Of a stretch of DNA of 64,000 bases, positions 1 to 64,000 are shown piece after piece. Location: NCBI RefSeq assembly GCF_003860125.1, contig NZ_RQYL01000007.1:1-64000 (forward strand), read 5' to 3'. The notes under the pieces are model-generated. The model was given only the letters and a program-made list of their open reading frames with translations. It was not told where the DNA came from and did no database searches. Numbering within the stretch: the first letter of the stretch is position 1; the number at the start of each line of letters is the position of its first letter. This DNA comes from Fretibacterium sp. OH1220_COT-178 (GTDB lineage Bacteria; Synergistota; Synergistia; Synergistales; Aminobacteriaceae). Position numbers and translations under genes: made by a program.

Positions 1-36
1 CAATGCAACTTGAGCAGGAAGCAAGGGCGGGGGGGG

Positions 37-91
37 ATGACATTTTCTCTGTCCCATTTCACCCTTTCAACCATGACATTTTCTCTGTCCC
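37..91. repeat. two 19-bp direct repeats
   Basis: The 19-mer ATGACATTTTCTCTGTCCC occurs at 37-55 and again, identically, at 73-91, a period of 36 bp. Multiple short direct repeats of this kind are found at the ends of some insertion sequences (IS21-type ends are an example), so this could be the edge of an element lying left of the window. No transposase is visible, so the nature of the repeat is open. Confidence 0.6.
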
Positions 92-148
92 TTGACAGTT
101 ATATTTTCGCATCCCACGGCACCCGGATGGCTTGAAGAAACGACATGG

Positions 149-189
149 AAAATCGGGCGGTCCCTCATTGGAAGGGACCGCCCGATTTT
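149..189 (-). terminator. terminator of the dpp operon
   Basis: A perfect 16-bp stem (149-164 with 174-189) closes a 9-base loop, and the minus-strand copy ends in TTTT. It lies just past the stop codon of the solute-binding protein gene and should end the minus-strand operon that starts near 8000. Confidence 0.85.
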
Positions 190-209
190 CACCGCTGCAA
201 TTTTGTCGC

Positions 210-1730
210 CTACTGCTCGACGTAAACCTGGTCCAGACGATTGATCAGTCCGCGGTAGAGGTCGTCCGCCCCCTTCACGCTCTTGCCCTTCGCGTAGGGG
301 AAGTCGGGCGTAGTGAGATACACCCAGGCCGTGAGTTCGTTGATCCTGTTCCAGAGCTGCGTGTAGATCGCCTCTCGTTCCGGGCCGTCGGGCGTCACCT
401 TGCCCTTGTCGATCAGCTCGTCGACCTGAGCGTCCTTCAGCCAGACGCGGTTCGAGGGCCCCGCGTTCTTGGAGTGGAAGGGGCCACCGATCCAGTTGTC
501 GGGATCGGGGTTCGCGTCGGAGGCGGCCCAGCCGATGATGAAGGAGGCCAGTTCGCCGGACTTGAGCCGCTCCAGGAACGTCCCCCACTCGAGGATCTGG
601 ACCTCCACCTGGATCCCCACCTCGGCGAGCTGCGCCTGGATGATGGTGGCGCTGTCGATCCGCTCCTTGCGGTCGTTCGTCCAGATCGTCATCGTATAGT
701 CCTTGGGGAAACCGGCCTCCTCGAGCAGGGCCTTGGCCCCCTCGGGGTCGTACTTGAAGGGTTCCGGATTGCTCGGATAGTAAAGGTGCTTGGGCAGGAA
801 GGGTCCCTGAGGAACCACGGCGTAGCCGTCGTAGACGACCTCGTTGAGCCCCTCCTTGTCGATGGCCATCCCGATCGCCTTGCGGACCCTGGGGTCGTCG
901 AAGGGCTTTTTCTGCGTATGGAGCCCCAGATAGGTGATGTTCATCCCGGGCGTCAGGACCACGTCGACCTTCTTCTCCTCCTGCATACGTTTGACGTCCG
1001 TGTAGGGGACGTTGTAGATCAGGTCCACGTTGCCCGTCTCGAGCTCGATGACCCGGCTGTTCGACTCCGGGATGCAGCGGAAGGTCAGCGTCTTGGCCTT
1101 GGCCTTCTCCCCCCAGTAGTCCTCGAAACGCTCCATCACCGTCCGGTCTCCCTTGACCATGCTGACGAACTTGAAGGGGCCGGTGCCGATCGGGGCGTTG
1201 CCGTAATTCTTTCCGGCCTCCTCAACGGCCTTCTTGTTCATGATGTAGGCCGAAGAGTGCGAGAGGTTCCCCAGAAACGCCGTCATGGGAACCCGGGAGC
1301 GGACGAGCAGCGTATAATCGTCGATCTTCTCGAACCCATTGGGGTCGATGTTGTCCCCATAGGTCTTGACCGGCGCCGAGCTGGGGAGCGTCATGCGGTG
1401 CAGGGAGAAGATGACGTCGTCCGCCTTCAACTCCTCGCCGTTGTGGAACTTGACGCCCTTGCGGAGCTTGAACTTGTAGGTGAGCGGGTCGACCTGCTCC
1501 CACGACTCGGCGAGAACGGGGGCCATGCTCTTGTCCTTGCGGATCTCGAGCAGCGGTTCGTAGAGCTGAATCAGCGCGCTGCTCGAGGACGTATCGTTGG
1601 TCCCCTGGGGGTCCAAGGACTTCGCATCGGACGACATCCCCACGGTCAGGGTCTCCTTGATTGCGGCAAACCCCGGAGCGCAAAAGGCCAAAACCGAAAC
1701 CAGAACGAACAGAACTGCCAATTTCCTCAC
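210..1730 (-). CDS. peptide/nickel-type ABC solute-binding protein
   Basis: Extracytoplasmic substrate-binding protein of the SBP family 5 (DppA/OppA type), 506 aa, feeding the DppBCDF importer encoded upstream. I chose a GTG start at 1730 because AAGGGGAG lies 7 bases before it; an ATG at 1754 overlaps that ribosome site. From the GTG the product opens with a basic end and a hydrophobic core, with a likely signal-peptidase cut after about residue 22 (FAA). The mature part has the family pattern: LAESWEQVDPLTYKFKLRKG near the start, then KVSMVKGDRTV-like ligand-lobe sequence and DPRVRKAIGMAIDK in the middle. It is the last gene of its operon, which is an unusual place for a binding protein. 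Together with the N-acyl-D-amino-acid deacylase next door, the ligand may be a D-residue-containing peptide or acyl amino acid (inference). Confidence 0.9.
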   Translation of the reverse strand: MRKLAVLFVLVSVLAFCAPGFAAIKETLTVGMSSDAKSLDPQGTNDTSSSSALIQLYEPLLEIRKDKSMAPVLAESWEQVDPLTYKFKLRKGVKFHNGEELKADDVIFSLHRMTLPSSAPVKTYGDNIDPNGFEKIDDYTLLVRSRVPMTAFLGNLSHSSAYIMNKKAVEEAGKNYGNAPIGTGPFKFVSMVKGDRTVMERFEDYWGEKAKAKTLTFRCIPESNSRVIELETGNVDLIYNVPYTDVKRMQEEKKVDVVLTPGMNITYLGLHTQKKPFDDPRVRKAIGMAIDKEGLNEVVYDGYAVVPQGPFLPKHLYYPSNPEPFKYDPEGAKALLEEAGFPKDYTMTIWTNDRKERIDSATIIQAQLAEVGIQVEVQILEWGTFLERLKSGELASFIIGWAASDANPDPDNWIGGPFHSKNAGPSNRVWLKDAQVDELIDKGKVTPDGPEREAIYTQLWNRINELTAWVYLTTPDFPYAKGKSVKGADDLYRGLINRLDQVYVEQ

Positions 1731-1842
1731 ACTAAAACACTCCCCTTTCCTCATTTACGAACCCTCCGAAAAACTTCCCTGCCGTCAGCCATCCTCCGCT
1801 TGTCCTCCACCTCCCCGCCGTCGGGGGTCATCCTCTCCCCGG

Positions 1843-3417
1843 TCACTGAAACCTCAGCAGCCCTCCCGCCCGGTCGGCGGTCAGGAGGTTGTCCTCGCAG
1901 GCCAGGACCCCGGCCACCCAGACCTTGTCTATCCCCAAAGGCGGGGCCAGGGGCTCTTTGTGCGTGCTCCCGTCCAGGACCGTATCGGGATCGAAGAGGA
2001 CCATGTCCGCGTCCATTCCCGGGCGCAGGACCCCCTTCCTCCCGAGCCCCAGCCGAGCGGCCGGGAGGGAGGTCATCTTGCGCACCGCCTCCTCGAGCCG
2101 CAAAACCTTCAGTTCTCTGACGTAACGTCCCAAGACCCTGGGGAAGGTGCCCGCCGAGCGTGGATGGCAAAGACGGCCCGGAGCCGGATGCGATCCGTCC
2201 GACCCCACCATGACCAGCGGATGCACCATCACGTTCCGAACGTCCTGTTCGTCCAGGGTAAAGAAACAGGCGGCATCGTTGCCCTCGTTTCGGTAGATGA
2301 TCTCCAAAGCGGCGTCGACCTCGTCCAGCCCCATCGCCTCCGCGGCCTCCCTCAGCGACAGCCCTCGGAACTGCGGCGTCATGGGAACGTCCATCAACAG
2401 GATGCCCCGCTCGATGGCGGCGGTGCAGCGCGTCCATTCCCGCATCTCCTGCGCGGCCTCCCGGCGTCTCCTTTCGTCGCCCAGGGCGTCCAGCAGCCCC
2501 TCCAGCCCTCCGCTGTGCAGGTGATTGGGGATGAGGATCCTGAGGGTCGTGGAGGAGGCGGTGTAGGGGTACTGGTCGACGGTGACGTCGATCCCCTCGG
2601 CGCGGGCTCCATCGATGATCGAGAAAAGGTGCTCCGCCATATCGGGACGATCCGCGGCCTTCGCCTTGAGATGGACGACCTGGACCGGGATGCCGTTGAC
2701 GCGCCCGACGTTCAGGGTCGCCCTGACGGATTCCGGAGATCCGGCGGCCTGATTGCGCATATGGGAAAGGTAGAGCCCACGTTTGTCGGCGAGGCCCCCC
2801 GCGACGTATTCGATCTCCTCGTCCGAGGAGAAGAACCCCGGGGGATACCCCAGTCCGCTCGTCATTCCGAAGGCACCGGCATCGACGGCCTCCCGGGCGA
2901 GACCCCGCATGGCATCGAGCTCGGCGCGCGATGGGGTCCTGTCCTCGAAGCCCATGACCGCCAATCGGATCGTCCCCTGCCCGACAAAGGCCCCCACGTT
3001 CAAACCCAACGGAAGGGCCGCCAGACGGTCGAGCCAGTCCGCGAAGCTCCGCCAGCTCCAATCCGTCTCCCCCCCGGTCCGGAGAAAACCGCAGTACCGG
3101 TCGAGCAGGGGGACCGTCCCGTCGGTCACCGGTGCGGGGCTGAGCCCGCACTGCCCCACCATGATGGTGGTGACGCCCTGGCGCAGGGAGATCCCGCCCG
3201 AGGGGTCCCTCAGCAGGTCGAAGTCCGCATGATTGTGGATATCGATGAACCCGGGGGCCAGGACCCTGCCCCGGGCGTCGATCTCGCGGGCTGCAGCGCC
3301 CTCCGGGACGCGCCCGATGACGGCGATCCGGCCGTCCGAGACGGCGAGGTCCGCGGCGAAGAAACCGGCCCCGGTCCCATCGACGATACGGGCGTTGCGC
3401 ACTACAAAATCCAGCAT
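1843..3417 (-). CDS. N-acyl-D-amino-acid deacylase (D-aminoacylase family)
   Basis: Zinc amidohydrolase that hydrolyses N-acyl-D-amino acids to a D-amino acid and a carboxylate, acting in the cytoplasm. The 524-aa product has the composite beta-domain start (FVVRNARIVDGTG), the metal motif GFIDIHNHADFD (His61, His63), the family cysteine in VGQCGLSP (Cys90), later His residues in LSHMRNQ and VVHLKAK, YPYTASSTT, and the aspartate loop GSDGSHPAPGR. These match the residues known for D-aminoacylases. The ATG at 3417 is preceded by GGGAGG; a longer reading from 3501 runs back into the upstream gene and lacks a ribosome site. It sits between a dpp-type importer and its binding protein in one operon, so it probably processes what that importer brings in. 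Related N-acyl-D-glutamate or D-aspartate deacylases cannot be told apart here. Confidence 0.87.
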   Translation of the reverse strand: MLDFVVRNARIVDGTGAGFFAADLAVSDGRIAVIGRVPEGAAAREIDARGRVLAPGFIDIHNHADFDLLRDPSGGISLRQGVTTIMVGQCGLSPAPVTDGTVPLLDRYCGFLRTGGETDWSWRSFADWLDRLAALPLGLNVGAFVGQGTIRLAVMGFEDRTPSRAELDAMRGLAREAVDAGAFGMTSGLGYPPGFFSSDEEIEYVAGGLADKRGLYLSHMRNQAAGSPESVRATLNVGRVNGIPVQVVHLKAKAADRPDMAEHLFSIIDGARAEGIDVTVDQYPYTASSTTLRILIPNHLHSGGLEGLLDALGDERRRREAAQEMREWTRCTAAIERGILLMDVPMTPQFRGLSLREAAEAMGLDEVDAALEIIYRNEGNDAACFFTLDEQDVRNVMVHPLVMVGSDGSHPAPGRLCHPRSAGTFPRVLGRYVRELKVLRLEEAVRKMTSLPAARLGLGRKGVLRPGMDADMVLFDPDTVLDGSTHKEPLAPPLGIDKVWVAGVLACEDNLLTADRAGGLLRFQ

Positions 3418-3427
3418 GTTTCCTCCC

Positions 3428-4048
3428 TCACGATCTCGAGGTCCCCGCCGCCCGGAGGCGCTCCCCGACGAACGCACGGGCCTGACCGAGGGTCCCCGCA
3501 TCCGGACAATAGACGCGCATCAGCACGCCACGCCGCCCCCGCAGCAACAGGACGTTCATCGCCTCCAACGACTGCACTTCGTGAACGTCCCCCCACGCTA
3601 CCCGTTTGACGACGCTGCGCAGCGGGTCCGATACGTCCTCGATCGGGTAGCCCCTCCATCTCGGAAACGCGGCACGCCCCAAGGGCACGGGGCTGACGCG
3701 CAGGTTCTCGCAGTACGCCTCCCCCTCCTCCAAACGATAGAGGGCCGCGTAGCGGTTTCTCTGGATCAACAGCGCCGCAAGGGCAAAGACGGCCGCAAAA
3801 ATGAGCGTCACATAGCCCGATACCCAGGCCGCGCCGGTGAGGTGCGTGCGGTCCAGATAGCCCCCGAACCAGAGCTGAAGGGCCATGAGGATGACCGCCA
3901 TCAGCCCCCAGGCGATGCAGAGCACCAGGAGCACATCCAGGAGGATCAGGGGATTCGTGGCGATGGGAACGCCGACGAACCAGCGCAACACCCTCGGCCG
4001 GGCCGTCCGGCCGGATCCTCCGCGATCAGACGCCGAGGGACGCTCCAA
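3428..4048 (-). CDS. hypothetical membrane protein in dpp operon
   Basis: 206 aa, not recognised. It has a basic, probably disordered first 20 residues, then hydrophobic stretches at about 24-60 (NPLILLDVLLVLCIAWGL and VILMALQLWF) and 75-95, giving two or three membrane segments, followed by a soluble C-terminal half resembling a small PH-like or ligand-sensing domain (EEGEAYCENLRV, WGDVHEVQSLEAMNVLLLRG). Its start overlaps the end of the upstream ATPase gene by about 23 bp, and the deacylase gene follows after 10 bp, so it is translationally embedded in the operon. A role in the transport unit is implied only by position. Confidence 0.7.
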   Translation of the reverse strand: MERPSASDRGGSGRTARPRVLRWFVGVPIATNPLILLDVLLVLCIAWGLMAVILMALQLWFGGYLDRTHLTGAAWVSGYVTLIFAAVFALAALLIQRNRYAALYRLEEGEAYCENLRVSPVPLGRAAFPRWRGYPIEDVSDPLRSVVKRVAWGDVHEVQSLEAMNVLLLRGRRGVLMRVYCPDAGTLGQARAFVGERLRAAGTSRS

Positions 4049-5029
4049 GACCGTTCTCCCTCGGGAAGTGACAGGCCACGAGGTGTCCGTCCTCCTTGGG
4101 CTCCAGCGGAGGTTCCACCTCCGTACAAATCTCCTGACGACAGAAGCAGCGTCCCGCGAAACGACAGCCCGACGGGGGCGAGATCGGAGAGGGCACGTCC
4201 CCCTCGAGTATGATCCTGCGCGGAGGACCGCTCCTCACCCGGGCCACGGGAACGGCCGAGAGGAGCGCCTGCGTGTAGGGGTGCATCGGGTTCTTGAAAA
4301 GCGTGATGTTGTCCGTCATCTCCACGATCTTGCCGAGGTACATCACCGCCACCCGATCGGAGACGTAGCGGACCACACTCAGGTCGTGGGAAATGAAGAG
4401 ATAGGTAAAGCCCCGCTCCTTCCTCAGGTCGCCCAACAGGTTCAGTATCTGCGCCTGAATGCAGACATCGAGCGCCGAAACGGGCTCGTCCAGGACGATG
4501 AACTCGGGGTCCAGCGCCAGAGCGCGGGCGATGCCGATGCGCTGGCGCCTGCCCCCGTCCAGTTCGTGAGGATAGGAGGTACAGAGCCGCTCGGACAGGC
4601 CGACGGTGTCCATCATCTCCTTCACGCGCCTGTCGATGGAACCGCGCCCGCCGGGAAGGCCGTTGATGACCATGGGCTCCGCGATCAGCTGCGAGACGGA
4701 CATCCTGGGGTTCAGAGAGGAGAAAGGATCCTGAAAGACGATCTGGACCTTCTTCCGAAACTCGGCCTTCTGCGCGGAACCGTATTTCAGGGTGTCCTCG
4801 CCCTGGTACAGGATCTCGCCGCCCGTCGCGGGGATCAGTCCGATCACGACGCGCCCCAGCGTCGACTTGCCGCATCCGGACTCCCCGACGAGCCCCAGAG
4901 TCTTCCCCCGGGGAATCCCGAACGAGACGTCATCCACCGCCTTCAGAGTTCCCTTGCGGACCTCGAAATACTTCTTCAGATTCCGGATCTCCAGGAACGT
5001 CCTCTCATCCGCCGTATTCTTGACTGCCG

Positions 5030-5033
<4 letters not shown>
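4026..5033 (-). CDS. dppF: dipeptide/oligopeptide ABC transporter ATPase (DppF/OppF)
   Basis: Cytoplasmic ATPase that powers peptide import, the second of the paired ATPases. The 335-aa product shows Walker A GESGCGKST, a Q-loop in FQDPFSSLNPRMSV, a Walker B region ILDEPVSALDV-like (FIVLDEPVSALDV), the switch histidine in LFISHDLSVV, and the C-terminal oligopeptide-binding extension with CRFAGRCFCRQEIC cysteines that in DppF/OppF proteins bind an Fe-S cluster. The ABC signature reads ELDGGRRQRIGIARAL rather than LSGGQ..., with D replacing the usual Ser, which is odd but does not exclude function. Start ATG at 5033 overlaps the stop of the upstream dppD by 4 bp (ATGA), which is typical of translational coupling. 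Confidence 0.92.
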
Positions 5034-6082
<1,049 letters not shown>

Positions 6083-6087
6083 ACTCT

Positions 6088-6942
6088 CTACCTCTTTTGC
6101 TTGGGGTCGAGGGCATCGCGCAGCCCGTCCCCGATAAAATTCAAAGCGATGATCGTGACGACGATCGCGATCCCCGGGAAGAGGCTGAGGTAGGCGCTGC
6201 CCCTGAGATAGCCCCTGGCACTGGAGAGCATACCCCCCCATTCCGGATAGGGAGGCTGAATCCCCAGCCCGATGAAGCTGAGGCTCGCGGCGGACAGAAT
6301 CGCGTTGGCGACGCGCAGCGTGGACTGGACGATCAGGGGCGCGCAACAGTTCGGAAGGATGTGCGTGAGGATGATCCTGAGGTCGCTGGCCCCCATGGCC
6401 CGGGCCGCCTCGACGAACTCCATCTCCTTGACGGACAGGACCGAGGCCCGCAGCAGCCGCGCAAAGGTCGGGACCGAGGAGATCCCCACGGCGATCATCA
6501 GGTTGAACAGCCCCGGCCCGAGCGCCGCCGATATCGCGATGGCGAGCAGGGTCGTGGGAATGGAAAGCTGAATGTCCATGACGCGCATGACCACGTGGTC
6601 GAGCCTGCCGCCGTAGAAGCCCGCGACGGCCCCCAGCGCGCCGCCCAACAGGAGGGATATCGACACCGCCACCAGCCCCACCTGCAGGGAGACGCGGGCG
6701 CCATAGATCAGCCGGCTGAGGACATCGCGCCCAAACTCGTCCGTCCCCAGCCAATGGGCCGCACTGGGCGCGGCCAGCCTCTCCCTGAGGTTCTGTTTCG
6801 CATAGTCGTAGGGCGCGATCACGTCCGCAAAAAGGGCGGAGAAGATCAGAAACCCCAGGATGACGAGCCCCAGGACGGCCAGTCGGTTGCGCCGCAGCCG
6901 CACGAGGGTCAGTCTCAGCATGCTGTTCTTCTTCAGCAACAT
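6088..6942 (-). CDS. dppC: dipeptide/oligopeptide ABC transporter permease (DppC/OppC)
   Basis: Inner-membrane permease of 284 aa with about six membrane segments. After a short basic N-terminus the first segment is LAVLGLVILGFLIFSALFADVI; the OppC-type periplasmic motif HWLGTDEFGRDVLSRLIYGA follows, and the coupling EAA loop reads EAARAMGASDLRIILTHILPN. I start it at the ATG at 6942, preceded by AGGGGGCACGAGA; another ATG lies 7 codons later. It follows dppB after 11 bp. Confidence 0.93.
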   Translation of the reverse strand: MLLKKNSMLRLTLVRLRRNRLAVLGLVILGFLIFSALFADVIAPYDYAKQNLRERLAAPSAAHWLGTDEFGRDVLSRLIYGARVSLQVGLVAVSISLLLGGALGAVAGFYGGRLDHVVMRVMDIQLSIPTTLLAIAISAALGPGLFNLMIAVGISSVPTFARLLRASVLSVKEMEFVEAARAMGASDLRIILTHILPNCCAPLIVQSTLRVANAILSAASLSFIGLGIQPPYPEWGGMLSSARGYLRGSAYLSLFPGIAIVVTIIALNFIGDGLRDALDPKQKR

Positions 6943-6953
6943 TCTCGTGCCCC

Positions 6954-7883
6954 CTATCGGTACTGGGCCCGGATCCGCGGATCGACCCAGGCGTAAAGAA
7001 GGTCCACAGCCAGATTCATCAGGCAGAAGACCAAGGCGATATAGAGCACGCCCCCCTGAACGACCGGGTAGTCCCGCATCTTGATGGAGTTGACCATCAG
7101 GCGCCCCACACCGGGGATCGAGAACACCGTCTCGGTGAGGATGCCCCCTCCGAGCAGCGCCCCAAACTGCATGCCGATGATCGTGATGATCGGGATCAGG
7201 GCATTGGGCAGGGCGTGCTTGAAGATCACCTTGAGCTCGGACTGCCCCTTCGCACGGGCGGTACGGATGTAGTCGGCCTTGATGACCTCCAGCATGCTGG
7301 AGCGCGTCATGCGCGTGATGATGGCGAGGCTGCCGCCCGAGAGGGTGAAGACGGGCATGACCATCTCGTCGAACGTCGTGAAGCCGGACGGGGGCAGCCA
7401 GCCCAGATGGACGGAAAAGAGGAGGATCAGGAGGATTCCGAGCCAGAAGTTCGGCATCGCCACCCCGATGAGGGCCAGGACCATGGTGACGGAATCGAAG
7501 AGCGAGTACTGCCTGACGGCGCAGATGATACCGAAGGGAATCCCGACCAAAACGCCGAGCAGCACGGCGTAGAAGGCCAGCCGGAGCGTGATGGGGAAAC
7601 GATTCATCAACTCCTCCGTGACGGGGTTCTTGGTGACGTAGGACGTTCCGAAGTCGCCCTTCACAAACCCGTTGTAGAAATAGCGGGAGAACTGGACCAG
7701 AAAGGGCTCGTCGAGCCCGTGGTTCTTCCGGAACTGCTCGACGGCCTCGGGAGGGGCGTCCTCGCCCAGGGCCATGCGCGCCGGATCCCCGGGCGTGATG
7801 TAGAGCAGCGTGAAGATGATGAAGGCGACCCCCAGAATGACCGGTACGAGCATCAAGGTTCTGTGCAGCACGTATCTGAGCAT
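6954..7883 (-). CDS. dppB: dipeptide/oligopeptide ABC transporter permease (DppB/OppB)
   Basis: First gene of the operon and the other half of the membrane channel, 309 aa. The first segment is LVPVILGVAFIIFTLLYITPGDPA, which carries the OppB hallmark PGDPA, and the EAA loop is RTARAKGQSELKVIFKHALPNALIP. It ends with the family C-terminus AWVDPRIRAQYR. The ATG at 7883 is preceded by GAGGGGGAACATC, and a promoter candidate lies about 120 bp upstream (8006-8035). Confidence 0.93.
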   Translation of the reverse strand: MLRYVLHRTLMLVPVILGVAFIIFTLLYITPGDPARMALGEDAPPEAVEQFRKNHGLDEPFLVQFSRYFYNGFVKGDFGTSYVTKNPVTEELMNRFPITLRLAFYAVLLGVLVGIPFGIICAVRQYSLFDSVTMVLALIGVAMPNFWLGILLILLFSVHLGWLPPSGFTTFDEMVMPVFTLSGGSLAIITRMTRSSMLEVIKADYIRTARAKGQSELKVIFKHALPNALIPIITIIGMQFGALLGGGILTETVFSIPGVGRLMVNSIKMRDYPVVQGGVLYIALVFCLMNLAVDLLYAWVDPRIRAQYR

Positions 7884-8005
7884 GATGTTCCCCCTCTTGG
7901 ATCGGTTGAGGTCCCCGCCAAGGCCTGCAAGGACCGGTTGGTTCGTTTTGGAATGGCTTTGGAACGAAAGGGCGTACGCGCCGTTTCGGATGTTTCCCCG
8001 CTCCC

Positions 8006-8035
8006 ATTATGGCACGGCACGAAAGCTCTTGGCAA
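8006..8035 (-). promoter_or_regulatory. promoter candidate for the dpp operon
   Basis: On the minus strand TTGCCA (8035-8030) and CATAAT (8011-8006) are separated by 18 bp and lie upstream of dppB. It matches the sigma70 pattern in 5 of 6 positions in each box or close to it. Confidence 0.55.
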
Positions 8036-8065
8036 GCTCCCGCCCCAATCAAACCACCGGATACG

Positions 8066-8106
8066 AAAAGGCCGGGGACCGCACCCCGAAGGGCGAGCCC
8101 CCGGCC
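8066..8106 (-). terminator. terminator after the creatininase gene
   Basis: The arms GGCCGGGG and CCCCGGCC (8099-8106 with 8070-8077) form an 8-bp GC stem, and the minus-strand transcript then reads TTTTC. It lies directly past the stop of the creatininase-family gene. Confidence 0.65.
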
Positions 8107-8116
8107 GGCGTATGCC

Positions 8117-8905
8117 TCAGCCTCCCCGGCGGCCGACGCTCAAATCGAGCCCGGCAAATTCCCTGACGAACCGAACCGTGTAATCGACGACGGCCTCGAG
8201 GATCTCCCCCCCCACCTTCTCGTCCGCCCGGGCGGGGCTGTCGCCGTAGCCCGCATCCCCGGACGGAATGGAATCGACCACGTCGCGCACCATCTTCACC
8301 GTCGCTCCCTCGAACTCGACGCTGTGAATATGGACGTTCCTCAGGCGCTCGCTGAAATGGGCGACCTCGCTCGCGAAGCAATCGCCGGGGTGGACCCAGT
8401 CGGGGCGGACCGCCATGGCCACGGCGGCCTCGATTCCCCCCCCATGTCCGCACATCCATTCCTGCCTCATCTGGCCGCAGAGCACCCACCAATCGATCTC
8501 CGCCGCCTGGCCGCCCTGTTTGTACAGGTAAAGGGAGGCGGTGTCGATGGCGGCGACGTTGCCCCCATGCCCGTTCAGAAAGAGAAGGCGTCGCACCCCG
8601 CAGCTCAGCACGGCGTCAACGCAGCCCTTCAGAACGGCACAGAGCGCCTCGTAGCCGATATCGACCGACCCCGGAAAATTCTTGAGCGCCGGCGTGACGC
8701 CATAGGGCATCGTCGGCAGCACCAGAACCTCGTCCGGCATCCTGGCCTCGATCCGGGCCGCCATCGCGTCGGGAATGATGGCGTCCGTCGCGAGCGGCCC
8801 GATGGGACCGTGCTCCTCGAGGCTTCCCAGGGGAAGGATCGCGACGAGACCCTCCCGCGACCTCAGTTCCTGGGCCTTCTTCCACGTCAATGCTCCCAAG
8901 TACAC
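8117..8905 (-). CDS. creatininase family amidohydrolase
   Basis: 262-aa metal-dependent hydrolase of the creatininase / MftE fold, which opens cyclic or linear amide bonds. Metal-binding pattern seen: GSLEEHGPIGPLATDAIIP near residue 28 (Glu, His, Asp), FLNGHGGN near residue 113, and HGGGIEAAVAMAVRP near residue 155, all in family order. The start is GTG at 8905, with AAAGGAAG 8 bases upstream. It is the last gene of a four-gene minus-strand operon with a symporter and a peptidase, so it most likely acts on the imported solute or its breakdown product. True creatininase cannot be separated from other members (formamide, hydantoin or pterin-related hydrolases) by sequence alone. Confidence 0.83.
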   Translation of the reverse strand: MYLGALTWKKAQELRSREGLVAILPLGSLEEHGPIGPLATDAIIPDAMAARIEARMPDEVLVLPTMPYGVTPALKNFPGSVDIGYEALCAVLKGCVDAVLSCGVRRLLFLNGHGGNVAAIDTASLYLYKQGGQAAEIDWWVLCGQMRQEWMCGHGGGIEAAVAMAVRPDWVHPGDCFASEVAHFSERLRNVHIHSVEFEGATVKMVRDVVDSIPSGDAGYGDSPARADEKVGGEILEAVVDYTVRFVREFAGLDLSVGRRGG

Positions 8906-8950
8906 CGTTACCGCTTCCTTTCGTCGTTCGAGATGCCGCCCCGGACGTCC

Positions 8951-10480
8951 TCAGTCGAAATGGCGCTTCAGGGTCGCCTCGGACACCGGTTTCGTCACCA
9001 GGCTGACGAGGATCGTCACGGCCATGGCCACGAACCAGGTCGGTATCAGGGCGTCAAAGCCGAGGGTCATCCCCCTGAGCGCCGCGGACAGCGGCTGAAG
9101 GACGCTCAGCCCCAATTTGTCGAGAATCGCCGGCGATGCGGACATGGGGATGTAGACCAGCGCCCCGACGAGGACTCCCGCCACGGCGCCGGTGCTGGTC
9201 GTCCGCCTCCAGTACATGCCCAGAAGGATGGGCGTCGCCCAAATCGTGAGCCCGCCGAAGGAAAAGATGATGATGTCGAAAATCGCACTCGGTCTCCAGA
9301 TCCCGAACAGGATGGCGATCACCCCCAGAACCACCGTGATGACGCGCGACAGCTTGAGGATCTCGGCGTCCGAGGCCTTTTTGTTCAGCAGGTTCTGGTA
9401 GATGTCGCGGGAGATCCCCCCCGTGGAGACGATGAGCAGGCTGTCGATCGTGGACATCCCCGCGGCCATGATCCCCGAGATCATCAGGGCGGCGAAGAAC
9501 GGGGAGACGCCCTTCTGGAGGATCAGCGGGACGATGAAGTCCATCTGTTTGCCCTCGAGCCCGGGCACCGAGACGATCCCCAGGACCCCCACCCACTCGA
9601 TCAGGGTCGCGGAGACCCACATGCCGAGCGTCCCCAGGATGACGGCCTTGAACATGACCTTGTAGTTCTTCATCGTGAAGAACTTCGTCGCCAGAGCCGG
9701 GCTGCCGATATTGAAGAAGCTCCACATCACGACCATGGAGACCAGCCGCGGCCAGGGATAGGACCCGGTGGCCCCGGGATGGGCCATGTAGGCCGGGTTC
9801 ATCTCGAGCAGCTTCGCGTTGATCGCCTCGAGCCCGCCCCCCATGTCGAGCGCGACGAAAAAGGCGACGACGGCGGTCACCACCATCAGCAGCCCCTGGA
9901 GGACGTCCGTCAGCATCGCCCCGCGGATACCTCCGGTCATGCAGTAGAGGATGACGATTATGCCCGTGGCGACCACGCCCATCCACTCCGGAAGGCCCGT
10001 GAAGGTGTTGAAGATGATCCCCGCACCGATGATCTGCGCCCCCATCATCGGGACGACGAAGAAAACCATCAGGATCGCCTGGAGGCTGCGGATCGCGTCG
10101 GACTCGTAGCGGTCGCCCAGATAGTCCGCCATCGTCAGGAAGCCGTTCCGATGGCCGAGCCGGATCAGTTTTCTGCCCACGACGAGCGCCGGGATGATCA
10201 TGCTGAAGACCAGCCCCGGCACGGAGATGGTCAGGCCGGGATAGCCCTGCCGGTAGCACGCGGCCGGGACCCCCATGAAGGTGCTCATGCTGTACTGGGT
10301 CGTGAAGTAGGCGATGCCGCTGACGATGGCTCCCGCCTTTCCCCCCATGACGAAGAACTCCCTGAGCGAGTCGGTCCTCCGCGCGGAGAAGTAGCCGATC
10401 GCAGCCATGATGACGAAATAGCCGCCCAGTACGAGAAAGAAGGTCCCCTGCGCGGGGACGATCATGTCGCTGACGTTCAT
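8951..10480 (-). CDS. sodium:solute symporter (SSS family)
   Basis: Inner-membrane Na+-coupled symporter, 509 aa, about 13 membrane segments. Typical SSS features: the start FLVLGGYFVIMAAIGYFSARRT, GGKAGAIVSGIAYFTTQYS near residue 45, MADYLGDRYESDAIRSLQ near 110, and MAAGMSTIDSLLIVSTGGISRD around 340, which is the family signature around the sodium site. The ATG at 10480 follows GGGGAGG by 10 bases. The substrate is not readable; the neighbours suggest a peptide breakdown product, amino acid or cyclic amide. The small membrane protein encoded just upstream is a probable partner. Confidence 0.88.
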   Translation of the reverse strand: MNVSDMIVPAQGTFFLVLGGYFVIMAAIGYFSARRTDSLREFFVMGGKAGAIVSGIAYFTTQYSMSTFMGVPAACYRQGYPGLTISVPGLVFSMIIPALVVGRKLIRLGHRNGFLTMADYLGDRYESDAIRSLQAILMVFFVVPMMGAQIIGAGIIFNTFTGLPEWMGVVATGIIVILYCMTGGIRGAMLTDVLQGLLMVVTAVVAFFVALDMGGGLEAINAKLLEMNPAYMAHPGATGSYPWPRLVSMVVMWSFFNIGSPALATKFFTMKNYKVMFKAVILGTLGMWVSATLIEWVGVLGIVSVPGLEGKQMDFIVPLILQKGVSPFFAALMISGIMAAGMSTIDSLLIVSTGGISRDIYQNLLNKKASDAEILKLSRVITVVLGVIAILFGIWRPSAIFDIIIFSFGGLTIWATPILLGMYWRRTTSTGAVAGVLVGALVYIPMSASPAILDKLGLSVLQPLSAALRGMTLGFDALIPTWFVAMAVTILVSLVTKPVSEATLKRHFD

Positions 10481-10552
10481 CCTCCCGATTCCTCCCCAAT
10501 CAATTCAATGGCGCCGGCCCGTAAACCCGGCCCCGTTTGCACCCGCAGCAAA

Positions 10553-10574
10553 TCCGAGGCGCAAACGCCTCGGA
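10553..10574. other. intercistronic hairpin
   Basis: A 9-bp perfect stem (10553-10561 with 10566-10574) with a 4-base loop lies between the small membrane protein gene and the symporter gene. There is no T run, so it is more likely an mRNA-processing or stabilising hairpin than a terminator. Confidence 0.5.
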
Positions 10575-10600
10575 CGCCCCCATACGCGACAGGCCCCGGC

Positions 10601-10861
10601 TCAGGCGTCGGTGCCCAGCTCCAGGTACTCCTCGCGCCCCATGGCCTGAAGGTAAAAAATGAAGATCAGAACCATGACGGCCACGGTCAGCCAAAACCAG
10701 CCGACCATGAAGAGCGGCAGTCCCTTCCAGGAGGGGACGTACTCCGTCGCATAGAAGCATCGAACCGGAAGCATCACGACGGCATACATCGCCAGGAAGA
10801 CGGCCGACCACCTGCGTTCGAACGCGTTATCCCACATACCCATTTCAACACCCCGTCTCAT
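10601..10861 (-). CDS. small two-TM protein associated with the symporter
   Basis: 86 aa with two hydrophobic stretches (SAVFLAMYAVVMLPVRCF and GLPLFMVGWFWLTVAVMVLIFIF) and a polar tail. Its size, the GLPLF...W pattern and its position just upstream of an SSS symporter resemble the small DUF3311/DUF997 (YhdT-like) proteins that accompany such symporters; this is resemblance by eye only. An alternative start is the ATG at 10843, which has GGGGTG in front of it. Function unknown, probably assembly or gating of the symporter. Confidence 0.68.
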   Translation of the reverse strand: MRRGVEMGMWDNAFERRWSAVFLAMYAVVMLPVRCFYATEYVPSWKGLPLFMVGWFWLTVAVMVLIFIFYLQAMGREEYLELGTDA

Positions 10862-10900
10862 ATTGATAGGCCCGTCGGGGACGGGCCGAACAGAATCGCA

Positions 10901-12640
10901 TCACGGCGCCCTTCTCTCCTCGGACTGTGCTTCTCCCCTCCCGACGAGGGACGCCAACTCCGAGGCCAGGGCGCCCAGCCGGTTGGACTGAACCCCGGCG
11001 TAATGGACCACGATCGTCTCCGCGCGCGGATTTTCGACCCCGCGCCGAAGGACGCGAAGCGCCTCGGAAAGGCCCGGAACGAACTCCGAGCCCCCCGACC
11101 AGTCCTGAAGATGGGCGTCCCGCGCCGCATAGAAAATGCGGTTGAGGAGCCGTACCGCCCGCAGCTCCATGGAAAAGGGCAGAGAGGGTGCGCGCAGCCA
11201 GCCGCGCCGTCCCTCCTCGAGCGCCCGACGCCTTGGCGCCAGGTCCAGCCAGGGGCGCAGAGCGGACTCCAGCTCCCGGACACGCTCGAGGACGGCGTCC
11301 CACAGGGCCGATATATCGAAGGCCGACCTCTCGACGGACAGGAGCCGAAGCGCCGCCGTCACGTAGAGGGCGGCGTCGGCCTCGAGAATTTTCGGGTCGC
11401 AGAACTCCGCGGTGTCCGCCTCGGTGTGCCACCACCAGGGCATTCCGGCCTCTCCGGTGCGATGGGGGCTGTCCGGGGGCAGGGCGGAGGTCCAGATGAA
11501 GAAGGGGGAGACGCCGATGTTCTGAAAGGATTGGTCCCAGGCCCGAACCCGGGATGAGAGCTCACCGGACCGGCCGACGACGTCGCGCAGGGTTCGATCC
11601 GCCAGGGCGAAGAGGTCCGGACCGGCGGTCACCACGCGGGAGGGCACGGCCCCAAGCATGCCGGGCATGTCGATGTTCGAATAGGCGAGGCAGTATCGGT
11701 CGACCTCGTCGAAACGGTCGCGCGCATAAAGCGACGAGCCGGCATACTTTCCGAACTCGTGGCCGGACCACCAACAGACCCGTACCCCCCAGCGCCGGTC
11801 CCGAACCCGAGCCAGGGCCTCGGCGAGGGTGAGCGCGATCGCCGCGCCCGTGGCGTTGTCCGTGGCCCCGTAATGCTTGCTGTCCAGGTGGGCGCCGACC
11901 AGCAGAAAGTACGGTTCGCCGGCCGTCGACGGGATGCGGGCCTCGAGCAGCGGAACGTCGGCGATCCGCTCGGGACTCGTACAGGAGAGCGACAGCTCCG
12001 CACCGTCCTTCGCGGCGTCCATCAGGATATCCCCGTCCTCGGCGTTGACGGCGAGCACGGGGATGCCCGGAGACCAACAGGCCTCCTCCGGCATGGGAGT
12101 GCCCCAGCCCAAGGATATGCCGCTCCGATGGATCTCGCGCTCCCTCCCGCCGGCCCAGCAGATCACGAAGCCGGCGGCTCCACGGGACTGCGCGTCCAGC
12201 ACCGCCTCGGCCGAGACGAACCGGGAGAGCACGACGCCCCCTTCGAGGTCACGCCGGGCCCCATAGGGAATTCTCGAGGAGAGGTAATCCAGCGGCCCCA
12301 AGGGAAAATCTCCGGCCTCCAGCACCCGGGCCCTGCCGACAACCGCCTCCGCCGGCGCGGAGAAATTCCAGGCAGCGGCGCCGAACGTTCTCCTCCCACT
12401 CTCTCCGAAGCACGGCGTGAGGACGATGCGGCCCTCCCCGCCGAACGCAAGAATCCCCCGCGCGGAGGACTCCTCATAAGGGATGTCCGCATTCTCCAGG
12501 CGGGAGCGGATATACTCGCGGGCGGCACGTTCTCCATCGCCGTCGGAACGGCGCACGAACGAGGCCAGTACCCTGAAATGGCGGTGGAGAGCATCGAGGT
12601 CCAGGAGGGACAGGGCCGTTTGTTCCCGCTCCGACAACAT
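10901..12640 (-). CDS. M28-type zinc aminopeptidase-like protein
   Basis: 579 aa, cytoplasmic (no signal peptide). The central part has M28 features: YFLLVGAHLDSKHYGATDN (metal His and bridging Asp), then CWWSGHEFGKYAGSSLYARD, and a late histidine in GMPWWWHTEADTAEF. An inserted domain between about residues 60 and 220 resembles the PA-type or protease-associated domain seen in these peptidases, and the C-terminal 100 residues are helical. The usual catalytic/metal Glu-Glu pair is replaced by His-Glu in GHEFGKYAGS, and the same change occurs in the paralogue at 41989-43659. First gene of an operon with a symporter and creatininase; ATG at 12640 follows AAAGGACG. Substrate is probably peptides or acylated amino acids. 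Confidence 0.8.
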   Translation of the reverse strand: MLSEREQTALSLLDLDALHRHFRVLASFVRRSDGDGERAAREYIRSRLENADIPYEESSARGILAFGGEGRIVLTPCFGESGRRTFGAAAWNFSAPAEAVVGRARVLEAGDFPLGPLDYLSSRIPYGARRDLEGGVVLSRFVSAEAVLDAQSRGAAGFVICWAGGREREIHRSGISLGWGTPMPEEACWSPGIPVLAVNAEDGDILMDAAKDGAELSLSCTSPERIADVPLLEARIPSTAGEPYFLLVGAHLDSKHYGATDNATGAAIALTLAEALARVRDRRWGVRVCWWSGHEFGKYAGSSLYARDRFDEVDRYCLAYSNIDMPGMLGAVPSRVVTAGPDLFALADRTLRDVVGRSGELSSRVRAWDQSFQNIGVSPFFIWTSALPPDSPHRTGEAGMPWWWHTEADTAEFCDPKILEADAALYVTAALRLLSVERSAFDISALWDAVLERVRELESALRPWLDLAPRRRALEEGRRGWLRAPSLPFSMELRAVRLLNRIFYAARDAHLQDWSGGSEFVPGLSEALRVLRRGVENPRAETIVVHYAGVQSNRLGALASELASLVGRGEAQSEERRAP

Positions 12641-12737
12641 GTGAAAACGTCCTTTCGGGATAGGATGGAAATCCTTCGGCAGGAATGCTTTTAGAAATCG
12701 CCACCGCTTATGGATGCATCAACACAGCACAATGGCA

Positions 12738-12752
12738 CTTGGAAAGTATAGC
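12738..12752 (-). promoter_or_regulatory. extended -10 promoter candidate
   Basis: The minus strand reads TGC-TATACT (TATACT at 12750-12745), an extended -10 box about 100 bp upstream of the M28-type peptidase gene. A convincing -35 box is not seen. Confidence 0.4.
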
Positions 12753-12893
12753 ATCAAGTGAGCGTCCCGTGGAGACCCGATCGGGGGAGATCCCCCCGAT
12801 CGGCCGCGTTTCTCGGAACCGAACCCGACAAGGGCCGGCTTCCGCATCCTCTCGACCGCCTTGACCCGACGCTTCCGGCCGGAGGACGGGCAA

Positions 12894-12918
12894 CAGGGGG
12901 CGGGTCCCCCGCCCCCTG
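12894..12918 (-). terminator. hairpin after the phosphofructokinase gene
   Basis: An 11-bp GC-only stem (12894-12904 with 12908-12918) with a 3-base loop lies just past the PFK stop. No T run follows, so it is a weak or factor-dependent terminator candidate. Confidence 0.45.
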
Positions 12919-12938
12919 CCCACGATCCGTCCGATTTT

Positions 12939-14156
12939 CTACATGAAGCGTTCGATGGGCCCCGTCATCTCCTCGAGCACCGGGACGTAGGACTGGGGCC
13001 TGCGCCCGAAACAGACGTCCATCTGCTCGTAGAAGGTCACCTCGTTCAGATTGACGGAGCGCTGAACGATGGCCTCCGCCGTCGGCATGTAGCGGATGCG
13101 CCCGTCGTGGACCTCGACGACCGTCACCCCGCTGACCCCCTCGTCCAGGAGGATGACCCCCGCCGAGCCGATCTCCTTGCCGAAGTTGACGTCGTAGGCG
13201 GAGGTGGAGCCGCTGCGGACGATATGTCCGGGGACGACCTCGCGCACCTCCGGGATCTCGAAGACCTTCGGGACGAACATGCCCGAGACCTTCATGAACT
13301 GCCGGATCTCCGGGTCCTCCCGCATCATCCCCTCGATGCGGGTGCGGATGTAACGTCCCGCCCCCGCCAGACGGACGTGCCCGAAGGAGTCCGTGCTGTC
13401 GCCGCTGTCAGAGAAATACTTGCCGTCCTCGCCCTTCACCCCCTCGGCGACGACCATCACGTAGGTGCCGGAACGCGCGTCCGAGTTGAGGATGCGCCTC
13501 ATGTAGTAATGCTTCACGTGATAATAGACGGCCTCGAAGTCCACCGTGATCTCCGGGATCAGGATGCAGTCCGCATCGGCGGCCACTCCCCCACGAAAGG
13601 CCGTGTGTCCCGCGTAGCGGCCGAAGACCTCGACGATCATGACGCGGTTGTGCGTCTTGCCCGTCGTCTTGAGGTCCTCGACGATGCGGGAGATCTTGTT
13701 GATGGCCGAGTCCCCGCCCACGGAGTAGGTCTGGAGGTCCAGGTCCATCGTCTTGGGAGCGTGGACACAGGCGATTCCGTTCTCGGCCAGGTCCACCACC
13801 ACGCTCCCGGTATCGTCGCCGCCCGATATGAGCAGTCCGTCCAGGTTGAATTTCCTCAGCCCCAGCAAGATACGGTCGTACTTCTCGGGGTCGGGTATCT
13901 TCGATATCTTCACGCGGCTGTGTCCGGCATCGCTGCCCGCGAAGGCGGAGTTGACGTGATCGGTCCGCTCCTCGTCGAGGAACACCAGCCGCTCGAAGTC
14001 CACCAGGTTGTAGAGCCCCGCATACCCGTTGGGGATGATATACGCCCCAATCCCCCGCGCCATCGCCGTCTTGGCCGCGCCTCGAACGACGGCGTTCAGT
14101 CCGCCGCAGTCCCCGCCCGACGTGATGATGCCGATATTCTTCATCCTCTTGCCCAT
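12939..14156 (-). CDS. pfp: 6-phosphofructokinase, probably PPi-dependent
   Basis: Glycolytic enzyme that phosphorylates fructose 6-phosphate, cytoplasmic, 405 aa. Motifs: ITSGGDCGGLNAVVRG at the N-terminus, LLISGGDDTGSVV near residue 108, and APKTMDLDLQTYSVGGDSA near 130. The Asp after GGD and the Lys in PKT are the residue pair that in this family mark use of pyrophosphate instead of ATP (ATP enzymes have GGDGS and GTIDND). Two motif letters are unusual: GG instead of PG in the first loop and DLD instead of DND in the substrate loop. I chose the ATG at 14156 behind GGGGGCGAGATC; an in-frame TTG at 14189 adds 11 poorly conserved residues. Transcribed alone, downstream of no obvious partner. 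Donor specificity is an inference. Confidence 0.85.
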   Translation of the reverse strand: MGKRMKNIGIITSGGDCGGLNAVVRGAAKTAMARGIGAYIIPNGYAGLYNLVDFERLVFLDEERTDHVNSAFAGSDAGHSRVKISKIPDPEKYDRILLGLRKFNLDGLLISGGDDTGSVVVDLAENGIACVHAPKTMDLDLQTYSVGGDSAINKISRIVEDLKTTGKTHNRVMIVEVFGRYAGHTAFRGGVAADADCILIPEITVDFEAVYYHVKHYYMRRILNSDARSGTYVMVVAEGVKGEDGKYFSDSGDSTDSFGHVRLAGAGRYIRTRIEGMMREDPEIRQFMKVSGMFVPKVFEIPEVREVVPGHIVRSGSTSAYDVNFGKEIGSAGVILLDEGVSGVTVVEVHDGRIRYMPTAEAIVQRSVNLNEVTFYEQMDVCFGRRPQSYVPVLEEMTGPIERFM

Positions 14157-14310
14157 GATCTCGCCCCCATACCCCTTGGATGTCGACAAATCTTCGATAG
14201 CGATATTCTATACCAAGACCAAGAGAAGCACCCAGTCGCACGCAAAGGAGAAAAACCGAATTTTCGTCAGGAGGCCCCCGTCCCCCCTCCTTCGCGCCAC
14301 GGGACGGGAA

Positions 14311-14341
14311 AGCGGGGACGCGCGCTTGACGCATCCCCGCT
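14311..14341 (-). terminator. terminator candidate of the rnf operon
   Basis: Arms AGCGGGGA and TCCCCGCT form an 8-bp stem with a long loop, followed on the minus strand by TTCCCG. It lies 40 bp past the rnfB stop. Confidence 0.45.
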
Positions 14342-14381
14342 CCCCATCGCTCGGGGGTTTACGAAAGCCCCCGCCGCACCG

Positions 14382-15191
14382 TCAGCAGGCCGGAACGGAC
14401 TCGATGCACTTCGCCGGACACTTGGCGATGCACGTGCCGCAGTTCACGCACTTTTCCGGATCGATGACCGCCACGTCGCGGTCCATCGTGATGGCGCCCG
14501 CCGGGCATACCTTCGAACAGAGCCCGCAGCCGATGCAGCCCACGCTGCAGACCTTCTTGACGGTCGGCCCCTTCCAATGGGAGTTGCAGGCCACCGCCAC
14601 GTTCTCGCCCCTCGGCACCAGGGTCAGCACGGATTTGGGACAGGTGGCCACGCAGGTACCGCACCCCACGCACTTCGACGTATCCACCGTAGCCAGTCCG
14701 TCCACAATGCTCAAAGCTCCAAAGACACAGACTTTGACGCAGGTTCCAAACCCCATGCAGCCGAAGGGACAGGCGTTTGGGGATCCGCCGGGCAATATCG
14801 CCGCCGAGCGGCAGTCCTGGATGCCGCTGTAGACGGCATTGCGCGGCGAGCGTTCCGGCGTCCCCCGGCACTTCAGAAAGGCGTGCATGGGAACGCTCTT
14901 CTCCGCCTTGACCCCCATGATCTCCGCAATGCGCTCCGCCACCGGTGCCCCCCCGACGGAGCAGAGGTTCGTCTTCGCCCCATCGGCCACGACCCCCTCG
15001 GCATAGCCGTCGCACCCCGGGTAGCCGCACCCCGCGCAGTTGGCCCCCGGAAGCGCCTCGCGGATCAGCTGAACCCGAAGGTCCGGCTTCACGAAGAAGA
15101 CGATCGAGGCCAGGGCCAGCAGCACGCCGAAGATCAGGCCCAACGAGCCCATCAGGACCGAAGGATAAATCAGCACTTGCATAAAATCCAT
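14382..15191 (-). CDS. rnfB: Rnf complex subunit RnfB
   Basis: Iron-sulfur subunit of the ferredoxin:NAD+ oxidoreductase that pumps Na+ or H+, 269 aa, membrane-anchored by one N-terminal segment (LMGSLGLIFGVLLALASIVFFV). It has the Fe-S domain GANCAGCGYPGCDGYAEGV and then ferredoxin-type clusters CPFGCMGFGTCVKVC, CVGCGTCVATCP, CIGCGLCSKVCP and CVNCGTCIAKCP. The ATG at 15191 is preferred because AGGGGGG lies 6 bases in front of it; the ATG two codons earlier directly abuts that site. Last gene of rnfCDGEAB; 18 bp after rnfA. Confidence 0.95.
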   Translation of the reverse strand: MDFMQVLIYPSVLMGSLGLIFGVLLALASIVFFVKPDLRVQLIREALPGANCAGCGYPGCDGYAEGVVADGAKTNLCSVGGAPVAERIAEIMGVKAEKSVPMHAFLKCRGTPERSPRNAVYSGIQDCRSAAILPGGSPNACPFGCMGFGTCVKVCVFGALSIVDGLATVDTSKCVGCGTCVATCPKSVLTLVPRGENVAVACNSHWKGPTVKKVCSVGCIGCGLCSKVCPAGAITMDRDVAVIDPEKCVNCGTCIAKCPAKCIESVPAC

Positions 15192-15209
15192 GTCCATCCC
15201 CCCTATCGG

Positions 15210-15788
15210 CTACTTGACCATGCCGTTGAAGCCCATGAAGGCGATGGACATCAGGCCGGCGGTGACGAGCGCCAGGGGCAGGCCCCTCAGACACTTGGGA
15301 ATGGCGTCGTTCCGATCCAGGCGCTCCCGTATCCCCGACATCAGAATGATGGCGAGCAGAAAGCCGAGGGAGGACCCCAGAGCGTTGACGAGGGACTGGA
15401 CCAGCGTGTAGTTCTCGTTCATGTTGATGACGGCGACGCCCAGCACCGCGCAGTTGGTCGTGATCAGGGGCAGGAAGATCCCCAGCGACTTGTAGAGCCC
15501 CGGGTTCAGCTTCTTCAGCGCCAGCTCGACGAACTGCACCAGCGCCGCGATCACCAGGATGAAGGACAGGGTGTAGAGGTACTCCAGGTGCAGGGGCACG
15601 AGCACGTAATGATAGACCAGCCACGTCATCAGCGACGAAAGCAGGATGACGAACACCACCGCCAGGCCCATGCCCCTGGCCGTCTCCAGCCTGGTGGAGA
15701 CCCCCATGAAGGGGCAGCAACCCAGAAAGCGCGACAGGAGAATGTTGTGAATGAAGATGGAGCTCACGAAGAGCAGCATCAAATCCAT
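15210..15788 (-). CDS. rnfA: Rnf complex subunit RnfA
   Basis: Integral membrane subunit of 192 aa with six membrane segments, paralogous to RnfE. Recognised from FVSSIFIHNILLSRFLGCCP, which carries the cysteine that helps hold the in-membrane Fe-S centre, and ITTNCAVLGVAVINM, which carries the second one. The start ATG overlaps the rnfE stop (TGATG), and the length matches the family norm of about 190 residues. Confidence 0.95.
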   Translation of the reverse strand: MDLMLLFVSSIFIHNILLSRFLGCCPFMGVSTRLETARGMGLAVVFVILLSSLMTWLVYHYVLVPLHLEYLYTLSFILVIAALVQFVELALKKLNPGLYKSLGIFLPLITTNCAVLGVAVINMNENYTLVQSLVNALGSSLGFLLAIILMSGIRERLDRNDAIPKCLRGLPLALVTAGLMSIAFMGFNGMVK

Positions 15789-16495
15789 CAGGCCCTGCCC
15801 CCTTCCTTGGCGGTCTCGGGACCGCAGCCGCAGCAGACCGCCCCCATGGCGCAGGAGGAGCAGCCCAGCGGCGCCTCGGGCTCGGGACGGCCCCGGCGCG
15901 CGGCCCACCAGGACTGAAGGGCACGGAAGAACCCCATGCAAAGCCCCAAGGCGATGAAGCCGCCCGGCGCGAGCACCATCAGGAGCGCGGGCTGAAAGCC
16001 CGCCGGGGTGACGGACACGTTGAAGATCGTCCCGTTCCCCAGGAACTCCCGAATCGCCCCCAGGAGCATCAGGGCGCACGTGAAGCCCAGTCCCATGCCC
16101 AGGCCGTCCAGAGCGGAGGCGACGACGCCGTTCTTGAACGCGAACGCCTCGGCACGCGCCAGGATGATGCAGTTGACGACGATCAAGGGGATGAAGATGC
16201 CCAGGGCCTTGTTCAGTTCCGGCGCGAAACCCGCCATCAGGAACTGGATGACGGTGACGAATCCCGCGATGACGACGATGAAGATGGGGATCCGAATCTC
16301 CTCGGGTACCCCCTTGCGCATGACCGAGACGACGATGTTGGAGGCGATCAGCACGAACATCGCCGCGACGCCCATCCCCAGGCCGTTCACGACGCTGGTG
16401 GAAACCGCGAGCGTCGGACAGAGCCCGATGCACTGGACGAAGGTCGGGTTGTCGCTCAGGATTCCGTTGGTCACAGTCCTCAGTGGATTCGTCAT
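15788..16495 (-). CDS. rnfE: Rnf complex subunit RnfE
   Basis: Integral membrane subunit, 235 aa, six membrane segments. Recognised from GILSDNPTFVQCIGLCPTLAV and LIVVNCIILARAEAFA, the Cys-bearing inverted-repeat motifs shared with RnfA. An odd feature is a C-terminal tail of about 30 residues after the last segment, which contains GCSSCAMGAVCCGCG, five cysteines in 14 residues and a possible extra metal site. Its ATG overlaps the rnfG stop region by 4 bp (ATGA). Confidence 0.94.
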   Translation of the reverse strand: MTNPLRTVTNGILSDNPTFVQCIGLCPTLAVSTSVVNGLGMGVAAMFVLIASNIVVSVMRKGVPEEIRIPIFIVVIAGFVTVIQFLMAGFAPELNKALGIFIPLIVVNCIILARAEAFAFKNGVVASALDGLGMGLGFTCALMLLGAIREFLGNGTIFNVSVTPAGFQPALLMVLAPGGFIALGLCMGFFRALQSWWAARRGRPEPEAPLGCSSCAMGAVCCGCGPETAKEGGRA

Positions 16496-17088
16496 TTCAC
16501 GCCCCCCTCGATGTTTCGTTTCCAATAATCCACCGCTGCATTGACGCCCGTCACGACCGCCGTGGAGGTGATGGTCGCCCCGGAGATGGCCTGAACCTCG
16601 TCCGGAGCGGCGGGCTGCTGCTTGACCACCCGCAGGGGAAGGCCGTCCCTGTTCTCGAACTGCCCGGAGAAAAAGGGCTCCACCGCCTTGGCCCCGAGCC
16701 CCGGCGTCTCCGACTGCTTCAGAATCCGAATGGCGCGGACCGTCCCCGCCGGAGTCAACCCGACGACGATCTCCACGGGCCCTCCATATCCCTTGGGAAG
16801 CACGGTGATGCAGTACCCCACACTCTCCGAGCCCTTCAGGGCCTCCTCGGCCCCCACCACGGGCTCGGCCCCGGAGGCCGCGGGCAAGGGCCTGAAGCCG
16901 TCGGCATCGGGCATGACCCCCTTGAGGGCCTGAGCCCTCTCCGCATCCCGGGTCGCGCGGATCGCATCGGCCGTCGCCCACTGGACGACGCCCAGAATCA
17001 GCCCGGTCACCGCGGTGACCAGGAACAGCGTCCCCCCCAGGCGTAGCATCTTCCTCGCGCGAGACCTTTTCTCGGCAGCGTCCGTCAT
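16492..17088 (-). CDS. rnfG: Rnf complex subunit RnfG (FMN-binding)
   Basis: 198 aa, one N-terminal membrane segment (LFLVTAVTGLILGVVQWA) and a periplasmic FMN-binding domain. The C-terminal SGATITSTAV near residue 170 contains the S/T-G-A-T motif whose threonine takes a phosphoester-linked FMN. It also shows the family GYGGPVEIVVGL and ETPGLGAKA sequences. It overlaps both rnfD and rnfE by 4 bp. Confidence 0.95.
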   Translation of the reverse strand: MTDAAEKRSRARKMLRLGGTLFLVTAVTGLILGVVQWATADAIRATRDAERAQALKGVMPDADGFRPLPAASGAEPVVGAEEALKGSESVGYCITVLPKGYGGPVEIVVGLTPAGTVRAIRILKQSETPGLGAKAVEPFFSGQFENRDGLPLRVVKQQPAAPDEVQAISGATITSTAVVTGVNAAVDYWKRNIEGGVK

Positions 17089-18074
17089 CTCTTCGCCTCC
17101 CCCAGAATTCTGGGTACCGTCATCCTGTCGATCAGGGGAACGGTCAGGTTCATGATCAGAATGGAATAGGACACGCCCTCCGGATAGCCGCCGAACGTCC
17201 GGATCAATGCGGTGAGCAGGCCGCAGCCGGCGGCAAAGACGTATTGCCCCTTCGCCGTCATGGGGGACGTGGTGTAATCCGTCGCCATGAAGACGGCCCC
17301 CAGCATCAGCCCCCCCGCCAGGACCTCATAGAAGGGCCCCTCGGCGCGCCCGAACGCCAGCGACAGCACGGCCACGGTACCGATGTAGACGGTGGGTATG
17401 CGCCAGGAGACGATGCCCTTCCAGACCAGCAGAGCCCCGCCCAGCAAGAGGGCGGCGGCCGAGGTCTCCCCGATGCATCCGCCCACGTTGCCGACGAGGA
17501 GGTCCCACCAGGAGGGCAAAACCGGAGCCGAGGCGGCCGAGACGGCCGCACCGGTCGCCTGCGACACGGCGGCCACGGAGGACTCCGACGCGGCGGCCAT
17601 TCCCTTGAGGAGCCCCAAGGGGGTTGCTCCGCTGACGCCCTGGACGGTCCAGGTCGTCATGGCCACGGGCCAGGAGATCAACATCATGGCACGGGCCGCA
17701 AGGGCCGGGTTGACGATGTTTCCCCCCAGGCCGCCGAAGAACTGCTTGACCAGCACGATGGCGAAGACGGAACCGCAGGCGGCCATCCACAGCGGGACGG
17801 AGGGCGGCAGGTTGTAGGCCAGCAGAAGCCCGGTGACCGCGGCCGAGAGATCGGATACCGTCACGGGCTGCCCCGCCAGCTTCTGCCAGAGGTACTCCGA
17901 CCCCACGCACACGACCACGCAGGTGACGATCACCCAGACCGAGGAAAGCCCAAGAAACCAGACCCCGGCCGCCCCGGCGGGCAGGAGCGCGGCGAGAACC
18001 CACGCCATGATCTTTCGCGTGTCGAGGGGCGCATGGATATGAGGGGAACTGGCGACGACAAAACGAGAACTCAT
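17085..18074 (-). CDS. rnfD: Rnf complex subunit RnfD (FMN-binding)
   Basis: Membrane subunit of 329 aa with about nine segments, a second covalent FMN carrier. The sequence VSGATPLGLLKG near residue 155 carries the flavinylated threonine motif, and FGGLGGNIVNPALAARA and ATDYTTSPMTAKGQ are family hallmarks. There is an Ala/Ser-rich stretch at about 170-200 in place of a tight periplasmic loop. ATG at 18074 overlaps the rnfC stop by 4 bp. Confidence 0.95.
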   Translation of the reverse strand: MSSRFVVASSPHIHAPLDTRKIMAWVLAALLPAGAAGVWFLGLSSVWVIVTCVVVCVGSEYLWQKLAGQPVTVSDLSAAVTGLLLAYNLPPSVPLWMAACGSVFAIVLVKQFFGGLGGNIVNPALAARAMMLISWPVAMTTWTVQGVSGATPLGLLKGMAAASESSVAAVSQATGAAVSAASAPVLPSWWDLLVGNVGGCIGETSAAALLLGGALLVWKGIVSWRIPTVYIGTVAVLSLAFGRAEGPFYEVLAGGLMLGAVFMATDYTTSPMTAKGQYVFAAGCGLLTALIRTFGGYPEGVSYSILIMNLTVPLIDRMTVPRILGEAKR

Positions 18075-19411
18075 TTCTTCTGCGCTCCCTTCTTTCTGCG
18101 TTCCGCCATCACGGCGGCCTTGCCGTCGCGACAGGTCTGGGTGAGACACCGAGAGGCCGGACAGTCGTAGGTGCAGCACCCGCACTCGATGCAGTTCATG
18201 CCTCCGGCGCTCTCGAACAGGGCGTACTCCCTGCGGCGCACCGCGTGGTCCAGCTCCGACGGGACGAGGCGCATCGGGCAGGCCTGGACGCAGCGCCCGC
18301 AGCGCAGGCAGTTCGACTCGACGGGCAGCGCCGCCGAACGGGACGAGAGCGCCAGGATGCCGGATGTTCCCTTCACCACGGGAACATCCAGGGACCGCAT
18401 GGAGATCCCCATCATGGGGCCTCCGGCCAGGACCTTGACCGGCTCCTCGGTGAAGCCCCCCGCGGCCTCGACAAGCTCCCGTACCGGCGTCCCCAGGGGA
18501 ACCAGGAGATTTTTGGGATCGGCGACCACATCCCCGGTGACGGAGACGATGCGGTCCATGACGGGAATGCCCTGGGTCAGGGCAAGCCAGATGTGATAGA
18601 GCGTCCGGACGTTCAGGATGATGCAGCCCACGTCCGCGGGCAAGGCTCCGGGCGGGATCTCCTGACCCGTGACGGACCAGATGAGCATCTTTTCCGCTCC
18701 CTGAGGATACTTGACCTGATGCGGCACCACGCGTATCCGGGAAAAATCGTGTTCCGACAGCTCCCCCCGGATCCGCTCGATGCTCTCGGGCTTGTTCTCC
18801 TCGATGGCGATGACCCCCACGGCCTCGGGAAAAAGCTCCAGGCAGAGCTCGAGCCCCTCGATGATGGGCTCGGGCCGCTCCAGCATCAGGCGGTTGTCGC
18901 AGTTCAGGAAGGGCTCGCACTCGGCGCCGTTCACGATCACCCAGCGGATGACACGCCCCTCCGGCGGCGCCAGCTTGACGTGGGTGGGGAAACAGGCCCC
19001 CCCCATACCGACGATTCCCGCAGCCCGAATCAGCTTGAGGTAGTCCTCTCGTTCGGGCTTATGCCCGAGATCGTCCAGCAACGTGGGCGCATGCTCGTAC
19101 TCCCCGTCGTTCTCCAGGACGATACACTCCTCGAAGCTCCCCGGAATCGTCATCCTGGGGCCAATCTCCTTGACCGTCCCCGAGACGCTCGCCAGGATCG
19201 GAGCCGAGACGAACGCCTCGGAATCCGCCAGCTTCTGCCCCAGCAAAACGCGCTCCCCCCGCTTGACCATGGGGGTACAGGGGACTCCCAGATGCTGGGA
19301 CAGCGGAAAAACCAGATCCCCCTTCGGCGACAGGGGCTCGACCACCTTCTCCGCCGTCAGGACCTTCCCATCCGGCGGATGAATCCCTCCCTTGAACGTC
19401 GGCAACCTCAT
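18071..19411 (-). CDS. rnfC: Rnf complex subunit RnfC
   Basis: First gene of the operon, 446 aa, the NADH-side subunit. N-terminal FKGGIHPPDGK is the family start. The NADH/FMN-type region carries GIVGMGGACFPTHVKL and VNGAECEPFLNCD, and two 4Fe-4S motifs, CLRCGRCVQACP and CIECGCCTYDCP, lie near residues 375 and 415. ATG at 19411 is preceded by GAGGGGAG at 7 bases; the reading frame open further upstream is non-coding leader. Confidence 0.95.
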   Translation of the reverse strand: MRLPTFKGGIHPPDGKVLTAEKVVEPLSPKGDLVFPLSQHLGVPCTPMVKRGERVLLGQKLADSEAFVSAPILASVSGTVKEIGPRMTIPGSFEECIVLENDGEYEHAPTLLDDLGHKPEREDYLKLIRAAGIVGMGGACFPTHVKLAPPEGRVIRWVIVNGAECEPFLNCDNRLMLERPEPIIEGLELCLELFPEAVGVIAIEENKPESIERIRGELSEHDFSRIRVVPHQVKYPQGAEKMLIWSVTGQEIPPGALPADVGCIILNVRTLYHIWLALTQGIPVMDRIVSVTGDVVADPKNLLVPLGTPVRELVEAAGGFTEEPVKVLAGGPMMGISMRSLDVPVVKGTSGILALSSRSAALPVESNCLRCGRCVQACPMRLVPSELDHAVRRREYALFESAGGMNCIECGCCTYDCPASRCLTQTCRDGKAAVMAERRKKGAQKK

Positions 19412-19618
19412 CTCAAGACTCCCCTCAAAAAAGACTGGAATCCAAACGCCCCCCATTCTCTCCCTCGCAAAAAAAACATCCGCCATCGCTCCCCAGGTCA
19501 AAGAACGATGCCGGTCAAAGTGAGCTCCCTTCCAAATCATTCCCGGCGGGCAAGGACAACGAGCCAGACGGACGATTCGGAACGGGAACAGGGAGGCCGT
19601 CGGTCCGAACACCGTTTT

Positions 19619-19647
19619 ATTATAATGACGCCCCATAAAAAAAGCAA
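19619..19647 (-). promoter_or_regulatory. promoter of the rnf operon
   Basis: On the minus strand TTGCTT (19647-19642) and a perfect TATAAT (19624-19619) are 17 bp apart, giving a leader of about 200 bases before rnfC. The T-rich upstream strand also looks like the tail of the terminator of the preceding ABC operon. The rest of 19412-19784 holds no gene. Confidence 0.65.
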
Positions 19648-19738
19648 AAAGCCGCTCGCCGCCTTCGCCTCGAAAGAGGCCCCCTCCGGGGAGCGTGCAC
19701 GGCAAGGCCGCGGCACCCGAAACCGGCGCGCCGCGGCC
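19648..19738 (-). terminator. terminator region of the Fe3+/phosphonate-type ABC operon
   Basis: Between the ATPase stop at 19785 and the rnf promoter lie a 9-bp GC stem (19706-19714 with 19730-19738) and a small GCCTC-GAAA-GAGGC hairpin (19667-19680), and the minus strand then runs into CTTTTTGCTTTTTTT. Which hairpin pairs with the T run is not clear. Confidence 0.4.
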
Positions 19739-19784
19739 CCGCAGGACGGGCTTGTTCGTTTTGAGGAGGCACTCCCCGTTCGCC

Positions 19785-20843
19785 TCAGTCGAACCAGAAC
19801 ACCCGAGGAAAGTTCAGAGCGCACTCCTGCCCCACGGAAAGCTTCGGTTCCCGGCGTCCCTTCTGGACACGGACCTCCTGCCGCCCCACCTTGACGAAAT
19901 AGTCCACGGTCTCCCCCAGGTAGGCGATGCGGTCCACCACGCCCCTAAGGCCCCCCTCCTCGTCGGGGCGAAGCTCCACCTCCGCGGGGCGGCAGGCCAG
20001 GGTAGCCGTTCGGGCGCCCGAGAGCGATGCGGGCAGCTCGGCCGCGAGGCTCCCCGCCTCGGGCGCTCCGGCGAGGTACGCCCGACCGCCCTCGATCGCG
20101 ACGGGCAGGAAGTTGGAGAGCCCGATGAAGCTGAACACGAACTTGTTGGCGGGGTTCGCATAGACGTTCAGCGGGGTGCCGATCTGCTCGGGGCGGCCAT
20201 CCCTCATGACCATGATCCGGTCGGACAGCGCCATGGCCTCCGACTGGTCGTGGGTGACGTAAATGATCGAGAAGTCGTACTGGCGCTGCAGGTCCTTGAT
20301 CTCAAAGCGCATCTCCTCGCGCAGGTGGGGATCGAGGTTGGAGAGGGGCTCGTCCAGCAGCAGGAGCCCCGGATTGATCGAGAGCGCGCGGGCCAGGGCG
20401 ATGCGCTGCTTCTCGCCGCCCGACAGTTCGTTGGGATAGAGCGCGGCCTGACGGGTCAGGTTGGTGTTCTCGAGCGCCTTCTTGGTCCGCTCGGCGATCT
20501 CGGTTCTCGAGAGCCCCTTGATCTTCAGCGGAAACGCGACGTTGTCGAAGACCGTCATGTGGGGCCACACGGCGAAGGCCTGAAAGACCATGCCGAATCC
20601 CCGTTTCTCGGGCGCCAGGTAATAACGTTTTTCACTGGATGAGACGAGGCTGCCCCCCACCTCGATCTCCCCCTCGTCCAGATCCTCGAATCCGGCGATC
20701 ATCCGCAGCGTCGTCGTCTTGCCGCACCCCGATGGCCCCAGAAAGGAGAAGCACTCCCCCTTCTCTATCGAAAGGTTGAGATCGTCCACCGCGACGACCT
20801 GCCCGAAACGTTTGGTAACGTGTCTGAGTTCCACGAAAGCCAT
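19785..20843 (-). CDS. ABC transporter ATPase (Fe3+/spermidine/phosphonate type)
   Basis: 352-aa ATPase of the CUT1/PotA-FbpC group. Motifs: Walker A GPSGCGKTTT, Q-loop FQAFAVWPHMTV, signature ELSGGEKQRIALARAL, Walker B LLLLDEPLSNLDPHLREEM, switch His YVTHDQSEAM, plus a C-terminal TOBE domain from about residue 240. It lies 4 bp after the permease gene and is the second ATPase of this unit; the other one is encoded before the permease. The two are clearly paralogous, so the transporter may use an ATPase heterodimer. Confidence 0.9.
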   Translation of the reverse strand: MAFVELRHVTKRFGQVVAVDDLNLSIEKGECFSFLGPSGCGKTTTLRMIAGFEDLDEGEIEVGGSLVSSSEKRYYLAPEKRGFGMVFQAFAVWPHMTVFDNVAFPLKIKGLSRTEIAERTKKALENTNLTRQAALYPNELSGGEKQRIALARALSINPGLLLLDEPLSNLDPHLREEMRFEIKDLQRQYDFSIIYVTHDQSEAMALSDRIMVMRDGRPEQIGTPLNVYANPANKFVFSFIGLSNFLPVAIEGGRAYLAGAPEAGSLAAELPASLSGARTATLACRPAEVELRPDEEGGLRGVVDRIAYLGETVDYFVKVGRQEVRVQKGRREPKLSVGQECALNFPRVFWFD

Positions 20844-20847
20844 GAGT

Positions 20848-22545
20848 CTACGCCCCCCCGTTGTCCGTCTGTCGTTTCTCGAAGAAACGTTTGATCAGGA
20901 TCTCGCCGCCCACGATGAGCACCAGGGCCACGGCGGCAAGCGCGCAGGCGTAGACGGTCTCCCCGTCCTCGTTGAGGGTATAGATGGCGACGCCGATCGT
21001 CCGGGTCGTCGGTCCGTAGAGCAGAACGGAGGTCGTCAGCTCGCGGAGCGCCGGCAGGAAGATCAGGAAGAACGCCGCGATCATGCCCGGCCGGATCAGG
21101 GGAATCACCACGTCGCGCAGGGACTGCCACGGAGTGGCGCCGCTGGCGCGGCTGGCCTCGACCAACGAGTCGTGCACCTGCTCCAGCGCGGCGCTGTTGG
21201 ACTTGAGCGAGAAGGCCATGTAGCGGGCGATGTAAGCGACGAAGATGATCCATGCGGTATTGTAGATGTTCACCCCGAAGCGGCCGCTCCAGGTCAGGAT
21301 CACCCCAAGCGCGATGACGGTGCCCGGAAGGGAGAAGGGAAGCATCCCCAGGAACTCCAGGAACCATTTTCCCCGCACCTTCATCTTTACCAGCACGTAG
21401 GAGATGATCCCGCCCGCCAGCATGGTGACCAGGGCAGCTCCGAGCGAAAGATAAAGGGAGTTGAAGATGGCGTCCTTGGTCAGCTTCCACTTGAACAGGA
21501 CGTACCGGAAGTTGTCGAGCGTCATGTTCTCCAGCCGGATGGGAAGCCCGTAGGTCTTGAGCAGCCCGACCAGAAAGATCGTCACCGTCGGCATCACCAC
21601 CGTGACCAGCAGGTAGACGACGCAGAGCGTGAACAGCGGCAGGCGCAGGCCGCGGAGTTTCAGCACCGTCGGACGGACGCTCTTGCCCGCGATGATCTGG
21701 AACCGCCCGGACTTCACCACGCGGTTCTGGGCATAGAGGATCACCGCCGCCGAGATGACGAGGATGACCGACATGACCGTCGCCGCCCGGATGGCCGTGA
21801 AGCTGCCCGCGCTCTGGTGGATGAGCTCGTAGATCTTCGTGGGTATGGTGTAGATCCCCACCTCCGTCCCCAGGATGGCCGGGGTGCCGAAGTGGGCCAG
21901 AGAGTACAGGCAGACCAGCAGCGCGCCGCTGACCACCGAAGGAAGGATCAGGGGGATGGTGATCTTGCGGGTGATGGTGAAGAGCCCCGCTCCGGAGATG
22001 CGGGCGGATTCCTCCAGGGTGGGGTCCATCCGTTCGAGGGCCCCGCTGACCTGGATGAAGACGAAGGGGAAAAGGTACATGGTCTCGATGAGGACGATCC
22101 CCCAGAAGCTGTAGACGTTGAAGAGCGGCGTCCGCGTGCCCCAGAGCTCCATCCACAGCTGGTTGATGTAGCCCGCGCGGGGCGAGAGCAGCATCTTCCA
22201 GGCCAGGGCTCCGATGAACGCGGGCAGCATGAAGGGAACGGTGAAGAGGACCTTCATCGTCCGTTTGAAGGGCAGGTCCGTCCGCGTGACGAGCCACGCA
22301 AAAAGCGTTCCGACCACCGTGCAGGCCACGGTGACGCACAGCGCAAGCTGGAGGGACATGCTCAGAGCCTCGAAGGTGTCGGGGCGCCGGACGATCTCCA
22401 GAAGGGCGGAGAAATTGAAGCTCCCGTTCTCGACGAAGGAGGTCCAGAAGATCAGCAGGACGGGAAGGGCGACGACGACGATCAGAATGAGGATGGAGAG
22501 TGCAAAGAGCAGCTCCGCGATCCCCCATTTTCCGGACCTATTCAT
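20848..22545 (-). CDS. ABC transporter permease, fused two-domain (FbpB/PhnV type)
   Basis: 565-aa membrane protein with about twelve segments made of two homologous permease halves. Each half has an EAA-type coupling loop: EESARISGAGLFTITRKITIPLILP near residue 185 and EASRASGATPWQSLRDVVIPLIRPG near 470. The fused architecture is typical of Fe3+ and 2-aminoethylphosphonate permeases. The ATG at 22545 overlaps the end of the first ATPase gene by 8 bp and follows GGGGGCGGG. Confidence 0.9.
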   Translation of the reverse strand: MNRSGKWGIAELLFALSILILIVVVALPVLLIFWTSFVENGSFNFSALLEIVRRPDTFEALSMSLQLALCVTVACTVVGTLFAWLVTRTDLPFKRTMKVLFTVPFMLPAFIGALAWKMLLSPRAGYINQLWMELWGTRTPLFNVYSFWGIVLIETMYLFPFVFIQVSGALERMDPTLEESARISGAGLFTITRKITIPLILPSVVSGALLVCLYSLAHFGTPAILGTEVGIYTIPTKIYELIHQSAGSFTAIRAATVMSVILVISAAVILYAQNRVVKSGRFQIIAGKSVRPTVLKLRGLRLPLFTLCVVYLLVTVVMPTVTIFLVGLLKTYGLPIRLENMTLDNFRYVLFKWKLTKDAIFNSLYLSLGAALVTMLAGGIISYVLVKMKVRGKWFLEFLGMLPFSLPGTVIALGVILTWSGRFGVNIYNTAWIIFVAYIARYMAFSLKSNSAALEQVHDSLVEASRASGATPWQSLRDVVIPLIRPGMIAAFFLIFLPALRELTTSVLLYGPTTRTIGVAIYTLNEDGETVYACALAAVALVLIVGGEILIKRFFEKRQTDNGGA

Positions 22546-23641
22546 GGATACCCGCCCCCTCCATCGTGTCTGCGTCGAAGATCAGAGGATTGGCGATGCG
22601 GACCCCCACCACGTCGCCCTCCCGGAAGATCAGGTTCTCGCCGATGGCCCGGTGCGTCTCGAGCTGTACCCTCAGCTCCCGGCCGTGAAGATCCAGCCTC
22701 TGGTCCACGATGGGGCCAAGAAGGTTGACCCTCCGTACCGTGGCGCGGGGAAGCTTGGAGTCCGGCTGGGGGTCGCGGACGAGGTCGACGTCGGAGGGGC
22801 GGCAACCCAGGATGGGGGCGGCGGGAAGAAAATCGGGCGCCTTCGCCAGCAGGGCGTCGGTCCCCTCGAGGTAGACGTAATCGTTCCGGAAGTCCACGGG
22901 AATCATGTTGGAGACGCCCATGAACCGAAACACGAAGGCGTTCGACGGATATTCGAAGACCTCCTCCGGCGTGCCGATCTGGCAGATGCTGCCATTCTTG
23001 TCCAGGACGGCCATGCGGTCGGAGATCGCCAGAGCGATCTCCTGGTCGTGGGTGACGTAGAGCACCGTGATGCCCTTTCTGCGCTGGAGCTCGCGGATCT
23101 CGAAACGCATCTCCTCGCGGAGGTTGGCGTCGAGGTTGGTCAGGGGTTCGTCCAGCAGCATCAGCCTGGGCTCGGCCACCAGAGCGCGGGCCAGGGCCAC
23201 GCGCTGCTGCTGACCGCCCGAAAGCTGATAAGGCATTCGGTTCTCGAGCCCCGAGAGGTTGACGCTGTCGATGGCATCCTGCGTACGCTCCTCCGCCTCC
23301 TTCCTGCCGACCTGCTGAATCTTGAGGGGATAGAGGACGTTCTCCCGGACGGTCATGTGGGGCCATACGGCGTAGTCCTGAAAGACCACGCCCAGGGACC
23401 GCTTGTCCGGGGGAACGGCGATCCTGTCGGCCGGAGAGGACAGGACCTCGCCGCCGATGCTGACCGTTCCGGAGTCGGGCTGCTCGAAGCCGGCGACCAT
23501 CCGAAGCAGTACGGTCTTCCCGCAGCCCGAGGGGCCGAGCAACGTAAAACACTCCCCGTCCCGGATCGTCAGATCGAGATTCCGGAAGACTATCTTGTCG
23601 CCATAAGCCTTGCGGACATTTTTGATGGACACCTCCGCCAA
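22538..23641 (-). CDS. ABC transporter ATPase (Fe3+/phosphonate type)
   Basis: First gene after the binding protein, 367 aa. Motifs: Walker A GPSGCGKTVLL, signature QLSGGQQQRVALARAL, Walker B LMLLDEPLTNLDANLREEM, switch His YVTHDQEIAL, and a C-terminal TOBE region. I use the TTG at 23641 because it gives AEVSIKNVRKAYG, which aligns residue for residue with the paralogue start AFVELRHVTKRFG; a GTG at 23653 is also in frame but directly abuts AAGGAAG. Substrate cannot be read from the ATPase. Confidence 0.88.
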   Translation of the reverse strand: MAEVSIKNVRKAYGDKIVFRNLDLTIRDGECFTLLGPSGCGKTVLLRMVAGFEQPDSGTVSIGGEVLSSPADRIAVPPDKRSLGVVFQDYAVWPHMTVRENVLYPLKIQQVGRKEAEERTQDAIDSVNLSGLENRMPYQLSGGQQQRVALARALVAEPRLMLLDEPLTNLDANLREEMRFEIRELQRRKGITVLYVTHDQEIALAISDRMAVLDKNGSICQIGTPEEVFEYPSNAFVFRFMGVSNMIPVDFRNDYVYLEGTDALLAKAPDFLPAAPILGCRPSDVDLVRDPQPDSKLPRATVRRVNLLGPIVDQRLDLHGRELRVQLETHRAIGENLIFREGDVVGVRIANPLIFDADTMEGAGIHE

Positions 23642-23881
23642 ATTGCACCACACCTTCCTTAAGCAGGTGACCGCCCTCCACGAAGCGTCGGTCTCGTGGG
23701 ACGTATCGATCGCTTCCGTCGAGGCGAAGCCCCATTAAAGCCCACGGCCGACCGGATCGGTGCACTACGTTTCCCGGTCGTCCGCCCATGGGCCCGGCCT
23801 CGACGTAAGCGGGGGCTCAAACCAATTTTTTTGTTGTCAGGAGAAAAACCCCGAGCGATGCCGCTCGAGTCGGATGTTTAC

Positions 23882-23908
23882 AAAAACGGCCGCCTGCCTG
23901 AGGCGGCC
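23882..23908 (-). terminator. terminator after the binding-protein gene
   Basis: An 8-bp stem (23888-23895 with 23901-23908) with a 5-base loop is followed on the minus strand by GTTTTTG. It separates the abundant binding-protein message from the ATPase-permease genes downstream. The remaining 23642-23881 shows nothing further. Confidence 0.75.
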
Positions 23909-23932
23909 TTTCGTCTTCTCCGAAAGAAACGG

Positions 23933-24928
23933 CTACTTCTTCGAGGGACGCAGGATCTCCGTGAATTTCTTGATGCTCTCCTCCTTCGTCGCGCTGAGCG
24001 TCTCGAAATCCAGCTTGACCGCCCGCTGGACCGCTTCGTGCGGGTTCGGAAGCAGGCTGTCGGCGGGAAGCTCCACATCCGCCCTCACGGGCAGCGTCCC
24101 GTTCGCGGCGATGATCGTCTGGGCCTCCTTCGACAGAAGGAAATCGACGAACCTTTTCGCGGCCTCGAGGTTTGGCGTCCCCTTCATGATGGCCACGGGG
24201 CTGGGGAGCATGATGATCTCCTGCGGGTAGACAAAGCCCAGGGTGGCGCCCTTCTTGATCTTGTCGATCGTGATGTAGTCCACACCGATGCACGCCAGAA
24301 GGTCTCCCATGGCCGTGTCGTCCACCACCTGGCCCGAGCCCTGGCCGATGCGCGCGGCATTGTCCCGGCAGGCTTCGAAGAACTCCCAGCCGAACGTCTG
24401 GACCAGCGCCACCACGCTGCCGTAGGCCGTCCCGGAGAGCGCGGGGTTGGCGATTCCGAAGGCGTCCTTGAACTCGGGTTTGTGCAGATCCTTCCAGGAC
24501 GCGGGCGGGGTCTTGATGAAACGGTTGTTGTAGGCGATGGCCAGGGTTCCGTTTCGAACGGGCGTGAAGTACCCCTCGGGCTCCACAACGGGGCTTTCCA
24601 CGTACTTGGCCTCAGGCGAGATATAGGGCTCCAGCACGCCCTCCCTCTTGAGCTGATAGAAGTCCGGCACCTCGCTGTGCCAGAGGACGTCCACCGTGAG
24701 CTTGCCCGACTCGCGCTCGGCGGCGATCTTGGCCATGAGCTTGCCCGCCCCGGCGGAGTAGTAGTCGAAGTCGACGTCGGGGTTGGCCTTCACGAACGCC
24801 TCTTTGAGGGCGCCGATGAGGGACTCCTTCATGGACGTGTAGACCGTCAGCTTGCCGCCGGCCCATGCCGCGGATACGGACAGAAGCAGGATGACGACGA
24901 GGAGTGCGAGCTTCGCATACTTTTTCAA
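23933..24928 (-). CDS. ABC transporter solute-binding protein (Fe3+/AEP type)
   Basis: 331-aa exported binding protein of the family 1 (FbpA / PhnS / thiamine-type) class. The N-terminus KKYAKLALLVVILLLSVSAAWA is a signal peptide of about 22 residues. The mature part begins GKLTVYTSMKESLIGALKEAF and contains VDVLWHSEVPDFYQLKREG and SGTAYGSVVALVQTFGWEF, a pattern shared by ferric-iron and 2-aminoethylphosphonate binders. No FbpA-type adjacent tyrosine pair is evident, which argues mildly against iron. The start is TTG at 24928, with AAGGAGG at 9 bases; a nearby ATG is out of frame. It precedes its ATPase and permease genes but is cut off from them by a terminator. Confidence 0.88.
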   Translation of the reverse strand: MKKYAKLALLVVILLLSVSAAWAGGKLTVYTSMKESLIGALKEAFVKANPDVDFDYYSAGAGKLMAKIAAERESGKLTVDVLWHSEVPDFYQLKREGVLEPYISPEAKYVESPVVEPEGYFTPVRNGTLAIAYNNRFIKTPPASWKDLHKPEFKDAFGIANPALSGTAYGSVVALVQTFGWEFFEACRDNAARIGQGSGQVVDDTAMGDLLACIGVDYITIDKIKKGATLGFVYPQEIIMLPSPVAIMKGTPNLEAAKRFVDFLLSKEAQTIIAANGTLPVRADVELPADSLLPNPHEAVQRAVKLDFETLSATKEESIKKFTEILRPSKK

Positions 24929-24960
24929 CGTGCATGACCTCCTTGTTTTTCTTGTTTTTT

Positions 24961-24981
24961 CGGGGCGCCCGAGACGCCCCG
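24961..24981. other. leader hairpin of the binding-protein gene
   Basis: A 7-bp GC stem (24961-24967 with 24975-24981) lies about 35 bp before the start codon of the binding-protein gene, followed on the minus strand by an A-rich run up to the ribosome site. It may stabilise the 5' end; on the plus strand the T run precedes it, so it is not a plus-strand terminator. Confidence 0.4.
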
Positions 24982-25067
24982 CAGGTTCGGGATACCGTTG
25001 GGGCCGCGGGGAACGACAACCCGCCGTGCGGACGGGTGCCGCCCCCTCCCCTCAAAAGAGCCAGAAC

Positions 25068-26255
25068 TCAGAGGGCCGAGAAGGCCCGGTCCAGATCCGC
25101 CTTCAAATCCTCCGCATCCTCCAGCCCCACGGACAGACGTATCAGGCCCTTGGATATTCCCGCGGCGGCCTGCTCCTCGTCGGAGAGGGCGGAGTGCGTC
25201 ATGGACGCGGGATGCTGGATCAGGGATTCCGTGTCGCCGAGGCTGACGGCCAGAGTCCAGAGCTTGGTGCTGTTGATGAACTTCTTGCCGGCCTCGAAGC
25301 CGCCCTTGAGGTCCATGGCGATCATCGCGCCGAAGTATTTCATCTGCTTCCTCGCCAGCTCCTTCTGCGGGAAGCTGTCCAGACCGGGATACCAGACGTG
25401 CGCGACCTCGGGACGCTTCTCCAGGAAACGGGCGATCTCGAGCGCCGTCTCGCAGTGACGGGGAACCCGAACGTGCAGGGTTTTCATGCCCCGCAGCATC
25501 AGATAGGCGTCGAAGGGGGACATCGTGGCGCCGGTGAGGTCCTTGAGCCCCTCGCCCTTCACCCGAGCGATGAACTCCGCGCTTCCCACGGCGGCCCCCG
25601 CAATGACGTCTCCGTGCCCGTTGAGGTACTTCGTCACGGAGTGGAGGACGACATCGGCCCCGAACTCGATCGGACGCTGGATCACCGGGGAACAGTACGT
25701 GTTGTCGACGATCAGCAGGGCTCCCGCCTCGTGGGCGATTTTCGCGAGCCCCTCCAGGTCCGCGATCTCCATGGTCGGATTCGCCGGGGACTCGCAGTAG
25801 ATCACCCTGGTGTTGGGCTTGACTGCGGCCTTCACCGCCGCCAGGTCCGCCAGGCTCATGAAGGTGACCTCGATGCCGAAGCGCGGGAAGTGATGGTTCA
25901 TCAGGGAATGGGTGCATCCGTAAATGGAGTTTGCCGCAATGACGTGGTCCCCGCCGGATAGGGCGGTCCAGAGCACGGAGGCGATGGCGCCCATCCCGGA
26001 GGAGGCGACCGCCGCGGCCTCGCCGCCCTCGAGTGCGGCCAGCTTCCGCTCGACCGCCGTGTGGTTGGGATTGCCCAGTCGGGTGTAGATGTAGCCCTCC
26101 TCCTCGCCCGCAAAGCGGCGTGCGCCCTGATCGGCATCCTCAAAGGCGAAGGTCGACGTTTGATAGATCGGGGTGTTCAGGGCACCGGTCACAGGGTCGG
26201 GACAGGTACCGAAATGAACGCACTTCGTGCCAAAACCTTGTGCTGCGTGGGACAT
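25068..26255 (-). CDS. megL: methionine gamma-lyase
   Basis: PLP enzyme that splits methionine to methanethiol, ammonia and 2-oxobutyrate, 395 aa. Motifs: YTRLGNPNHTAVERKLAALE, SSGMGAI, the PLP lysine in LHSVTKYLNGHGDV near residue 208, and the cysteine of SIYGCTHSLMNHHFPRFG, which in this family marks methionine gamma-lyases rather than cystathionine enzymes. C-terminal SLIQHPASMTHSALSDEE is also typical. Two ATGs sit behind AAGGAGG; the second (26255) is at 7 bases and is chosen over the first (26258, 4 bases). Transcribed alone and divergent from the WG-repeat gene. It would feed 2-oxobutyrate to 2-oxoacid:ferredoxin oxidoreductases. Confidence 0.93.
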   Translation of the reverse strand: MSHAAQGFGTKCVHFGTCPDPVTGALNTPIYQTSTFAFEDADQGARRFAGEEEGYIYTRLGNPNHTAVERKLAALEGGEAAAVASSGMGAIASVLWTALSGGDHVIAANSIYGCTHSLMNHHFPRFGIEVTFMSLADLAAVKAAVKPNTRVIYCESPANPTMEIADLEGLAKIAHEAGALLIVDNTYCSPVIQRPIEFGADVVLHSVTKYLNGHGDVIAGAAVGSAEFIARVKGEGLKDLTGATMSPFDAYLMLRGMKTLHVRVPRHCETALEIARFLEKRPEVAHVWYPGLDSFPQKELARKQMKYFGAMIAMDLKGGFEAGKKFINSTKLWTLAVSLGDTESLIQHPASMTHSALSDEEQAAAGISKGLIRLSVGLEDAEDLKADLDRAFSAL

Positions 26256-26541
26256 CATAAAGCCTCCTTGTGGGTGCGTCGGGTGGACCGGAAACATGCA
26301 AAGGCATGACGGATGGTACACCGGTTCGTTATTGTATCGTTTTTTGAGGAGCGGCGCCAGAGTAGCGGGCGGCCTCGCCGACATTCCCGCAGCACCTTCG
26401 AAAACCGTTCTTCCGTTCCTTTGGCCGTCGGCCTCGAACCAAGCGTGATTGTCCCGGCCTTCCGCCCCGCACTTTGGTAGAATAAAAAAAACGCCGGCAC
26501 CGCCCGTCGATGCCGGCCTTGCGACGAAAGGAAGGAAGCCC

Positions 26542-27465
26542 ATGTCCCAAAACGTCCCCGGCCTCTCCATCCGCGCCCTTCTTGCAATCCTGCTTCTGTG
26601 CGCCCCTTCGTGCCTGCCCGATCCGGCCCAGGCGCGTGAGGTCAAGGTCGTCATCGATTACGACTACAACGACGCCCGGGACTTCCATGAAGGGCTCGCC
26701 GCCGTAAAATCCAACGATGCATGGGGGTACATCGACCACCTCGGGCGCATGGTCATTCCCTTCGTCCATCGGGTTCCCGAGGCAGGGTCCTTTTCGGAGG
26801 GGCTCGCCTTCGTCGGAGACCGTTTCATCGACGCCTCCGGCAGGGAGGCGTTCGATGAAAGGACCTTCCAGGACGCAAAATCCTTCTCTCAAGGGCTCGC
26901 GGCGGTTAAGAGCCATGGGCGGTGGGGATATATCGATACGGCCGGAAAGTTCGTCATTCCCCCCAGCTACGAGGCGGCGGGCCCCTTCTCTCAGGGGCTG
27001 GCCCCGGTGCGCAAGGACGGACTCTGGGGCTACATCGACATCGGCGGGCGCATGAAGATCCCCCCACAATACCTCAGGGCGGCTCCCTTCCACGAGGGCC
27101 GGGCCGCGGTGGAGATGCGGGGCCTGTCCGGCTACATCGACCTCTCCGGCAGAGACCTCGTCAAAGCATCGTTCGACGAGGCGGGCCCGTTCGGCAACGG
27201 GCTGGCTCCGGTCAGGAACGCCTCGGACTATCGGGGCTGGGGGTACGTCGATTCCAGGGGGCGGCTCTCCATCCCCCATCGCTACAACGCCGCCGGCCCG
27301 TTCCGGGAGGGGCTGGCCCCCGTCGCCACCGACGCGCGATGGGGGTACATCGATACTCTGGGACGGCTCGTCCTGGACGCGCAGTTCGATGAAGCTCGTC
27401 CATTCCATGAAGGGCTCGCCGCCGTGAGGCTCGAGGACAGGTGGGGATACATCAGCGTACGATAG
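26542..27465 (+). CDS. exported WG-repeat protein
   Basis: 307 aa. The N-terminus has a signal peptide (IRALLAILLLCAPSCLPD, cut probably after AQA near residue 31; lipidation at Cys is possible but the box is poor). The rest consists of about eight beta-rich WG repeats of roughly 33-36 residues, each with the form F.EGLA.V...WGYID..G...IP. One repeat lacks the WGYID strand. Such repeats bind proteins or surfaces; no enzyme motif is present. The ATG at 26542 is preceded by GGAAGG. The last 69 bases of the gene are duplicated 190 bp downstream. Periodic coding gives long antisense frames here, which I ignore. Confidence 0.85.
   Translation: MSQNVPGLSIRALLAILLLCAPSCLPDPAQAREVKVVIDYDYNDARDFHEGLAAVKSNDAWGYIDHLGRMVIPFVHRVPEAGSFSEGLAFVGDRFIDASGREAFDERTFQDAKSFSQGLAAVKSHGRWGYIDTAGKFVIPPSYEAAGPFSQGLAPVRKDGLWGYIDIGGRMKIPPQYLRAAPFHEGRAAVEMRGLSGYIDLSGRDLVKASFDEAGPFGNGLAPVRNASDYRGWGYVDSRGRLSIPHRYNAAGPFREGLAPVATDARWGYIDTLGRLVLDAQFDEARPFHEGLAAVRLEDRWGYISVR
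27387..27455 (+). repeat. 69-bp direct duplicate, copy A
   Basis: The 3' end of the WG-repeat gene (27387-27455) is repeated at 27578-27646 with only two differences, both T to C. The two copies flank a palindromic element. Confidence 0.9.
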
Positions 27466-27514
27466 CGGCCTCACGCGGCCCTTTCATCGGCCTCCAGACA
27501 AGCCCCGGTCAAGC

Positions 27515-27577
27515 CGCTTAAGCGATCTGCTCCGCTCGCCTGCGGCTGCGCCTCGGCTCCCGGGCAGCCTGCTTATA
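27515..27577. repeat. palindromic element, copy 1 (TAAGC...GCTTA)
   Basis: Starts TAAGCGATC at 27519 and ends GCCTGCTTAT at 27567-27576. Outer arms TAAGC (27519-27523) and GCTTA (27571-27575) pair, and CTGCTC (27527-27532) pairs with GGGCAG (27562-27567). The interior is highly GC-rich and self-complementary. The same two terminal sequences occur in the leader near 32702-32759. No coding potential. Confidence 0.65.
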
Positions 27578-27646
27578 CGATGAAGCTCGTCCATTCCACG
27601 AAGGGCCCGCCGCCGTGAGGCTCGAGGACAGGTGGGGATACATCAG
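27578..27646 (+). pseudogene. 69-bp duplicate, copy B (WG gene 3' fragment)
   Basis: Second copy of the end of the WG-repeat gene, 67 of 69 bases identical to 27387-27455. It has no start or ribosome site. Its last bases supply the stop codon of the yqeB-like gene on the other strand (TGA, complement of 27643-27645), so the duplication junction falls exactly at the end of that gene. Confidence 0.85.
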
Positions 27647-28422
27647 CCGAGGGCGACGGCAAATACCGCCTCCAGGACACCGCCCCCCACCGAGAGGGCC
27701 TTGTCCGAGATGGAGAAGCAGTGGGACCGCACCGCGCGTGGATCGATGTCGCCGATCTTCATGCCCGTCCGCACGGGAACCGTCGGGTGGATCAGGCCGC
27801 GCAGCACCCCGCCGATCCTGGCGAGCACCGGCTTATCGTTCACGAACCCCAAGACCTGCCCGGCCTCGACGAGATCGCCGATCTCGGCTCGAGGCACCAT
27901 CAGGCCGTCGTCCGGCGCACGAACCAGGCGATCCGTCGTGGCGCCGCCGATCTCCCCCGGCACCCCCGTGTCGGGAGCCGCCTCCCCCCTGACGATGACG
28001 CGCCCCAGATCGTGACCGCGCAGCGTCTCCACCACCGCATGAACGTCCCGTGGAGCACGAAATCCCGGACCGACCCCAATGACGCGCGGCGCCATATCAC
28101 GGCTCGTTCCGACGTTGCGCTTGGCCATGATGGCGTCGATCAATACGTCGGGGTGCAGATCCGCCAGACATTCCCCCTGCGGGTCCACCAGAACCCCGAC
28201 CGTCCCGTCGCCGGGGAGCTCCCGCGCCGAGCCGAGCCGGCGCGCCGGCATCCCCTCGACGACATGCTCCCCGTCGAACACCGCCTGAGCCACGGAAACC
28301 GGACGGCGAATGACCATGGGACGCGCCGTCTCGAGCACCAGCAGCCTGAAGCCCGTCCGCCACAACCTGTAGATTATCCCCGTGGCAAGATCGCCCCCGC
28401 CGCGCACCACCGCCAAACCCAT
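27643..28422 (-). CDS. yqeB: YqeB-type selenium-dependent molybdenum hydroxylase accessory protein
   Basis: 259 aa. The opening GLAVVRGGGDLATGIIYRLW is the hallmark of the EF2563/YqeB family, which accompanies selenium-dependent molybdenum hydroxylases and is thought to serve cofactor maturation. Further on come VGVLVDPQGE, VGPGFRAPRDVHAVVET and VHPTVPVR-like IHPTVPVRTGMKIGDIDPR. The ATG at 28422 has AAGGGG at 7 bases; the extra 31 codons upstream are not conserved in character. It is divergent from the xanthine-dehydrogenase-type genes, which fits. The stop codon comes from a recent 69-bp duplication, so the native C-terminus may have been shortened by a few residues. Confidence 0.85.
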   Translation of the reverse strand: MGLAVVRGGGDLATGIIYRLWRTGFRLLVLETARPMVIRRPVSVAQAVFDGEHVVEGMPARRLGSARELPGDGTVGVLVDPQGECLADLHPDVLIDAIMAKRNVGTSRDMAPRVIGVGPGFRAPRDVHAVVETLRGHDLGRVIVRGEAAPDTGVPGEIGGATTDRLVRAPDDGLMVPRAEIGDLVEAGQVLGFVNDKPVLARIGGVLRGLIHPTVPVRTGMKIGDIDPRAVRSHCFSISDKALSVGGGVLEAVFAVALG

Positions 28423-28519
28423 GAGGCATCCCCTTCCCCTCCGCGTCGTTTTGTTCCGGCACGTATTTCCCAAAAGATGCGGCGTTTTTTTTCGATCGGC
28501 GAAAAAGCGCCGCAAAAAG

Positions 28520-28550
28520 TTGATGCAAACGTAACGATCTCCGGTAGAAT
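28520..28550 (+). promoter_or_regulatory. promoter candidate for the xdh genes
   Basis: TTGATG (28520-28525) and TAGAAT (28545-28550) face the xdh genes but are 19 bp apart, slightly long, so activator help may be needed. The 28423-28714 interval holds no other gene. Confidence 0.35.
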
Positions 28551-28714
28551 AGATGGAGAAAGCGCTTTCCTCCTTCGAAGTTCAGTTTATTATAGAAGGA
28601 GCGATGGGAATTGGAAAGTTCCGGTCAGTACCGCGATATCCAGATCATAAAAGCGGACCGTTCTCCGTCGCGCAGCCGGACCGCCGGAACGTCCGCAAAG
28701 AAGGGGGTTCTCAA

Positions 28715-31024
28715 TTGTCCAAGTTCAAGATCATCGGTACCTCCGTGCCGAGGCTGGACGGCATGCAGAAGGCCACGGGACAAATCCGTTTCGTAAACGA
28801 CTACGATCTTCCCGAACACTGGGTCGGCGGAATCGTGCGGTCCCGGGTGCCCCACGGGATTCTCAGGGGCTTCGACAGGGACCCCTCCTTCGATTGGTCT
28901 CAGGTCACGTTTCTGACCGCAGCCGATATTCCGGGCGAGAATTTCGTCCATATCGTGCGCGACGATTATCCGGTCCTGACGAACGGCCACGTGACCTACG
29001 TCACGGAGGCTCTGGCCCTGATCGCCGCGCCGGACGAGCGGACCCTGCGAGCGGCGATGGCCGCGACGACGCCTCGGATCGATCCGCTCCCCGCAGCCCT
29101 GACCATGGACGAGGGGCTCACGGCCAAGGTCAAGGTCTGGGGCGAGGACAACATTCTGGACGAGTATCACGTCGAATGCGGCGACATCAAAAAGGGATTC
29201 GCCGAGGCGGACCTCATCCTCGAGGGCTCCTACGAGACCGGCCTTCAGGAACAGATGTACCTGGAGACTCAGGGGGTGGCGGCCATCCCCCATCCGGACG
29301 GCACGCTGGAGATCATCCCGTCGCTCCAGTGCCCGTATTACGTTCAGAACGCCGTGGTCCATGCCCTGGCCATTCCCCCGGAGAGGGTGCTCATCCGTCA
29401 GCCCGCCACGGGCGGCGGTTTTGGGGGCAAGGAGGACTACCCCTCCATGATGGCCGTATGGTGCGGTTTTCTGGCCCTCAAATCCGGACACCCCGTCAAG
29501 CTCATCTACGACAGAAAGGAAGACATCGAGAGCACCCCCAAGCGCCACCCCTCGAAGGTCCATCACAGGATGGGATTCAAGAAGGACGGGACCATCGTGG
29601 CGATGGAGATCGATCTGTTGCTGGACGGCGGCGCCTACACGACCCTGACCCGCGTGGTGCTCCAGCGGGCCACCCTGCATGCCGCCGGGGTCTACACCGT
29701 TCCTCACGCAAAGATCCGCGGCCGGGCCGTCGCCACCAATACGCCGCCCACCGGCGCCTTCCGGGGCTTCGGGGCCCCAGAGGCCTTCTTCGCCGTGGAG
29801 CGGCACCTGGACCGGGCCGCCCAGAAACTCGGGATGGACCCGCTGGACCTGCGCCTCAAGAACCTCATCCGCAAGGGCGACCTCTTCCCCTTCAACCAAC
29901 GCATCGAGGAGGGGGCCAGTGCGGAGGCCGTGCTGCTGCGCGCGGCCGAGCTCTCCGGCTACCGGGAGAAGCGGTCCCGCTACGAGGCGGAACGGGCTCT
30001 GAACAAGCGCATCCGCCACGGCATCGGCCTGTCCATCGTGATGCACGGCGGCGGCTTCACCGGCAGCGGCGAGGACAACATGGGGACGACCGTGCGCGTG
30101 GACTTCCGCGACGGCGGGTTCCGCGTTCTGGCCAGCAGCGTCGAGATGGGGCAGGGGTCGGCGACGATCCTTCCCATGGTGGCGGCCGAGGCCCTGGGCG
30201 TGGGGCTGGAACACGTCGTCGCCCCCCCGGCGGACACGAACCTGGTCCCGAACAGCGGGCCCACCGTCGCATCGCGGACCACCATGTTCGTCGGCGCCGC
30301 AACCCACGACGCCTGCCGGAACCTAGTCGCCAGGATCGGCGATTTTCTGGCGCAGCAGAACGGTTGCGCCCCCTCCGAGGTCGTCTTTGACGAGGGAAGT
30401 TTCTCGGTAAAGGGCCGATCGGTTTCCATCCTCGAAGCGGCGGCGGATTTCGTCTCACGGGAGGGGGAGCTCTGCGCCGATGGGACCTACAAGGGCCCCG
30501 CGACCAACAACCCCTGGAACGAGCAGCGTTTCTCCGGAGACGCCTACAAGGGATACTCCTGGCTTGCCACCGTGGTGGAGCTCGAGGTGGACATGGACAC
30601 CTATGAGGCCAATCCCATCAACACGACCGCCGTAGCGGAGATGGGGCGCGTCATCCACCCCGTCCTCGCCGCAGGGCAGCTCGCGGGCGGGGTGCTTCAG
30701 AGCCTCGGATGGGCCCACATCGAGGATCTGACGGTCAACCCCGACGGGGCCTACAGCGCGTCGCACATGAGCTCCTACCTCGTCCCCACGACGCTCGACA
30801 CGCCCAAGTGGACGATCGACATGATCGAGGCCCCCTCCCCCGCCGGCGGGTTCGGCGCCAAGGGGATGGGCGAACTTCCCTGCAACGGGAGCGCCCCGGC
30901 GTTTCTGTCCGCGCTCGACAACGCGCTGGATGTCTTCGCCGAACGGGCTCCGGCCACGGGCGAATACCTGTTCGGGCTTCTGGAGGCCAAGCGGAAACAG
31001 GAGGTCAAGGCCGTCGCATCCTGA
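28715..31024 (+). CDS. xanthine dehydrogenase family, molybdopterin subunit
   Basis: Catalytic molybdenum subunit of a xanthine dehydrogenase / aldehyde oxidoreductase family enzyme, 769 aa, cytoplasmic. Seen: IGTSVPRLDGMQKATGQI start, cofactor loop QEQMYLETQGV, GGGFGGKED near residue 230, TPPTGAFRGFGAPEAFFAVE near 345, SVEMGQGSATILP near 475, and the catalytic glutamate in GAKGMGELPCNG near 715. I use the TTG at 28715, preceded by AAGGGGG at 7 bases; the open frame upstream from 28604 adds 37 residues with no family character. The adjacent yqeB-like gene suggests the selenium-dependent group that acts on xanthine or other purines, supported by the nucleobase permease nearby. Confidence 0.88.
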   Translation: MSKFKIIGTSVPRLDGMQKATGQIRFVNDYDLPEHWVGGIVRSRVPHGILRGFDRDPSFDWSQVTFLTAADIPGENFVHIVRDDYPVLTNGHVTYVTEALALIAAPDERTLRAAMAATTPRIDPLPAALTMDEGLTAKVKVWGEDNILDEYHVECGDIKKGFAEADLILEGSYETGLQEQMYLETQGVAAIPHPDGTLEIIPSLQCPYYVQNAVVHALAIPPERVLIRQPATGGGFGGKEDYPSMMAVWCGFLALKSGHPVKLIYDRKEDIESTPKRHPSKVHHRMGFKKDGTIVAMEIDLLLDGGAYTTLTRVVLQRATLHAAGVYTVPHAKIRGRAVATNTPPTGAFRGFGAPEAFFAVERHLDRAAQKLGMDPLDLRLKNLIRKGDLFPFNQRIEEGASAEAVLLRAAELSGYREKRSRYEAERALNKRIRHGIGLSIVMHGGGFTGSGEDNMGTTVRVDFRDGGFRVLASSVEMGQGSATILPMVAAEALGVGLEHVVAPPADTNLVPNSGPTVASRTTMFVGAATHDACRNLVARIGDFLAQQNGCAPSEVVFDEGSFSVKGRSVSILEAAADFVSREGELCADGTYKGPATNNPWNEQRFSGDAYKGYSWLATVVELEVDMDTYEANPINTTAVAEMGRVIHPVLAAGQLAGGVLQSLGWAHIEDLTVNPDGAYSASHMSSYLVPTTLDTPKWTIDMIEAPSPAGGFGAKGMGELPCNGSAPAFLSALDNALDVFAERAPATGEYLFGLLEAKRKQEVKAVAS

Positions 31025-31082
31025 TTCTCGGCCCTGACGCAACCCAAACGAACCAGATCGAGATTTTTCGGGGGGATAGACC

Positions 31083-32444
31083 ATGCACATAGAATTGACC
31101 GTAAACGGGGAGCTGCGCTCGGTGGACGTGGACCCCATGACACGCCTGATCGACATCATCCGCGACGACCTGAGGCTCACGGGGACCAAGGAGGGTTGCG
31201 GCGAGGGGGAGTGCGGCGCCTGTTCCGTCATCATGGACGGTCACTTGGTGACGTCATGCCTCGTCCCGGCCATCCAGGCCGCAGGGAGCGCCGTCACCAC
31301 CATCGAGGGGATCGGCACCATGGAAAACCCCAGCGACCTTCAGATCATCTTCAACGAAGAGGGGGCCATTCACTGCGGGTTCTGTACGCCCGGCATGATC
31401 GTGGCGGCTCACGATCTGCTCGAGAAGAACCCAGAGCCCACCGAGGACGAGATTCGTCACGAGCTTTCGGGCAACATCTGCCGCTGCACCGGGTACGGGA
31501 CCATCTGCAACGCGGTCGCCCGCGCGGCACGGGAGGGCTACGGACGCAAGATCCGGCCCGCAGTCAGCCGCTGTCGGAGCAGCCGCCCCGTCTTCACGGA
31601 GGAGGAGGCCAGGCGCTGTTTCGCCCCCCGGACGCTCGAGGAGGCCCTGCGGGCCCTGGATGAGCGCCCCGGAACGCTGATCCTCGCCGGGGGGACCGAC
31701 ATTCTGGTCGACATGAGGAGCGGCCGAACGGCGGTCGATTGCGTGATCGACGTCTTCAACATTCCGGAACTTCACAGGATCTACAAAGGGGACGACGGAT
31801 TCATCCACATCGGAGCCAGTGTGACCAACGACGAACTGGAAAACGATCCGCTGATCGCCGAGCTGCTTCCCGCCCTGGCTCACTGCGCCCGACGCTGCGG
31901 CGGGCCGGCGATCCAGAACCGGGCCACCATAGCCGGCAATCTCTGCACCGCCAGCGGAGCGGGCGACCTGCCGGTCGTGCTGCTGGCCTTCGACGCCTCC
32001 GTGCTTCTGGCCGAAAGAAACGGCACGGAGCGCATGAGGACGGAGGACTTCGTCGTCAAGTACCGCCAGACGGCCCTCAAGCCCAATCAGATGGTCCAGG
32101 AAATTCTGGTTCCCATTCCCGCCCCGGATTCCCGCCAGGTCTTCTTCAAGAGGGGCTCGCGCAAGGCGCTCACGCTCTCCCGCGCCTCGCTGGCCGCCTA
32201 TCTGGAGCTGGATCGGGATCGCGTCAGGCTCCTGCGCTTTGCCGCAGGGAGCATGTCCCCGACCCCGAGGCGCCTCAAGAAAACCGAGGAGGCCCTGATC
32301 GGCAGGACGCTCGACGCCGATTTCGTGGAGAGGGCAAGCGCCCTGGCGGCCGAGGAGATCAGTCCTCGAAAGCAGACCGCCTACCGAAAGAAGATCACGG
32401 GGAACCTGGTGCGCCGCTTCTTCGAGGAGATCGTCCGCCTCTGA
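31083..32444 (+). CDS. xanthine dehydrogenase family, fused 2Fe-2S/FAD subunit
   Basis: 453 aa. Residues 1-150 are a two-cluster 2Fe-2S domain: CGEGECGACSV...C near 39-60, then CGFCTPGM and NICRCTGYGTI near 100-140. After a linker, residues 175-453 are an FAD-binding domain of the CO-dehydrogenase flavoprotein type: LAGGTDILVDMRSG, RCGGPAIQNRATIAGNLCTAS, SPTPRRLKKTE. Small and medium subunits are normally separate genes in many bacteria; the fusion is seen in the selenium-linked clade. It completes an electron path from the molybdenum centre to FAD, with NAD or ferredoxin as acceptor. Confidence 0.88.
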   Translation: MHIELTVNGELRSVDVDPMTRLIDIIRDDLRLTGTKEGCGEGECGACSVIMDGHLVTSCLVPAIQAAGSAVTTIEGIGTMENPSDLQIIFNEEGAIHCGFCTPGMIVAAHDLLEKNPEPTEDEIRHELSGNICRCTGYGTICNAVARAAREGYGRKIRPAVSRCRSSRPVFTEEEARRCFAPRTLEEALRALDERPGTLILAGGTDILVDMRSGRTAVDCVIDVFNIPELHRIYKGDDGFIHIGASVTNDELENDPLIAELLPALAHCARRCGGPAIQNRATIAGNLCTASGAGDLPVVLLAFDASVLLAERNGTERMRTEDFVVKYRQTALKPNQMVQEILVPIPAPDSRQVFFKRGSRKALTLSRASLAAYLELDRDRVRLLRFAAGSMSPTPRRLKKTEEALIGRTLDADFVERASALAAEEISPRKQTAYRKKITGNLVRRFFEEIVRL

Positions 32445-32541
32445 CCCTGCGACGCGGTCGGCGCGTTTCACATCCCTGCTTTGCAGACGCTCTCGGAACC
32501 GTCCGGTTGTCGCTTCCGCAAAACCCACGGTAAAATCCCCT

Positions 32542-32580
32542 TTGCAGCGGTTGCCTTATAGTGTACAATCACACTCATAA
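32542..32580 (+). promoter_or_regulatory. promoter candidate for the Cys-rich gene and tpx
   Basis: TTGCAG (32542-32547) and TACAAT (32564-32569), 16 bp apart; a second pair TTGCCT (32551-32556) and CATAAT (32575-32580), 18 bp apart, overlaps it. Either starts a leader of about 200 bases. Confidence 0.5.
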
Positions 32581-32628
32581 TTAAATTTTAAGGTCAGACC
32601 GGACGAGGGATACTGTTTGATGGTTTGC

Positions 32629-32771
32629 CTGCTTACATCGACCTCGCGGCAACTTTGGTGAAGCAACTAAGCGACCAACTCAGCTCGCTGCGCTACGGAT
32701 GTAAGCGATCGACACGGCATCTGCGGCCACAGGCCGCAGAGAGTCGGTCGCCTGCTTATGCTTAAAGGAGG
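32629..32771 (+). ncRNA. structured leader with competing stems (palindromic element, copy 2)
   Basis: GCTTACATC (32631-32639) pairs perfectly with GATGTAAGC (32698-32706). The same GTAAGC can instead pair downstream: TAAG with CTTA (32702-32705 with 32755-32758) and CGATCGAC (32706-32713) with GTCGGTCG (32743-32750), enclosing a 9-bp hairpin (32720-32728 with 32732-32740). The two folds exclude each other and end right before the AAAGGAGG ribosome site at 32764. The termini TAAGCGATC and GCCTGCTTAT are identical to those of the element at 27519-27576. Could be a riboswitch-like leader or simply a mobile palindrome. Confidence 0.5.
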
Positions 32772-32780
32772 TTTCATTGG

Positions 32781-33041
32781 ATGGATTGGGTAAAGGCTTC
32801 TGCGTCGACGCTCGTCTGCGAGGAAAAGGGCACGACCCTGCGGGACGTGGTTCAGGGGATCATGGACGGTGCGGAGACGCCGGAGGAGATCATGGAGATG
32901 CTGGATCTGAAGGGCACCGATAAGGGGGCGGACCAGATCCCGGAGATCCTGGACGTCTTCGTCCCCGTGGTCAATGCCTGGAAAAGCGGGGGCTGCGGCG
33001 GCGGATGCTCCGGCTGCAGCGGCAGTTGCTGTGGCGAATAG
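32781..33041 (+). CDS. small Cys-rich C-terminal-motif protein
   Basis: 86 aa, not recognised. The first 70 residues look like a compact helical domain (TTLRDVVQGIMDGAETPEEIMEMLDLKG, DQIPEILDVFVPVVNAW) with one cysteine at 13, and the last 16 residues are Gly/Ser/Cys only: CGGGCSGCSGSCCGE, five cysteines. This could hold a metal or Fe-S centre, or serve as a redox tail. No radical-SAM or protease gene is nearby, so a modified-peptide precursor is less likely. ATG at 32781 is 9 bases after AAAGGAGG. It is followed 53 bp later by a thiol peroxidase gene, probably in the same transcript, suggesting a role in oxidative or thiol stress (inference). Confidence 0.75.
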   Translation: MDWVKASASTLVCEEKGTTLRDVVQGIMDGAETPEEIMEMLDLKGTDKGADQIPEILDVFVPVVNAWKSGGCGGGCSGCSGSCCGE

Positions 33042-33094
33042 GATAGAGACGGAATCGTCTCCGGACGCTTCCACCACGAGGAGGGGGTAACGAC

Positions 33095-33607
33095 ATGGAA
33101 CGAACGGATATCATAAAAATGAAGGGCAACGCCCTGACCTTGCTGGGACCGGCTCTGAAAGCCGGCGACCGTGCGCCCGACTTCACGGTGCTGGATGCCT
33201 CGCTTGCGCCCAAGTCGCTCAAGGATTTCGGAGGAAAGGTCAAGGTCCTCTCGGTAACGCCCTCCCTGGACACCCCGGTCTGCGACCTTCAGCTCCATTG
33301 GTTCAACGAGGACGCCGCCAGTCAGCCGGCCGACGTCGTGGTCATGAACATCAGCATGGACCTGCCCTTCGCGATCAAACGCTTCTGCGCAACGGCGGGA
33401 ATCGAGAGGGCTCTGGCCCTCTCCGACCATCGGGACGCCTCGTTCGGATCGGCCTACGGCGTGCTCATCAAGGAGCTTCGCCTTCTGGCCCGTTCTATCT
33501 TCATCATCGACAAGGACGATGTCGTCCGCTACGTCCAGATCGTCCCCGAGCAGACGAACGAGCCGGACTACGAAGCGGCTCTCAAGGCGCTGAAAGAGCT
33601 GATTTAG
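33095..33607 (+). CDS. tpx: thiol peroxidase (Tpx)
   Basis: Atypical 2-Cys peroxiredoxin that reduces hydrogen peroxide and lipid hydroperoxides using thioredoxin, 170 aa. The peroxidatic site is SVTPSLDTPVCD (Cys near residue 62) and the resolving cysteine lies in IKRFCATAG near residue 95, both as in the Tpx family. Preceding GAGGAGGGGG gives a strong ribosome site. In an anaerobe this fits defence against transient oxygen. Confidence 0.94.
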   Translation: MERTDIIKMKGNALTLLGPALKAGDRAPDFTVLDASLAPKSLKDFGGKVKVLSVTPSLDTPVCDLQLHWFNEDAASQPADVVVMNISMDLPFAIKRFCATAGIERALALSDHRDASFGSAYGVLIKELRLLARSIFIIDKDDVVRYVQIVPEQTNEPDYEAALKALKELI

Positions 33608-33627
33608 GGCATACCGGACATACGACA

Positions 33628-33668
33628 TGCGACGAGCCGCCCCGGAAGCCCCGGGGGCGGCTCGTCGC
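33628..33668. terminator. bidirectional hairpin between convergent genes
   Basis: CGACGAGCCGCCCC and its complement GGGGCGGCTCGTCG flank a few bases, forming a long GC stem between tpx and the permease gene. There is no clear T run on either side, so it is a candidate shared terminator. Confidence 0.55.
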
Positions 33669-33691
33669 GTCTTCACAAAGCGCCTTTCGCC

Positions 33692-35074
33692 TCAGCGGCG
33701 GATGCCCCGTTCCTCGTCCGTGCCCGGAACGAGGGAATCCCAGAACGCCGCGCAGATGCCCGCCACCGCCATGGGGGTCTTCAGAATGGCCCACAGCATC
33801 CCGCCGAGGGTCTGGGCCAGCGCGGGGTAGCTCGCGCTCATGAAGAGCTCCTGGTTCTTCTCGACCCACCCGGGAAGGCCCAAGGCCATAAGAAAGGCAA
33901 ACCCCACGATCAGGACGTTCCTCTGACTGCCCATATCCGCCCGCATCAGCACCTGGATGCCGAGGGCGCCGATGGTCCCGAACAGGGCGATGTAGGCCCC
34001 GCCGATGATCGGCGAGGGCATGGTGGCGATGAGAGCACCGAGCTTTCCGACGAAGCTCATGAGGATCAGGAGGACCGCACCGGTCCGCACCACCCAGCGC
34101 GACGCCACGCCGGTCAGCCCGATCAGCCCGACATTCTCGGTGTAGGAGGTCGTACCGACGGACCCGAAGAGGCCGGAGAGCGCACAGCCGATCCCCTCGG
34201 CCCCGACGCCCCGGCTGATGGTCGCCTCGTCGGGATCGTCAACCCCGGACGCGTAGGAGACCGAATGGTAGTCCCCGATGGACTCGATCATCACGGCAAA
34301 GAACCCCGCGACCATGGCGCCGAAGGCGAGCAGGCTGAACTTCGGCGCACCCCAGGGCAGAATCACCCTGTAGCGCAGCCACGGCGCCTCGGCGACCTTG
34401 CTCAGGTCGATGTGGGCGGGGTGTCCCGCGGGGAAGAAACCCGACCGGGAGAGCCCCAGACAGGTCAGATAGGTGATGACGATGGCCGAGAGGATCGCGA
34501 AGATGTTGACGTACCTGTTTTTGCTGACCAGGCTGAACAGGAAGATCAGGACCACGACCATGAGGGAGGCGGGCCAGTAGTTCGCGGCGTTGCCCTGGAT
34601 GGCGACGGGCGCGAGGGAGAAGCCGATGGCCATGATCACGGGCCCGATCACCACCGGGGTGATGATCTTGCGGATGACCCCGACGATGCCGCTGTAGCCG
34701 ATGACCGCCAGAATGATGCCGCCCAGGATCAGTCCTCCGCCGATGTACTGCATCACGACGTCCGGCCCCATCGCCTTGTAGGCGCCGATGACGGTCATCA
34801 CGGAGGGAATGAAGCTGAAGCTCGATCCCTGCACGATGGGCAGTCCCGACCCAAGCCTGGGGTGCGTCTGAATGAGGGTCGCCACCCCCATGCCGAAGTA
34901 GACGCAGGAGATGAACGCCGCAATCTGAAGCGCGTCCATCCCCATGGCCGGCCCGAAGATCAGCGGCACCAGCGTCGTCGCGCCGAACAGCGTCAGCACG
35001 TGCTGCGCCCCGGAGAGCAGCATGATGAAGAACGGAGGCTTGTCGTTCACCCCATAAATCAATTGTCTAGCCAC
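33692..35074 (-). CDS. nucleobase:cation symporter-2, xanthine/uracil permease
   Basis: 460 aa, about 12-14 membrane segments, NCS2 family. Seen: GAQHVLTLFGATTLVPLIFG near the start, IVQGSSFSFIPSVM near residue 80, and VGAEGIGCALSGLFGSVGTTSYTENVG near 280, the family signature. The start is GTG at 35074 with GGGGAGG at 9 bases. Its proximity to the xanthine-dehydrogenase genes points to xanthine or urate import, though uracil is possible. A promoter and a terminator-like hairpin lie in its leader. Confidence 0.9.
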   Translation of the reverse strand: MARQLIYGVNDKPPFFIMLLSGAQHVLTLFGATTLVPLIFGPAMGMDALQIAAFISCVYFGMGVATLIQTHPRLGSGLPIVQGSSFSFIPSVMTVIGAYKAMGPDVVMQYIGGGLILGGIILAVIGYSGIVGVIRKIITPVVIGPVIMAIGFSLAPVAIQGNAANYWPASLMVVVLIFLFSLVSKNRYVNIFAILSAIVITYLTCLGLSRSGFFPAGHPAHIDLSKVAEAPWLRYRVILPWGAPKFSLLAFGAMVAGFFAVMIESIGDYHSVSYASGVDDPDEATISRGVGAEGIGCALSGLFGSVGTTSYTENVGLIGLTGVASRWVVRTGAVLLILMSFVGKLGALIATMPSPIIGGAYIALFGTIGALGIQVLMRADMGSQRNVLIVGFAFLMALGLPGWVEKNQELFMSASYPALAQTLGGMLWAILKTPMAVAGICAAFWDSLVPGTDEERGIRR

Positions 35075-35192
35075 AAACCTGAACCTCCCCTGCCAAACTG
35101 AATTACTGAATTGAAGAAGGAACCTCGCAACGCCCCGTCACGGGGACACGCGCTCCCGAAAAGCGCGCCGCGTTGTACAATGGACACCAAAA

Positions 35193-35217
35193 CAGGAGGA
35201 AGGCCCCCTTCCTCCTG
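35193..35217 (-). terminator. hairpin plus T run in the permease leader (attenuator candidate)
   Basis: An 11-bp stem (35193-35203 with 35207-35217), 3-base loop, followed on the minus strand by TTTTGG. It begins only about five bases after the predicted start of transcription and lies 120 bp before the permease start codon, so it would stop most transcripts early. Confidence 0.6.
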
Positions 35218-35225
35218 CCCTTGTA

Positions 35226-35255
35226 ATCCTAAACGATGCCGGCCGCCTTTGTCAA
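35226..35255 (-). promoter_or_regulatory. promoter of the xanthine/uracil permease gene
   Basis: Perfect TTGACA (35255-35250) and TAGGAT (35231-35226), 18 bp apart, on the minus strand. Confidence 0.6.
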
Positions 35256-35310
35256 CTTGAGCGGCGCGGGGCCTTGAGGGGCCTCCTGAAGTTATCTGTG
35301 GGGTGATCTC

Positions 35311-36072
35311 TTGCTCGATCGGAATGCGAACGCCCGCGTCCGCGCCCAGCTGGACGCTGCGGAAAAATTGAGGGATGCGGTGGACTCCCTGCGCTTCGCG
35401 GCGCCGGTCGTACGCGTCTACGACCCTCTGGACTATGCGTGGAACGCCTTTGCCGCCTACGTGGAGCGCTACGGGGCAAACCCCAAGCGCGTCCTCTTCC
35501 TGGGGATGAACCCCGGCCCCTGGGGCATGGCCCAGACGGGCGTCCCCTTCGGGGAGGTGGCGGCGGTGCGCGACTGGATGCGCATCGACGCCACCACGGG
35601 GCGTCCCGCGGACGAGCACCCGCGGTATCCGGTGGAGGGGCTGTCCTGCAGACGCTCCGAGGTCAGCGGTCAACGGCTCTGGGGGCTTTTCAGGGAGCGG
35701 TTCGGAACCGCGGAGGCCTTCTTCGCCGAACATCTCGTCGTCAACTACTGCCCTCTGCTCTTCATCGCGGCCTCGCCGCGCAGGAAGGGAGGCGAGGGGG
35801 CCCGCAACCTGACTCCCGACAAGCTTCCGGCGGCCGAACGGAGGGCGCTCTACGCGGCGTGCGACGCCCATCTGCGGGCGGTGACCAAGGCGCTCGCCCC
35901 CCGCTTCCTGGTGGGGATCGGCACCTTCGCATCCGCCCGTGCCCGGGAGGCCCTGGCAGACGAGAAGGTCGAGCTTGTCAGGATCCTGCACCCCAGCCCC
36001 GCCTCGCCTCTGAGCAACAGGGACTGGCCCGGAACGGCGACGCGTCAGCTGGTCGACGCGGGCGTTTGGTGA
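35311..36072 (+). CDS. SMUG1-type uracil-DNA glycosylase
   Basis: 253-aa DNA repair enzyme that removes uracil and oxidised pyrimidines. Motif 1 reads LFLGMNPGPWGMAQTGVPFG near residue 65, matching the SMUG1 group, and the late motif HPSPASPLSNRDWPG near 232 matches its DNA-intercalating loop. Start is TTG at 35311 after GGGGTGATCTC. The SMUG1 form in bacteria is patchy in distribution, so transfer is possible. The acylphosphatase gene follows after 7 bp. Confidence 0.88.
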   Translation: MLDRNANARVRAQLDAAEKLRDAVDSLRFAAPVVRVYDPLDYAWNAFAAYVERYGANPKRVLFLGMNPGPWGMAQTGVPFGEVAAVRDWMRIDATTGRPADEHPRYPVEGLSCRRSEVSGQRLWGLFRERFGTAEAFFAEHLVVNYCPLLFIAASPRRKGGEGARNLTPDKLPAAERRALYAACDAHLRAVTKALAPRFLVGIGTFASARAREALADEKVELVRILHPSPASPLSNRDWPGTATRQLVDAGVW

Positions 36073-36079
36073 GTCCGGC

Positions 36080-36358
36080 ATGATGGAGCTGGTTCGGAGG
36101 CGCGCTCTGGTGAGCGGCCGCGTTCAGGGGGTGGGCTTTCGGTGGTTCGCCGCCGACCGGGCGGAGCACCTGGGCCTCACGGGCTGGGTCGGAAACCTTC
36201 CGGACGGACGGGTGGAGATGGTCTTCCAGGGCCCTCCGGGCCTCGTCGCCGAGATGGAGGACTGGCTCCGCCGGGGTCCCGTGACGGCACGGGTCCGCCA
36301 GGCCGTGTTCCACGACGAACGGGTGGAGGAGGACGAGGACGGCTTCAGGGTACGGTAG
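36080..36358 (+). CDS. acyP: acylphosphatase
   Basis: 92 aa, cytoplasmic hydrolase of acyl phosphates. The family pattern is complete: RALVSGRVQGVGFRWFAADRA, with the catalytic Arg near residue 24, then GLTGWVGNLPDGRVEMVFQG, with the catalytic Asn near 42. Two in-frame ATGs (36080 and 36083) are equivalent; ribosome site weak. Cotranscribed with the glycosylase gene. Confidence 0.93.
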   Translation: MMELVRRRALVSGRVQGVGFRWFAADRAEHLGLTGWVGNLPDGRVEMVFQGPPGLVAEMEDWLRRGPVTARVRQAVFHDERVEEDEDGFRVR

Positions 36359-36382
36359 ACCCGATTGGGGAACGATGACATC

Positions 36383-36411
36383 TTTACTCTAAGACGATTG
36401 CAGAGTATCAT
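36383..36411 (+). promoter_or_regulatory. promoter of the opp operon
   Basis: TTTACT (36383-36388) and TATCAT (36406-36411) with a 17-bp spacer, about 60 bp before the first gene of the second peptide ABC operon. Confidence 0.5.
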
Positions 36412-36472
36412 GAATGGTCAGTGAATACCATGAACTCTCGCATCGCTATTGGATCAAGGAGGAGATCGTACC

Positions 36473-38011
36473 GTGAAGAAACTGTCGTTCTGCGCGCTGA
36501 TGTCCCTCTTCGCCGTTCTCGTGCTGGGGCTCTCCGCCCCCGCGAAGGCCGCCTCCGACGCTCCGATCACCGTCGCCTGCATCACGACGGCCCCCCACCT
36601 CGACGTCATCACCGAGGACGGCCAGATCGTCACCCTTCTTTTCTTCGCCCTCGAATCCCTCGTGACCACCGAGGAGGACGGCCAGGGAGGCATCCGGATC
36701 GTCCCGAGCCTCGCCGAGAGCTGGAAGATCAGCGACGACGGCATGACCTACACCTTCAAGCTGAAAAAGGGCGTCAAGTTCCACGACGGCACCCCCGTCA
36801 CGACCGAGGACTGGATCTGGTCGATCCTGCGCCTTCGCGATGCGGGGCCCGAAAGCCCCTGGACCCACCTGGCGCGAGCCGTCAAAGAGGTCTCCGCTCC
36901 CGACGAGGAGACGCTGGTCATCTCCCTGTCCGAGCCCTACGCGCCCTTCCTCTCCAACCTGACGAATCCCGCCCTCGCCGTGCAGTCCAAAAAGCACTTC
37001 GACAAGGTCGGTGCGGAGGCTTTCCGGGACAGCCCCATGGGCACCGGCCCCTACTACTTCGCCGAGTGGGAGCTGAACCAGCGCTACGTTCTGAAGAAGA
37101 ACCCCCATTACCACATCGAGGGCAAGCCCATAGCCAGCGAGTTCCGCTTCATCGTCGTCCCGGACGACAATACGCGCATCATGCAGCTTCAGGCCGGAGA
37201 GGTGGATGTGGTCAGGGACCTCCCCCACAACCGCATCGACGAGCTCGCCTCCTACCCCGGGCTGGCGGTGGATGCGGCCCCCTCCACGGAGCAGCGATTC
37301 GTCAACTTCAACGTGACGTTTCCCCCGCTGGACGACGTCAGGGTCCGCAACGCCCTGCGTCTCGCCACCGACAAGCAGGCCATCATCAAAATGGTGCTCT
37401 TCGGCCACGGCTCTCCGGTGTTCGGAGTCTTTCCGCGCGTCGACGCCTTCTACGACAAGAAACTGAAGGACCCCGGCTACGACGTCGAAAAGGCCAGGGC
37501 CCTGCTGAAGGAGGCCGGACAGGAGAAGGGCTTCAAGCTGGAGATGATCTACAGCTCCGGAAACACCGTCCTGGAGAACATCGCGACGGTGCTCAAGGAG
37601 CAGTGGGCCAAGATCGGCGTCGATCTTCAGCTCGTCCCGCTGGAGGGCCCGACGGTCAGCGCCGCGTTCCAGAACCTGAAGCACCAGGTCACGATGCTGC
37701 GCTGGTCCACGGACACCGCGGACCCCGTGGGGCTCACCAGTTTTATCGCCGATTACGACGCGAGCCACGGCTTTCATACGGGCTGGAGGAACGCACGGGT
37801 CACGGAGCTGGCCCATGCGGCGGAGAAGGAGCTGAACGAGGACAAGCGCCGGGCCATGTACGAGGAGATCCAGCAGATCCTCTTCGACGAGTGCCCCCTC
37901 TACCCCCTCTACCAGAACGTCTACCCGGTCGCCCGAAAGGACAGCGTCCACAACTTCAGGTTCTCGGGCCTGTCCCGCTACGTCTTCATGGACGCCTATA
38001 AGGACGAGTAG
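36473..38011 (+). CDS. peptide ABC transporter solute-binding protein
   Basis: 512-aa SBP family 5 protein. GTG start at 36473 is 8 bases after AAGGAGGAG; an in-frame ATG at 36449 lacks a site. Signal peptide KKLSFCALMSLFAVLVLGLSAPAKA, cut near residue 25. Mature family features: LAESWKISDDGMTYTFKLKK, MGTGPYYFAEWELN, VRVRNALRLATDKQAIIK-like segment near residue 305. First gene of the operon, unlike in the minus-strand peptide operon at the left of the window. A GC-rich inverted repeat (38045-38051 with 38080-38086) follows and may limit read-through, giving excess binding protein. Confidence 0.92.
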   Translation: MKKLSFCALMSLFAVLVLGLSAPAKAASDAPITVACITTAPHLDVITEDGQIVTLLFFALESLVTTEEDGQGGIRIVPSLAESWKISDDGMTYTFKLKKGVKFHDGTPVTTEDWIWSILRLRDAGPESPWTHLARAVKEVSAPDEETLVISLSEPYAPFLSNLTNPALAVQSKKHFDKVGAEAFRDSPMGTGPYYFAEWELNQRYVLKKNPHYHIEGKPIASEFRFIVVPDDNTRIMQLQAGEVDVVRDLPHNRIDELASYPGLAVDAAPSTEQRFVNFNVTFPPLDDVRVRNALRLATDKQAIIKMVLFGHGSPVFGVFPRVDAFYDKKLKDPGYDVEKARALLKEAGQEKGFKLEMIYSSGNTVLENIATVLKEQWAKIGVDLQLVPLEGPTVSAAFQNLKHQVTMLRWSTDTADPVGLTSFIADYDASHGFHTGWRNARVTELAHAAEKELNEDKRRAMYEEIQQILFDECPLYPLYQNVYPVARKDSVHNFRFSGLSRYVFMDAYKDE

Positions 38012-38159
38012 CCTCCCGTCGTGAAGGACTGACCAACGCCATACGGGCCCCTGCGTCCCCGCTCCCTTCTCCAGGCGCCGGGGCCCGCTCGTTTCGAGGC
38101 TGAATTTCCGCCGCCACCGTATCGGATCCGCAGAATATGCGTAAGGGAAGTGTGCCGTC

Positions 38160-39101
38160 TTGAAGCAATTCAACTACATTCTGAAGCGCGTTCTGCAGAT
38201 GATCCCCGTCCTCCTCGTGGTGACGGTCGTGGTCTTTCTGCTGATCCACATGCTTCCCGGCGACCCCGCCCGAACGCTTCTGGGCGAACGGGCGACCTAT
38301 GCCCAGGTGGAGGCGCTCCGGGCCAAACTGGGCCTGGATCGTCCCCTCCACGTTCAATACGGAATTTTCCTGGGGCAATTGCTCCGGATGGACCTCGGCA
38401 ATTCCGTGCTCTTCGGCGTTCCCGTCGCCGAGCTCCTGCGAAAGAGGCTGGCCCTGACCCTGAGCCTCACGTTGCTCTCGGGCGTCATCGCCCTTTTCCT
38501 GAGCCTTCCGCTGGGCTACCTTGCGGGGTCCAGAAAGGACGGCCTCGCAGACCACCTGATCCGCACCGGAGCGCTCGTCGCCCTGTCCGTCCCCGTCTTC
38601 TGGGTCGCCCTGCTGCTCATGATGCTCTTCGCCCTCAAGCTGGGCTGGCTGCCCGTAGGAGGCTGGGGGCGCACCCCCATGCAGCATCTCAGGGGGCTGA
38701 TCCTGCCCTCGTTCACCCTGTCCCTTTCGACGACCGCACTCCTGGTCCGGAACCTGCGCAACAACGTCGTGGACATCTCGCGCAGCGACTACGTGGACTT
38801 CGCCCGCAGCAAGGGGCTTCGCGAAAACGTCGTCCGCGCGCGCCACATTCTGCGCAACTCCATGATATCGACGGCCACCCTGCTCTCGATGCAGCTCGCC
38901 CATATGCTCGGCGGCAGCGCCATCACGGAGACGGTGTTCAACCTGCCGGGGCTCGGGTCCCTGATGATCCAGGCCATATTCGGCCGGGACTACGCCGTGG
39001 TCCAGGGGGGCGTCTTCGTCATAGCCGTCATGGTCCTGCTGGTCAACCTGCTGACCGACATCCTCTACTCGATCCTCGATCCGCGGGTCACCCTGGAGTA
39101 G
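38160..39101 (+). CDS. oppB: peptide ABC transporter permease (OppB type)
   Basis: 313-aa permease with six segments. First segment MIPVLLVVTVVVFLLIHMLPGDPAR carries the PGDPA hallmark; EAA loop reads FARSKGLRENVVRARHILRNSM; C-terminus YSILDPRVTLE. The start is TTG at 38160, preceded by AAGGGAAG. Confidence 0.92.
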   Translation: MKQFNYILKRVLQMIPVLLVVTVVVFLLIHMLPGDPARTLLGERATYAQVEALRAKLGLDRPLHVQYGIFLGQLLRMDLGNSVLFGVPVAELLRKRLALTLSLTLLSGVIALFLSLPLGYLAGSRKDGLADHLIRTGALVALSVPVFWVALLLMMLFALKLGWLPVGGWGRTPMQHLRGLILPSFTLSLSTTALLVRNLRNNVVDISRSDYVDFARSKGLRENVVRARHILRNSMISTATLLSMQLAHMLGGSAITETVFNLPGLGSLMIQAIFGRDYAVVQGGVFVIAVMVLLVNLLTDILYSILDPRVTLE

Positions 39102-39105
39102 GGCC

Positions 39106-39960
39106 ATGGAACACACTCATCCGCTTTCGGGAGGATACAGGAGGCTCAGGGCCCTTTCAGGGAGTCCCTCGTTGATCGTGGGGATGGCGATCGTCGCTCT
39201 GATGGTCGTGATGGCGCTCTTCCCCGCAAGCATCGCCACTCACGACCCCAACGCCCAGAGCGCGGACGCCATACTGCTGCCCCCATCGGCCGAGCATTGG
39301 TTCGGCACGGACAACTTCGGGCGCGACCTGTTCTCACGGGTCGTCTGGGGAGCACGGATCGACCTCCAGCTGGGGCTCGTCGCCATGATCGTCCCGTTCG
39401 TTGCGGGCTCCCTCATCGGGCTTCTTGCAGGCTACTACGGAGGCTGGGTCGACGCCCTGCTGATGCGGATCCTGGACATCTTTCTGGCCTTCCCCTTCAC
39501 CCTGGTCGTCATCGTCATCGTCGCCGTGATCGGCCCGGGTACGGCCAATCTTTACATCGCCATGTGGCTCGTGGGGTGGAGGACCTACGCGCGCCTTATC
39601 CGCAGCGAGGTGATGGTGATCCGAAACGCCGAGTTCGTTCAGGCCGCACGCGTCCTCGGCTATTCCGATGCCCGCATCCTTCTGCGGCACGTCCTGCCGA
39701 ACGTCATCGGCTCCTGCATCGTCTACGGCGCCTCGGACGTCGTGATGTGCATGCTCGCAGGGGCCGCCATGAGCTTTCTGGGGCTGGGAATCCAGCCCCC
39801 CACCCCGGAGTGGGGGGCCCTGATCTCCGGCGGCAGGCCCTTCATCGCAAAAGCGTGGTGGCTGACCGCCCTGCCCGGCCTGTGCCTGGCGGTCGCGGGG
39901 ACCGGCTTCAGCCTTATCGGCGACGGTCTTTCCGACCTGCTGCGCACCAAGGGGCGCTAG
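39106..39960 (+). CDS. oppC: peptide ABC transporter permease (OppC type)
   Basis: 284 aa, six segments. Motif HWFGTDNFGRDLFSRVVWGA and EAA loop QAARVLGYSDARILLRHVLPN are typical of OppC. It starts 4 bp after oppB and is followed by the first ATPase gene after 12 bp. Confidence 0.92.
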   Translation: MEHTHPLSGGYRRLRALSGSPSLIVGMAIVALMVVMALFPASIATHDPNAQSADAILLPPSAEHWFGTDNFGRDLFSRVVWGARIDLQLGLVAMIVPFVAGSLIGLLAGYYGGWVDALLMRILDIFLAFPFTLVVIVIVAVIGPGTANLYIAMWLVGWRTYARLIRSEVMVIRNAEFVQAARVLGYSDARILLRHVLPNVIGSCIVYGASDVVMCMLAGAAMSFLGLGIQPPTPEWGALISGGRPFIAKAWWLTALPGLCLAVAGTGFSLIGDGLSDLLRTKGR

Positions 39961-39972
39961 GAGGCGAGACCG

Positions 39973-40977
39973 ATGTCCGACGTTCTGCTGGAGCTCAGGG
40001 ATTTGAAAACGCACTTCGTCACCCGGGAGAGCACCGTCAAGGCCGTGGACGGCGTCAGCTTCTCCGTCCGTCGCGGGGAGACCTTCGGGCTGCTCGGGGA
40101 ATCCGGCTGCGGCAAGAGTGCCGCATGCCGCAGCATCACGCGCCTGATCAACCCTCCGGGGCGCATCGTCGGGGGCGAGGTCCTCTACGAGGGCAGGGAC
40201 CTGCTGAAGCTCCCCGCGGAGGAGATGAGGCGCATCCGGGGACGGGAGATCGGAATGATCTTTCAGGAGCCCATGACGGCACTGAACCCCGTGCTGCCGA
40301 TCCGCACCCAGATCTTCGAGTCCCTGGACCCGCGGATGAGCAGGGCGCAGAAGCGGGACCGCGCCCTGGAGCTCCTGCGCCTGGTCGGCATCCCCTCGCC
40401 GGAAAGGCGGCTCGACGAGTACATCCACCAATTCTCGGGCGGCATGAGGCAGAGGGCCATGATCGCCATCGCCCTGGCCTCGAGCCCCCGTCTCCTGCTC
40501 GCCGACGAGCCCACGACGGCGCTCGACGTCACCATACAGGACCAGATCATGAAGCTCATCGGAGGGCTGAAGGAACGCATGAGCATGAGCGTCATCCTGG
40601 TCACGCACGATCTGGGCGTGGTCTCGCAGATGTGCGACCGCGTCGCCGTCATGTACGCGGGACACGTCATGGAGCTCTGCGACACCCTAACCCTTTTCTT
40701 CCGCTCCCGCCATCCCTATACCCGGGGGCTGCTCCGCTCCCTGCCTCGGGGAAAGGGCACCCGCCAAAAGCTCCAACCCATAGCGGGAACGCCTCCCAAC
40801 CTGGCCGACCTGCCGCCCGGCTGTCCCTTCGCGCCGCGCTGCGAGATGGCCGAGGAGCCCTGCAGGGCCGGGCTGCCTCCCCTGACCGAGATCGCAGCAG
40901 GGCACCACACGCGCTGCCGCCTTCACGAGAAACTGTCCGACGGGAACGGGCTCGCCCCGTCGCCGAGAGGAGCGTGA
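39973..40977 (+). CDS. oppD: peptide ABC transporter ATPase (OppD type)
   Basis: 334-aa ATPase. Walker A GESGCGKSAAC, Q-loop FQEPMTALNPVLPI, signature QFSGGMRQRAMIAIAL, Walker [14 protein letters not shown], switch His LVTHDLGVV, then the C-terminal CPFAPRCEMAEEPC segment. The residue after the Walker A Lys-Ser is Ala rather than the usual Thr or Ser, a mild variation. ATG at 39973 follows AGGAGG. Confidence 0.92.
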   Translation: MSDVLLELRDLKTHFVTRESTVKAVDGVSFSVRRGETFGLLGESGCGKSAACRSITRLINPPGRIVGGEVLYEGRDLLKLPAEEMRRIRGREIGMIFQEPMTALNPVLPIRTQIFESLDPRMSRAQKRDRALELLRLVGIPSPERRLDEYIHQFSGGMRQRAMIAIALASSPRLLLADEPTTALDVTIQDQIMKLIGGLKERMSMSVILVTHDLGVVSQMCDRVAVMYAGHVMELCDTLTLFFRSRHPYTRGLLRSLPRGKGTRQKLQPIAGTPPNLADLPPGCPFAPRCEMAEEPCRAGLPPLTEIAAGHHTRCRLHEKLSDGNGLAPSPRGA

Positions 40978-40983
40978 CCGGAC

Positions 40984-41979
40984 ATGAGCGAAGCGGAAAA
41001 GGTGCTGGTCCGGATACGGGGCCTGAAGAAGCACTTTCCCCTGAAACAGCCCCTGACGGACCTTCTGTCGGGAAGGCCACGGGAGGTCCTGAAGGCCGTG
41101 GACGGCGTCGACCTCGACATCCATGAAGGCGAGAACCTTGGCCTGGTGGGGGAATCGGGATGCGGCAAGAGCACCCTGGCCCGGACCCTCGTCCGGCTCC
41201 ACGATCCGGACGAGGGCTCGGTGCTGTTCGAGGGCAGGGAGATCTCCAGGATGGGCGCCCGCGAGCTGCGCGGGGTGCGCAGGGACCTCCAGATGATCTT
41301 TCAGGACCCCTATTCCTCGCTCAACCCGCGCATGTCCGTACGCGATACGCTCATGGAGGCACTGACGTTCCACAAGGTCTGCCCCCGTGCGGAGATGCCC
41401 GAGCGTCTTCGGCAGCTTCTCGCGCTGGTCGGCATGGGCATGGAGGCCGCGGACCGGCTGCCCGGGGAATTTTCCGGCGGCCAACGTCAGCGCATCGGCA
41501 TCGCGCGGGCCCTGGCCCCGTCCCCCCGCTTCATCATCGCGGACGAGCCCGTGTCGGCCCTCGACGTCTCGATCCAGGCGCAGATCATCAATCTTCTGGA
41601 GGAGCTCCAGGAGCGGCTGAACCTCACCCTCCTGTTCATATCGCACGACCTCCGCGTCGTGAGGCACATCTCGCATCGCGTCGCGGTGATGTACCTCGGC
41701 AGGATCGTCGAGTTGGCGGAGACCGAGGCGCTGTTCGAGCGCCCGGCGCATCCCTACACCGATATTCTCCTGAGGGCCGAACCGCCGCTCGACCCCAGGG
41801 TCCGAAGCGTGGAGACGGCGATCTCGGGGGAGCTGCCCAGCCCCATCCACCTGCCGCCCGGCTGCCGCTTCCATCCCCGATGCACGCATGCCCGAAAGGA
41901 CTGCGCCGAACGATCCCCCAGCCTGAACGAGATCGAAAGGGGGCGCTTCGTCGCCTGCCATTACCCGCTTCTCAGCTAG
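40984..41979 (+). CDS. oppF: peptide ABC transporter ATPase (OppF type)
   Basis: 331-aa ATPase, last gene of the operon. Walker A GESGCGKSTL, Q-loop FQDPYSSLNPRMSV, signature EFSGGQRQRIGIARAL, Walker B FIIADEPVSALDV, switch His LFISHDLRVV and the CRFHPRCTHARKDC extension. It converges tail-to-tail with the M28-type peptidase gene, the two stop codons being 9 bp apart with no terminator hairpin in between. Confidence 0.92.
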   Translation: MSEAEKVLVRIRGLKKHFPLKQPLTDLLSGRPREVLKAVDGVDLDIHEGENLGLVGESGCGKSTLARTLVRLHDPDEGSVLFEGREISRMGARELRGVRRDLQMIFQDPYSSLNPRMSVRDTLMEALTFHKVCPRAEMPERLRQLLALVGMGMEAADRLPGEFSGGQRQRIGIARALAPSPRFIIADEPVSALDVSIQAQIINLLEELQERLNLTLLFISHDLRVVRHISHRVAVMYLGRIVELAETEALFERPAHPYTDILLRAEPPLDPRVRSVETAISGELPSPIHLPPGCRFHPRCTHARKDCAERSPSLNEIERGRFVACHYPLLS

Positions 41980-41988
41980 ACACCCCGC

Positions 41989-43659
41989 TTAAAGGCTCTC
42001 CAGCTCTTTTGCCAGGACCATCAGCCGATTCCGCTGCGCCACGGCATAGCGGTCGAGGACGAATCGTGCCTTGTCGGTGAGCCCGCCCCCGGCCAGAGCC
42101 GCCAGGGGCAGGGAGAGGCCGGGCACGTACCCGTCCCCCATCCGAAAGTCCTGAAAATAGGGCGCACGCTGGCAATAAAGGGCCTGGTTCAGCCTGCGGA
42201 TAGCGCGCAGACGCTCCTTCAGGCCGCCCTTGCCGGCCAGCCGGCCGCGATTGCGTCTGAAGACGTCCAGTACGGGGCGCAGCGTGATTCCCCGGCCGTC
42301 CAGCTTCTCGAGTTCGCCGATCAGACGATCCCACAAGGCCCCGTCGTCGGGAAGCCAGCCCGGCTCCAGAATGCGCAGGGTGCCCAAGGCGTAAAGCCGG
42401 CAATCCTGCATCAGGACCTCCATGTCGTGCTTGCCGAAGGTGTCCTCCTCCGTATGCCACCACCACGGCATGGCCCCCGCACCGCTGCCGTGGGGGGAGC
42501 CGGGGACGAGCTGGGAGGACCAGATGAAGCACGACGACACGCCGATGTTGTAGAAGGATTGGTCGTAGGAGTTCACCGGCCCGACATGCTCCCCGTCCTG
42601 GCCGGTGACGTCGCGGACCGCGCGCCGTGCCAGCGCCATGAAGTCCGGCGTCGCGGCGACCTGCGAAAAATCGTCGGCCCCCTTCGACCCGGGAACGTCC
42701 GCATTGACGTAGCACAGGCAGTGCTCGTTCAGCTCGTCGAACCGCTCGAGCGCGTAGTTGGAGGAGCCCGCATACTTGGAGAACTCGTGCCCCGACCACC
42801 AACAGAAGCGCAGGCCGAACGGCCGCTTCTTCAGGCGCGCGAAACGCAGGGCGAGGGCCAGCATCAGCGCACAGCCGGTGCCGTTGTCCGTCGCCCCGTG
42901 GTGTTTGGCGTCCATGTGGGCCCCCAGGAGGATGAAGTAGGGGGAATCCCCGGGGAGGAACGCCTCCAGCAGGGGAAGGGCCTTGACCTCGGATCGGGAG
43001 CGGCCGCGGAGCTCGATGTCCAGACTGCCCCCCTCGGCGAGTGCGATCAGCCGTTCCCCGGTCGGCCGATCGACCGCAAACACGGGGATCCTCGGATACA
43101 GCTCGACGTCCTCGGGCAGGGCCGCCCCCCACCCGGCGCAGACGGCGCTCTCGTGGATGACCGTCTCGTCGCCGTAGGGCCAGCAGAAGACATAGGCCAG
43201 GGCCCCGCGCGCACAGGCGTCGCGGATCGCGACGGCGGAGCGGGTGGTGCTGAGGACGATCCGCCCCTCGAGGTCCCGTCCGCTCGGACTCGTGCGGTCG
43301 GCAAACCAGGCGATGGAGTCCGGGGGAAAACGGTCCGGGGAGACGAAGACCGCACGTCCGCGAACGGGCTCCTCCCAGGCATCGGGCGAATACCCCCAGA
43401 TCTTCGCCGGAAGGGAATCCTCCCGCCCCCCGGCCCAGAAGCGCATCCGTGCCTCTCCGAAGGCGAACGTCCACGCCGGGAAGGCCGTGCGCACCGTATC
43501 CACACCATGCGCCTCCAGGCGCCCGGCAACATACGCGTGCGCCTCCGCCTCCCCCGGGCTCCCCGAGGGCCGCTCGTACCGCGAGATCTCCTCGAGGTCC
43601 CTCTCGACCGCCCCGGCATCCAATCCGGCCAAAAACTCCCGCTCCGCGCCGTTCAACAT
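41989..43659 (-). CDS. M28-type zinc aminopeptidase-like protein, second copy
   Basis: 556-aa cytoplasmic paralogue of the protein at 10901-12640. Shared motifs: ILLGAHMDAKHHGATDN, CWWSGHEFSKYAGSSNYAL and GAMPWWWHTEEDTF. Again the usual Glu-Glu pair of M28 enzymes reads His-Glu. The ATG at 43659 follows GGAGGGACGACG; the open frame extends upstream without family character. Position beside the opp operon suggests a peptide-processing role. Confidence 0.8.
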   Translation of the reverse strand: MLNGAEREFLAGLDAGAVERDLEEISRYERPSGSPGEAEAHAYVAGRLEAHGVDTVRTAFPAWTFAFGEARMRFWAGGREDSLPAKIWGYSPDAWEEPVRGRAVFVSPDRFPPDSIAWFADRTSPSGRDLEGRIVLSTTRSAVAIRDACARGALAYVFCWPYGDETVIHESAVCAGWGAALPEDVELYPRIPVFAVDRPTGERLIALAEGGSLDIELRGRSRSEVKALPLLEAFLPGDSPYFILLGAHMDAKHHGATDNGTGCALMLALALRFARLKKRPFGLRFCWWSGHEFSKYAGSSNYALERFDELNEHCLCYVNADVPGSKGADDFSQVAATPDFMALARRAVRDVTGQDGEHVGPVNSYDQSFYNIGVSSCFIWSSQLVPGSPHGSGAGAMPWWWHTEEDTFGKHDMEVLMQDCRLYALGTLRILEPGWLPDDGALWDRLIGELEKLDGRGITLRPVLDVFRRNRGRLAGKGGLKERLRAIRRLNQALYCQRAPYFQDFRMGDGYVPGLSLPLAALAGGGLTDKARFVLDRYAVAQRNRLMVLAKELESL

Positions 43660-43828
43660 CGTCGTCCCTCCAGGATTGTCCTCGGCAACAATATTTCTTC
43701 CCACGCCCCGCCGGAAGGGAATCCCCCCCTGCACCAGCAAAAGGCCCCGCCCCTTCCCCAACGGGCCCGAATTTTCCAAGTGCTTCCGGCCCCTTCGGAC
43801 TCGGGAGCAAGATTGTTTTTCCGTCCAA

Positions 43829-43834
43829 ATTGTA
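43829..43834 (-). promoter_or_regulatory. -10 candidate for the M28-type gene
   Basis: TACAAT on the minus strand about 170 bp upstream of the start codon; the -35 region is poor. Confidence 0.25.
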
Positions 43835-43930
43835 GCGCAAAACCGGCCCGCGTCACATGAACGACATAAAACCAGTATCCAACACGATCTCCGGCCCATG
43901 AATCGGACAAGGAAAAACCCTGAGCGAGCA

Positions 43931-43959
43931 TTGACAAGGCGACGCTCCGGTCATAATAT
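43931..43959 (+). promoter_or_regulatory. strong promoter for the YkvI-like gene
   Basis: Perfect TTGACA (43931-43936), 17-bp spacer, TAATAT (43954-43959), about 70 bp before the start codon. This is one of the best sigma70-type matches in the window. Confidence 0.75.
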
Positions 43960-44031
43960 TGTGCGCAACTCGAAGGGCCTCATCCCTGCGCCAGAGGCCC
44001 TTCATACTTCGATACCCGGGAGGAATCGGTG

Positions 44032-45168
44032 ATGAGTACGCAACAGAACCAAAAGGGCAGCTTCCTGACATTCTTCATGAACTACGACTGGTACAAGAAA
44101 TACCTCTTGCCCGGCTTCATATCCCAATCCGTACTCATAGCCGGCGGATACGGCACGGGACGCGAGCTGGTGGAATACTTCGTCCAGTACGGTCCCAAGG
44201 GAGGACTCATGGGCATGGGCCTGACCTTCCTCATCTGGGCCGCATTCTTCGCCCTGACCTACGAATTCGCCCGCGCCTTCAGGGCCTACGACTACAAGAC
44301 CTTCTTCAAGGCCTTGCTGGGGCCGGGGTGGATCGCCTACGAGATCGCCTTCGTCGTCCTGCTCTTCCTCATCATGGGCGTTGTGGGCGCGGCCTCGGGA
44401 AGCATTCTGAAGGACTCCCTGGGGGTCCCCTCCCTCATCGGGTCGGGCATTTTCCTCTTGTCCGTGGCCTACCTGACCTTCAACGGCAGCAAGGCCATCG
44501 AGGTCGCCCTCTCCTGGTGGTCCTACATCCTCTACATCGTCTACGTCGTAGTCCTGGTCCTGGCTTTGTCCCGCTTCGAGAAAACGATCGCCGCCAACTT
44601 CACGGAGGGCCTCGTAAAGCCGGGGTGGGCTCTGGGAGGCTTTCAGTACGCCTTCTACAACATGGCCGTGACCTCGACCGTCCTGTTCGCGCTCAATTAC
44701 CTCGAGAGCCGGCGGGAGGCAATCTTGGCGGGCATCATGGCGGCCTTCATCAGCATGATCCCCGCGCTGTTCCTGTACATCGCCATGATCGGGATCTATC
44801 CCGACGTGCTCTCCGTGGAGATCCCCTCGAACGAGATCATCGCCCGATTGGGGACCCGGTTCCTCCTGCCCCTCTGGATCGTCGTGCTCTTCGGGACCAT
44901 GATCGAGACGGGAGTGGGCTTCTTCCACACGATCAACGAGCGCATCAACGCGACCCTGATCGCCAGGAGGGGCATCGGCATGAACCGGACGTCCCGGGCC
45001 GCCGTAGGCGTGCTGCTCGCACTCGTCGGGATGGCCATCTCGAACTACGGTCTGATCGGCCTGATCGCAAAAGGATACGGCACGATCAGCTGGGCCTTCT
45101 TCATCCTGCAGGGCGTGGGGCTGTTCACGCTGGGTCTCTACAAGCTCGCCAAAAAGGGCGCGAACTGA
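44032..45168 (+). CDS. YkvI-like APC-superfamily membrane protein
   Basis: 378 aa with about ten membrane segments. The start WYKKYLLPGFISQSVLIAGGYGTGRELVEYF has the GTGRE...F pattern of YkvI-type uncharacterised transporters, which are distant relatives of amino-acid permeases. Later QYAFYNMAVTSTVLFALNYLESRREA and TMIETGVGFFHTINERIN also match that family. The ATG at 44032 is 8 bases after GGAGG; a GTG one codon earlier is also possible. Substrate unknown. Confidence 0.8.
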   Translation: MSTQQNQKGSFLTFFMNYDWYKKYLLPGFISQSVLIAGGYGTGRELVEYFVQYGPKGGLMGMGLTFLIWAAFFALTYEFARAFRAYDYKTFFKALLGPGWIAYEIAFVVLLFLIMGVVGAASGSILKDSLGVPSLIGSGIFLLSVAYLTFNGSKAIEVALSWWSYILYIVYVVVLVLALSRFEKTIAANFTEGLVKPGWALGGFQYAFYNMAVTSTVLFALNYLESRREAILAGIMAAFISMIPALFLYIAMIGIYPDVLSVEIPSNEIIARLGTRFLLPLWIVVLFGTMIETGVGFFHTINERINATLIARRGIGMNRTSRAAVGVLLALVGMAISNYGLIGLIAKGYGTISWAFFILQGVGLFTLGLYKLAKKGAN

Positions 45169-45197
45169 CCCCTATTCGCAAACAGCCTTCGTCTGAG

Positions 45198-45229
45198 AAC
45201 GGCCCTTCCGGATTCGGAGGGGCCGTTTT
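45198..45229. terminator. terminator, convergent genes
   Basis: AACGGCCC and GGGGCCGTT arms with TTTT on the plus strand, between the YkvI-like gene and the convergent aminotransferase-family gene. Confidence 0.7.
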
Positions 45230-45242
45230 CTCCTCAAAAGCC

Positions 45243-46346
45243 TCAAAGGGAAGCCAACCGTTGCAGGAACGCCTCCAACTGGCCGGGAGCGGGCACTCGA
45301 AGTCGGGCGGCCCGTTCGTCCAGGTCGAAGAAGCCGACGCCGGGTTCGCAGGCGATGCCCGCTCCTCCCAGCAGACGGAAGAGGTCCCCCTCCTCCAGGG
45401 ACAGGAGCATGATCGGCACCCGCAAGTCCGTTTCAGCGAGGGCCCAGCCCCTCTTCTTCCCGATGCACCCGACGATCCTCTCCTTCGCCTCCCGGACGTA
45501 CTGCCTGGATTTCTCGATGAAGGCGGCGTCGCGCAGAACCTCCCGGGCCATCAAAGCCGCCGGCGTGGTGATCACGAAAGGCGGCTGGAGCGTTCCGAAC
45601 GCCTTGACGAGCCCGGCGTCCCGGGCCACTGCGAACCCCACGCGAAGCCCCGCCAACCCCATCCCCTTCGAGAAGGACCTGCAGGTGACGAGGTTCGGAA
45701 GGTCGAGACAGGCCGCGGATTCCTCGTCCGGGATGAAATCGCCGTACGCCTCGTCCGAGATCACCCAGCAGCCGAGCTCCAAAGCCCTCCCGGCGACGGA
45801 GCGCAGGGCTTCGAGAGGCAGGAGCTGCCCCGTGGGATTGTTGGGACGATCGAGATAGAGCAGGGCGGGACGCTGCCGTTCCATCTCCGACAAGAGCGCA
45901 TCGGGCGATATCGCGCAGTGCGGCGTCTTCATGGGAAGACGCAGGTATTCCGCCCCCCTGAAGACAAATTGAAGCGCTCCTTCCGTAAATTGGGGCGAAA
46001 ACCCCAGGAAGCGATCTCCGGGGCCGGTCAGCAGCTGGGCCAGAACGGTGAGCACCCCCATGGATCCGCCCCCCAAAAGGATATTCCCGGCCTCGACACG
46101 CCAGCCGGGATGGGATGCTACGATGCCTTCCTTCAGCGATCCGGGCTCCGGCTCGGGATAGGCGTCCAGGGCCAGTCCGCCGAAGCCCTCGAGCAGCGAA
46201 CGCAGAGAGCCCGCCATTCCCAGCGGATTCGTACCCAGCGCGCAATCGATGATTTCGACTCCGTCGGGGTAGGGCGCCGGCCCCACGGAAGCGTATCCCT
46301 GTTGCTGCGCCGATAAAAAACGATTCAAAAGCCTTCCCTTCCACAT
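45243..46346 (-). CDS. class I/II aminotransferase-family enzyme (CobD/HisC-like)
   Basis: 367-aa PLP enzyme. Seen: NPLG near residue 41 (the substrate-phosphate-loop region of histidinol-phosphate aminotransferase and threonine-phosphate decarboxylase), LDRPNNPTGQLLP, WVISDEAYGDFIPDE with the PLP-binding Asp and Tyr, and the PLP lysine in SFSKGMGLAGLRVGFAV near residue 225. Whether it transaminates or decarboxylates is not decidable; no cobalamin genes are near. ATG at 46346 is preceded by GAGGTGAAGG. Upstream in the same direction is the 3' remnant of an M20 peptidase gene. Confidence 0.78.
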   Translation of the reverse strand: MWKGRLLNRFLSAQQQGYASVGPAPYPDGVEIIDCALGTNPLGMAGSLRSLLEGFGGLALDAYPEPEPGSLKEGIVASHPGWRVEAGNILLGGGSMGVLTVLAQLLTGPGDRFLGFSPQFTEGALQFVFRGAEYLRLPMKTPHCAISPDALLSEMERQRPALLYLDRPNNPTGQLLPLEALRSVAGRALELGCWVISDEAYGDFIPDEESAACLDLPNLVTCRSFSKGMGLAGLRVGFAVARDAGLVKAFGTLQPPFVITTPAALMAREVLRDAAFIEKSRQYVREAKERIVGCIGKKRGWALAETDLRVPIMLLSLEEGDLFRLLGGAGIACEPGVGFFDLDERAARLRVPAPGQLEAFLQRLASL

Positions 46347-46442
46347 GCACCTTCACCTCGATGGCAACAGGGAGGGGTCTTGGGCAACGTCCGTCGACGG
46401 GCCGCATCGGCCGATCCCCTCCCCGGTTTGCAAAAATTTTCC

Positions 46443-46640
46443 TCAGCGTTCCAGTCGCTCTCCCTGGCGCGTCAGCTCCCGCGCGATGCCGTAAAAGCCT
46501 CTGCGCACCGTCGGCAAAGGCTCCATCCCGACATACTCGTCGACGACATGAGCGAGGTTCTCCAGGGAGGGGCCGAAACCGACGGTCGGGATGCCCGCCT
46601 CGTCCCGCGACCGTCCGCACTTCTCCGAAACCCACCGCCA
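46443..46640 (-). pseudogene. M20 family peptidase, 3' remnant
   Basis: The minus strand encodes about 65 residues ending in a TGA at 46445-46443. They include GIPTVGFGPSLENLAHVVDE and YVGMEPLPTVRRGFYGIARE, the C-terminal signature of M20 (YgeY / desuccinylase-like) metallopeptidases. The metal-binding N-terminal two-thirds is missing: beyond about 46690 the sequence changes to AT-rich, non-coding DNA. The gene was evidently truncated by a deletion or insertion. No start is available. Confidence 0.75.
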
Positions 46641-47132
46641 GCCTCTTCCACGGGCTTTGCCCTCTTCAATCCCGGATGGGCTTAAAGGCTGAAATTTTCC
46701 ATCATTTCAGCGCGAGGCCGAACCTCGATCTCCATGATCCCGAGCGATCGGAAGCCAGAACAAACAAGGCTCTCAATGTACCCGAAGGAAGTGAAACCGG
46801 CTCCAGACCACAGGCAAAAAGAGCACCTGACAGGGACTGTTTGGAAAACAGCGCTAAGCTCAAGTCGCCAGGCCCAAAACCACCATCTGCGGAGCATGAA
46901 GGGAACTACGCCGTACAGACCGCCCACAATCGACATGGAGACGACGGGATCGTTGCGCAACTATTTTATCTACTTTTTAGTATAGCACCACTTGAATACC
47001 GACTCATCTTCATGTACACTTTTTAATGGCATGATTTTATAAACGGCTGAAAAAATTCAAGGTGCTTAATGTAGAGGTGGCTATCTCTATTGGGACAGCC
47101 CGTAAAAGTATTATCTCAGGAGGGATAAATTT
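46641..47132. other. lower-GC gene-poor stretch upstream of nitroreductase
   Basis: About 490 bp with clearly more A and T than the neighbouring genes and no reading frame that looks coding on either strand. It begins at the broken end of the M20 remnant and ends with a promoter for the nitroreductase gene. It looks like imported or decaying DNA. Confidence 0.6.
46992..47020 (+). promoter_or_regulatory. promoter for the nitroreductase gene
   Basis: TTGAAT (46992-46997) and TACACT (47015-47020), 17 bp apart, about 110 bp before the start. Confidence 0.5.
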
Positions 47133-47705
47133 ATGAGCATTATAAAAGCATTGGAGAACCGAAGAACCATTTATGCACTCAATAAGGAGCTTCCAATCCC
47201 TGAAGCGGAAGTCGAAGCGTTGGTCAAGCAGGTGACCGAACTTGTCCCGGATGCCTTCAACATGAAGAGTGCCCGCGTCGCTGTTGTCCTGGGTGGTATG
47301 CAGGACAAATTGTGGGATACGATCTACGATGCCTTCGACGGCAAGGTCGCAAGGGAGAAGATCAATGGCTTCAAAGCCGCCGCAGGGACCGTTTTATACT
47401 TCTACGATCAAGAGATCGTCAAGGCCATGCAGAAACAATTTTCTTCTTACGCCGACAACTTCCCGGTATGGGCGAACCAGGCTAACGGCATGCTGCAGCT
47501 CTCCGTATGGGCGGCCCTCCGGGAACGGAACATCGGAGCGAACCTTCAGCACTACAATCCCGTTATCGACAAGAAGGTCAAAGAGCTGCTCGGCCTTCCG
47601 GAATCCTGGGTCCTGCTGGCACAGATGCCCTTTGGGGGCATTGTAGCCCAACCCGACCCCAAGGAAAAAGAGAATATCGAACTGCGTGTGAAAACCTGCC
47701 GCTAA
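47133..47705 (+). CDS. nitroreductase-family protein (HBN1/FRM2-like)
   Basis: 190 aa FMN-dependent oxidoreductase. The start IIKALENRRTIYALNKELP is the nitroreductase-fold opening with the flavin-contacting RRTIY, and GMLQLSVWAALRERNIGANLQHYNP and PESWVLLAQMPFGGI match the fungal-HBN1/FRM2-like subgroup. AGGAGGG lies in front of the ATG. Its codon use is visibly less GC-rich than that of neighbours, which points to transfer. Confidence 0.88.
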   Translation: MSIIKALENRRTIYALNKELPIPEAEVEALVKQVTELVPDAFNMKSARVAVVLGGMQDKLWDTIYDAFDGKVAREKINGFKAAAGTVLYFYDQEIVKAMQKQFSSYADNFPVWANQANGMLQLSVWAALRERNIGANLQHYNPVIDKKVKELLGLPESWVLLAQMPFGGIVAQPDPKEKENIELRVKTCR

Positions 47706-47741
47706 ACGATTTTTTCGTTTGAGGCATTTTCTCTGAAACGA

Positions 47742-47775
47742 GTCGAGGGCGGGGAAGGGCATCCCCGCCCTCGAC
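47742..47775 (+). terminator. terminator of the nitroreductase gene
   Basis: A 13-bp perfect stem (47742-47754 with 47763-47775) followed by TTTTGGTGTTTTT. It may also serve the exporter operon arriving from the other side. Confidence 0.85.
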
Positions 47776-47797
47776 TTTTGGTGTTTTTCTCCGCAAC

Positions 47798-49540
47798 TCA
47801 ATCCCCGGCCAGGCTCCACCCCACGGACTCGTTCTGCAGCGCCCAGAGCCGCGCATACAGCCCACCGCGCTCCAGCAGCTCCTCGTGGCGCCCCTGGTCC
47901 ACCACCCGTCCGGCCTCCATCACCACGATGTTGTCCGCGTTCTGGGTCGTGCGCAGCTTGTGGGCGATCACCACCACCGTGCGCCCCTCCACGAGCGCGT
48001 TCACGGCCCTTTGCACCTCCACCTCGTTCTCCGGGTCCAGGCTGGCCGTCGCCTCGTCCAGCAGCACGACCGGCGCGTCCTTCAGCAGGGCGCGGGCGAT
48101 GGAGATCCGCTGCTTCTCGCCCCCCGAAAGGGTCGAGCCGCCCTCCCCCACCACCGTGTCGTACCCCTGGGGCAGCCGCATGATGAATTCGTGCGCACGG
48201 GCCCGTTTGGCCGCCTCCTCCACCTCGGCGTCCGTCGCCCCCTCGCGCCCGAAGGCGATGTTGTTCCGCACCGTATCCCGGAAGAGGTACACGTCCTGAA
48301 AGACGAAGGATATCCGCTTCATCAGCTTCTCCGGGTCCAGATCGCGCTCGTCCGTCCCCCCGAAGAGCACCGTCCCGGACTGCGGGTCGTAAAAACGTGC
48401 CATGACCTTCATCAGGGTCGTCTTGCCGCACCCCGACGGCCCCACCAGGGCGGTCAGCTTTCCCTCGGGGAACTTCAGATCGACGTTCTTCAGCACGTGC
48501 CCGCCGTCGCCGTAGCCGAACGTGACGTCCCTGAGCTCGATGTCGTGCCGCTCGGGCGCGTCGCCCTCCCCGGCCATCTCGGGCTCCTCCATCAGGCTCA
48601 GGATGCGTTTGCCGGCCAGTGTGGAATAGCGGAACACGAAGAAATTGAGCAGTGCGGCCGTCAGGGGGTCGTACACGCGCGTCCCGACGATGAGGAAGCC
48701 GACGAAGGTCAGAGGGTCGAGCGTCCCGCCGATCATCAGATGGACGCCCAGGACGATCATCAGGGTCAGCCCCAGGCGAATCAGGGAGATGGCCACCATC
48801 GCGAAGGGTCCCATGATCGCCTCGAGGCGTATGCTCTCCCTCATGAAGCCGCGGAAGGCGCGCTCCATCCGGGCAAAGCGGTCCCCCGTCAGATTGTAGG
48901 CCTTGATGACGCGGATGCCGTTCATGTACTCCTGAATGCGGTTCCCCGCATCGATCTTCGCCCTCATGTGTTTCCGGCTCAGCCGGTCCTGGAGCCGCGT
49001 CGAGAGCAGGAGCACCAGCGCCGCCACCGGGAGCGAGACGAACATGGCGCCGGCCATGAGCGGGCTCCAGAAGCACAGGCCCACGAAGGCGATGACGGGC
49101 AGGACGAGCCCGCCGATCATCTGCGGCACCTGGTGCGAGACGGCGGCCTCCAGCAGCAGGAAATCGCCCATGATCATGTTCACCAGGTCTCCGGGGTCGC
49201 GCCGCGAGAAATAGCCCAGAGAAAGCTTGCGCAGCTTCTCGGCAAGCTCGGCCCGCCCCCGGGCCGAGGCGCCGTAGGCGTCCCGGTAGCAGGCCCGGTA
49301 GGCCGGCACCTCCGCCGCGTACATCACGAACAGGTAGACGAAGAGAAACGCACAAAGTCCCCAGAGCTTCGCCATATCCGGTTCGCCGCCGCGCGACCAG
49401 GCCTCGATCACGGTGCGTACCACCTCGATGGCGACAGCGAACGGGACGAGATTCACCAGATACGAGACGATCGTAAAAAAGACCGATTTGCGCAGTTTTT
49501 CGGGGTGTCCTGCCGTTACGGCCCGAAACATGCCCTTCAT
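47798..49540 (-). CDS. ABC exporter-fold half-transporter B
   Basis: 580 aa: an N-terminal six-segment membrane domain (about 1-310) and a C-terminal ATPase domain. Motifs: Walker A GPSGCGKTTL, Q-loop FQDVYLFRDTV, signature TLSGGEKQRISIARAL, Walker B VVLLDEATASLDPENE, switch His VVIAHKLRT. It overlaps the upstream half-transporter by 4 bp, so the two form a heterodimer. The pair has the general look of YbtPQ/IrtAB systems, which import siderophore-metal complexes although they have the exporter fold, but drug or peptide export is equally possible. ATG at 49540 follows AAGGGGG. Confidence 0.85.
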   Translation of the reverse strand: MKGMFRAVTAGHPEKLRKSVFFTIVSYLVNLVPFAVAIEVVRTVIEAWSRGGEPDMAKLWGLCAFLFVYLFVMYAAEVPAYRACYRDAYGASARGRAELAEKLRKLSLGYFSRRDPGDLVNMIMGDFLLLEAAVSHQVPQMIGGLVLPVIAFVGLCFWSPLMAGAMFVSLPVAALVLLLSTRLQDRLSRKHMRAKIDAGNRIQEYMNGIRVIKAYNLTGDRFARMERAFRGFMRESIRLEAIMGPFAMVAISLIRLGLTLMIVLGVHLMIGGTLDPLTFVGFLIVGTRVYDPLTAALLNFFVFRYSTLAGKRILSLMEEPEMAGEGDAPERHDIELRDVTFGYGDGGHVLKNVDLKFPEGKLTALVGPSGCGKTTLMKVMARFYDPQSGTVLFGGTDERDLDPEKLMKRISFVFQDVYLFRDTVRNNIAFGREGATDAEVEEAAKRARAHEFIMRLPQGYDTVVGEGGSTLSGGEKQRISIARALLKDAPVVLLDEATASLDPENEVEVQRAVNALVEGRTVVVIAHKLRTTQNADNIVVMEAGRVVDQGRHEELLERGGLYARLWALQNESVGWSLAGD

Positions 49541-51372
49541 GCCACCGCCCCCTTGTCGTCGCTTGCATTTCCTCCGAGCCTCCAGCTCTCCGCACCGGCA
49601 TAGGCCCGCCACATGCGGGCGTAGAGGCCGTCCGCCGCCAGCAGCTCGTCGTGGCGGCCGCGCTCCTCGATGCGCCCCTCGTTCAGCACCAGAATCTGGT
49701 CGGCCTTGCGGACCGAGGAGAGCCGGTGCGCGATCACCAGCACCGTCTTGCCCTTGATGAGCTCCGACAGGGCCTTCTGAATCTCGAACTCGTTCTCCGG
49801 GTCGGCGAAGGCCGTCGCCTCGTCCAGCACCAGGATGGGCGCGTTCTTCAGGACGGCCCGGGCGATGCAGACGCGCTGCTCCTCCCCGCCGGACAGGTAG
49901 ACGCCCCCCGCTCCGATGAGGGTGTCGTAGCCCTGCGGCAGTCGCTCGACGAAAGAATGACACTGAGCGGCCCGCGCCGCGGCCAAGACCTCCTCGTCCG
50001 TCGCGTCCGGGCGTCCGACCCGGATGTTGTTCTTCACCGTGTCGAAGAACAGGAAGTTGTCCTGGAAGACGAACGACACCGTGTCCATCAGCGTCTCGAC
50101 CGGGATGTCCCGCACGTCCACGCCCCCGACGAGGATCTGCCCCTCGCGCACGTCCCAGAAGCGCGGGATCAGGCTGGCGACGGTGGATTTTCCGCCGCCC
50201 GAGGGGCCGACCAGCGCGGTCACGCGCCCCTCCTCCGCCCTGAACGAGACTCCCGACAGGGCCTGAGCGCGCGTGGAAACGCCGTTTGTGCCGTCCGCCC
50301 CCGCCTCGTAGGAGAAGCTCACATCCCGAAACTCCACGTCGAACCGCTCCGGCCTCCTGGGGTTCACGGGCTCGGGCACGGGGGGGCGCTCCATCACGGC
50401 CTCGATGCGCTCCACCCCCTCGTCGATCTGCCGGCTCTGCATGGCCAGCATCGTCAGGCTCATCATGGGGGACGCCGCTCCGGGGGCCATCACGACGAAG
50501 AACAGGAACGTCAGAGCCAGAGCCTGGTCCCCCGGATCGCTCTGAATCATCAGGAGCCCCACGGGCAGCAGAAAGGTGAGGAACGAGCCCGCCACCACCT
50601 TGAACAGGATATAGCCGCGCTCATAGCGGTTGGTGTACTGGAGACAGAAATCCCCATAGGCCTGGATGTCGTTGTAGAACCCCCGGAAGGACTGCACGGT
50701 CCGCCCGAAAACCTTGACGACCTGCATCCCCCGCACGTACTGCACCGCCGAGGCGTTGACCCGCTCCAGAGAATCGTAGTACTTCTTGAGGAACATTTTG
50801 CCCTTCTCGCCGAACCACAGGGACCCCTGCATCAAAAGCGCCGCCACGAACGCGCCCAGGCAGGCCAGGGCCAGCGGGGTGCTGAGCCAGAGCAGGGCCC
50901 CGGCCAGGATCAGCACCGTGACCAGCGCTTCGACGACCTCCGGAATCCTGTGCGCGACAAAAAGCTCGATGTCCTCGACGTTCTGCTCCATCGTCTTCTT
51001 GACCGCGCCGATGGTGGTGCCCGACAGGAACCCCAGGGACAATCCGCCGATGTGACGGGCGAGGCGCATCCGGATGCCGTAAAGGATCCTGAACGCCGCC
51101 ACGTGCGAGGCCATGAGGGAAGCGTACTTCACGACGAACCCGAACACCATGCTTCCGAAGGCGACGGCCCCCTGATGGATGAAGAACCCCGAGTTCTCCG
51201 GCGTCACCCCGCTCTCCAGCAGCTCACTCAGGATGAAGTACACGTTCAGGAAGGGCACCAGCATCAGCGCCGCGCTGAGCGACGCCAACACACAGGAGAG
51301 CGACACCAGCCCCCGCCTTTCCCCGGCGATCGCCAGCAGCCGGGCAATGCCGCTCCTCTTCTTTTTCTCCAT
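49537..51372 (-). CDS. ABC exporter-fold half-transporter A
   Basis: 611 aa: six membrane segments then an ATPase domain. Motifs: Walker A GPSGGGKSTV, Q-loop FQDNFLFFDTV, signature YLSGGEEQRVCIARAV, Walker B LVLDEATAFADPENE, switch His VIAHRLSS. The ATAFADPENE stretch is common in the YbtP/IrtA-type metal-siderophore half-transporters. I use the ATG at 51372, 9 bases after GAGGAG; a TTG at 51378 is too close to it. A palindrome lies in its promoter region. Confidence 0.85.
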   Translation of the reverse strand: MEKKKRSGIARLLAIAGERRGLVSLSCVLASLSAALMLVPFLNVYFILSELLESGVTPENSGFFIHQGAVAFGSMVFGFVVKYASLMASHVAAFRILYGIRMRLARHIGGLSLGFLSGTTIGAVKKTMEQNVEDIELFVAHRIPEVVEALVTVLILAGALLWLSTPLALACLGAFVAALLMQGSLWFGEKGKMFLKKYYDSLERVNASAVQYVRGMQVVKVFGRTVQSFRGFYNDIQAYGDFCLQYTNRYERGYILFKVVAGSFLTFLLPVGLLMIQSDPGDQALALTFLFFVVMAPGAASPMMSLTMLAMQSRQIDEGVERIEAVMERPPVPEPVNPRRPERFDVEFRDVSFSYEAGADGTNGVSTRAQALSGVSFRAEEGRVTALVGPSGGGKSTVASLIPRFWDVREGQILVGGVDVRDIPVETLMDTVSFVFQDNFLFFDTVKNNIRVGRPDATDEEVLAAARAAQCHSFVERLPQGYDTLIGAGGVYLSGGEEQRVCIARAVLKNAPILVLDEATAFADPENEFEIQKALSELIKGKTVLVIAHRLSSVRKADQILVLNEGRIEERGRHDELLAADGLYARMWRAYAGAESWRLGGNASDDKGAVA

Positions 51373-51399
51373 GCACAATCGCTCCTCTCAGAGAAAAAC

Positions 51400-51423
51400 A
51401 AAAGTTTTATATAGCAAACTTTT
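51400..51423 (-). promoter_or_regulatory. palindromic operator candidate at the exporter promoter
   Basis: AAAAGTTT (51400-51407) and AAACTTTT (51416-51423) are inverted repeats around TATATAGC. On the minus strand TATATAA overlies this centre and could be the -10 box. A repressor sitting here would block the ABC half-transporter genes; a metal-sensing repressor is a guess. Confidence 0.45.
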
Positions 51424-51458
51424 ACGCGATCATTTTACCGCATCCGCCCTCCACCGGA

Positions 51459-51499
51459 CATGACCGATCGGGAGAAAAACATGACCGATCGGGAAAAAC
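51459..51499. repeat. tandem direct repeat, two units
   Basis: ATGACCGATCGGG followed by AGAAAAAC or AAAAACC occurs twice in tandem (starting at 51460 and 51481). Confidence 0.7.
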
Positions 51500-51501
51500 C
51501 G

Positions 51502-51654
51502 TCAGCGTCCCTCCCGCCCTGCAGACAGGCGGCGCAGCCGCGCGTCGATATCGGCGCCGCCGTTCCCCCCGGCCTCGCACAGCGCTCTCCAGCAGCGTCC
51601 GACGCCATGAAGCACGGATGACTTGAAATTGAAACGAGCTGGATCGATCTCTCT
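51502..51654 (-). pseudogene. gene remnant, 3' end only
   Basis: The minus strand has a 50-codon open stretch ending in TGA at 51504-51502 with coding character, REIDPARFNFKSSVLHGVGR followed by CWRALCEAGGNGGADIDARL. There is no start codon and a stop lies just upstream. I do not recognise the family; it may be the tail of a regulator. Confidence 0.4.
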
Positions 51655-51850
51655 TTAGTACCATTCAGGATTCAGAAACGATTGCCCCGGAGAGGGGGCC
51701 GCAATGGGAGCACGGAACGGGCCCGGCCGCATCATTTTTCCGACAGGGCCCTTGAAGGGCGCGCTCAAGTGCGGCAACATGCCAAAATCGCAGAACGCGG
51801 ACCGGAGCGGTCCCTCCCCGGCTCCCCAAAACCGGCCGAAGGTCGAAAAA

Positions 51851-51880
51851 TTTACTGCCTCTTGCGCTATAAGCTATAAT
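51851..51880 (+). promoter_or_regulatory. promoter of nifJ
   Basis: TTTACT (51851-51856) and a perfect TATAAT (51875-51880), 18-bp spacer, about 80 bp before the start. Confidence 0.55.
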
Positions 51881-51961
51881 AGAAGATCAAGAAGTGGCTT
51901 ATTTAACATAAGTTTTCGGAAAACGATACTAAAAAGAAACGCTTTGAGGAGGGGGATTTTT

Positions 51962-54900
51962 TTGGAAGTCAAGAAGACCAACAGAACGATGGACGGCAAC
52001 GAGGCGGCGGCGTGGGTTTCCTACGCCTTTACGGAGGTGGCGACGATCTACCCCATCACCCCCTCCTCGCCCATGGCCGAGCATGTCGACCGCTGGTCGG
52101 CGGAGGGGCACCTGAACCTGTTCGGACAGAGGGTGAGGCTGGTCGAGATGCAGGCGGAGCACGGGGCCGCAGGCGCCATGCACGGAGCGCTGGAGGCGGG
52201 GGCTCTGGCGACCTCCTACACGGCGGCACAGGGGCTGATGCTGATGATCCCCCCGATGTACCGGATCGCCGGCCAGCTCCACCCCGGGGTGCTCCACGTC
52301 AGCTCACGTACGGTGGGGACGCACGCCTTCTCCATCTTCGGGGACCAGTCCGACGTCATGGCCTGCCGCCAGACGGGCTTCGCGCTCTTGTCCTCGGGCA
52401 GCGTCCAGGAGGTGGCGGACCTGGCGGGGGTGGCGCACCTGGCGGCCATCAAGGGCCGCGTGCCCTTCCTCCACTATTTCGACGGGTTCCGGACCTCCCA
52501 CGAGATCCAGAAGATCGAGGTGCTCGACTACGAGGAGTTCGGCAAATTGCTGGACTGGGGGGCCGTGGCCGCGTTCCGCAAGACGGCCCTGAACTCGGAG
52601 TACCCCGTCCAGCGCAGCACGGTGCAGAACCCGGACATCTTCTTCCAGGCGCGCGAGGCCTGCAACCCCTGGTACGACAGACTGCCCGAGGTCGTCGAGA
52701 GCTACATGGAGCGGATAAGCCGCCTGACGGGGCGACGCTACGGGCTCTTCAACTATTGGGGCGCGGAGGACGCGGAGCGCGTCGTCGTCGCCATGGGGTC
52801 GGTCAGCGGGGTCCTTCGGGAGGTCGTGGAGCACCTCAACGCCAAAGGGGAGAAGGTGGGCTTTTTGCAGGTGCACCTCTACCGCCCCTTCTCCGAGCGC
52901 CATCTGCTGGCGGCCCTGCCGAGGACGACGAGACGGCTCACCGTGCTGGACCGGACGAAGGAGCCGGGGTCGGCCGGGGAGCCGCTCTTCAAGGACGTGG
53001 CCACCGCCATGATCGGACGGGCCGAGCACCCGGCCGTCTACGCCGGGCGCTACGGGCTCTCCTCCAAGGACGTCACCCCCGCCCAGATGCTGGCGGTGTT
53101 CGACAACATGAGCCAGGCCGAGCCCAGGAGCCACTTCACGGTGGGGATCACGGACGACGTCACGCACCTGTCCCTGCCGCTCGGCCCGTCGGTGGACACC
53201 GGCGACCCCGGGACGGTCAGCTGCAAGTTCTGGGGACTGGGCTCCGACGGCACGGTCGGGGCGAACAAGAACTCCATCAAGATCATCGGGGACAACACGG
53301 ATTTTTATGTGCAGGCCTACTTCGAGTACGACACGAAGAAGTCCGGCGGCGTGACGAAGTCCCACCTGCGGTTCGGGAAAAACCCCATCCACTCGACCTA
53401 CCTCGTCAGCGCGGCGGACTTCGTGGCCTGCCACAACCCCTCCTACATCGGCCGGTACGACATCGTGTCCGACGTCAAGCCCGGCGGGGCCTTTCTGCTG
53501 AACTGCGCCTGGGACCCGCAGGGACTCGAGGATAACCTGCCGGCCTCGGTGAAGCGGCAGATCGCCGAGAAAAAGATCCGGTTCTACACGCTCGACGCGA
53601 CGGGCATCGCGCAGGAGATGGGGATGGGCGGGCGCATCAACACCCTGCTTCAGGCGGCCTTCTTCAAGATCTCCGGGATCCTCCCCATAGAGGACGCCGT
53701 GCGCTACATGAAGGACGCCATCAAAAAGACCTACGGCAGCAAGGGCGACAAGGTCCTGAACATGAACTACGACGCCGTGGACCGCGGCATCGAGGGACTG
53801 GTGCGCGTCGAGCCGCCCGCGACCTGGGCGTCCCTTGAGGACGAGGCCAGGTCCGCCCCCAGCGCGGACCTGCCGCGATACATCCGCGAGATCCTCATCC
53901 CCGTCAACGCCCTCAAGGGCGACGACCTTCCCGTGAGCGTCTTTGCGGACGACGCCAACGGCACCGTCCCCCTGGGGACCTCCAAGTACGAGAAGCGCGG
54001 GACGGCGATCAACGTGCCCCAGTGGGTCCCCGAGAACTGCATCCAGTGCAATCAGTGTTCCTTCGTCTGCCCCCATGCGGCCATCCGCCCCTTCCTTCTG
54101 GACGAGGACGAGAAGGCCGCGGCGCCTCGGGACTACGCCACCCTGCCGGGCAGGGGCAAGGGGATGGAGGGCTACGGATTCCGGATCCAGGTGGACCCCC
54201 TGGACTGCGTCGGCTGCGGAAGCTGTGCCGAGACCTGCCCCGCCAAAAACAAGGCCCTGATCATGAAGCCCCTGGAGAGCCAGCTCCCGGAGATGGAGAA
54301 CTGGAACTACTCCCTGACGCTCTCCGAAAAGCCGAACCCCATGGACAAGTTCTCGGTGAAGGGGAGCCAGTTCGAGCAGCCGCTGCTGGAGTTCTCCGGC
54401 GCCTGCGCCGGCTGTGGCGAGACGCCCTACATGAAACTGATGACGCAGCTCTTCGGCGACCGGATGTACCTGGCCAACGCCACGGGCTGCACTCAGGCCT
54501 GGGGCGCGGCCTCCCCCTGCGTCCCCTACACCGTCAACAGCCGGGGACACGGGCCGGCGTTCTCCAACTCGCTCTTCGAGAACAACGCCGAGTTCAGCCT
54601 GGGGATGTGCTTTGCCGTTCAGCAGCAGCGGGAACTGCTGGCCATGAAGGCGCGCGCCCTGTTGCCCCGATGCACCGACGAGGCCCTCGCCAAGGCCCTG
54701 ACGGCCTGGCTGGACGGCTTCAATGAGACCGCAGGAACGCGCGAGCGCGCCGACGACGTCATTACGCTTCTCGAACGCGTCGCGCCGAACTCGGACGACG
54801 AGGACTGCCGCTACCTCTGGCAGAACCGGGAGCACTTCGTCAAAAAATCCATGTGGATGTACGGCGGCGACGGCTGGGCCTACGACATCGGCTACGGCGG

Positions 54901-55516
54901 GCTGGACCACGTGCTCGCCCTCGGGCCCGACGTCAACATCCTGGTGGTGGACACGGAGGTCTACTCCAACACGGGCGGGCAGTCCTCCAAGGCCACTCCC
55001 GTCGGTGCGGTGGCGCAGTTCGCGGCCTCGGGCAAGAAGGTGAGGAAAAAGGACCTGGGCGCGATGCTCATGAGCTACGGGAACATCTACATCGCCCAGG
55101 TGGCGATGGGCGCCGACCCGAACCATCTGGTCAAGGTCCTGAAGGAGGCGGAGTCCTACAAGGGGCCGTCCCTGATCATCGCCTACGCGCCCTGCATCAA
55201 CCACGGGATCGTCAAGGGCATGGGCTTCGCCCAGAAGGAGTCCAAGCTGGCCGTCGAGGCCGGGTACTGGCACCTCTACCGCTACGATCCCCGCCGGGTC
55301 AAGGAGGGGCTCAATCCCTTCGTCCTCGATTCCAAGGCCCCGACCCGCCCGCTGCGGGAGTTCCTGATGGGCGAGGTTCGCTACGCCGCCCTCGAGCGGA
55401 CCTTCCCCGAGGAGGCGAAGGTCCTCATCGCGATGGCCGAGGAGGACGCAAAGGAGAAGTACGAGCGCTACAGGCAGATGGCGGAGGCCGGGGCGATCGG
55501 CTGCATCGCGAGCTGA
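51962..55516 (+). CDS. nifJ: pyruvate:ferredoxin (flavodoxin) oxidoreductase
   Basis: Single-chain enzyme of 1184 aa, the normal length, that oxidises pyruvate with CoA to acetyl-CoA and CO2 and reduces ferredoxin. Domains in order: pyrimidine-binding domain (EVATIYPITPSSPMAEHVD), the transketolase-C-like domain, the gamma domain (CKFWGLGSDGTVGANKNSIK), a two-cluster ferredoxin domain (CIQCNQCSFVCP and CVGCGSCAETCP) near 705-770, and the TPP domain with CAGCGETPYMK, GGDGWAYDIGYGGLDH and EVYSNTGGQSSKATP. Start is TTG at 51962, 7 bases after GGAGGGGG. The reduced ferredoxin would be re-oxidised by the Rnf complex in this window. Confidence 0.96.
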   Translation: MEVKKTNRTMDGNEAAAWVSYAFTEVATIYPITPSSPMAEHVDRWSAEGHLNLFGQRVRLVEMQAEHGAAGAMHGALEAGALATSYTAAQGLMLMIPPMYRIAGQLHPGVLHVSSRTVGTHAFSIFGDQSDVMACRQTGFALLSSGSVQEVADLAGVAHLAAIKGRVPFLHYFDGFRTSHEIQKIEVLDYEEFGKLLDWGAVAAFRKTALNSEYPVQRSTVQNPDIFFQAREACNPWYDRLPEVVESYMERISRLTGRRYGLFNYWGAEDAERVVVAMGSVSGVLREVVEHLNAKGEKVGFLQVHLYRPFSERHLLAALPRTTRRLTVLDRTKEPGSAGEPLFKDVATAMIGRAEHPAVYAGRYGLSSKDVTPAQMLAVFDNMSQAEPRSHFTVGITDDVTHLSLPLGPSVDTGDPGTVSCKFWGLGSDGTVGANKNSIKIIGDNTDFYVQAYFEYDTKKSGGVTKSHLRFGKNPIHSTYLVSAADFVACHNPSYIGRYDIVSDVKPGGAFLLNCAWDPQGLEDNLPASVKRQIAEKKIRFYTLDATGIAQEMGMGGRINTLLQAAFFKISGILPIEDAVRYMKDAIKKTYGSKGDKVLNMNYDAVDRGIEGLVRVEPPATWASLEDEARSAPSADLPRYIREILIPVNALKGDDLPVSVFADDANGTVPLGTSKYEKRGTAINVPQWVPENCIQCNQCSFVCPHAAIRPFLLDEDEKAAAPRDYATLPGRGKGMEGYGFRIQVDPLDCVGCGSCAETCPAKNKALIMKPLESQLPEMENWNYSLTLSEKPNPMDKFSVKGSQFEQPLLEFSGACAGCGETPYMKLMTQLFGDRMYLANATGCTQAWGAASPCVPYTVNSRGHGPAFSNSLFENNAEFSLGMCFAVQQQRELLAMKARALLPRCTDEALAKALTAWLDGFNETAGTRERADDVITLLERVAPNSDDEDCRYLWQNREHFVKKSMWMYGGDGWAYDIGYGGLDHVLALGPDVNILVVDTEVYSNTGGQSSKATPVGAVAQFAASGKKVRKKDLGAMLMSYGNIYIAQVAMGADPNHLVKVLKEAESYKGPSLIIAYAPCINHGIVKGMGFAQKESKLAVEAGYWHLYRYDPRRVKEGLNPFVLDSKAPTRPLREFLMGEVRYAALERTFPEEAKVLIAMAEEDAKEKYERYRQMAEAGAIGCIAS

Positions 55517-55525
55517 GGTGATCGA

Positions 55526-55556
55526 GGGGACGGCGAAGGAGCCGTCCCCTTCCGTT
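55526..55556 (+). terminator. terminator of nifJ
   Basis: GGGGACGGC and GCCGTCCCC arms (55526-55534 with 55541-55549) with a 6-base loop, followed by TTCCGTT. Confidence 0.7.
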
Positions 55557-55669
55557 ATCCGGCCGCGGCACTCCGAACCGCATGAGCTATAATGCGAAGA
55601 TGGAGATCGGGGAAGGCCAAAAGCAGGCCGGGAGAACCTCGGCCTTCGACTTCGGAAGGAGGTAATGCC

Positions 55670-56521
55670 ATGTCCGGAGGCTGGCGCTCGGAGAGCGCGG
55701 AGCGTCCCGTAATGGAGGGCGATCTTCAGTATCACATCCGCTGTGGAAGGGGGGACGTGAACCGCTACGTCCTCCTTCCCGGGGACCCGGAACGCACGGA
55801 CGTCATCGCCAAGGAGTGGACCGAATCCCGTTTTGTGGCGAACCATCGCGAACATCGGACCTGGAGCGGGGCCATCGGCTCCGTCCCTGTGACCGCCTGT
55901 TCCACGGGCATGGGGGGCGGCTCGACCTCCATCGCGGTGGAGGAGCTGGCCGCTCTGGGGGCGGACACCTTCATCCGCGTGGGCTCCTGCGGGGCCATCG
56001 CCGAGGAGGTCGAGTGCGGCGACCTGATCGTCTGCTCGGGCGCGATGCGCCAGGACGGGACGAGTCCGGAGTACGTCGACCTCTCCTACCCCGCCCAGGC
56101 CCATTACGAGGTCACCGCCGCGCTGGTGGAGGCCTGCGAGCGCCTGGGGGCCGCCTATCACGTCGGCGTGGGCTGTTCGACAGCCTCCTTCTACTGCGGG
56201 CAGGCCCGGCCGGGTTTCGGCGGCTACACGCAGTCCTCGTTCCGGGACAGGGTCGACGACCTGCGGCGCGCCCGGGTGCTGAACTTCGAAATGGAGGCCG
56301 CGACGCTCTTCACGCTCGCGGGGCTCTACGGGTTCCGGGCCGGAGCGGTCTTCGCTGTCGTGGCGCATCGCCTGAAGGACACGTTCCGGTACGAGGGCAT
56401 CGACCGGAGCGTCCGCGTCGCCAACGAGGCCGTGAGCATCCTCGCCTCCTGGGACGAGCTCAAGAGGACCGCGAACAAGCGTTATTGGTTCCCGGGTTTG
56501 CTCCATCTGGGGAAAAAGTGA
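55670..56521 (+). CDS. udp: uridine phosphorylase-type nucleoside phosphorylase
   Basis: 283-aa enzyme that splits nucleosides with phosphate. Family features: YVLLPGDPERTDVIA near residue 33, GMGGGSTSIAVEELAALG near 83, IRVGSCGAIAEEVECGDLIV near 105, and the ribose-contacting VLNFEMEAATLFTLAGLYG near 207. The ATG at 55670 follows AAGGAGG by 7 bases. Preference for uridine over purine nucleosides is inferred from the EMEAATLF segment. It fits nucleoside salvage next to the nucleobase genes elsewhere in the window. Confidence 0.88.
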   Translation: MSGGWRSESAERPVMEGDLQYHIRCGRGDVNRYVLLPGDPERTDVIAKEWTESRFVANHREHRTWSGAIGSVPVTACSTGMGGGSTSIAVEELAALGADTFIRVGSCGAIAEEVECGDLIVCSGAMRQDGTSPEYVDLSYPAQAHYEVTAALVEACERLGAAYHVGVGCSTASFYCGQARPGFGGYTQSSFRDRVDDLRRARVLNFEMEAATLFTLAGLYGFRAGAVFAVVAHRLKDTFRYEGIDRSVRVANEAVSILASWDELKRTANKRYWFPGLLHLGKK

Positions 56522-56618
56522 GGCTGCGGGGCTCGGGTCCGTCCCTCCCGCAGCCCGGTTTGGTCCCGCTTGGGAGGTCATGACGCAGCCTGCCGTCCTC
56601 AGGCTCCAAAAGCACGAC

Positions 56619-56651
56619 AAAAAAACCGCCCCCATCGGGAGGCGGTTTTTT
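56619..56651. terminator. bidirectional terminator
   Basis: AAAAAACCGCC and GGCGGTTTTTT arms (about 56619-56630 with 56641-56651) give T runs on both strands, separating the convergent udp and M24-type genes. Confidence 0.88.
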
Positions 56652-56675
56652 ATTGTGCGGATGGGCCGACGGACC

Positions 56676-57833
56676 TCAGACGACCGCGATCTCGTAGGGC
56701 AGGGTCGACAGACGGCGCGAGCCGTCCTGCGTGGCGATATGGCAGTCGCAGGAGGTGATGCGCGCTCCGTCCTCCAGGACCGCCAAGGGATGGATGTTGA
56801 AACGCATCCCCGGCTCGATCGGAGTCGCATCCCCGCTCACGATTCGGGGGAACTCCCAGACGTCCGCCCCCTGCCCGTGTCCGATGGCGGCGGGCGGCTC
56901 TCCCGCACCGCGCGGCCGCGCATAGCCCCTCTCGATCAGGACCGCCTCCGCCGCATCCGCCAGCTCCCCGACCGTCGCTCCGGGGCGGATCCGCGCGGCG
57001 GCGGCCCTCTGCGCCTCCCCCACCGCGGCGAAGGCCCGGACATACCTCGGGTCGGGGTCCCCCAGGGAGATCAGGTGCGTGGTCTCGCCGAAATAGCCGC
57101 CCTCCGCCGAGTGCTCCAGGACGATGGTGTGGTAATCGCCCCCGCACCACACGTGCCCTCTCTGCCGAGCGTCGGCCAGATAGGCCAGCCGAGGCAGGGG
57201 GCCGGAAGCCGCCATCCAGTACAGCTCCTCCGCTCCGGCCTCGGCCGCGAAACGCGAGGCGGCGGCGATCGCGTCCAGCTCCCGCCTGCCCGGCCCGACG
57301 AACTGGAGGTAGTGCCGGAAGGTCTCCTCGTTGAGCCGGACGGCCGCCTCGGAGAGCCGGATCTCCAAAGGGCTCTGCACCCTGCGGACGCGGTTCATCC
57401 GCGGGGTGAAGTCGACCGGAGCCACACCGCCCAGATGACGCAGCAGGGAGAGATAAAAGTTGGCGCTCAGGCCGGCCTGGCCGGCAAGCCCCACCCTGCC
57501 GGGGCCGAAGGACCGGACGTACTCGGCCACGCACCGACCGGGGTCCGAGTTGTACTCGTGCCCCGGGACGATGCGGACCTCGTCCGTCGCGCCGTACCGC
57601 GCGGCGTAGTCGGCCCCGGCGGCGTCATGCGTGAAAAGCGCGACGGCACCCGTCAGGGGCAGGACCAGGTACTCCTCGAACACGGGCAGAACGTAGTTGG
57701 CCAGGTAGCGCAGGGCACCGCGGAACTCCATTTGGGCCGATGCCCCGGTGACGAGGACATCGACGCCGGCATCGGCCATCTCCTCACGGACCCTCCGCCA
57801 TCGGCCGTGGATCTCCTCCTGGGGGACGTTCAT
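56676..57833 (-). CDS. M24-fold (aminopeptidase P/creatinase-like) protein
   Basis: 385 aa with an N-terminal creatinase-type domain (RWRRVREEMADAGVDVLVTG) and a C-terminal pita-bread fold from about residue 150. The metal ligands of M24 peptidases appear degenerate: the first Asp loop reads GGDYHTIVLEHSAEG, the histidine loop IGHGQGADVWE is kept, but the usual Glu near EPGM(RV).. is followed by FNIHPL where FxIEPG is expected, and CDCHI replaces the final ED. This suggests a metal-free creatinase-type or otherwise altered enzyme. The ATG at 57833 is preferred over a GTG at 57842. Last gene of a TRAP operon, so the imported carboxylate or opine is its likely substrate. Confidence 0.78.
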   Translation of the reverse strand: MNVPQEEIHGRWRRVREEMADAGVDVLVTGASAQMEFRGALRYLANYVLPVFEEYLVLPLTGAVALFTHDAAGADYAARYGATDEVRIVPGHEYNSDPGRCVAEYVRSFGPGRVGLAGQAGLSANFYLSLLRHLGGVAPVDFTPRMNRVRRVQSPLEIRLSEAAVRLNEETFRHYLQFVGPGRRELDAIAAASRFAAEAGAEELYWMAASGPLPRLAYLADARQRGHVWCGGDYHTIVLEHSAEGGYFGETTHLISLGDPDPRYVRAFAAVGEAQRAAAARIRPGATVGELADAAEAVLIERGYARPRGAGEPPAAIGHGQGADVWEFPRIVSGDATPIEPGMRFNIHPLAVLEDGARITSCDCHIATQDGSRRLSTLPYEIAVV

Positions 57834-57843
57834 GGCGCACACC

Positions 57844-59130
57844 TCAGAACCTCATGCCCATCGCCGCCGGCAGGAAGGTGATGAGCCAGGGAAGGAACGT
57901 GATCAGGAGCAGGCAAAGGACGCCGGCGATAAGGAACGGCCAGACCTTCGCCACGAGATCCCGCATGGAGACCTTCGCGATGTTGCAGGCGACGAAGAGG
58001 TTGGACCCGACGGGCGGCGTCACCTGCCCGATGGCGAAGTTGGCCGTGGCAATGACGCCGAAGGCGATCAGGGAGTAGTTCATCTCCCGCACGATGGGCA
58101 GGAGGATCGGCATCAGGAGGTAAAAGCCGGAGGCCGAGTCGACGAAACACCCGGCGATCAGGAAGATCAGGGTGATGAGCAGCAGCATCGCCGTGCGGTC
58201 GCGCGTCACGGACAGCAGCGCGCCCGTCAGCTGGCCCGCCACCCCCGAGGTGGTCAGGATCCAGGTGAAGGCCCCCGCACAGCCCATGATGAACATAATG
58301 ACCGCCGAGGAGACCGAGGCCTCGACGAAGATCCGCCACAGCTGGCGCAGCTTGATCTCCCGGTAGACGAAGAGCCCGACCAGGAGCCCGTAGACCACCG
58401 CGACCCCCGCCGCCTCGGTGGGCGTGAACACGCCCCCGTAGATGCCGCCCAGGATGATGACCGGCATCATCAGGGCCCACAGGGCCTCCCTGAACGTCCT
58501 CCAGCGCACGCCGGCCGGCTGCCTTGCCTGGCGCACGACGTTCGCGTCCGCGCGCAGGCAGAGCAGCGCCGCGGCGGAGAAGAAGAGGCCGAACAGCAGC
58601 CCGGGGACGATCCCCGCGATGAACATCGTGCCGACGGAGACCTCCGCCAGCATGGCGTAGATGATGAAGGGGATGCTGGGCGGGATGATCATCCCGATGC
58701 CGCCCGAGGAGGCGACCAACGCGGTCGCGAAGTCCTTGTCGTAGCCCTGGCGGACCATGGCGGGAATCAGGACCCCGCCGATCGCGGCGACGGTGGCGGG
58801 TCCGGAGCCGGAGATGGCCGCAAAGAAGCAGGCCACCACCACCGTGACCACGGCCAACCCGCCCTTGCGGTGTCCCACGCAGGCGTTCGCGAAGGCGATC
58901 AGACGTCCGGATATGCCGGCGTGGTCCATAATCACGCCGGCGAGGATGAAGAAGGGGATCGCCAGGAGCGTGTAGCGGGCGATCGCCGCATAGAACACGG
59001 TGGGGAACACGGAGATCTTGAAGCCCATCTGCAGGATTCCCGCAAGAGCCGCCAGTCCCATCGAGGCCGCGACGGGGACCCTCAGGAGCAGGAGTCCGAA
59101 GAACACGCCGATCAGCACGAAGGCGATCAT
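57844..59130 (-). CDS. dctM: TRAP transporter large permease (DctM)
   Basis: 428 aa, about 12 membrane segments, the ion-coupled translocator. Recognised from AFVLIGVFFGLLLLRVPVAAS, AAISGSGPATVAAIGGVLIPAM near residue 100, SGGIGMIIPPSIPFIIYAML near 140 and PPVGSNLFVACNIAK near 370. Its ATG overlaps the dctQ stop by 4 bp. Substrate cannot be read. Confidence 0.93.
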   Translation of the reverse strand: MIAFVLIGVFFGLLLLRVPVAASMGLAALAGILQMGFKISVFPTVFYAAIARYTLLAIPFFILAGVIMDHAGISGRLIAFANACVGHRKGGLAVVTVVVACFFAAISGSGPATVAAIGGVLIPAMVRQGYDKDFATALVASSGGIGMIIPPSIPFIIYAMLAEVSVGTMFIAGIVPGLLFGLFFSAAALLCLRADANVVRQARQPAGVRWRTFREALWALMMPVIILGGIYGGVFTPTEAAGVAVVYGLLVGLFVYREIKLRQLWRIFVEASVSSAVIMFIMGCAGAFTWILTTSGVAGQLTGALLSVTRDRTAMLLLITLIFLIAGCFVDSASGFYLLMPILLPIVREMNYSLIAFGVIATANFAIGQVTPPVGSNLFVACNIAKVSMRDLVAKVWPFLIAGVLCLLLITFLPWLITFLPAAMGMRF

Positions 59131-59612
59131 GCCCCAGCCCTCGCCTTCCGGATCTCCAGGTACCCCGACCGCAGGACGCTGACCAGCGTCACGGCGGCCC
59201 CCGCCGGAATGGACCACCCCGCGATGGCCATGGGGATCCGCATCCCCGGCAGAATTTGTCCGTGCTTGATCTGGTTCATCACCATCGCGTACCCGGTCCG
59301 CGCGAGGACGAGCATCAGCAGGGCCGAGGCGAGCGTGGCGAAGCCGATCAGGACGGGCTGAAGCGCTGCGGGCATCCGATCCGACGCCAAGGTCAGCACC
59401 GTGTGCGCGCCGATGCGGTAGCCGTAGGAGATGCCGAACAGGCTCACCCAGATGAAGACCAGGACCACCAGCTCCTCCGTGTAGGAGAAGGGCGTCTGCG
59501 GCAACAGGTAGCGAAAGACGACGTTGAGAAAATTGAAGAGGACCATCACGGCCATGCCGGCGACCATGACGCTCTCCTCCAGGATGTTGAACCCCTTCCA
59601 GAATCGATTCAC
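59127..59612 (-). CDS. dctQ: TRAP transporter small permease (DctQ)
   Basis: 161 aa, four membrane segments (ESVMVAGMAVMVLFNFLNVV, TEELVVLVFIWVSLFGISYG and two more). GTG start at 59612 follows GGGAGGG by 8 bases; a longer open frame upstream runs through the intercistronic hairpin and is not coding. Confidence 0.9.
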   Translation of the reverse strand: MNRFWKGFNILEESVMVAGMAVMVLFNFLNVVFRYLLPQTPFSYTEELVVLVFIWVSLFGISYGYRIGAHTVLTLASDRMPAALQPVLIGFATLASALLMLVLARTGYAMVMNQIKHGQILPGMRIPMAIAGWSIPAGAAVTLVSVLRSGYLEIRKARAGA

Positions 59613-59649
59613 GTTGCAGTCCCTCCCGAATGCGGCTCCAGACATAGGA

Positions 59650-59675
59650 GAAGAGGGCCCCTTCGGGCCCCCTTC
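59650..59675 (-). other. intercistronic hairpin dctP-dctQ
   Basis: GAAGAGGGCCC and GGGCCCCCTTC arms with a tiny loop lie between dctP and dctQ. It may cut expression of the permease genes relative to the binding protein or stabilise the dctP message. Confidence 0.55.
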
Positions 59676-59694
59676 AGGCTCTTGCGGCGGGAAA

Positions 59695-60690
59695 TCAGAA
59701 TGCGTGTCCGAACTTTTTGAAGAGGTCCTCACCGAACTCCTGCCGGTAATCCTCGTAGACCTTGGTCGTGGCCTCCCGGAAGGCCTTGACCTGCTCGGGC
59801 GTCAGAGAGTCGACGACCTCGATCTTGTACTCGCCCAGCTGACCGCGGAGGGCCGCCTCCTTCTCCCGGGTGACCGCCACCTGATGGGCCATCGCCTCGT
59901 CCGCGGCCGCCTGGAAGACCGCCTTCTCCTCGTCGCTCAGGCTCTCCCAAAGCTCCTTGCTGACGGAGAGGTACAGCGGGTCGTAGGAGTAGTTCCAGAG
60001 GGAGATGTGCTTGACGACCTCCAGGGTCTTCTGCGTGAAGAGCAGGTCCAGGGTGTTTTCGCAGGCGTCGATGGTGCCCTGCTGGAGGGACGTGTAGACC
60101 TCGGACTGGTTCATGGTGATCGGGTCCGCGCCGATGTACTTCAGCAGCGAGACGTGGACGTTGCTGCCCGGAACGCGGATCTTGAGGCCCTTCATGTCCG
60201 AGGGCTGCACGATGGCATTGCGGTTGTTGACCACCTGGCGGTATCCGTTCTCGCCGATCGCGAGGCAGACGACCCCCGCCTCGTTCAGCACCTGCTTCAG
60301 GCTGGCTCCGCCCTCGCCCTTCATGCAGCGGTCGACGTCCTCGTAGGTGGGCAGAAGCCACGGGAAACAGGGCACGACGCTCTTCTTGGCTACGGCGGAC
60401 CAGACGAGCGCGTCCTGAAGATGCACGTCCGTCACCCCCGTCTGCACCAGGTCGATACCCGCAACCTGATTGCCGCCGGAGAGCTCGTCGAGCGGGTAGA
60501 TCGTGAAGTCGAACTTGCCCTGCGTCCTCTCCCTGACGATCTCGGCGAACTTCTCGGCACCCTGGTGCCAAGTGCTGGTGCGGGGCGCAGCATGGCTGAA
60601 CTTCAGCTTCACCGCGTCGGCCGCAAGGGCCGGGACGGACGGAACGAGCAGCATGGAGACGCACAGCAACGCGAGCAGAACCTTCCTCAT
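59695..60690 (-). CDS. dctP: TRAP transporter solute-binding protein (DctP)
   Basis: 331-aa periplasmic binding protein with signal peptide RKVLLALLCVSMLLVPSVPALA (cut near residue 23). Mature features: LKFSHAAPRTSTWHQGAEKFAE, MKGLKIRVPGSNVHV with the conserved carboxylate-binding Arg, and ADPITMNQSEVYTSLQQGTID near residue 200. The ATG at 60690 is 11 bases after AAGGAGG. First gene of dctPQM-M24. Confidence 0.93.
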   Translation of the reverse strand: MRKVLLALLCVSMLLVPSVPALAADAVKLKFSHAAPRTSTWHQGAEKFAEIVRERTQGKFDFTIYPLDELSGGNQVAGIDLVQTGVTDVHLQDALVWSAVAKKSVVPCFPWLLPTYEDVDRCMKGEGGASLKQVLNEAGVVCLAIGENGYRQVVNNRNAIVQPSDMKGLKIRVPGSNVHVSLLKYIGADPITMNQSEVYTSLQQGTIDACENTLDLLFTQKTLEVVKHISLWNYSYDPLYLSVSKELWESLSDEEKAVFQAAADEAMAHQVAVTREKEAALRGQLGEYKIEVVDSLTPEQVKAFREATTKVYEDYRQEFGEDLFKKFGHAF

Positions 60691-60773
60691 CGAAAACGGA
60701 ACCTCCTTGTCGTAGAAACGCCGATATTGCCGCAGCGGCTCCTCCCTTGGCAAGCCCCGGGCGATACGGACAA

Positions 60774-60803
60774 TATATCACAAGGGCCCGTATTTTCAAT
60801 CAA
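60774..60803 (-). promoter_or_regulatory. promoter of the TRAP operon
   Basis: TTGATT (60803-60798) and GATATA (60779-60774), 18 bp apart, on the minus strand, about 80 bp before dctP. Confidence 0.5.
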
Positions 60804-60837
60804 AAGAATAAAAGGCAACTGCAGTTTCGTTTTCTCG

Positions 60838-61680
60838 TCAACGCCGACTCATGATCGTCCTGATCTCGTCCTCGTTGATCCCCACCATCGCCTCCCCGAG
60901 GTCCCCGGACACCTCGAGCAGCATCCTCGGGTCCTCGTAATGCTCCACCGCCTTGACGATAGCCCTTGCCCTTTTTTCGGGGTTCCCGGACTTGAATATT
61001 CCCGACCCCACAAACACGCCCTCCGCCCCAAGCTGGCGCATCAAAGCGGCATCCGCCGGTGTCGCGACCCCTCCTGCCGAGAAGTTCAAAACCGGCAGTC
61101 TCCCCTTCTCCCTCACCCCGCTCAAAAGCTCCGGGTCGACCCCGAGCTCCTTTGCCCGATGATTCACCTCATCCTTCCGAAGGGACCGAACCAGCGCAAT
61201 CTCGCCCATGATCTGCCGCATATGGGAGACGGCCTGAATCACGTCGCCGGTCCCCGCCTCGCCCTTCGTCCGTATCATCCTGGCCCCCTCGGAAATTCTT
61301 CTGAGCGCCTCTCCCAGGTTTCTGGCGCCGCACACGAAGGGGGTTTTAAACTGTTTCTTGTCGATGTGATGGACCCCGTCGGCGGGGGACAAAACCTCGG
61401 ATTCGTCGATAAAATCGACGCCCAGTGCCTCCAGGATCTGGGCCTCCACGAAGTGCCCGATCCTCACCTTGGCCATGACCGGTATCGAGACCGCCTTGAC
61501 GATCTCCTCGATCCTCTTGGGGTCGCTCATCCTCGAAACTCCCCCCGCCGCCCTGATGTCCGCCGGAACCCTCTCGAGCGCCATGACCGCGACCGCCCCC
61601 GCCGCCTCCGCAATTTTGGCCTGCTCGGGATTGACGACATCCATGACGACTCCGCCCCTCAGCCTCTCGTAAATGTCCAT
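60838..61680 (-). CDS. pdxS: pyridoxal 5'-phosphate synthase, PdxS subunit
   Basis: 280-aa PLP synthase subunit that builds PLP from ribose 5-phosphate, glyceraldehyde 3-phosphate and ammonia. Strong family sequences: [38 protein letters not shown], the lysine in [16 protein letters not shown] near 72, [13 protein letters not shown] and [19 protein letters not shown] use the ATG at 61680 with GGGAGG 9 bases before; the in-frame ATG at 61731 overlaps the -10 box. The glutaminase partner pdxT is not next to it in this window, which is unusual. Confidence 0.94.
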
Positions 61681-61729
61681 AAATTCTTTCCTCCCAACAT
61701 TTTTACTCCGGTGTTCCGTCAGCTCAGGC

Positions 61730-61770
61730 ATTATATCTGCTATACTGTCTCCATTGATAGATACAGTTTA
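61730..61770. promoter_or_regulatory. divergent pdxS / MocR promoter region
   Basis: Minus strand TATAAT (61735-61730) for pdxS, with a poor -35; plus strand extended -10 TGCTATACT (61738-61746) for the regulator. Similar half-sites ATACTGTC (61742) and ATACAGTT (61761) lie where the regulator could bind and help pdxS transcription. Confidence 0.55.
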
Positions 61771-61780
61771 AAAAAAATTT

Positions 61781-63175
61781 ATGGATACAGAGGCGGACAT
61801 GCCATTGGGACAGACCGTTCTTCCGCTGTATTTGAGCCTTTACGAGGACATAAAAAGCAGGATCGCATCAGGAAAGCTTGCCGCCGGAGACAGGCTGCCC
61901 TCCATAAGGGCGGCGGCCAGAGATTTGAAAATCAGCATCAATACCGTCAGCAACGCCTATCATCAGCTGGAGGTCGAGGGCTATGTCAGGTCCGCGGAAA
62001 AGGTGGGCTACTTCGTCGAGGCGATAGACGATTTGATAAGGCTCGGACGCCGCCAGCCCGCCGTCCTCGAGAGGGCGATGCCTCCAAAATACAAGTACGA
62101 TTTTTCCTACAGCGGCGTCGACGATTCCCTGTTCCCTTATTCCGTCTGGAAGAAAATTTTCAGGCAAGTGTTTTCGTCGGAGCATGAAAACCTGTTGGCT
62201 CAGGGCGATTGCAAGGGCTTCCCTCCCCTGAGGGAAAGCATCGCCGCCTACCTCATGAACTCGAGGGGGATCGACGCGGCCCCGTCCAACATGATCGTCT
62301 CCGCAGGGACGGAACACCTTTTTTATATCCTCAAAAGACTTTTGGACAGCAATACGCTCTATGCCTTCGAAAACCCCGGCTACGCCTTCGGAAACCCCTT
62401 TTTCACCTACGATATGGCCAATCCCATTTTTCTCAATCTGGACAGGCAGGGCGTCGAAATCGAACGGATCCGGGATCTGAACTCCATTGCCGTCCTTGTA
62501 ACCCCCGCCCATCAGTTTCCGATGGGTACAGTCATGTCCATAAACCGAAGGATCGAGCTTTTGAACTGGGCAAGCCTCAGGCCCGAGAGATACATCATCG
62601 AGGACGACTACGACGGCGAGTTCAAGTTCAGGGAAAAGCCCACCCCCGCCCTGAAAAGTATGGACACGAACGACGACGTGATCTACCTGGGCAGTTTTTC
62701 AAGGCTCATCGCTCCCTCGCTGAGGGTCAGCTACATGATTCTGCCCGAGCGGCTCATGAAAGAGTACGAAAGGGCCTTCAAGGGGTTCGGCTGCCCGGTA
62801 TCCCTCTTCATTCAGACGGCCCTTTCACGCTTCATGTCGGAGGGGTACTTCGAAAAGCACATAAACCGAATGAAGTCTTGCTACGGCAAAAAACACTCCA
62901 GGACGAAACACCGCATCGAGCGCTCCGCGCACATCAAGATGCACGGCCCGACCTCCGGCACATCCTTCGTGATCGAAATCCCGGAGGTCGATGCCGACGC
63001 TTTGCTCGAACACCTGGAGAGCGCCGGAGTAAGGCTCACCCCCATCTCCGACTTCGCGGTGAACGGTGAGGATTTCAGGGGGCTTTATCTTCTGAGCTTC
63101 TCGAAGCTCAGCGATCTCGACCTGGAGGATGGCATCGGGATTATGGAGAAAACGATAGAGGCCCTGAAAAAATGA
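61781..63175 (+). CDS. pdxR: MocR-family regulator (PdxR-like), PLP lysine replaced
   Basis: 464 aa: an N-terminal GntR winged helix (LYEDIKSRIASGKLAAGDRL, TVSNAYHQLEVEGYVRS) and a C-terminal fold-type I aminotransferase domain (EDDYDGEF, YLGSFSRLIAPSLRVSYM). In the MocR family the SFSK lysine binds PLP; here it reads SFSR, so the internal aldimine cannot form in the usual way. It is divergent from pdxS, the classic layout of PLP-responsive PdxR. The ATG at 61781 has no ribosome site and sits close to the promoter, so leaderless translation or the ATG at 61799 are options. Confidence 0.83.
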   Translation: MDTEADMPLGQTVLPLYLSLYEDIKSRIASGKLAAGDRLPSIRAAARDLKISINTVSNAYHQLEVEGYVRSAEKVGYFVEAIDDLIRLGRRQPAVLERAMPPKYKYDFSYSGVDDSLFPYSVWKKIFRQVFSSEHENLLAQGDCKGFPPLRESIAAYLMNSRGIDAAPSNMIVSAGTEHLFYILKRLLDSNTLYAFENPGYAFGNPFFTYDMANPIFLNLDRQGVEIERIRDLNSIAVLVTPAHQFPMGTVMSINRRIELLNWASLRPERYIIEDDYDGEFKFREKPTPALKSMDTNDDVIYLGSFSRLIAPSLRVSYMILPERLMKEYERAFKGFGCPVSLFIQTALSRFMSEGYFEKHINRMKSCYGKKHSRTKHRIERSAHIKMHGPTSGTSFVIEIPEVDADALLEHLESAGVRLTPISDFAVNGEDFRGLYLLSFSKLSDLDLEDGIGIMEKTIEALKK

Positions 63176-63346
63176 TCCCTCCCGACTTCAAGGGGAACAG
63201 GCACGACGGAGGCCGAGGTGGGGGACATTGGGGCCGGGCCATGGACACGTTCATGCCGCCGAGTGCTCGAGGCAACCCGCCGGAGGAGAAAGACGACCCG
63301 GCTCGACCGCCCCGGGCGGACCGAAGAAAACGATGAACCGCCCCGC

Positions 63347-63775
63347 TTACTTTCCCGCCCTCGCCTGGGCGAAGGCCAGAACGTAGCCGTCGGGGTCCCG
63401 GACGTAGAACTCGTCCGCTCCGTACCAGGCGGTCGAGAGCTCCTTCACGATCTCCGCCCCGGCCCTGACGCGCCCGTACAGCTCGCCGACATCATCCGTC
63501 TCGCAGTAGAGCGTGGCTGACGAGCCGATCGGGCATTTGGAAAGGACCTCCACATCGGTCCTCAAACTCTCCTCGGCCTGCAGCATCACCTCGACCGCCC
63601 CGCTCCGGACCAGGGCCCACACATACCGCCTCCCCGGTACAAGCCCGGACTCCATGCCATTCTCCCCGGACACGAACGCCACCGGCTCAAACCCCAGGAC
63701 ATCGACGTAGAACGCCACGGATCTCCGGACATCCCTCACCATAAGATTGGGGGTGAGCTTCTTCAATGCTTTCAT
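63347..63775 (-). CDS. VOC (glyoxalase/bleomycin-resistance fold) protein
   Basis: 142 aa, single VOC domain. Start KALKKLTPNLMVRDVRRSVAFYVDVLGFEPV is the typical first beta-alpha unit, and FYVRDPDGYVLAFAQ ends the second. The ATG at 63775 follows GGGAGG by 8 bases. Function unknown beyond fold; metal-dependent isomerase, dioxygenase or binding protein are possible. Cotranscribed with the AraC-type gene upstream. Confidence 0.8.
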   Translation of the reverse strand: MKALKKLTPNLMVRDVRRSVAFYVDVLGFEPVAFVSGENGMESGLVPGRRYVWALVRSGAVEVMLQAEESLRTDVEVLSKCPIGSSATLYCETDDVGELYGRVRAGAEIVKELSTAWYGADEFYVRDPDGYVLAFAQARAGK

Positions 63776-63800
63776 CGTTGTCGCCTCCCTTTCGCTCCCC

Positions 63801-64000
63801 TCAAAGAGGAATGTCCGACAGTGTAGCGGATCGGACACCGGGCGTCTTGTACAAATGCGACATCCTCTCCCCCTTGGGATGAAGCTGCCGATACTCCCGG
63901 ATCATGTGCGACTGATCTGCATAGCCGAGCTTCTGGGAAAGTCGGGCCAGCGGCTCGTCCGACCTCTCGAGTTCCTCCCGAAGGCACCGAAAGCGGAGGA
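63801..64000 (-). CDS. AraC-type transcriptional regulator, 5' part beyond window
   Basis: C-terminal 66 residues only. The sequence RFRCLREELERSDEPLARLSQKLGYADQSHMIREYRQLHPKGER (given in parts: LARLSQKLGYADQSHMIREY) matches the second helix-turn-helix of AraC-family regulators. It ends with TGA at 63803-63801, 25 bp before the VOC gene, which it may control. Confidence 0.7.
   Translation of the reverse strand, partial: LRFRCLREELERSDEPLARLSQKLGYADQSHMIREYRQLHPKGERMSHLYKTPGVRSATLSDIPL

Follow-up and report, generated by a model that had tools for sequence, protein, structure and literature searches.

In the 64-kb stretch of DNA from Fretibacterium sp. OH1220_COT-178 analysed here (the window), a 70-nt segment from the 3′ end of a WG-repeat protein gene (copy A) recurs a short distance downstream (copy B), where it abuts the last codon of the convergent gene yqeB and harbors the yqeB stop codon (Table 1). 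With somewhat better than even confidence we hold copy B to be filler DNA that was copied from the nearby WG 3′ end at a local rearrangement, probably by replication template switching or by microhomology-primed repair. The mechanism of template switching and the course of events are what we infer: a local rearrangement would have set yqeB tail-to-tail with the WG-repeat gene, with 70 nt of the WG 3′ end copied as filler into the new WG-yqeB junction. An earlier note on this DNA had proposed a recent rearrangement, and a fairly recent local event where two convergent genes end is upheld by our analysis.

Table 1. Features at the junction of the WG-repeat gene and yqeB (positions count from the first nucleotide of the window)
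Feature	Position	Strand	Description
WG-repeat protein gene	26542–27465	+	307 aa, ending in ...WGYISVR-TAG; carries copy A; PF14903 WG_beta_rep
Copy A	27387–27456	+	Last WG repeat, native; homologues end in the same repeat
Spacer	27457–27577		121 nt; unique, without family and without significant structure
TACGAT, left	27458–27463	+	Just past copy A; may form a 6-bp microhomology, or else a target duplication, with 27576–27581
Perfect 10-bp palindrome CGCTTAAGCG	27515–27524		Within the spacer; ordinary for the window
TACGAT, right	27576–27581	+	Spans the left edge of copy B
Copy B	27578–27647	+	Probable 70-nt relic of copy A (68/70), off the 102-bp repeat phase, with two C bases that look derived
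yqeB	27643–28422	−	259 aa; selenium-dependent molybdenum cofactor biosynthesis protein; stop within copy B; TIGR03309

The earlier note had described a 69-bp duplicate with two T-to-C changes, which is borne out except that the true length is 70 nt, one longer; it had put 122 bp between the copies, where 121 nt are measured. The two copies are 97% identical and offset by 191 bp start-to-start, and both mismatches (27408/27599 and 27416/27607) are T in copy A and C in copy B. In the same scans the remaining WG repeats of the gene were found to be about 60–77% alike among themselves and spaced 102–111 bp apart, which shows that the A/B pair is not a normal repeat of the array. An in-frame expansion of the WG repeats is rejected because whole 102-bp periods do not add up to the spacing of 191 bp and because copy B is followed by yqeB sequence.

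In about 451 kb of sampled sequence, composed of the 64-kb window and 20 stretches from the same genome, the pair was the only one of its kind apart from four classes of close direct repeats, namely tRNA genes, a paralogous pair of 89–90% identity, a minisatellite of 24 bp and, where one contig ends, a tandem of 87 bp. With no comparable pair in the sample, the A/B repeat is real, not a product of chance, and out of the ordinary for the genome as sampled. The paralogous pair (stretch L099, 7479–8122 and 8365–9011) consists of segments about 890 bp apart that are 89–90% identical over 341 and 291 nt and are likely to represent a tandem gene duplication, and the minisatellite (stretch L101, 4467–4531) has the unit CCCTCGGCCCTTCCCTTCGCTTCA. 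The tandem occupies the last 168 bases of contig C5 (stretch L106, 8816–8983) with two copies of an 87-bp unit, of which the second is present for 81 bp, identical, up to the contig end; the unit holds inverted repeats such as CCACAAGGCTGTAAGCCTTGTGG, and the tandem reflects either a repeated element or an effect of the assembly at the contig edge.

The product of the WG-repeat gene matches PF14903 in seven stretches (E 8.4e-82; 269.2 bits, the curated cut-off being 25.6), and thus belongs to this family with several repeat matches above the cut-off. Its C-terminus is in register with those of its homologues, 14 of which end within a few residues of the last WGYI motif, just as WGYISVR-TAG does; copy A is the native C-terminus and copy B a fragment. 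The stop codon of most homologues is TGA, here it is TAG. Both substitutions look derived in copy B: the second changes a Leu codon (CTC in copy A) to CCC for Pro where 14/14 homologues have Leu or Met, and at the first the T of copy A recurs in the gene's first WG repeat, which has 23 identical nt in common with copy A. Derived changes in copy B fit the expectation for an unconstrained relic, and copy B is probably functionless, a remnant that happens to carry the stop codon of yqeB. The 23 nt common to the first and the last WG repeat (26683–26705 and 27403–27425), which are otherwise about 60–77% alike, may perhaps reflect gene conversion inside the WG array.

YqeB matches TIGR03309 over almost its full length (profile positions 2–255 of 256) with 336.9 bits, well above the curated cut-off of 220. 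The claim of the earlier note that copy B supplies the TGA stop of this minus-strand gene was confirmed, the complementary TCA lying at 27643–27645. The event is indeed located at the ends of two genes, as the note had it, but both genes are complete and neither was found to be affected in the sense of damage. A comparison of YqeB C-termini with those of homologues, suggested at the same time, revealed no abnormal end: past the conserved GGVLEA motif the tail is 7 residues long, and relatives with a readable tail have 4–41. A damaged yqeB is rejected on the TIGR03309 match and the ordinary tail length, and nothing in either sequence shows damage to the two genes or points to harm or altered function in yqeB.

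The genome groups with Fretibacterium and other Synergistaceae, and the genomes used for comparison are those of other genera of the family. The best relatives of the WG protein are from Fretibacterium fastidiosum and from Synergistaceae MAGs, the closest sharing 63% protein identity. A yqeB gene was found near none of 16 WG loci of relatives (flanks up to 3 kb), and a WG-repeat gene near none of 29 yqeB loci (flanks up to 1.5 kb). Six relatives have matches to both; the two genes are about 2 Mb apart in the single-contig genome of F. fastidiosum and on separate contigs in the rest. The adjacency of the WG-repeat gene and yqeB, being absent at all loci found in relatives, appears to be lineage-specific, and from these relatives we infer that the junction would be new. 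Copy B sits exactly on the yqeB side of this junction. In several Synergistaceae (loci L005, L010 and L013) a short gap separates the WG gene from a DnaJ/CbpA-like gene that it faces, and in others (L033 and L034) it has a different 3′ neighbour; the 3′ neighbour of the WG gene, which differs among Synergistaceae loci, is thus unstable.

The arrangement is that expected of template switching: a templated copy of a sequence 191 bp away that abuts yqeB. At the left edge of copy B there is a candidate microhomology of a few base pairs, the CGAT with which copy A begins recurring inside the TACGAT at 27458; a match of this kind has a chance of about 4% of arising by luck, and it concerns the left switch point only. 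In Escherichia coli, complex rearrangement junctions with microhomology have been attributed to repeated template switching, and the same work names junctional insertions of nearby sequence as a hallmark of non-recurrent events of this type (PMC3161906), for which the MMBIR model has been put forward (PMC2621351). The junction described here resembles those of the E. coli Lac system and of MMBIR (PMC3161906, PMC2621351) in that a short neighbouring sequence lies copied at what would be a new junction, with a candidate microhomology of a few bases and without a mobile element; it differs from them in that those were fresh events with kb-scale amplicons, whereas here a single fossil event of 70 bp is seen. 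End joining dependent on Ku is unlikely, since no match to the Ku family was found in the genome.

What counts against the filler model is that a simple tandem duplication, with the second spacer deleted afterwards, yields the identical present sequence. Close direct repeats arise by tandem duplication or slippage, and the chief alternative here is a tandem duplication that underwent further change, which we regard as possible but less likely. Either a unit of 191 bp (copy A plus spacer) would have been duplicated by slippage and the second spacer lost, or a unit of 73 bp between two CGAT(GA) sites would have been duplicated and about 118 bp later inserted at TACGAT. The copies are direct, of high identity and less than 1 kb apart, as in repeats of this origin, but they are split by an unrelated 121-nt spacer of which there is no second copy. 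For the 73-bp version it speaks that TACGAT recurs precisely at each spacer edge and that deleting the DNA between the two hexamers restores the 307-aa WG protein with the same C-terminus and the end ISVR-TGA, TGA being the stop codon of most homologues. This join hints at a tandem duplication of 73 bp and a subsequent insertion. The 6-bp match itself, however, weighs little because of the chance of about 4% given above; moreover, two or three events are required in one place, and the spacer is neither a known insert nor bounded by visible terminal inverted repeats. No match came from literature searches on close direct repeats of this origin or on 3′-end duplications at breakpoints.

An assembly artefact, in which the repeat was created by joining two local alleles or contigs with overlapping ends, is improbable. 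The genome is a draft of 105 contigs, one of which ends in the exact 87-bp tandem mentioned above, maybe by an edge effect of the assembly; the locus, however, is interior to an 83-kb contig and the spacer is unique sequence. In addition, the Leu-to-Pro change in copy B is unlikely for a functional allele, and an allele in which copy A was fused directly to yqeB would lack the WG stop.

The layout of repeat, spacer and repeat in direct orientation could also suggest that a mobile element of palindromic type, such as a MITE, a REP or a cassette-like unit, had inserted with a target duplication of 69–70 bp, which we consider very improbable. Direct repeats on both sides of a stretch of DNA are indeed seen in transposon target-site duplications, but 70 bp is far too long for one, there is no recognised element, and the collapsed site makes no credible ancestor. 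When copies A and B are collapsed to a single one, the WG frame loses its stop and continues for 112 codons (419 instead of 307 aa) antisense through yqeB, a protein to which no homologue is alike. The collapsed site is thus not a plausible empty site, and since the homologues end soon after the last WGYI motif, a 69-bp target duplication is disfavoured.

The spacer itself has little to offer as an element. The TAAGC...GCTTA arms on which the earlier note had based its palindrome are present (27519–27523 and 27571–27575), but they lend no support to a palindromic element, five-bp inverted repeats in the spacer being at chance level (11, where shuffling gives 7.0 on average and 15% of the shuffles reach as many). 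The perfect 10-bp palindrome is one of 88 in the window, where about 62 are expected. No significant RNA fold or hairpin was found, the + strand folding no better than shuffles (z = +0.22) and the − strand weakly (z = −1.05), and there are no significant terminal inverted repeats. The spacer has no second copy in the same genome, nothing comparable in 82 other genomes of the family (one weak 24-nt match only), no match among plasmids and phages, and none in an Rfam search; a terminator scan of the intergenic region revealed no site. Being single-copy and free of significant inverted repeats or hairpin, the spacer does not show the marks of a mobile element such as a MITE or REP. The palindromic element of the earlier note is not supported by a spacer without unusual structure, Rfam match, second copy or relatives in the 82 family genomes, plasmids or phages.

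We find it hardly credible that the 70-bp direct repeats serve as a recombination switch in which deletion between copies A and B (191 bp) toggles the WG C-terminus from 307 to 419 aa; if true, the 3′ end of the 419-aa form would overlap yqeB, and the shared 3′ region would be toggled too.

The repeat is best read as a commonplace scar from a small rearrangement of DNA, formed by a known process, with no function indicated and no new element. Copied filler, which remains our preferred origin for copy B, would make the locus a small, clean example of a stop codon supplied to a gene by duplicated filler DNA with neither gene evidently harmed. It also cautions that direct repeats together with a weak palindrome should not be taken for a transposon.
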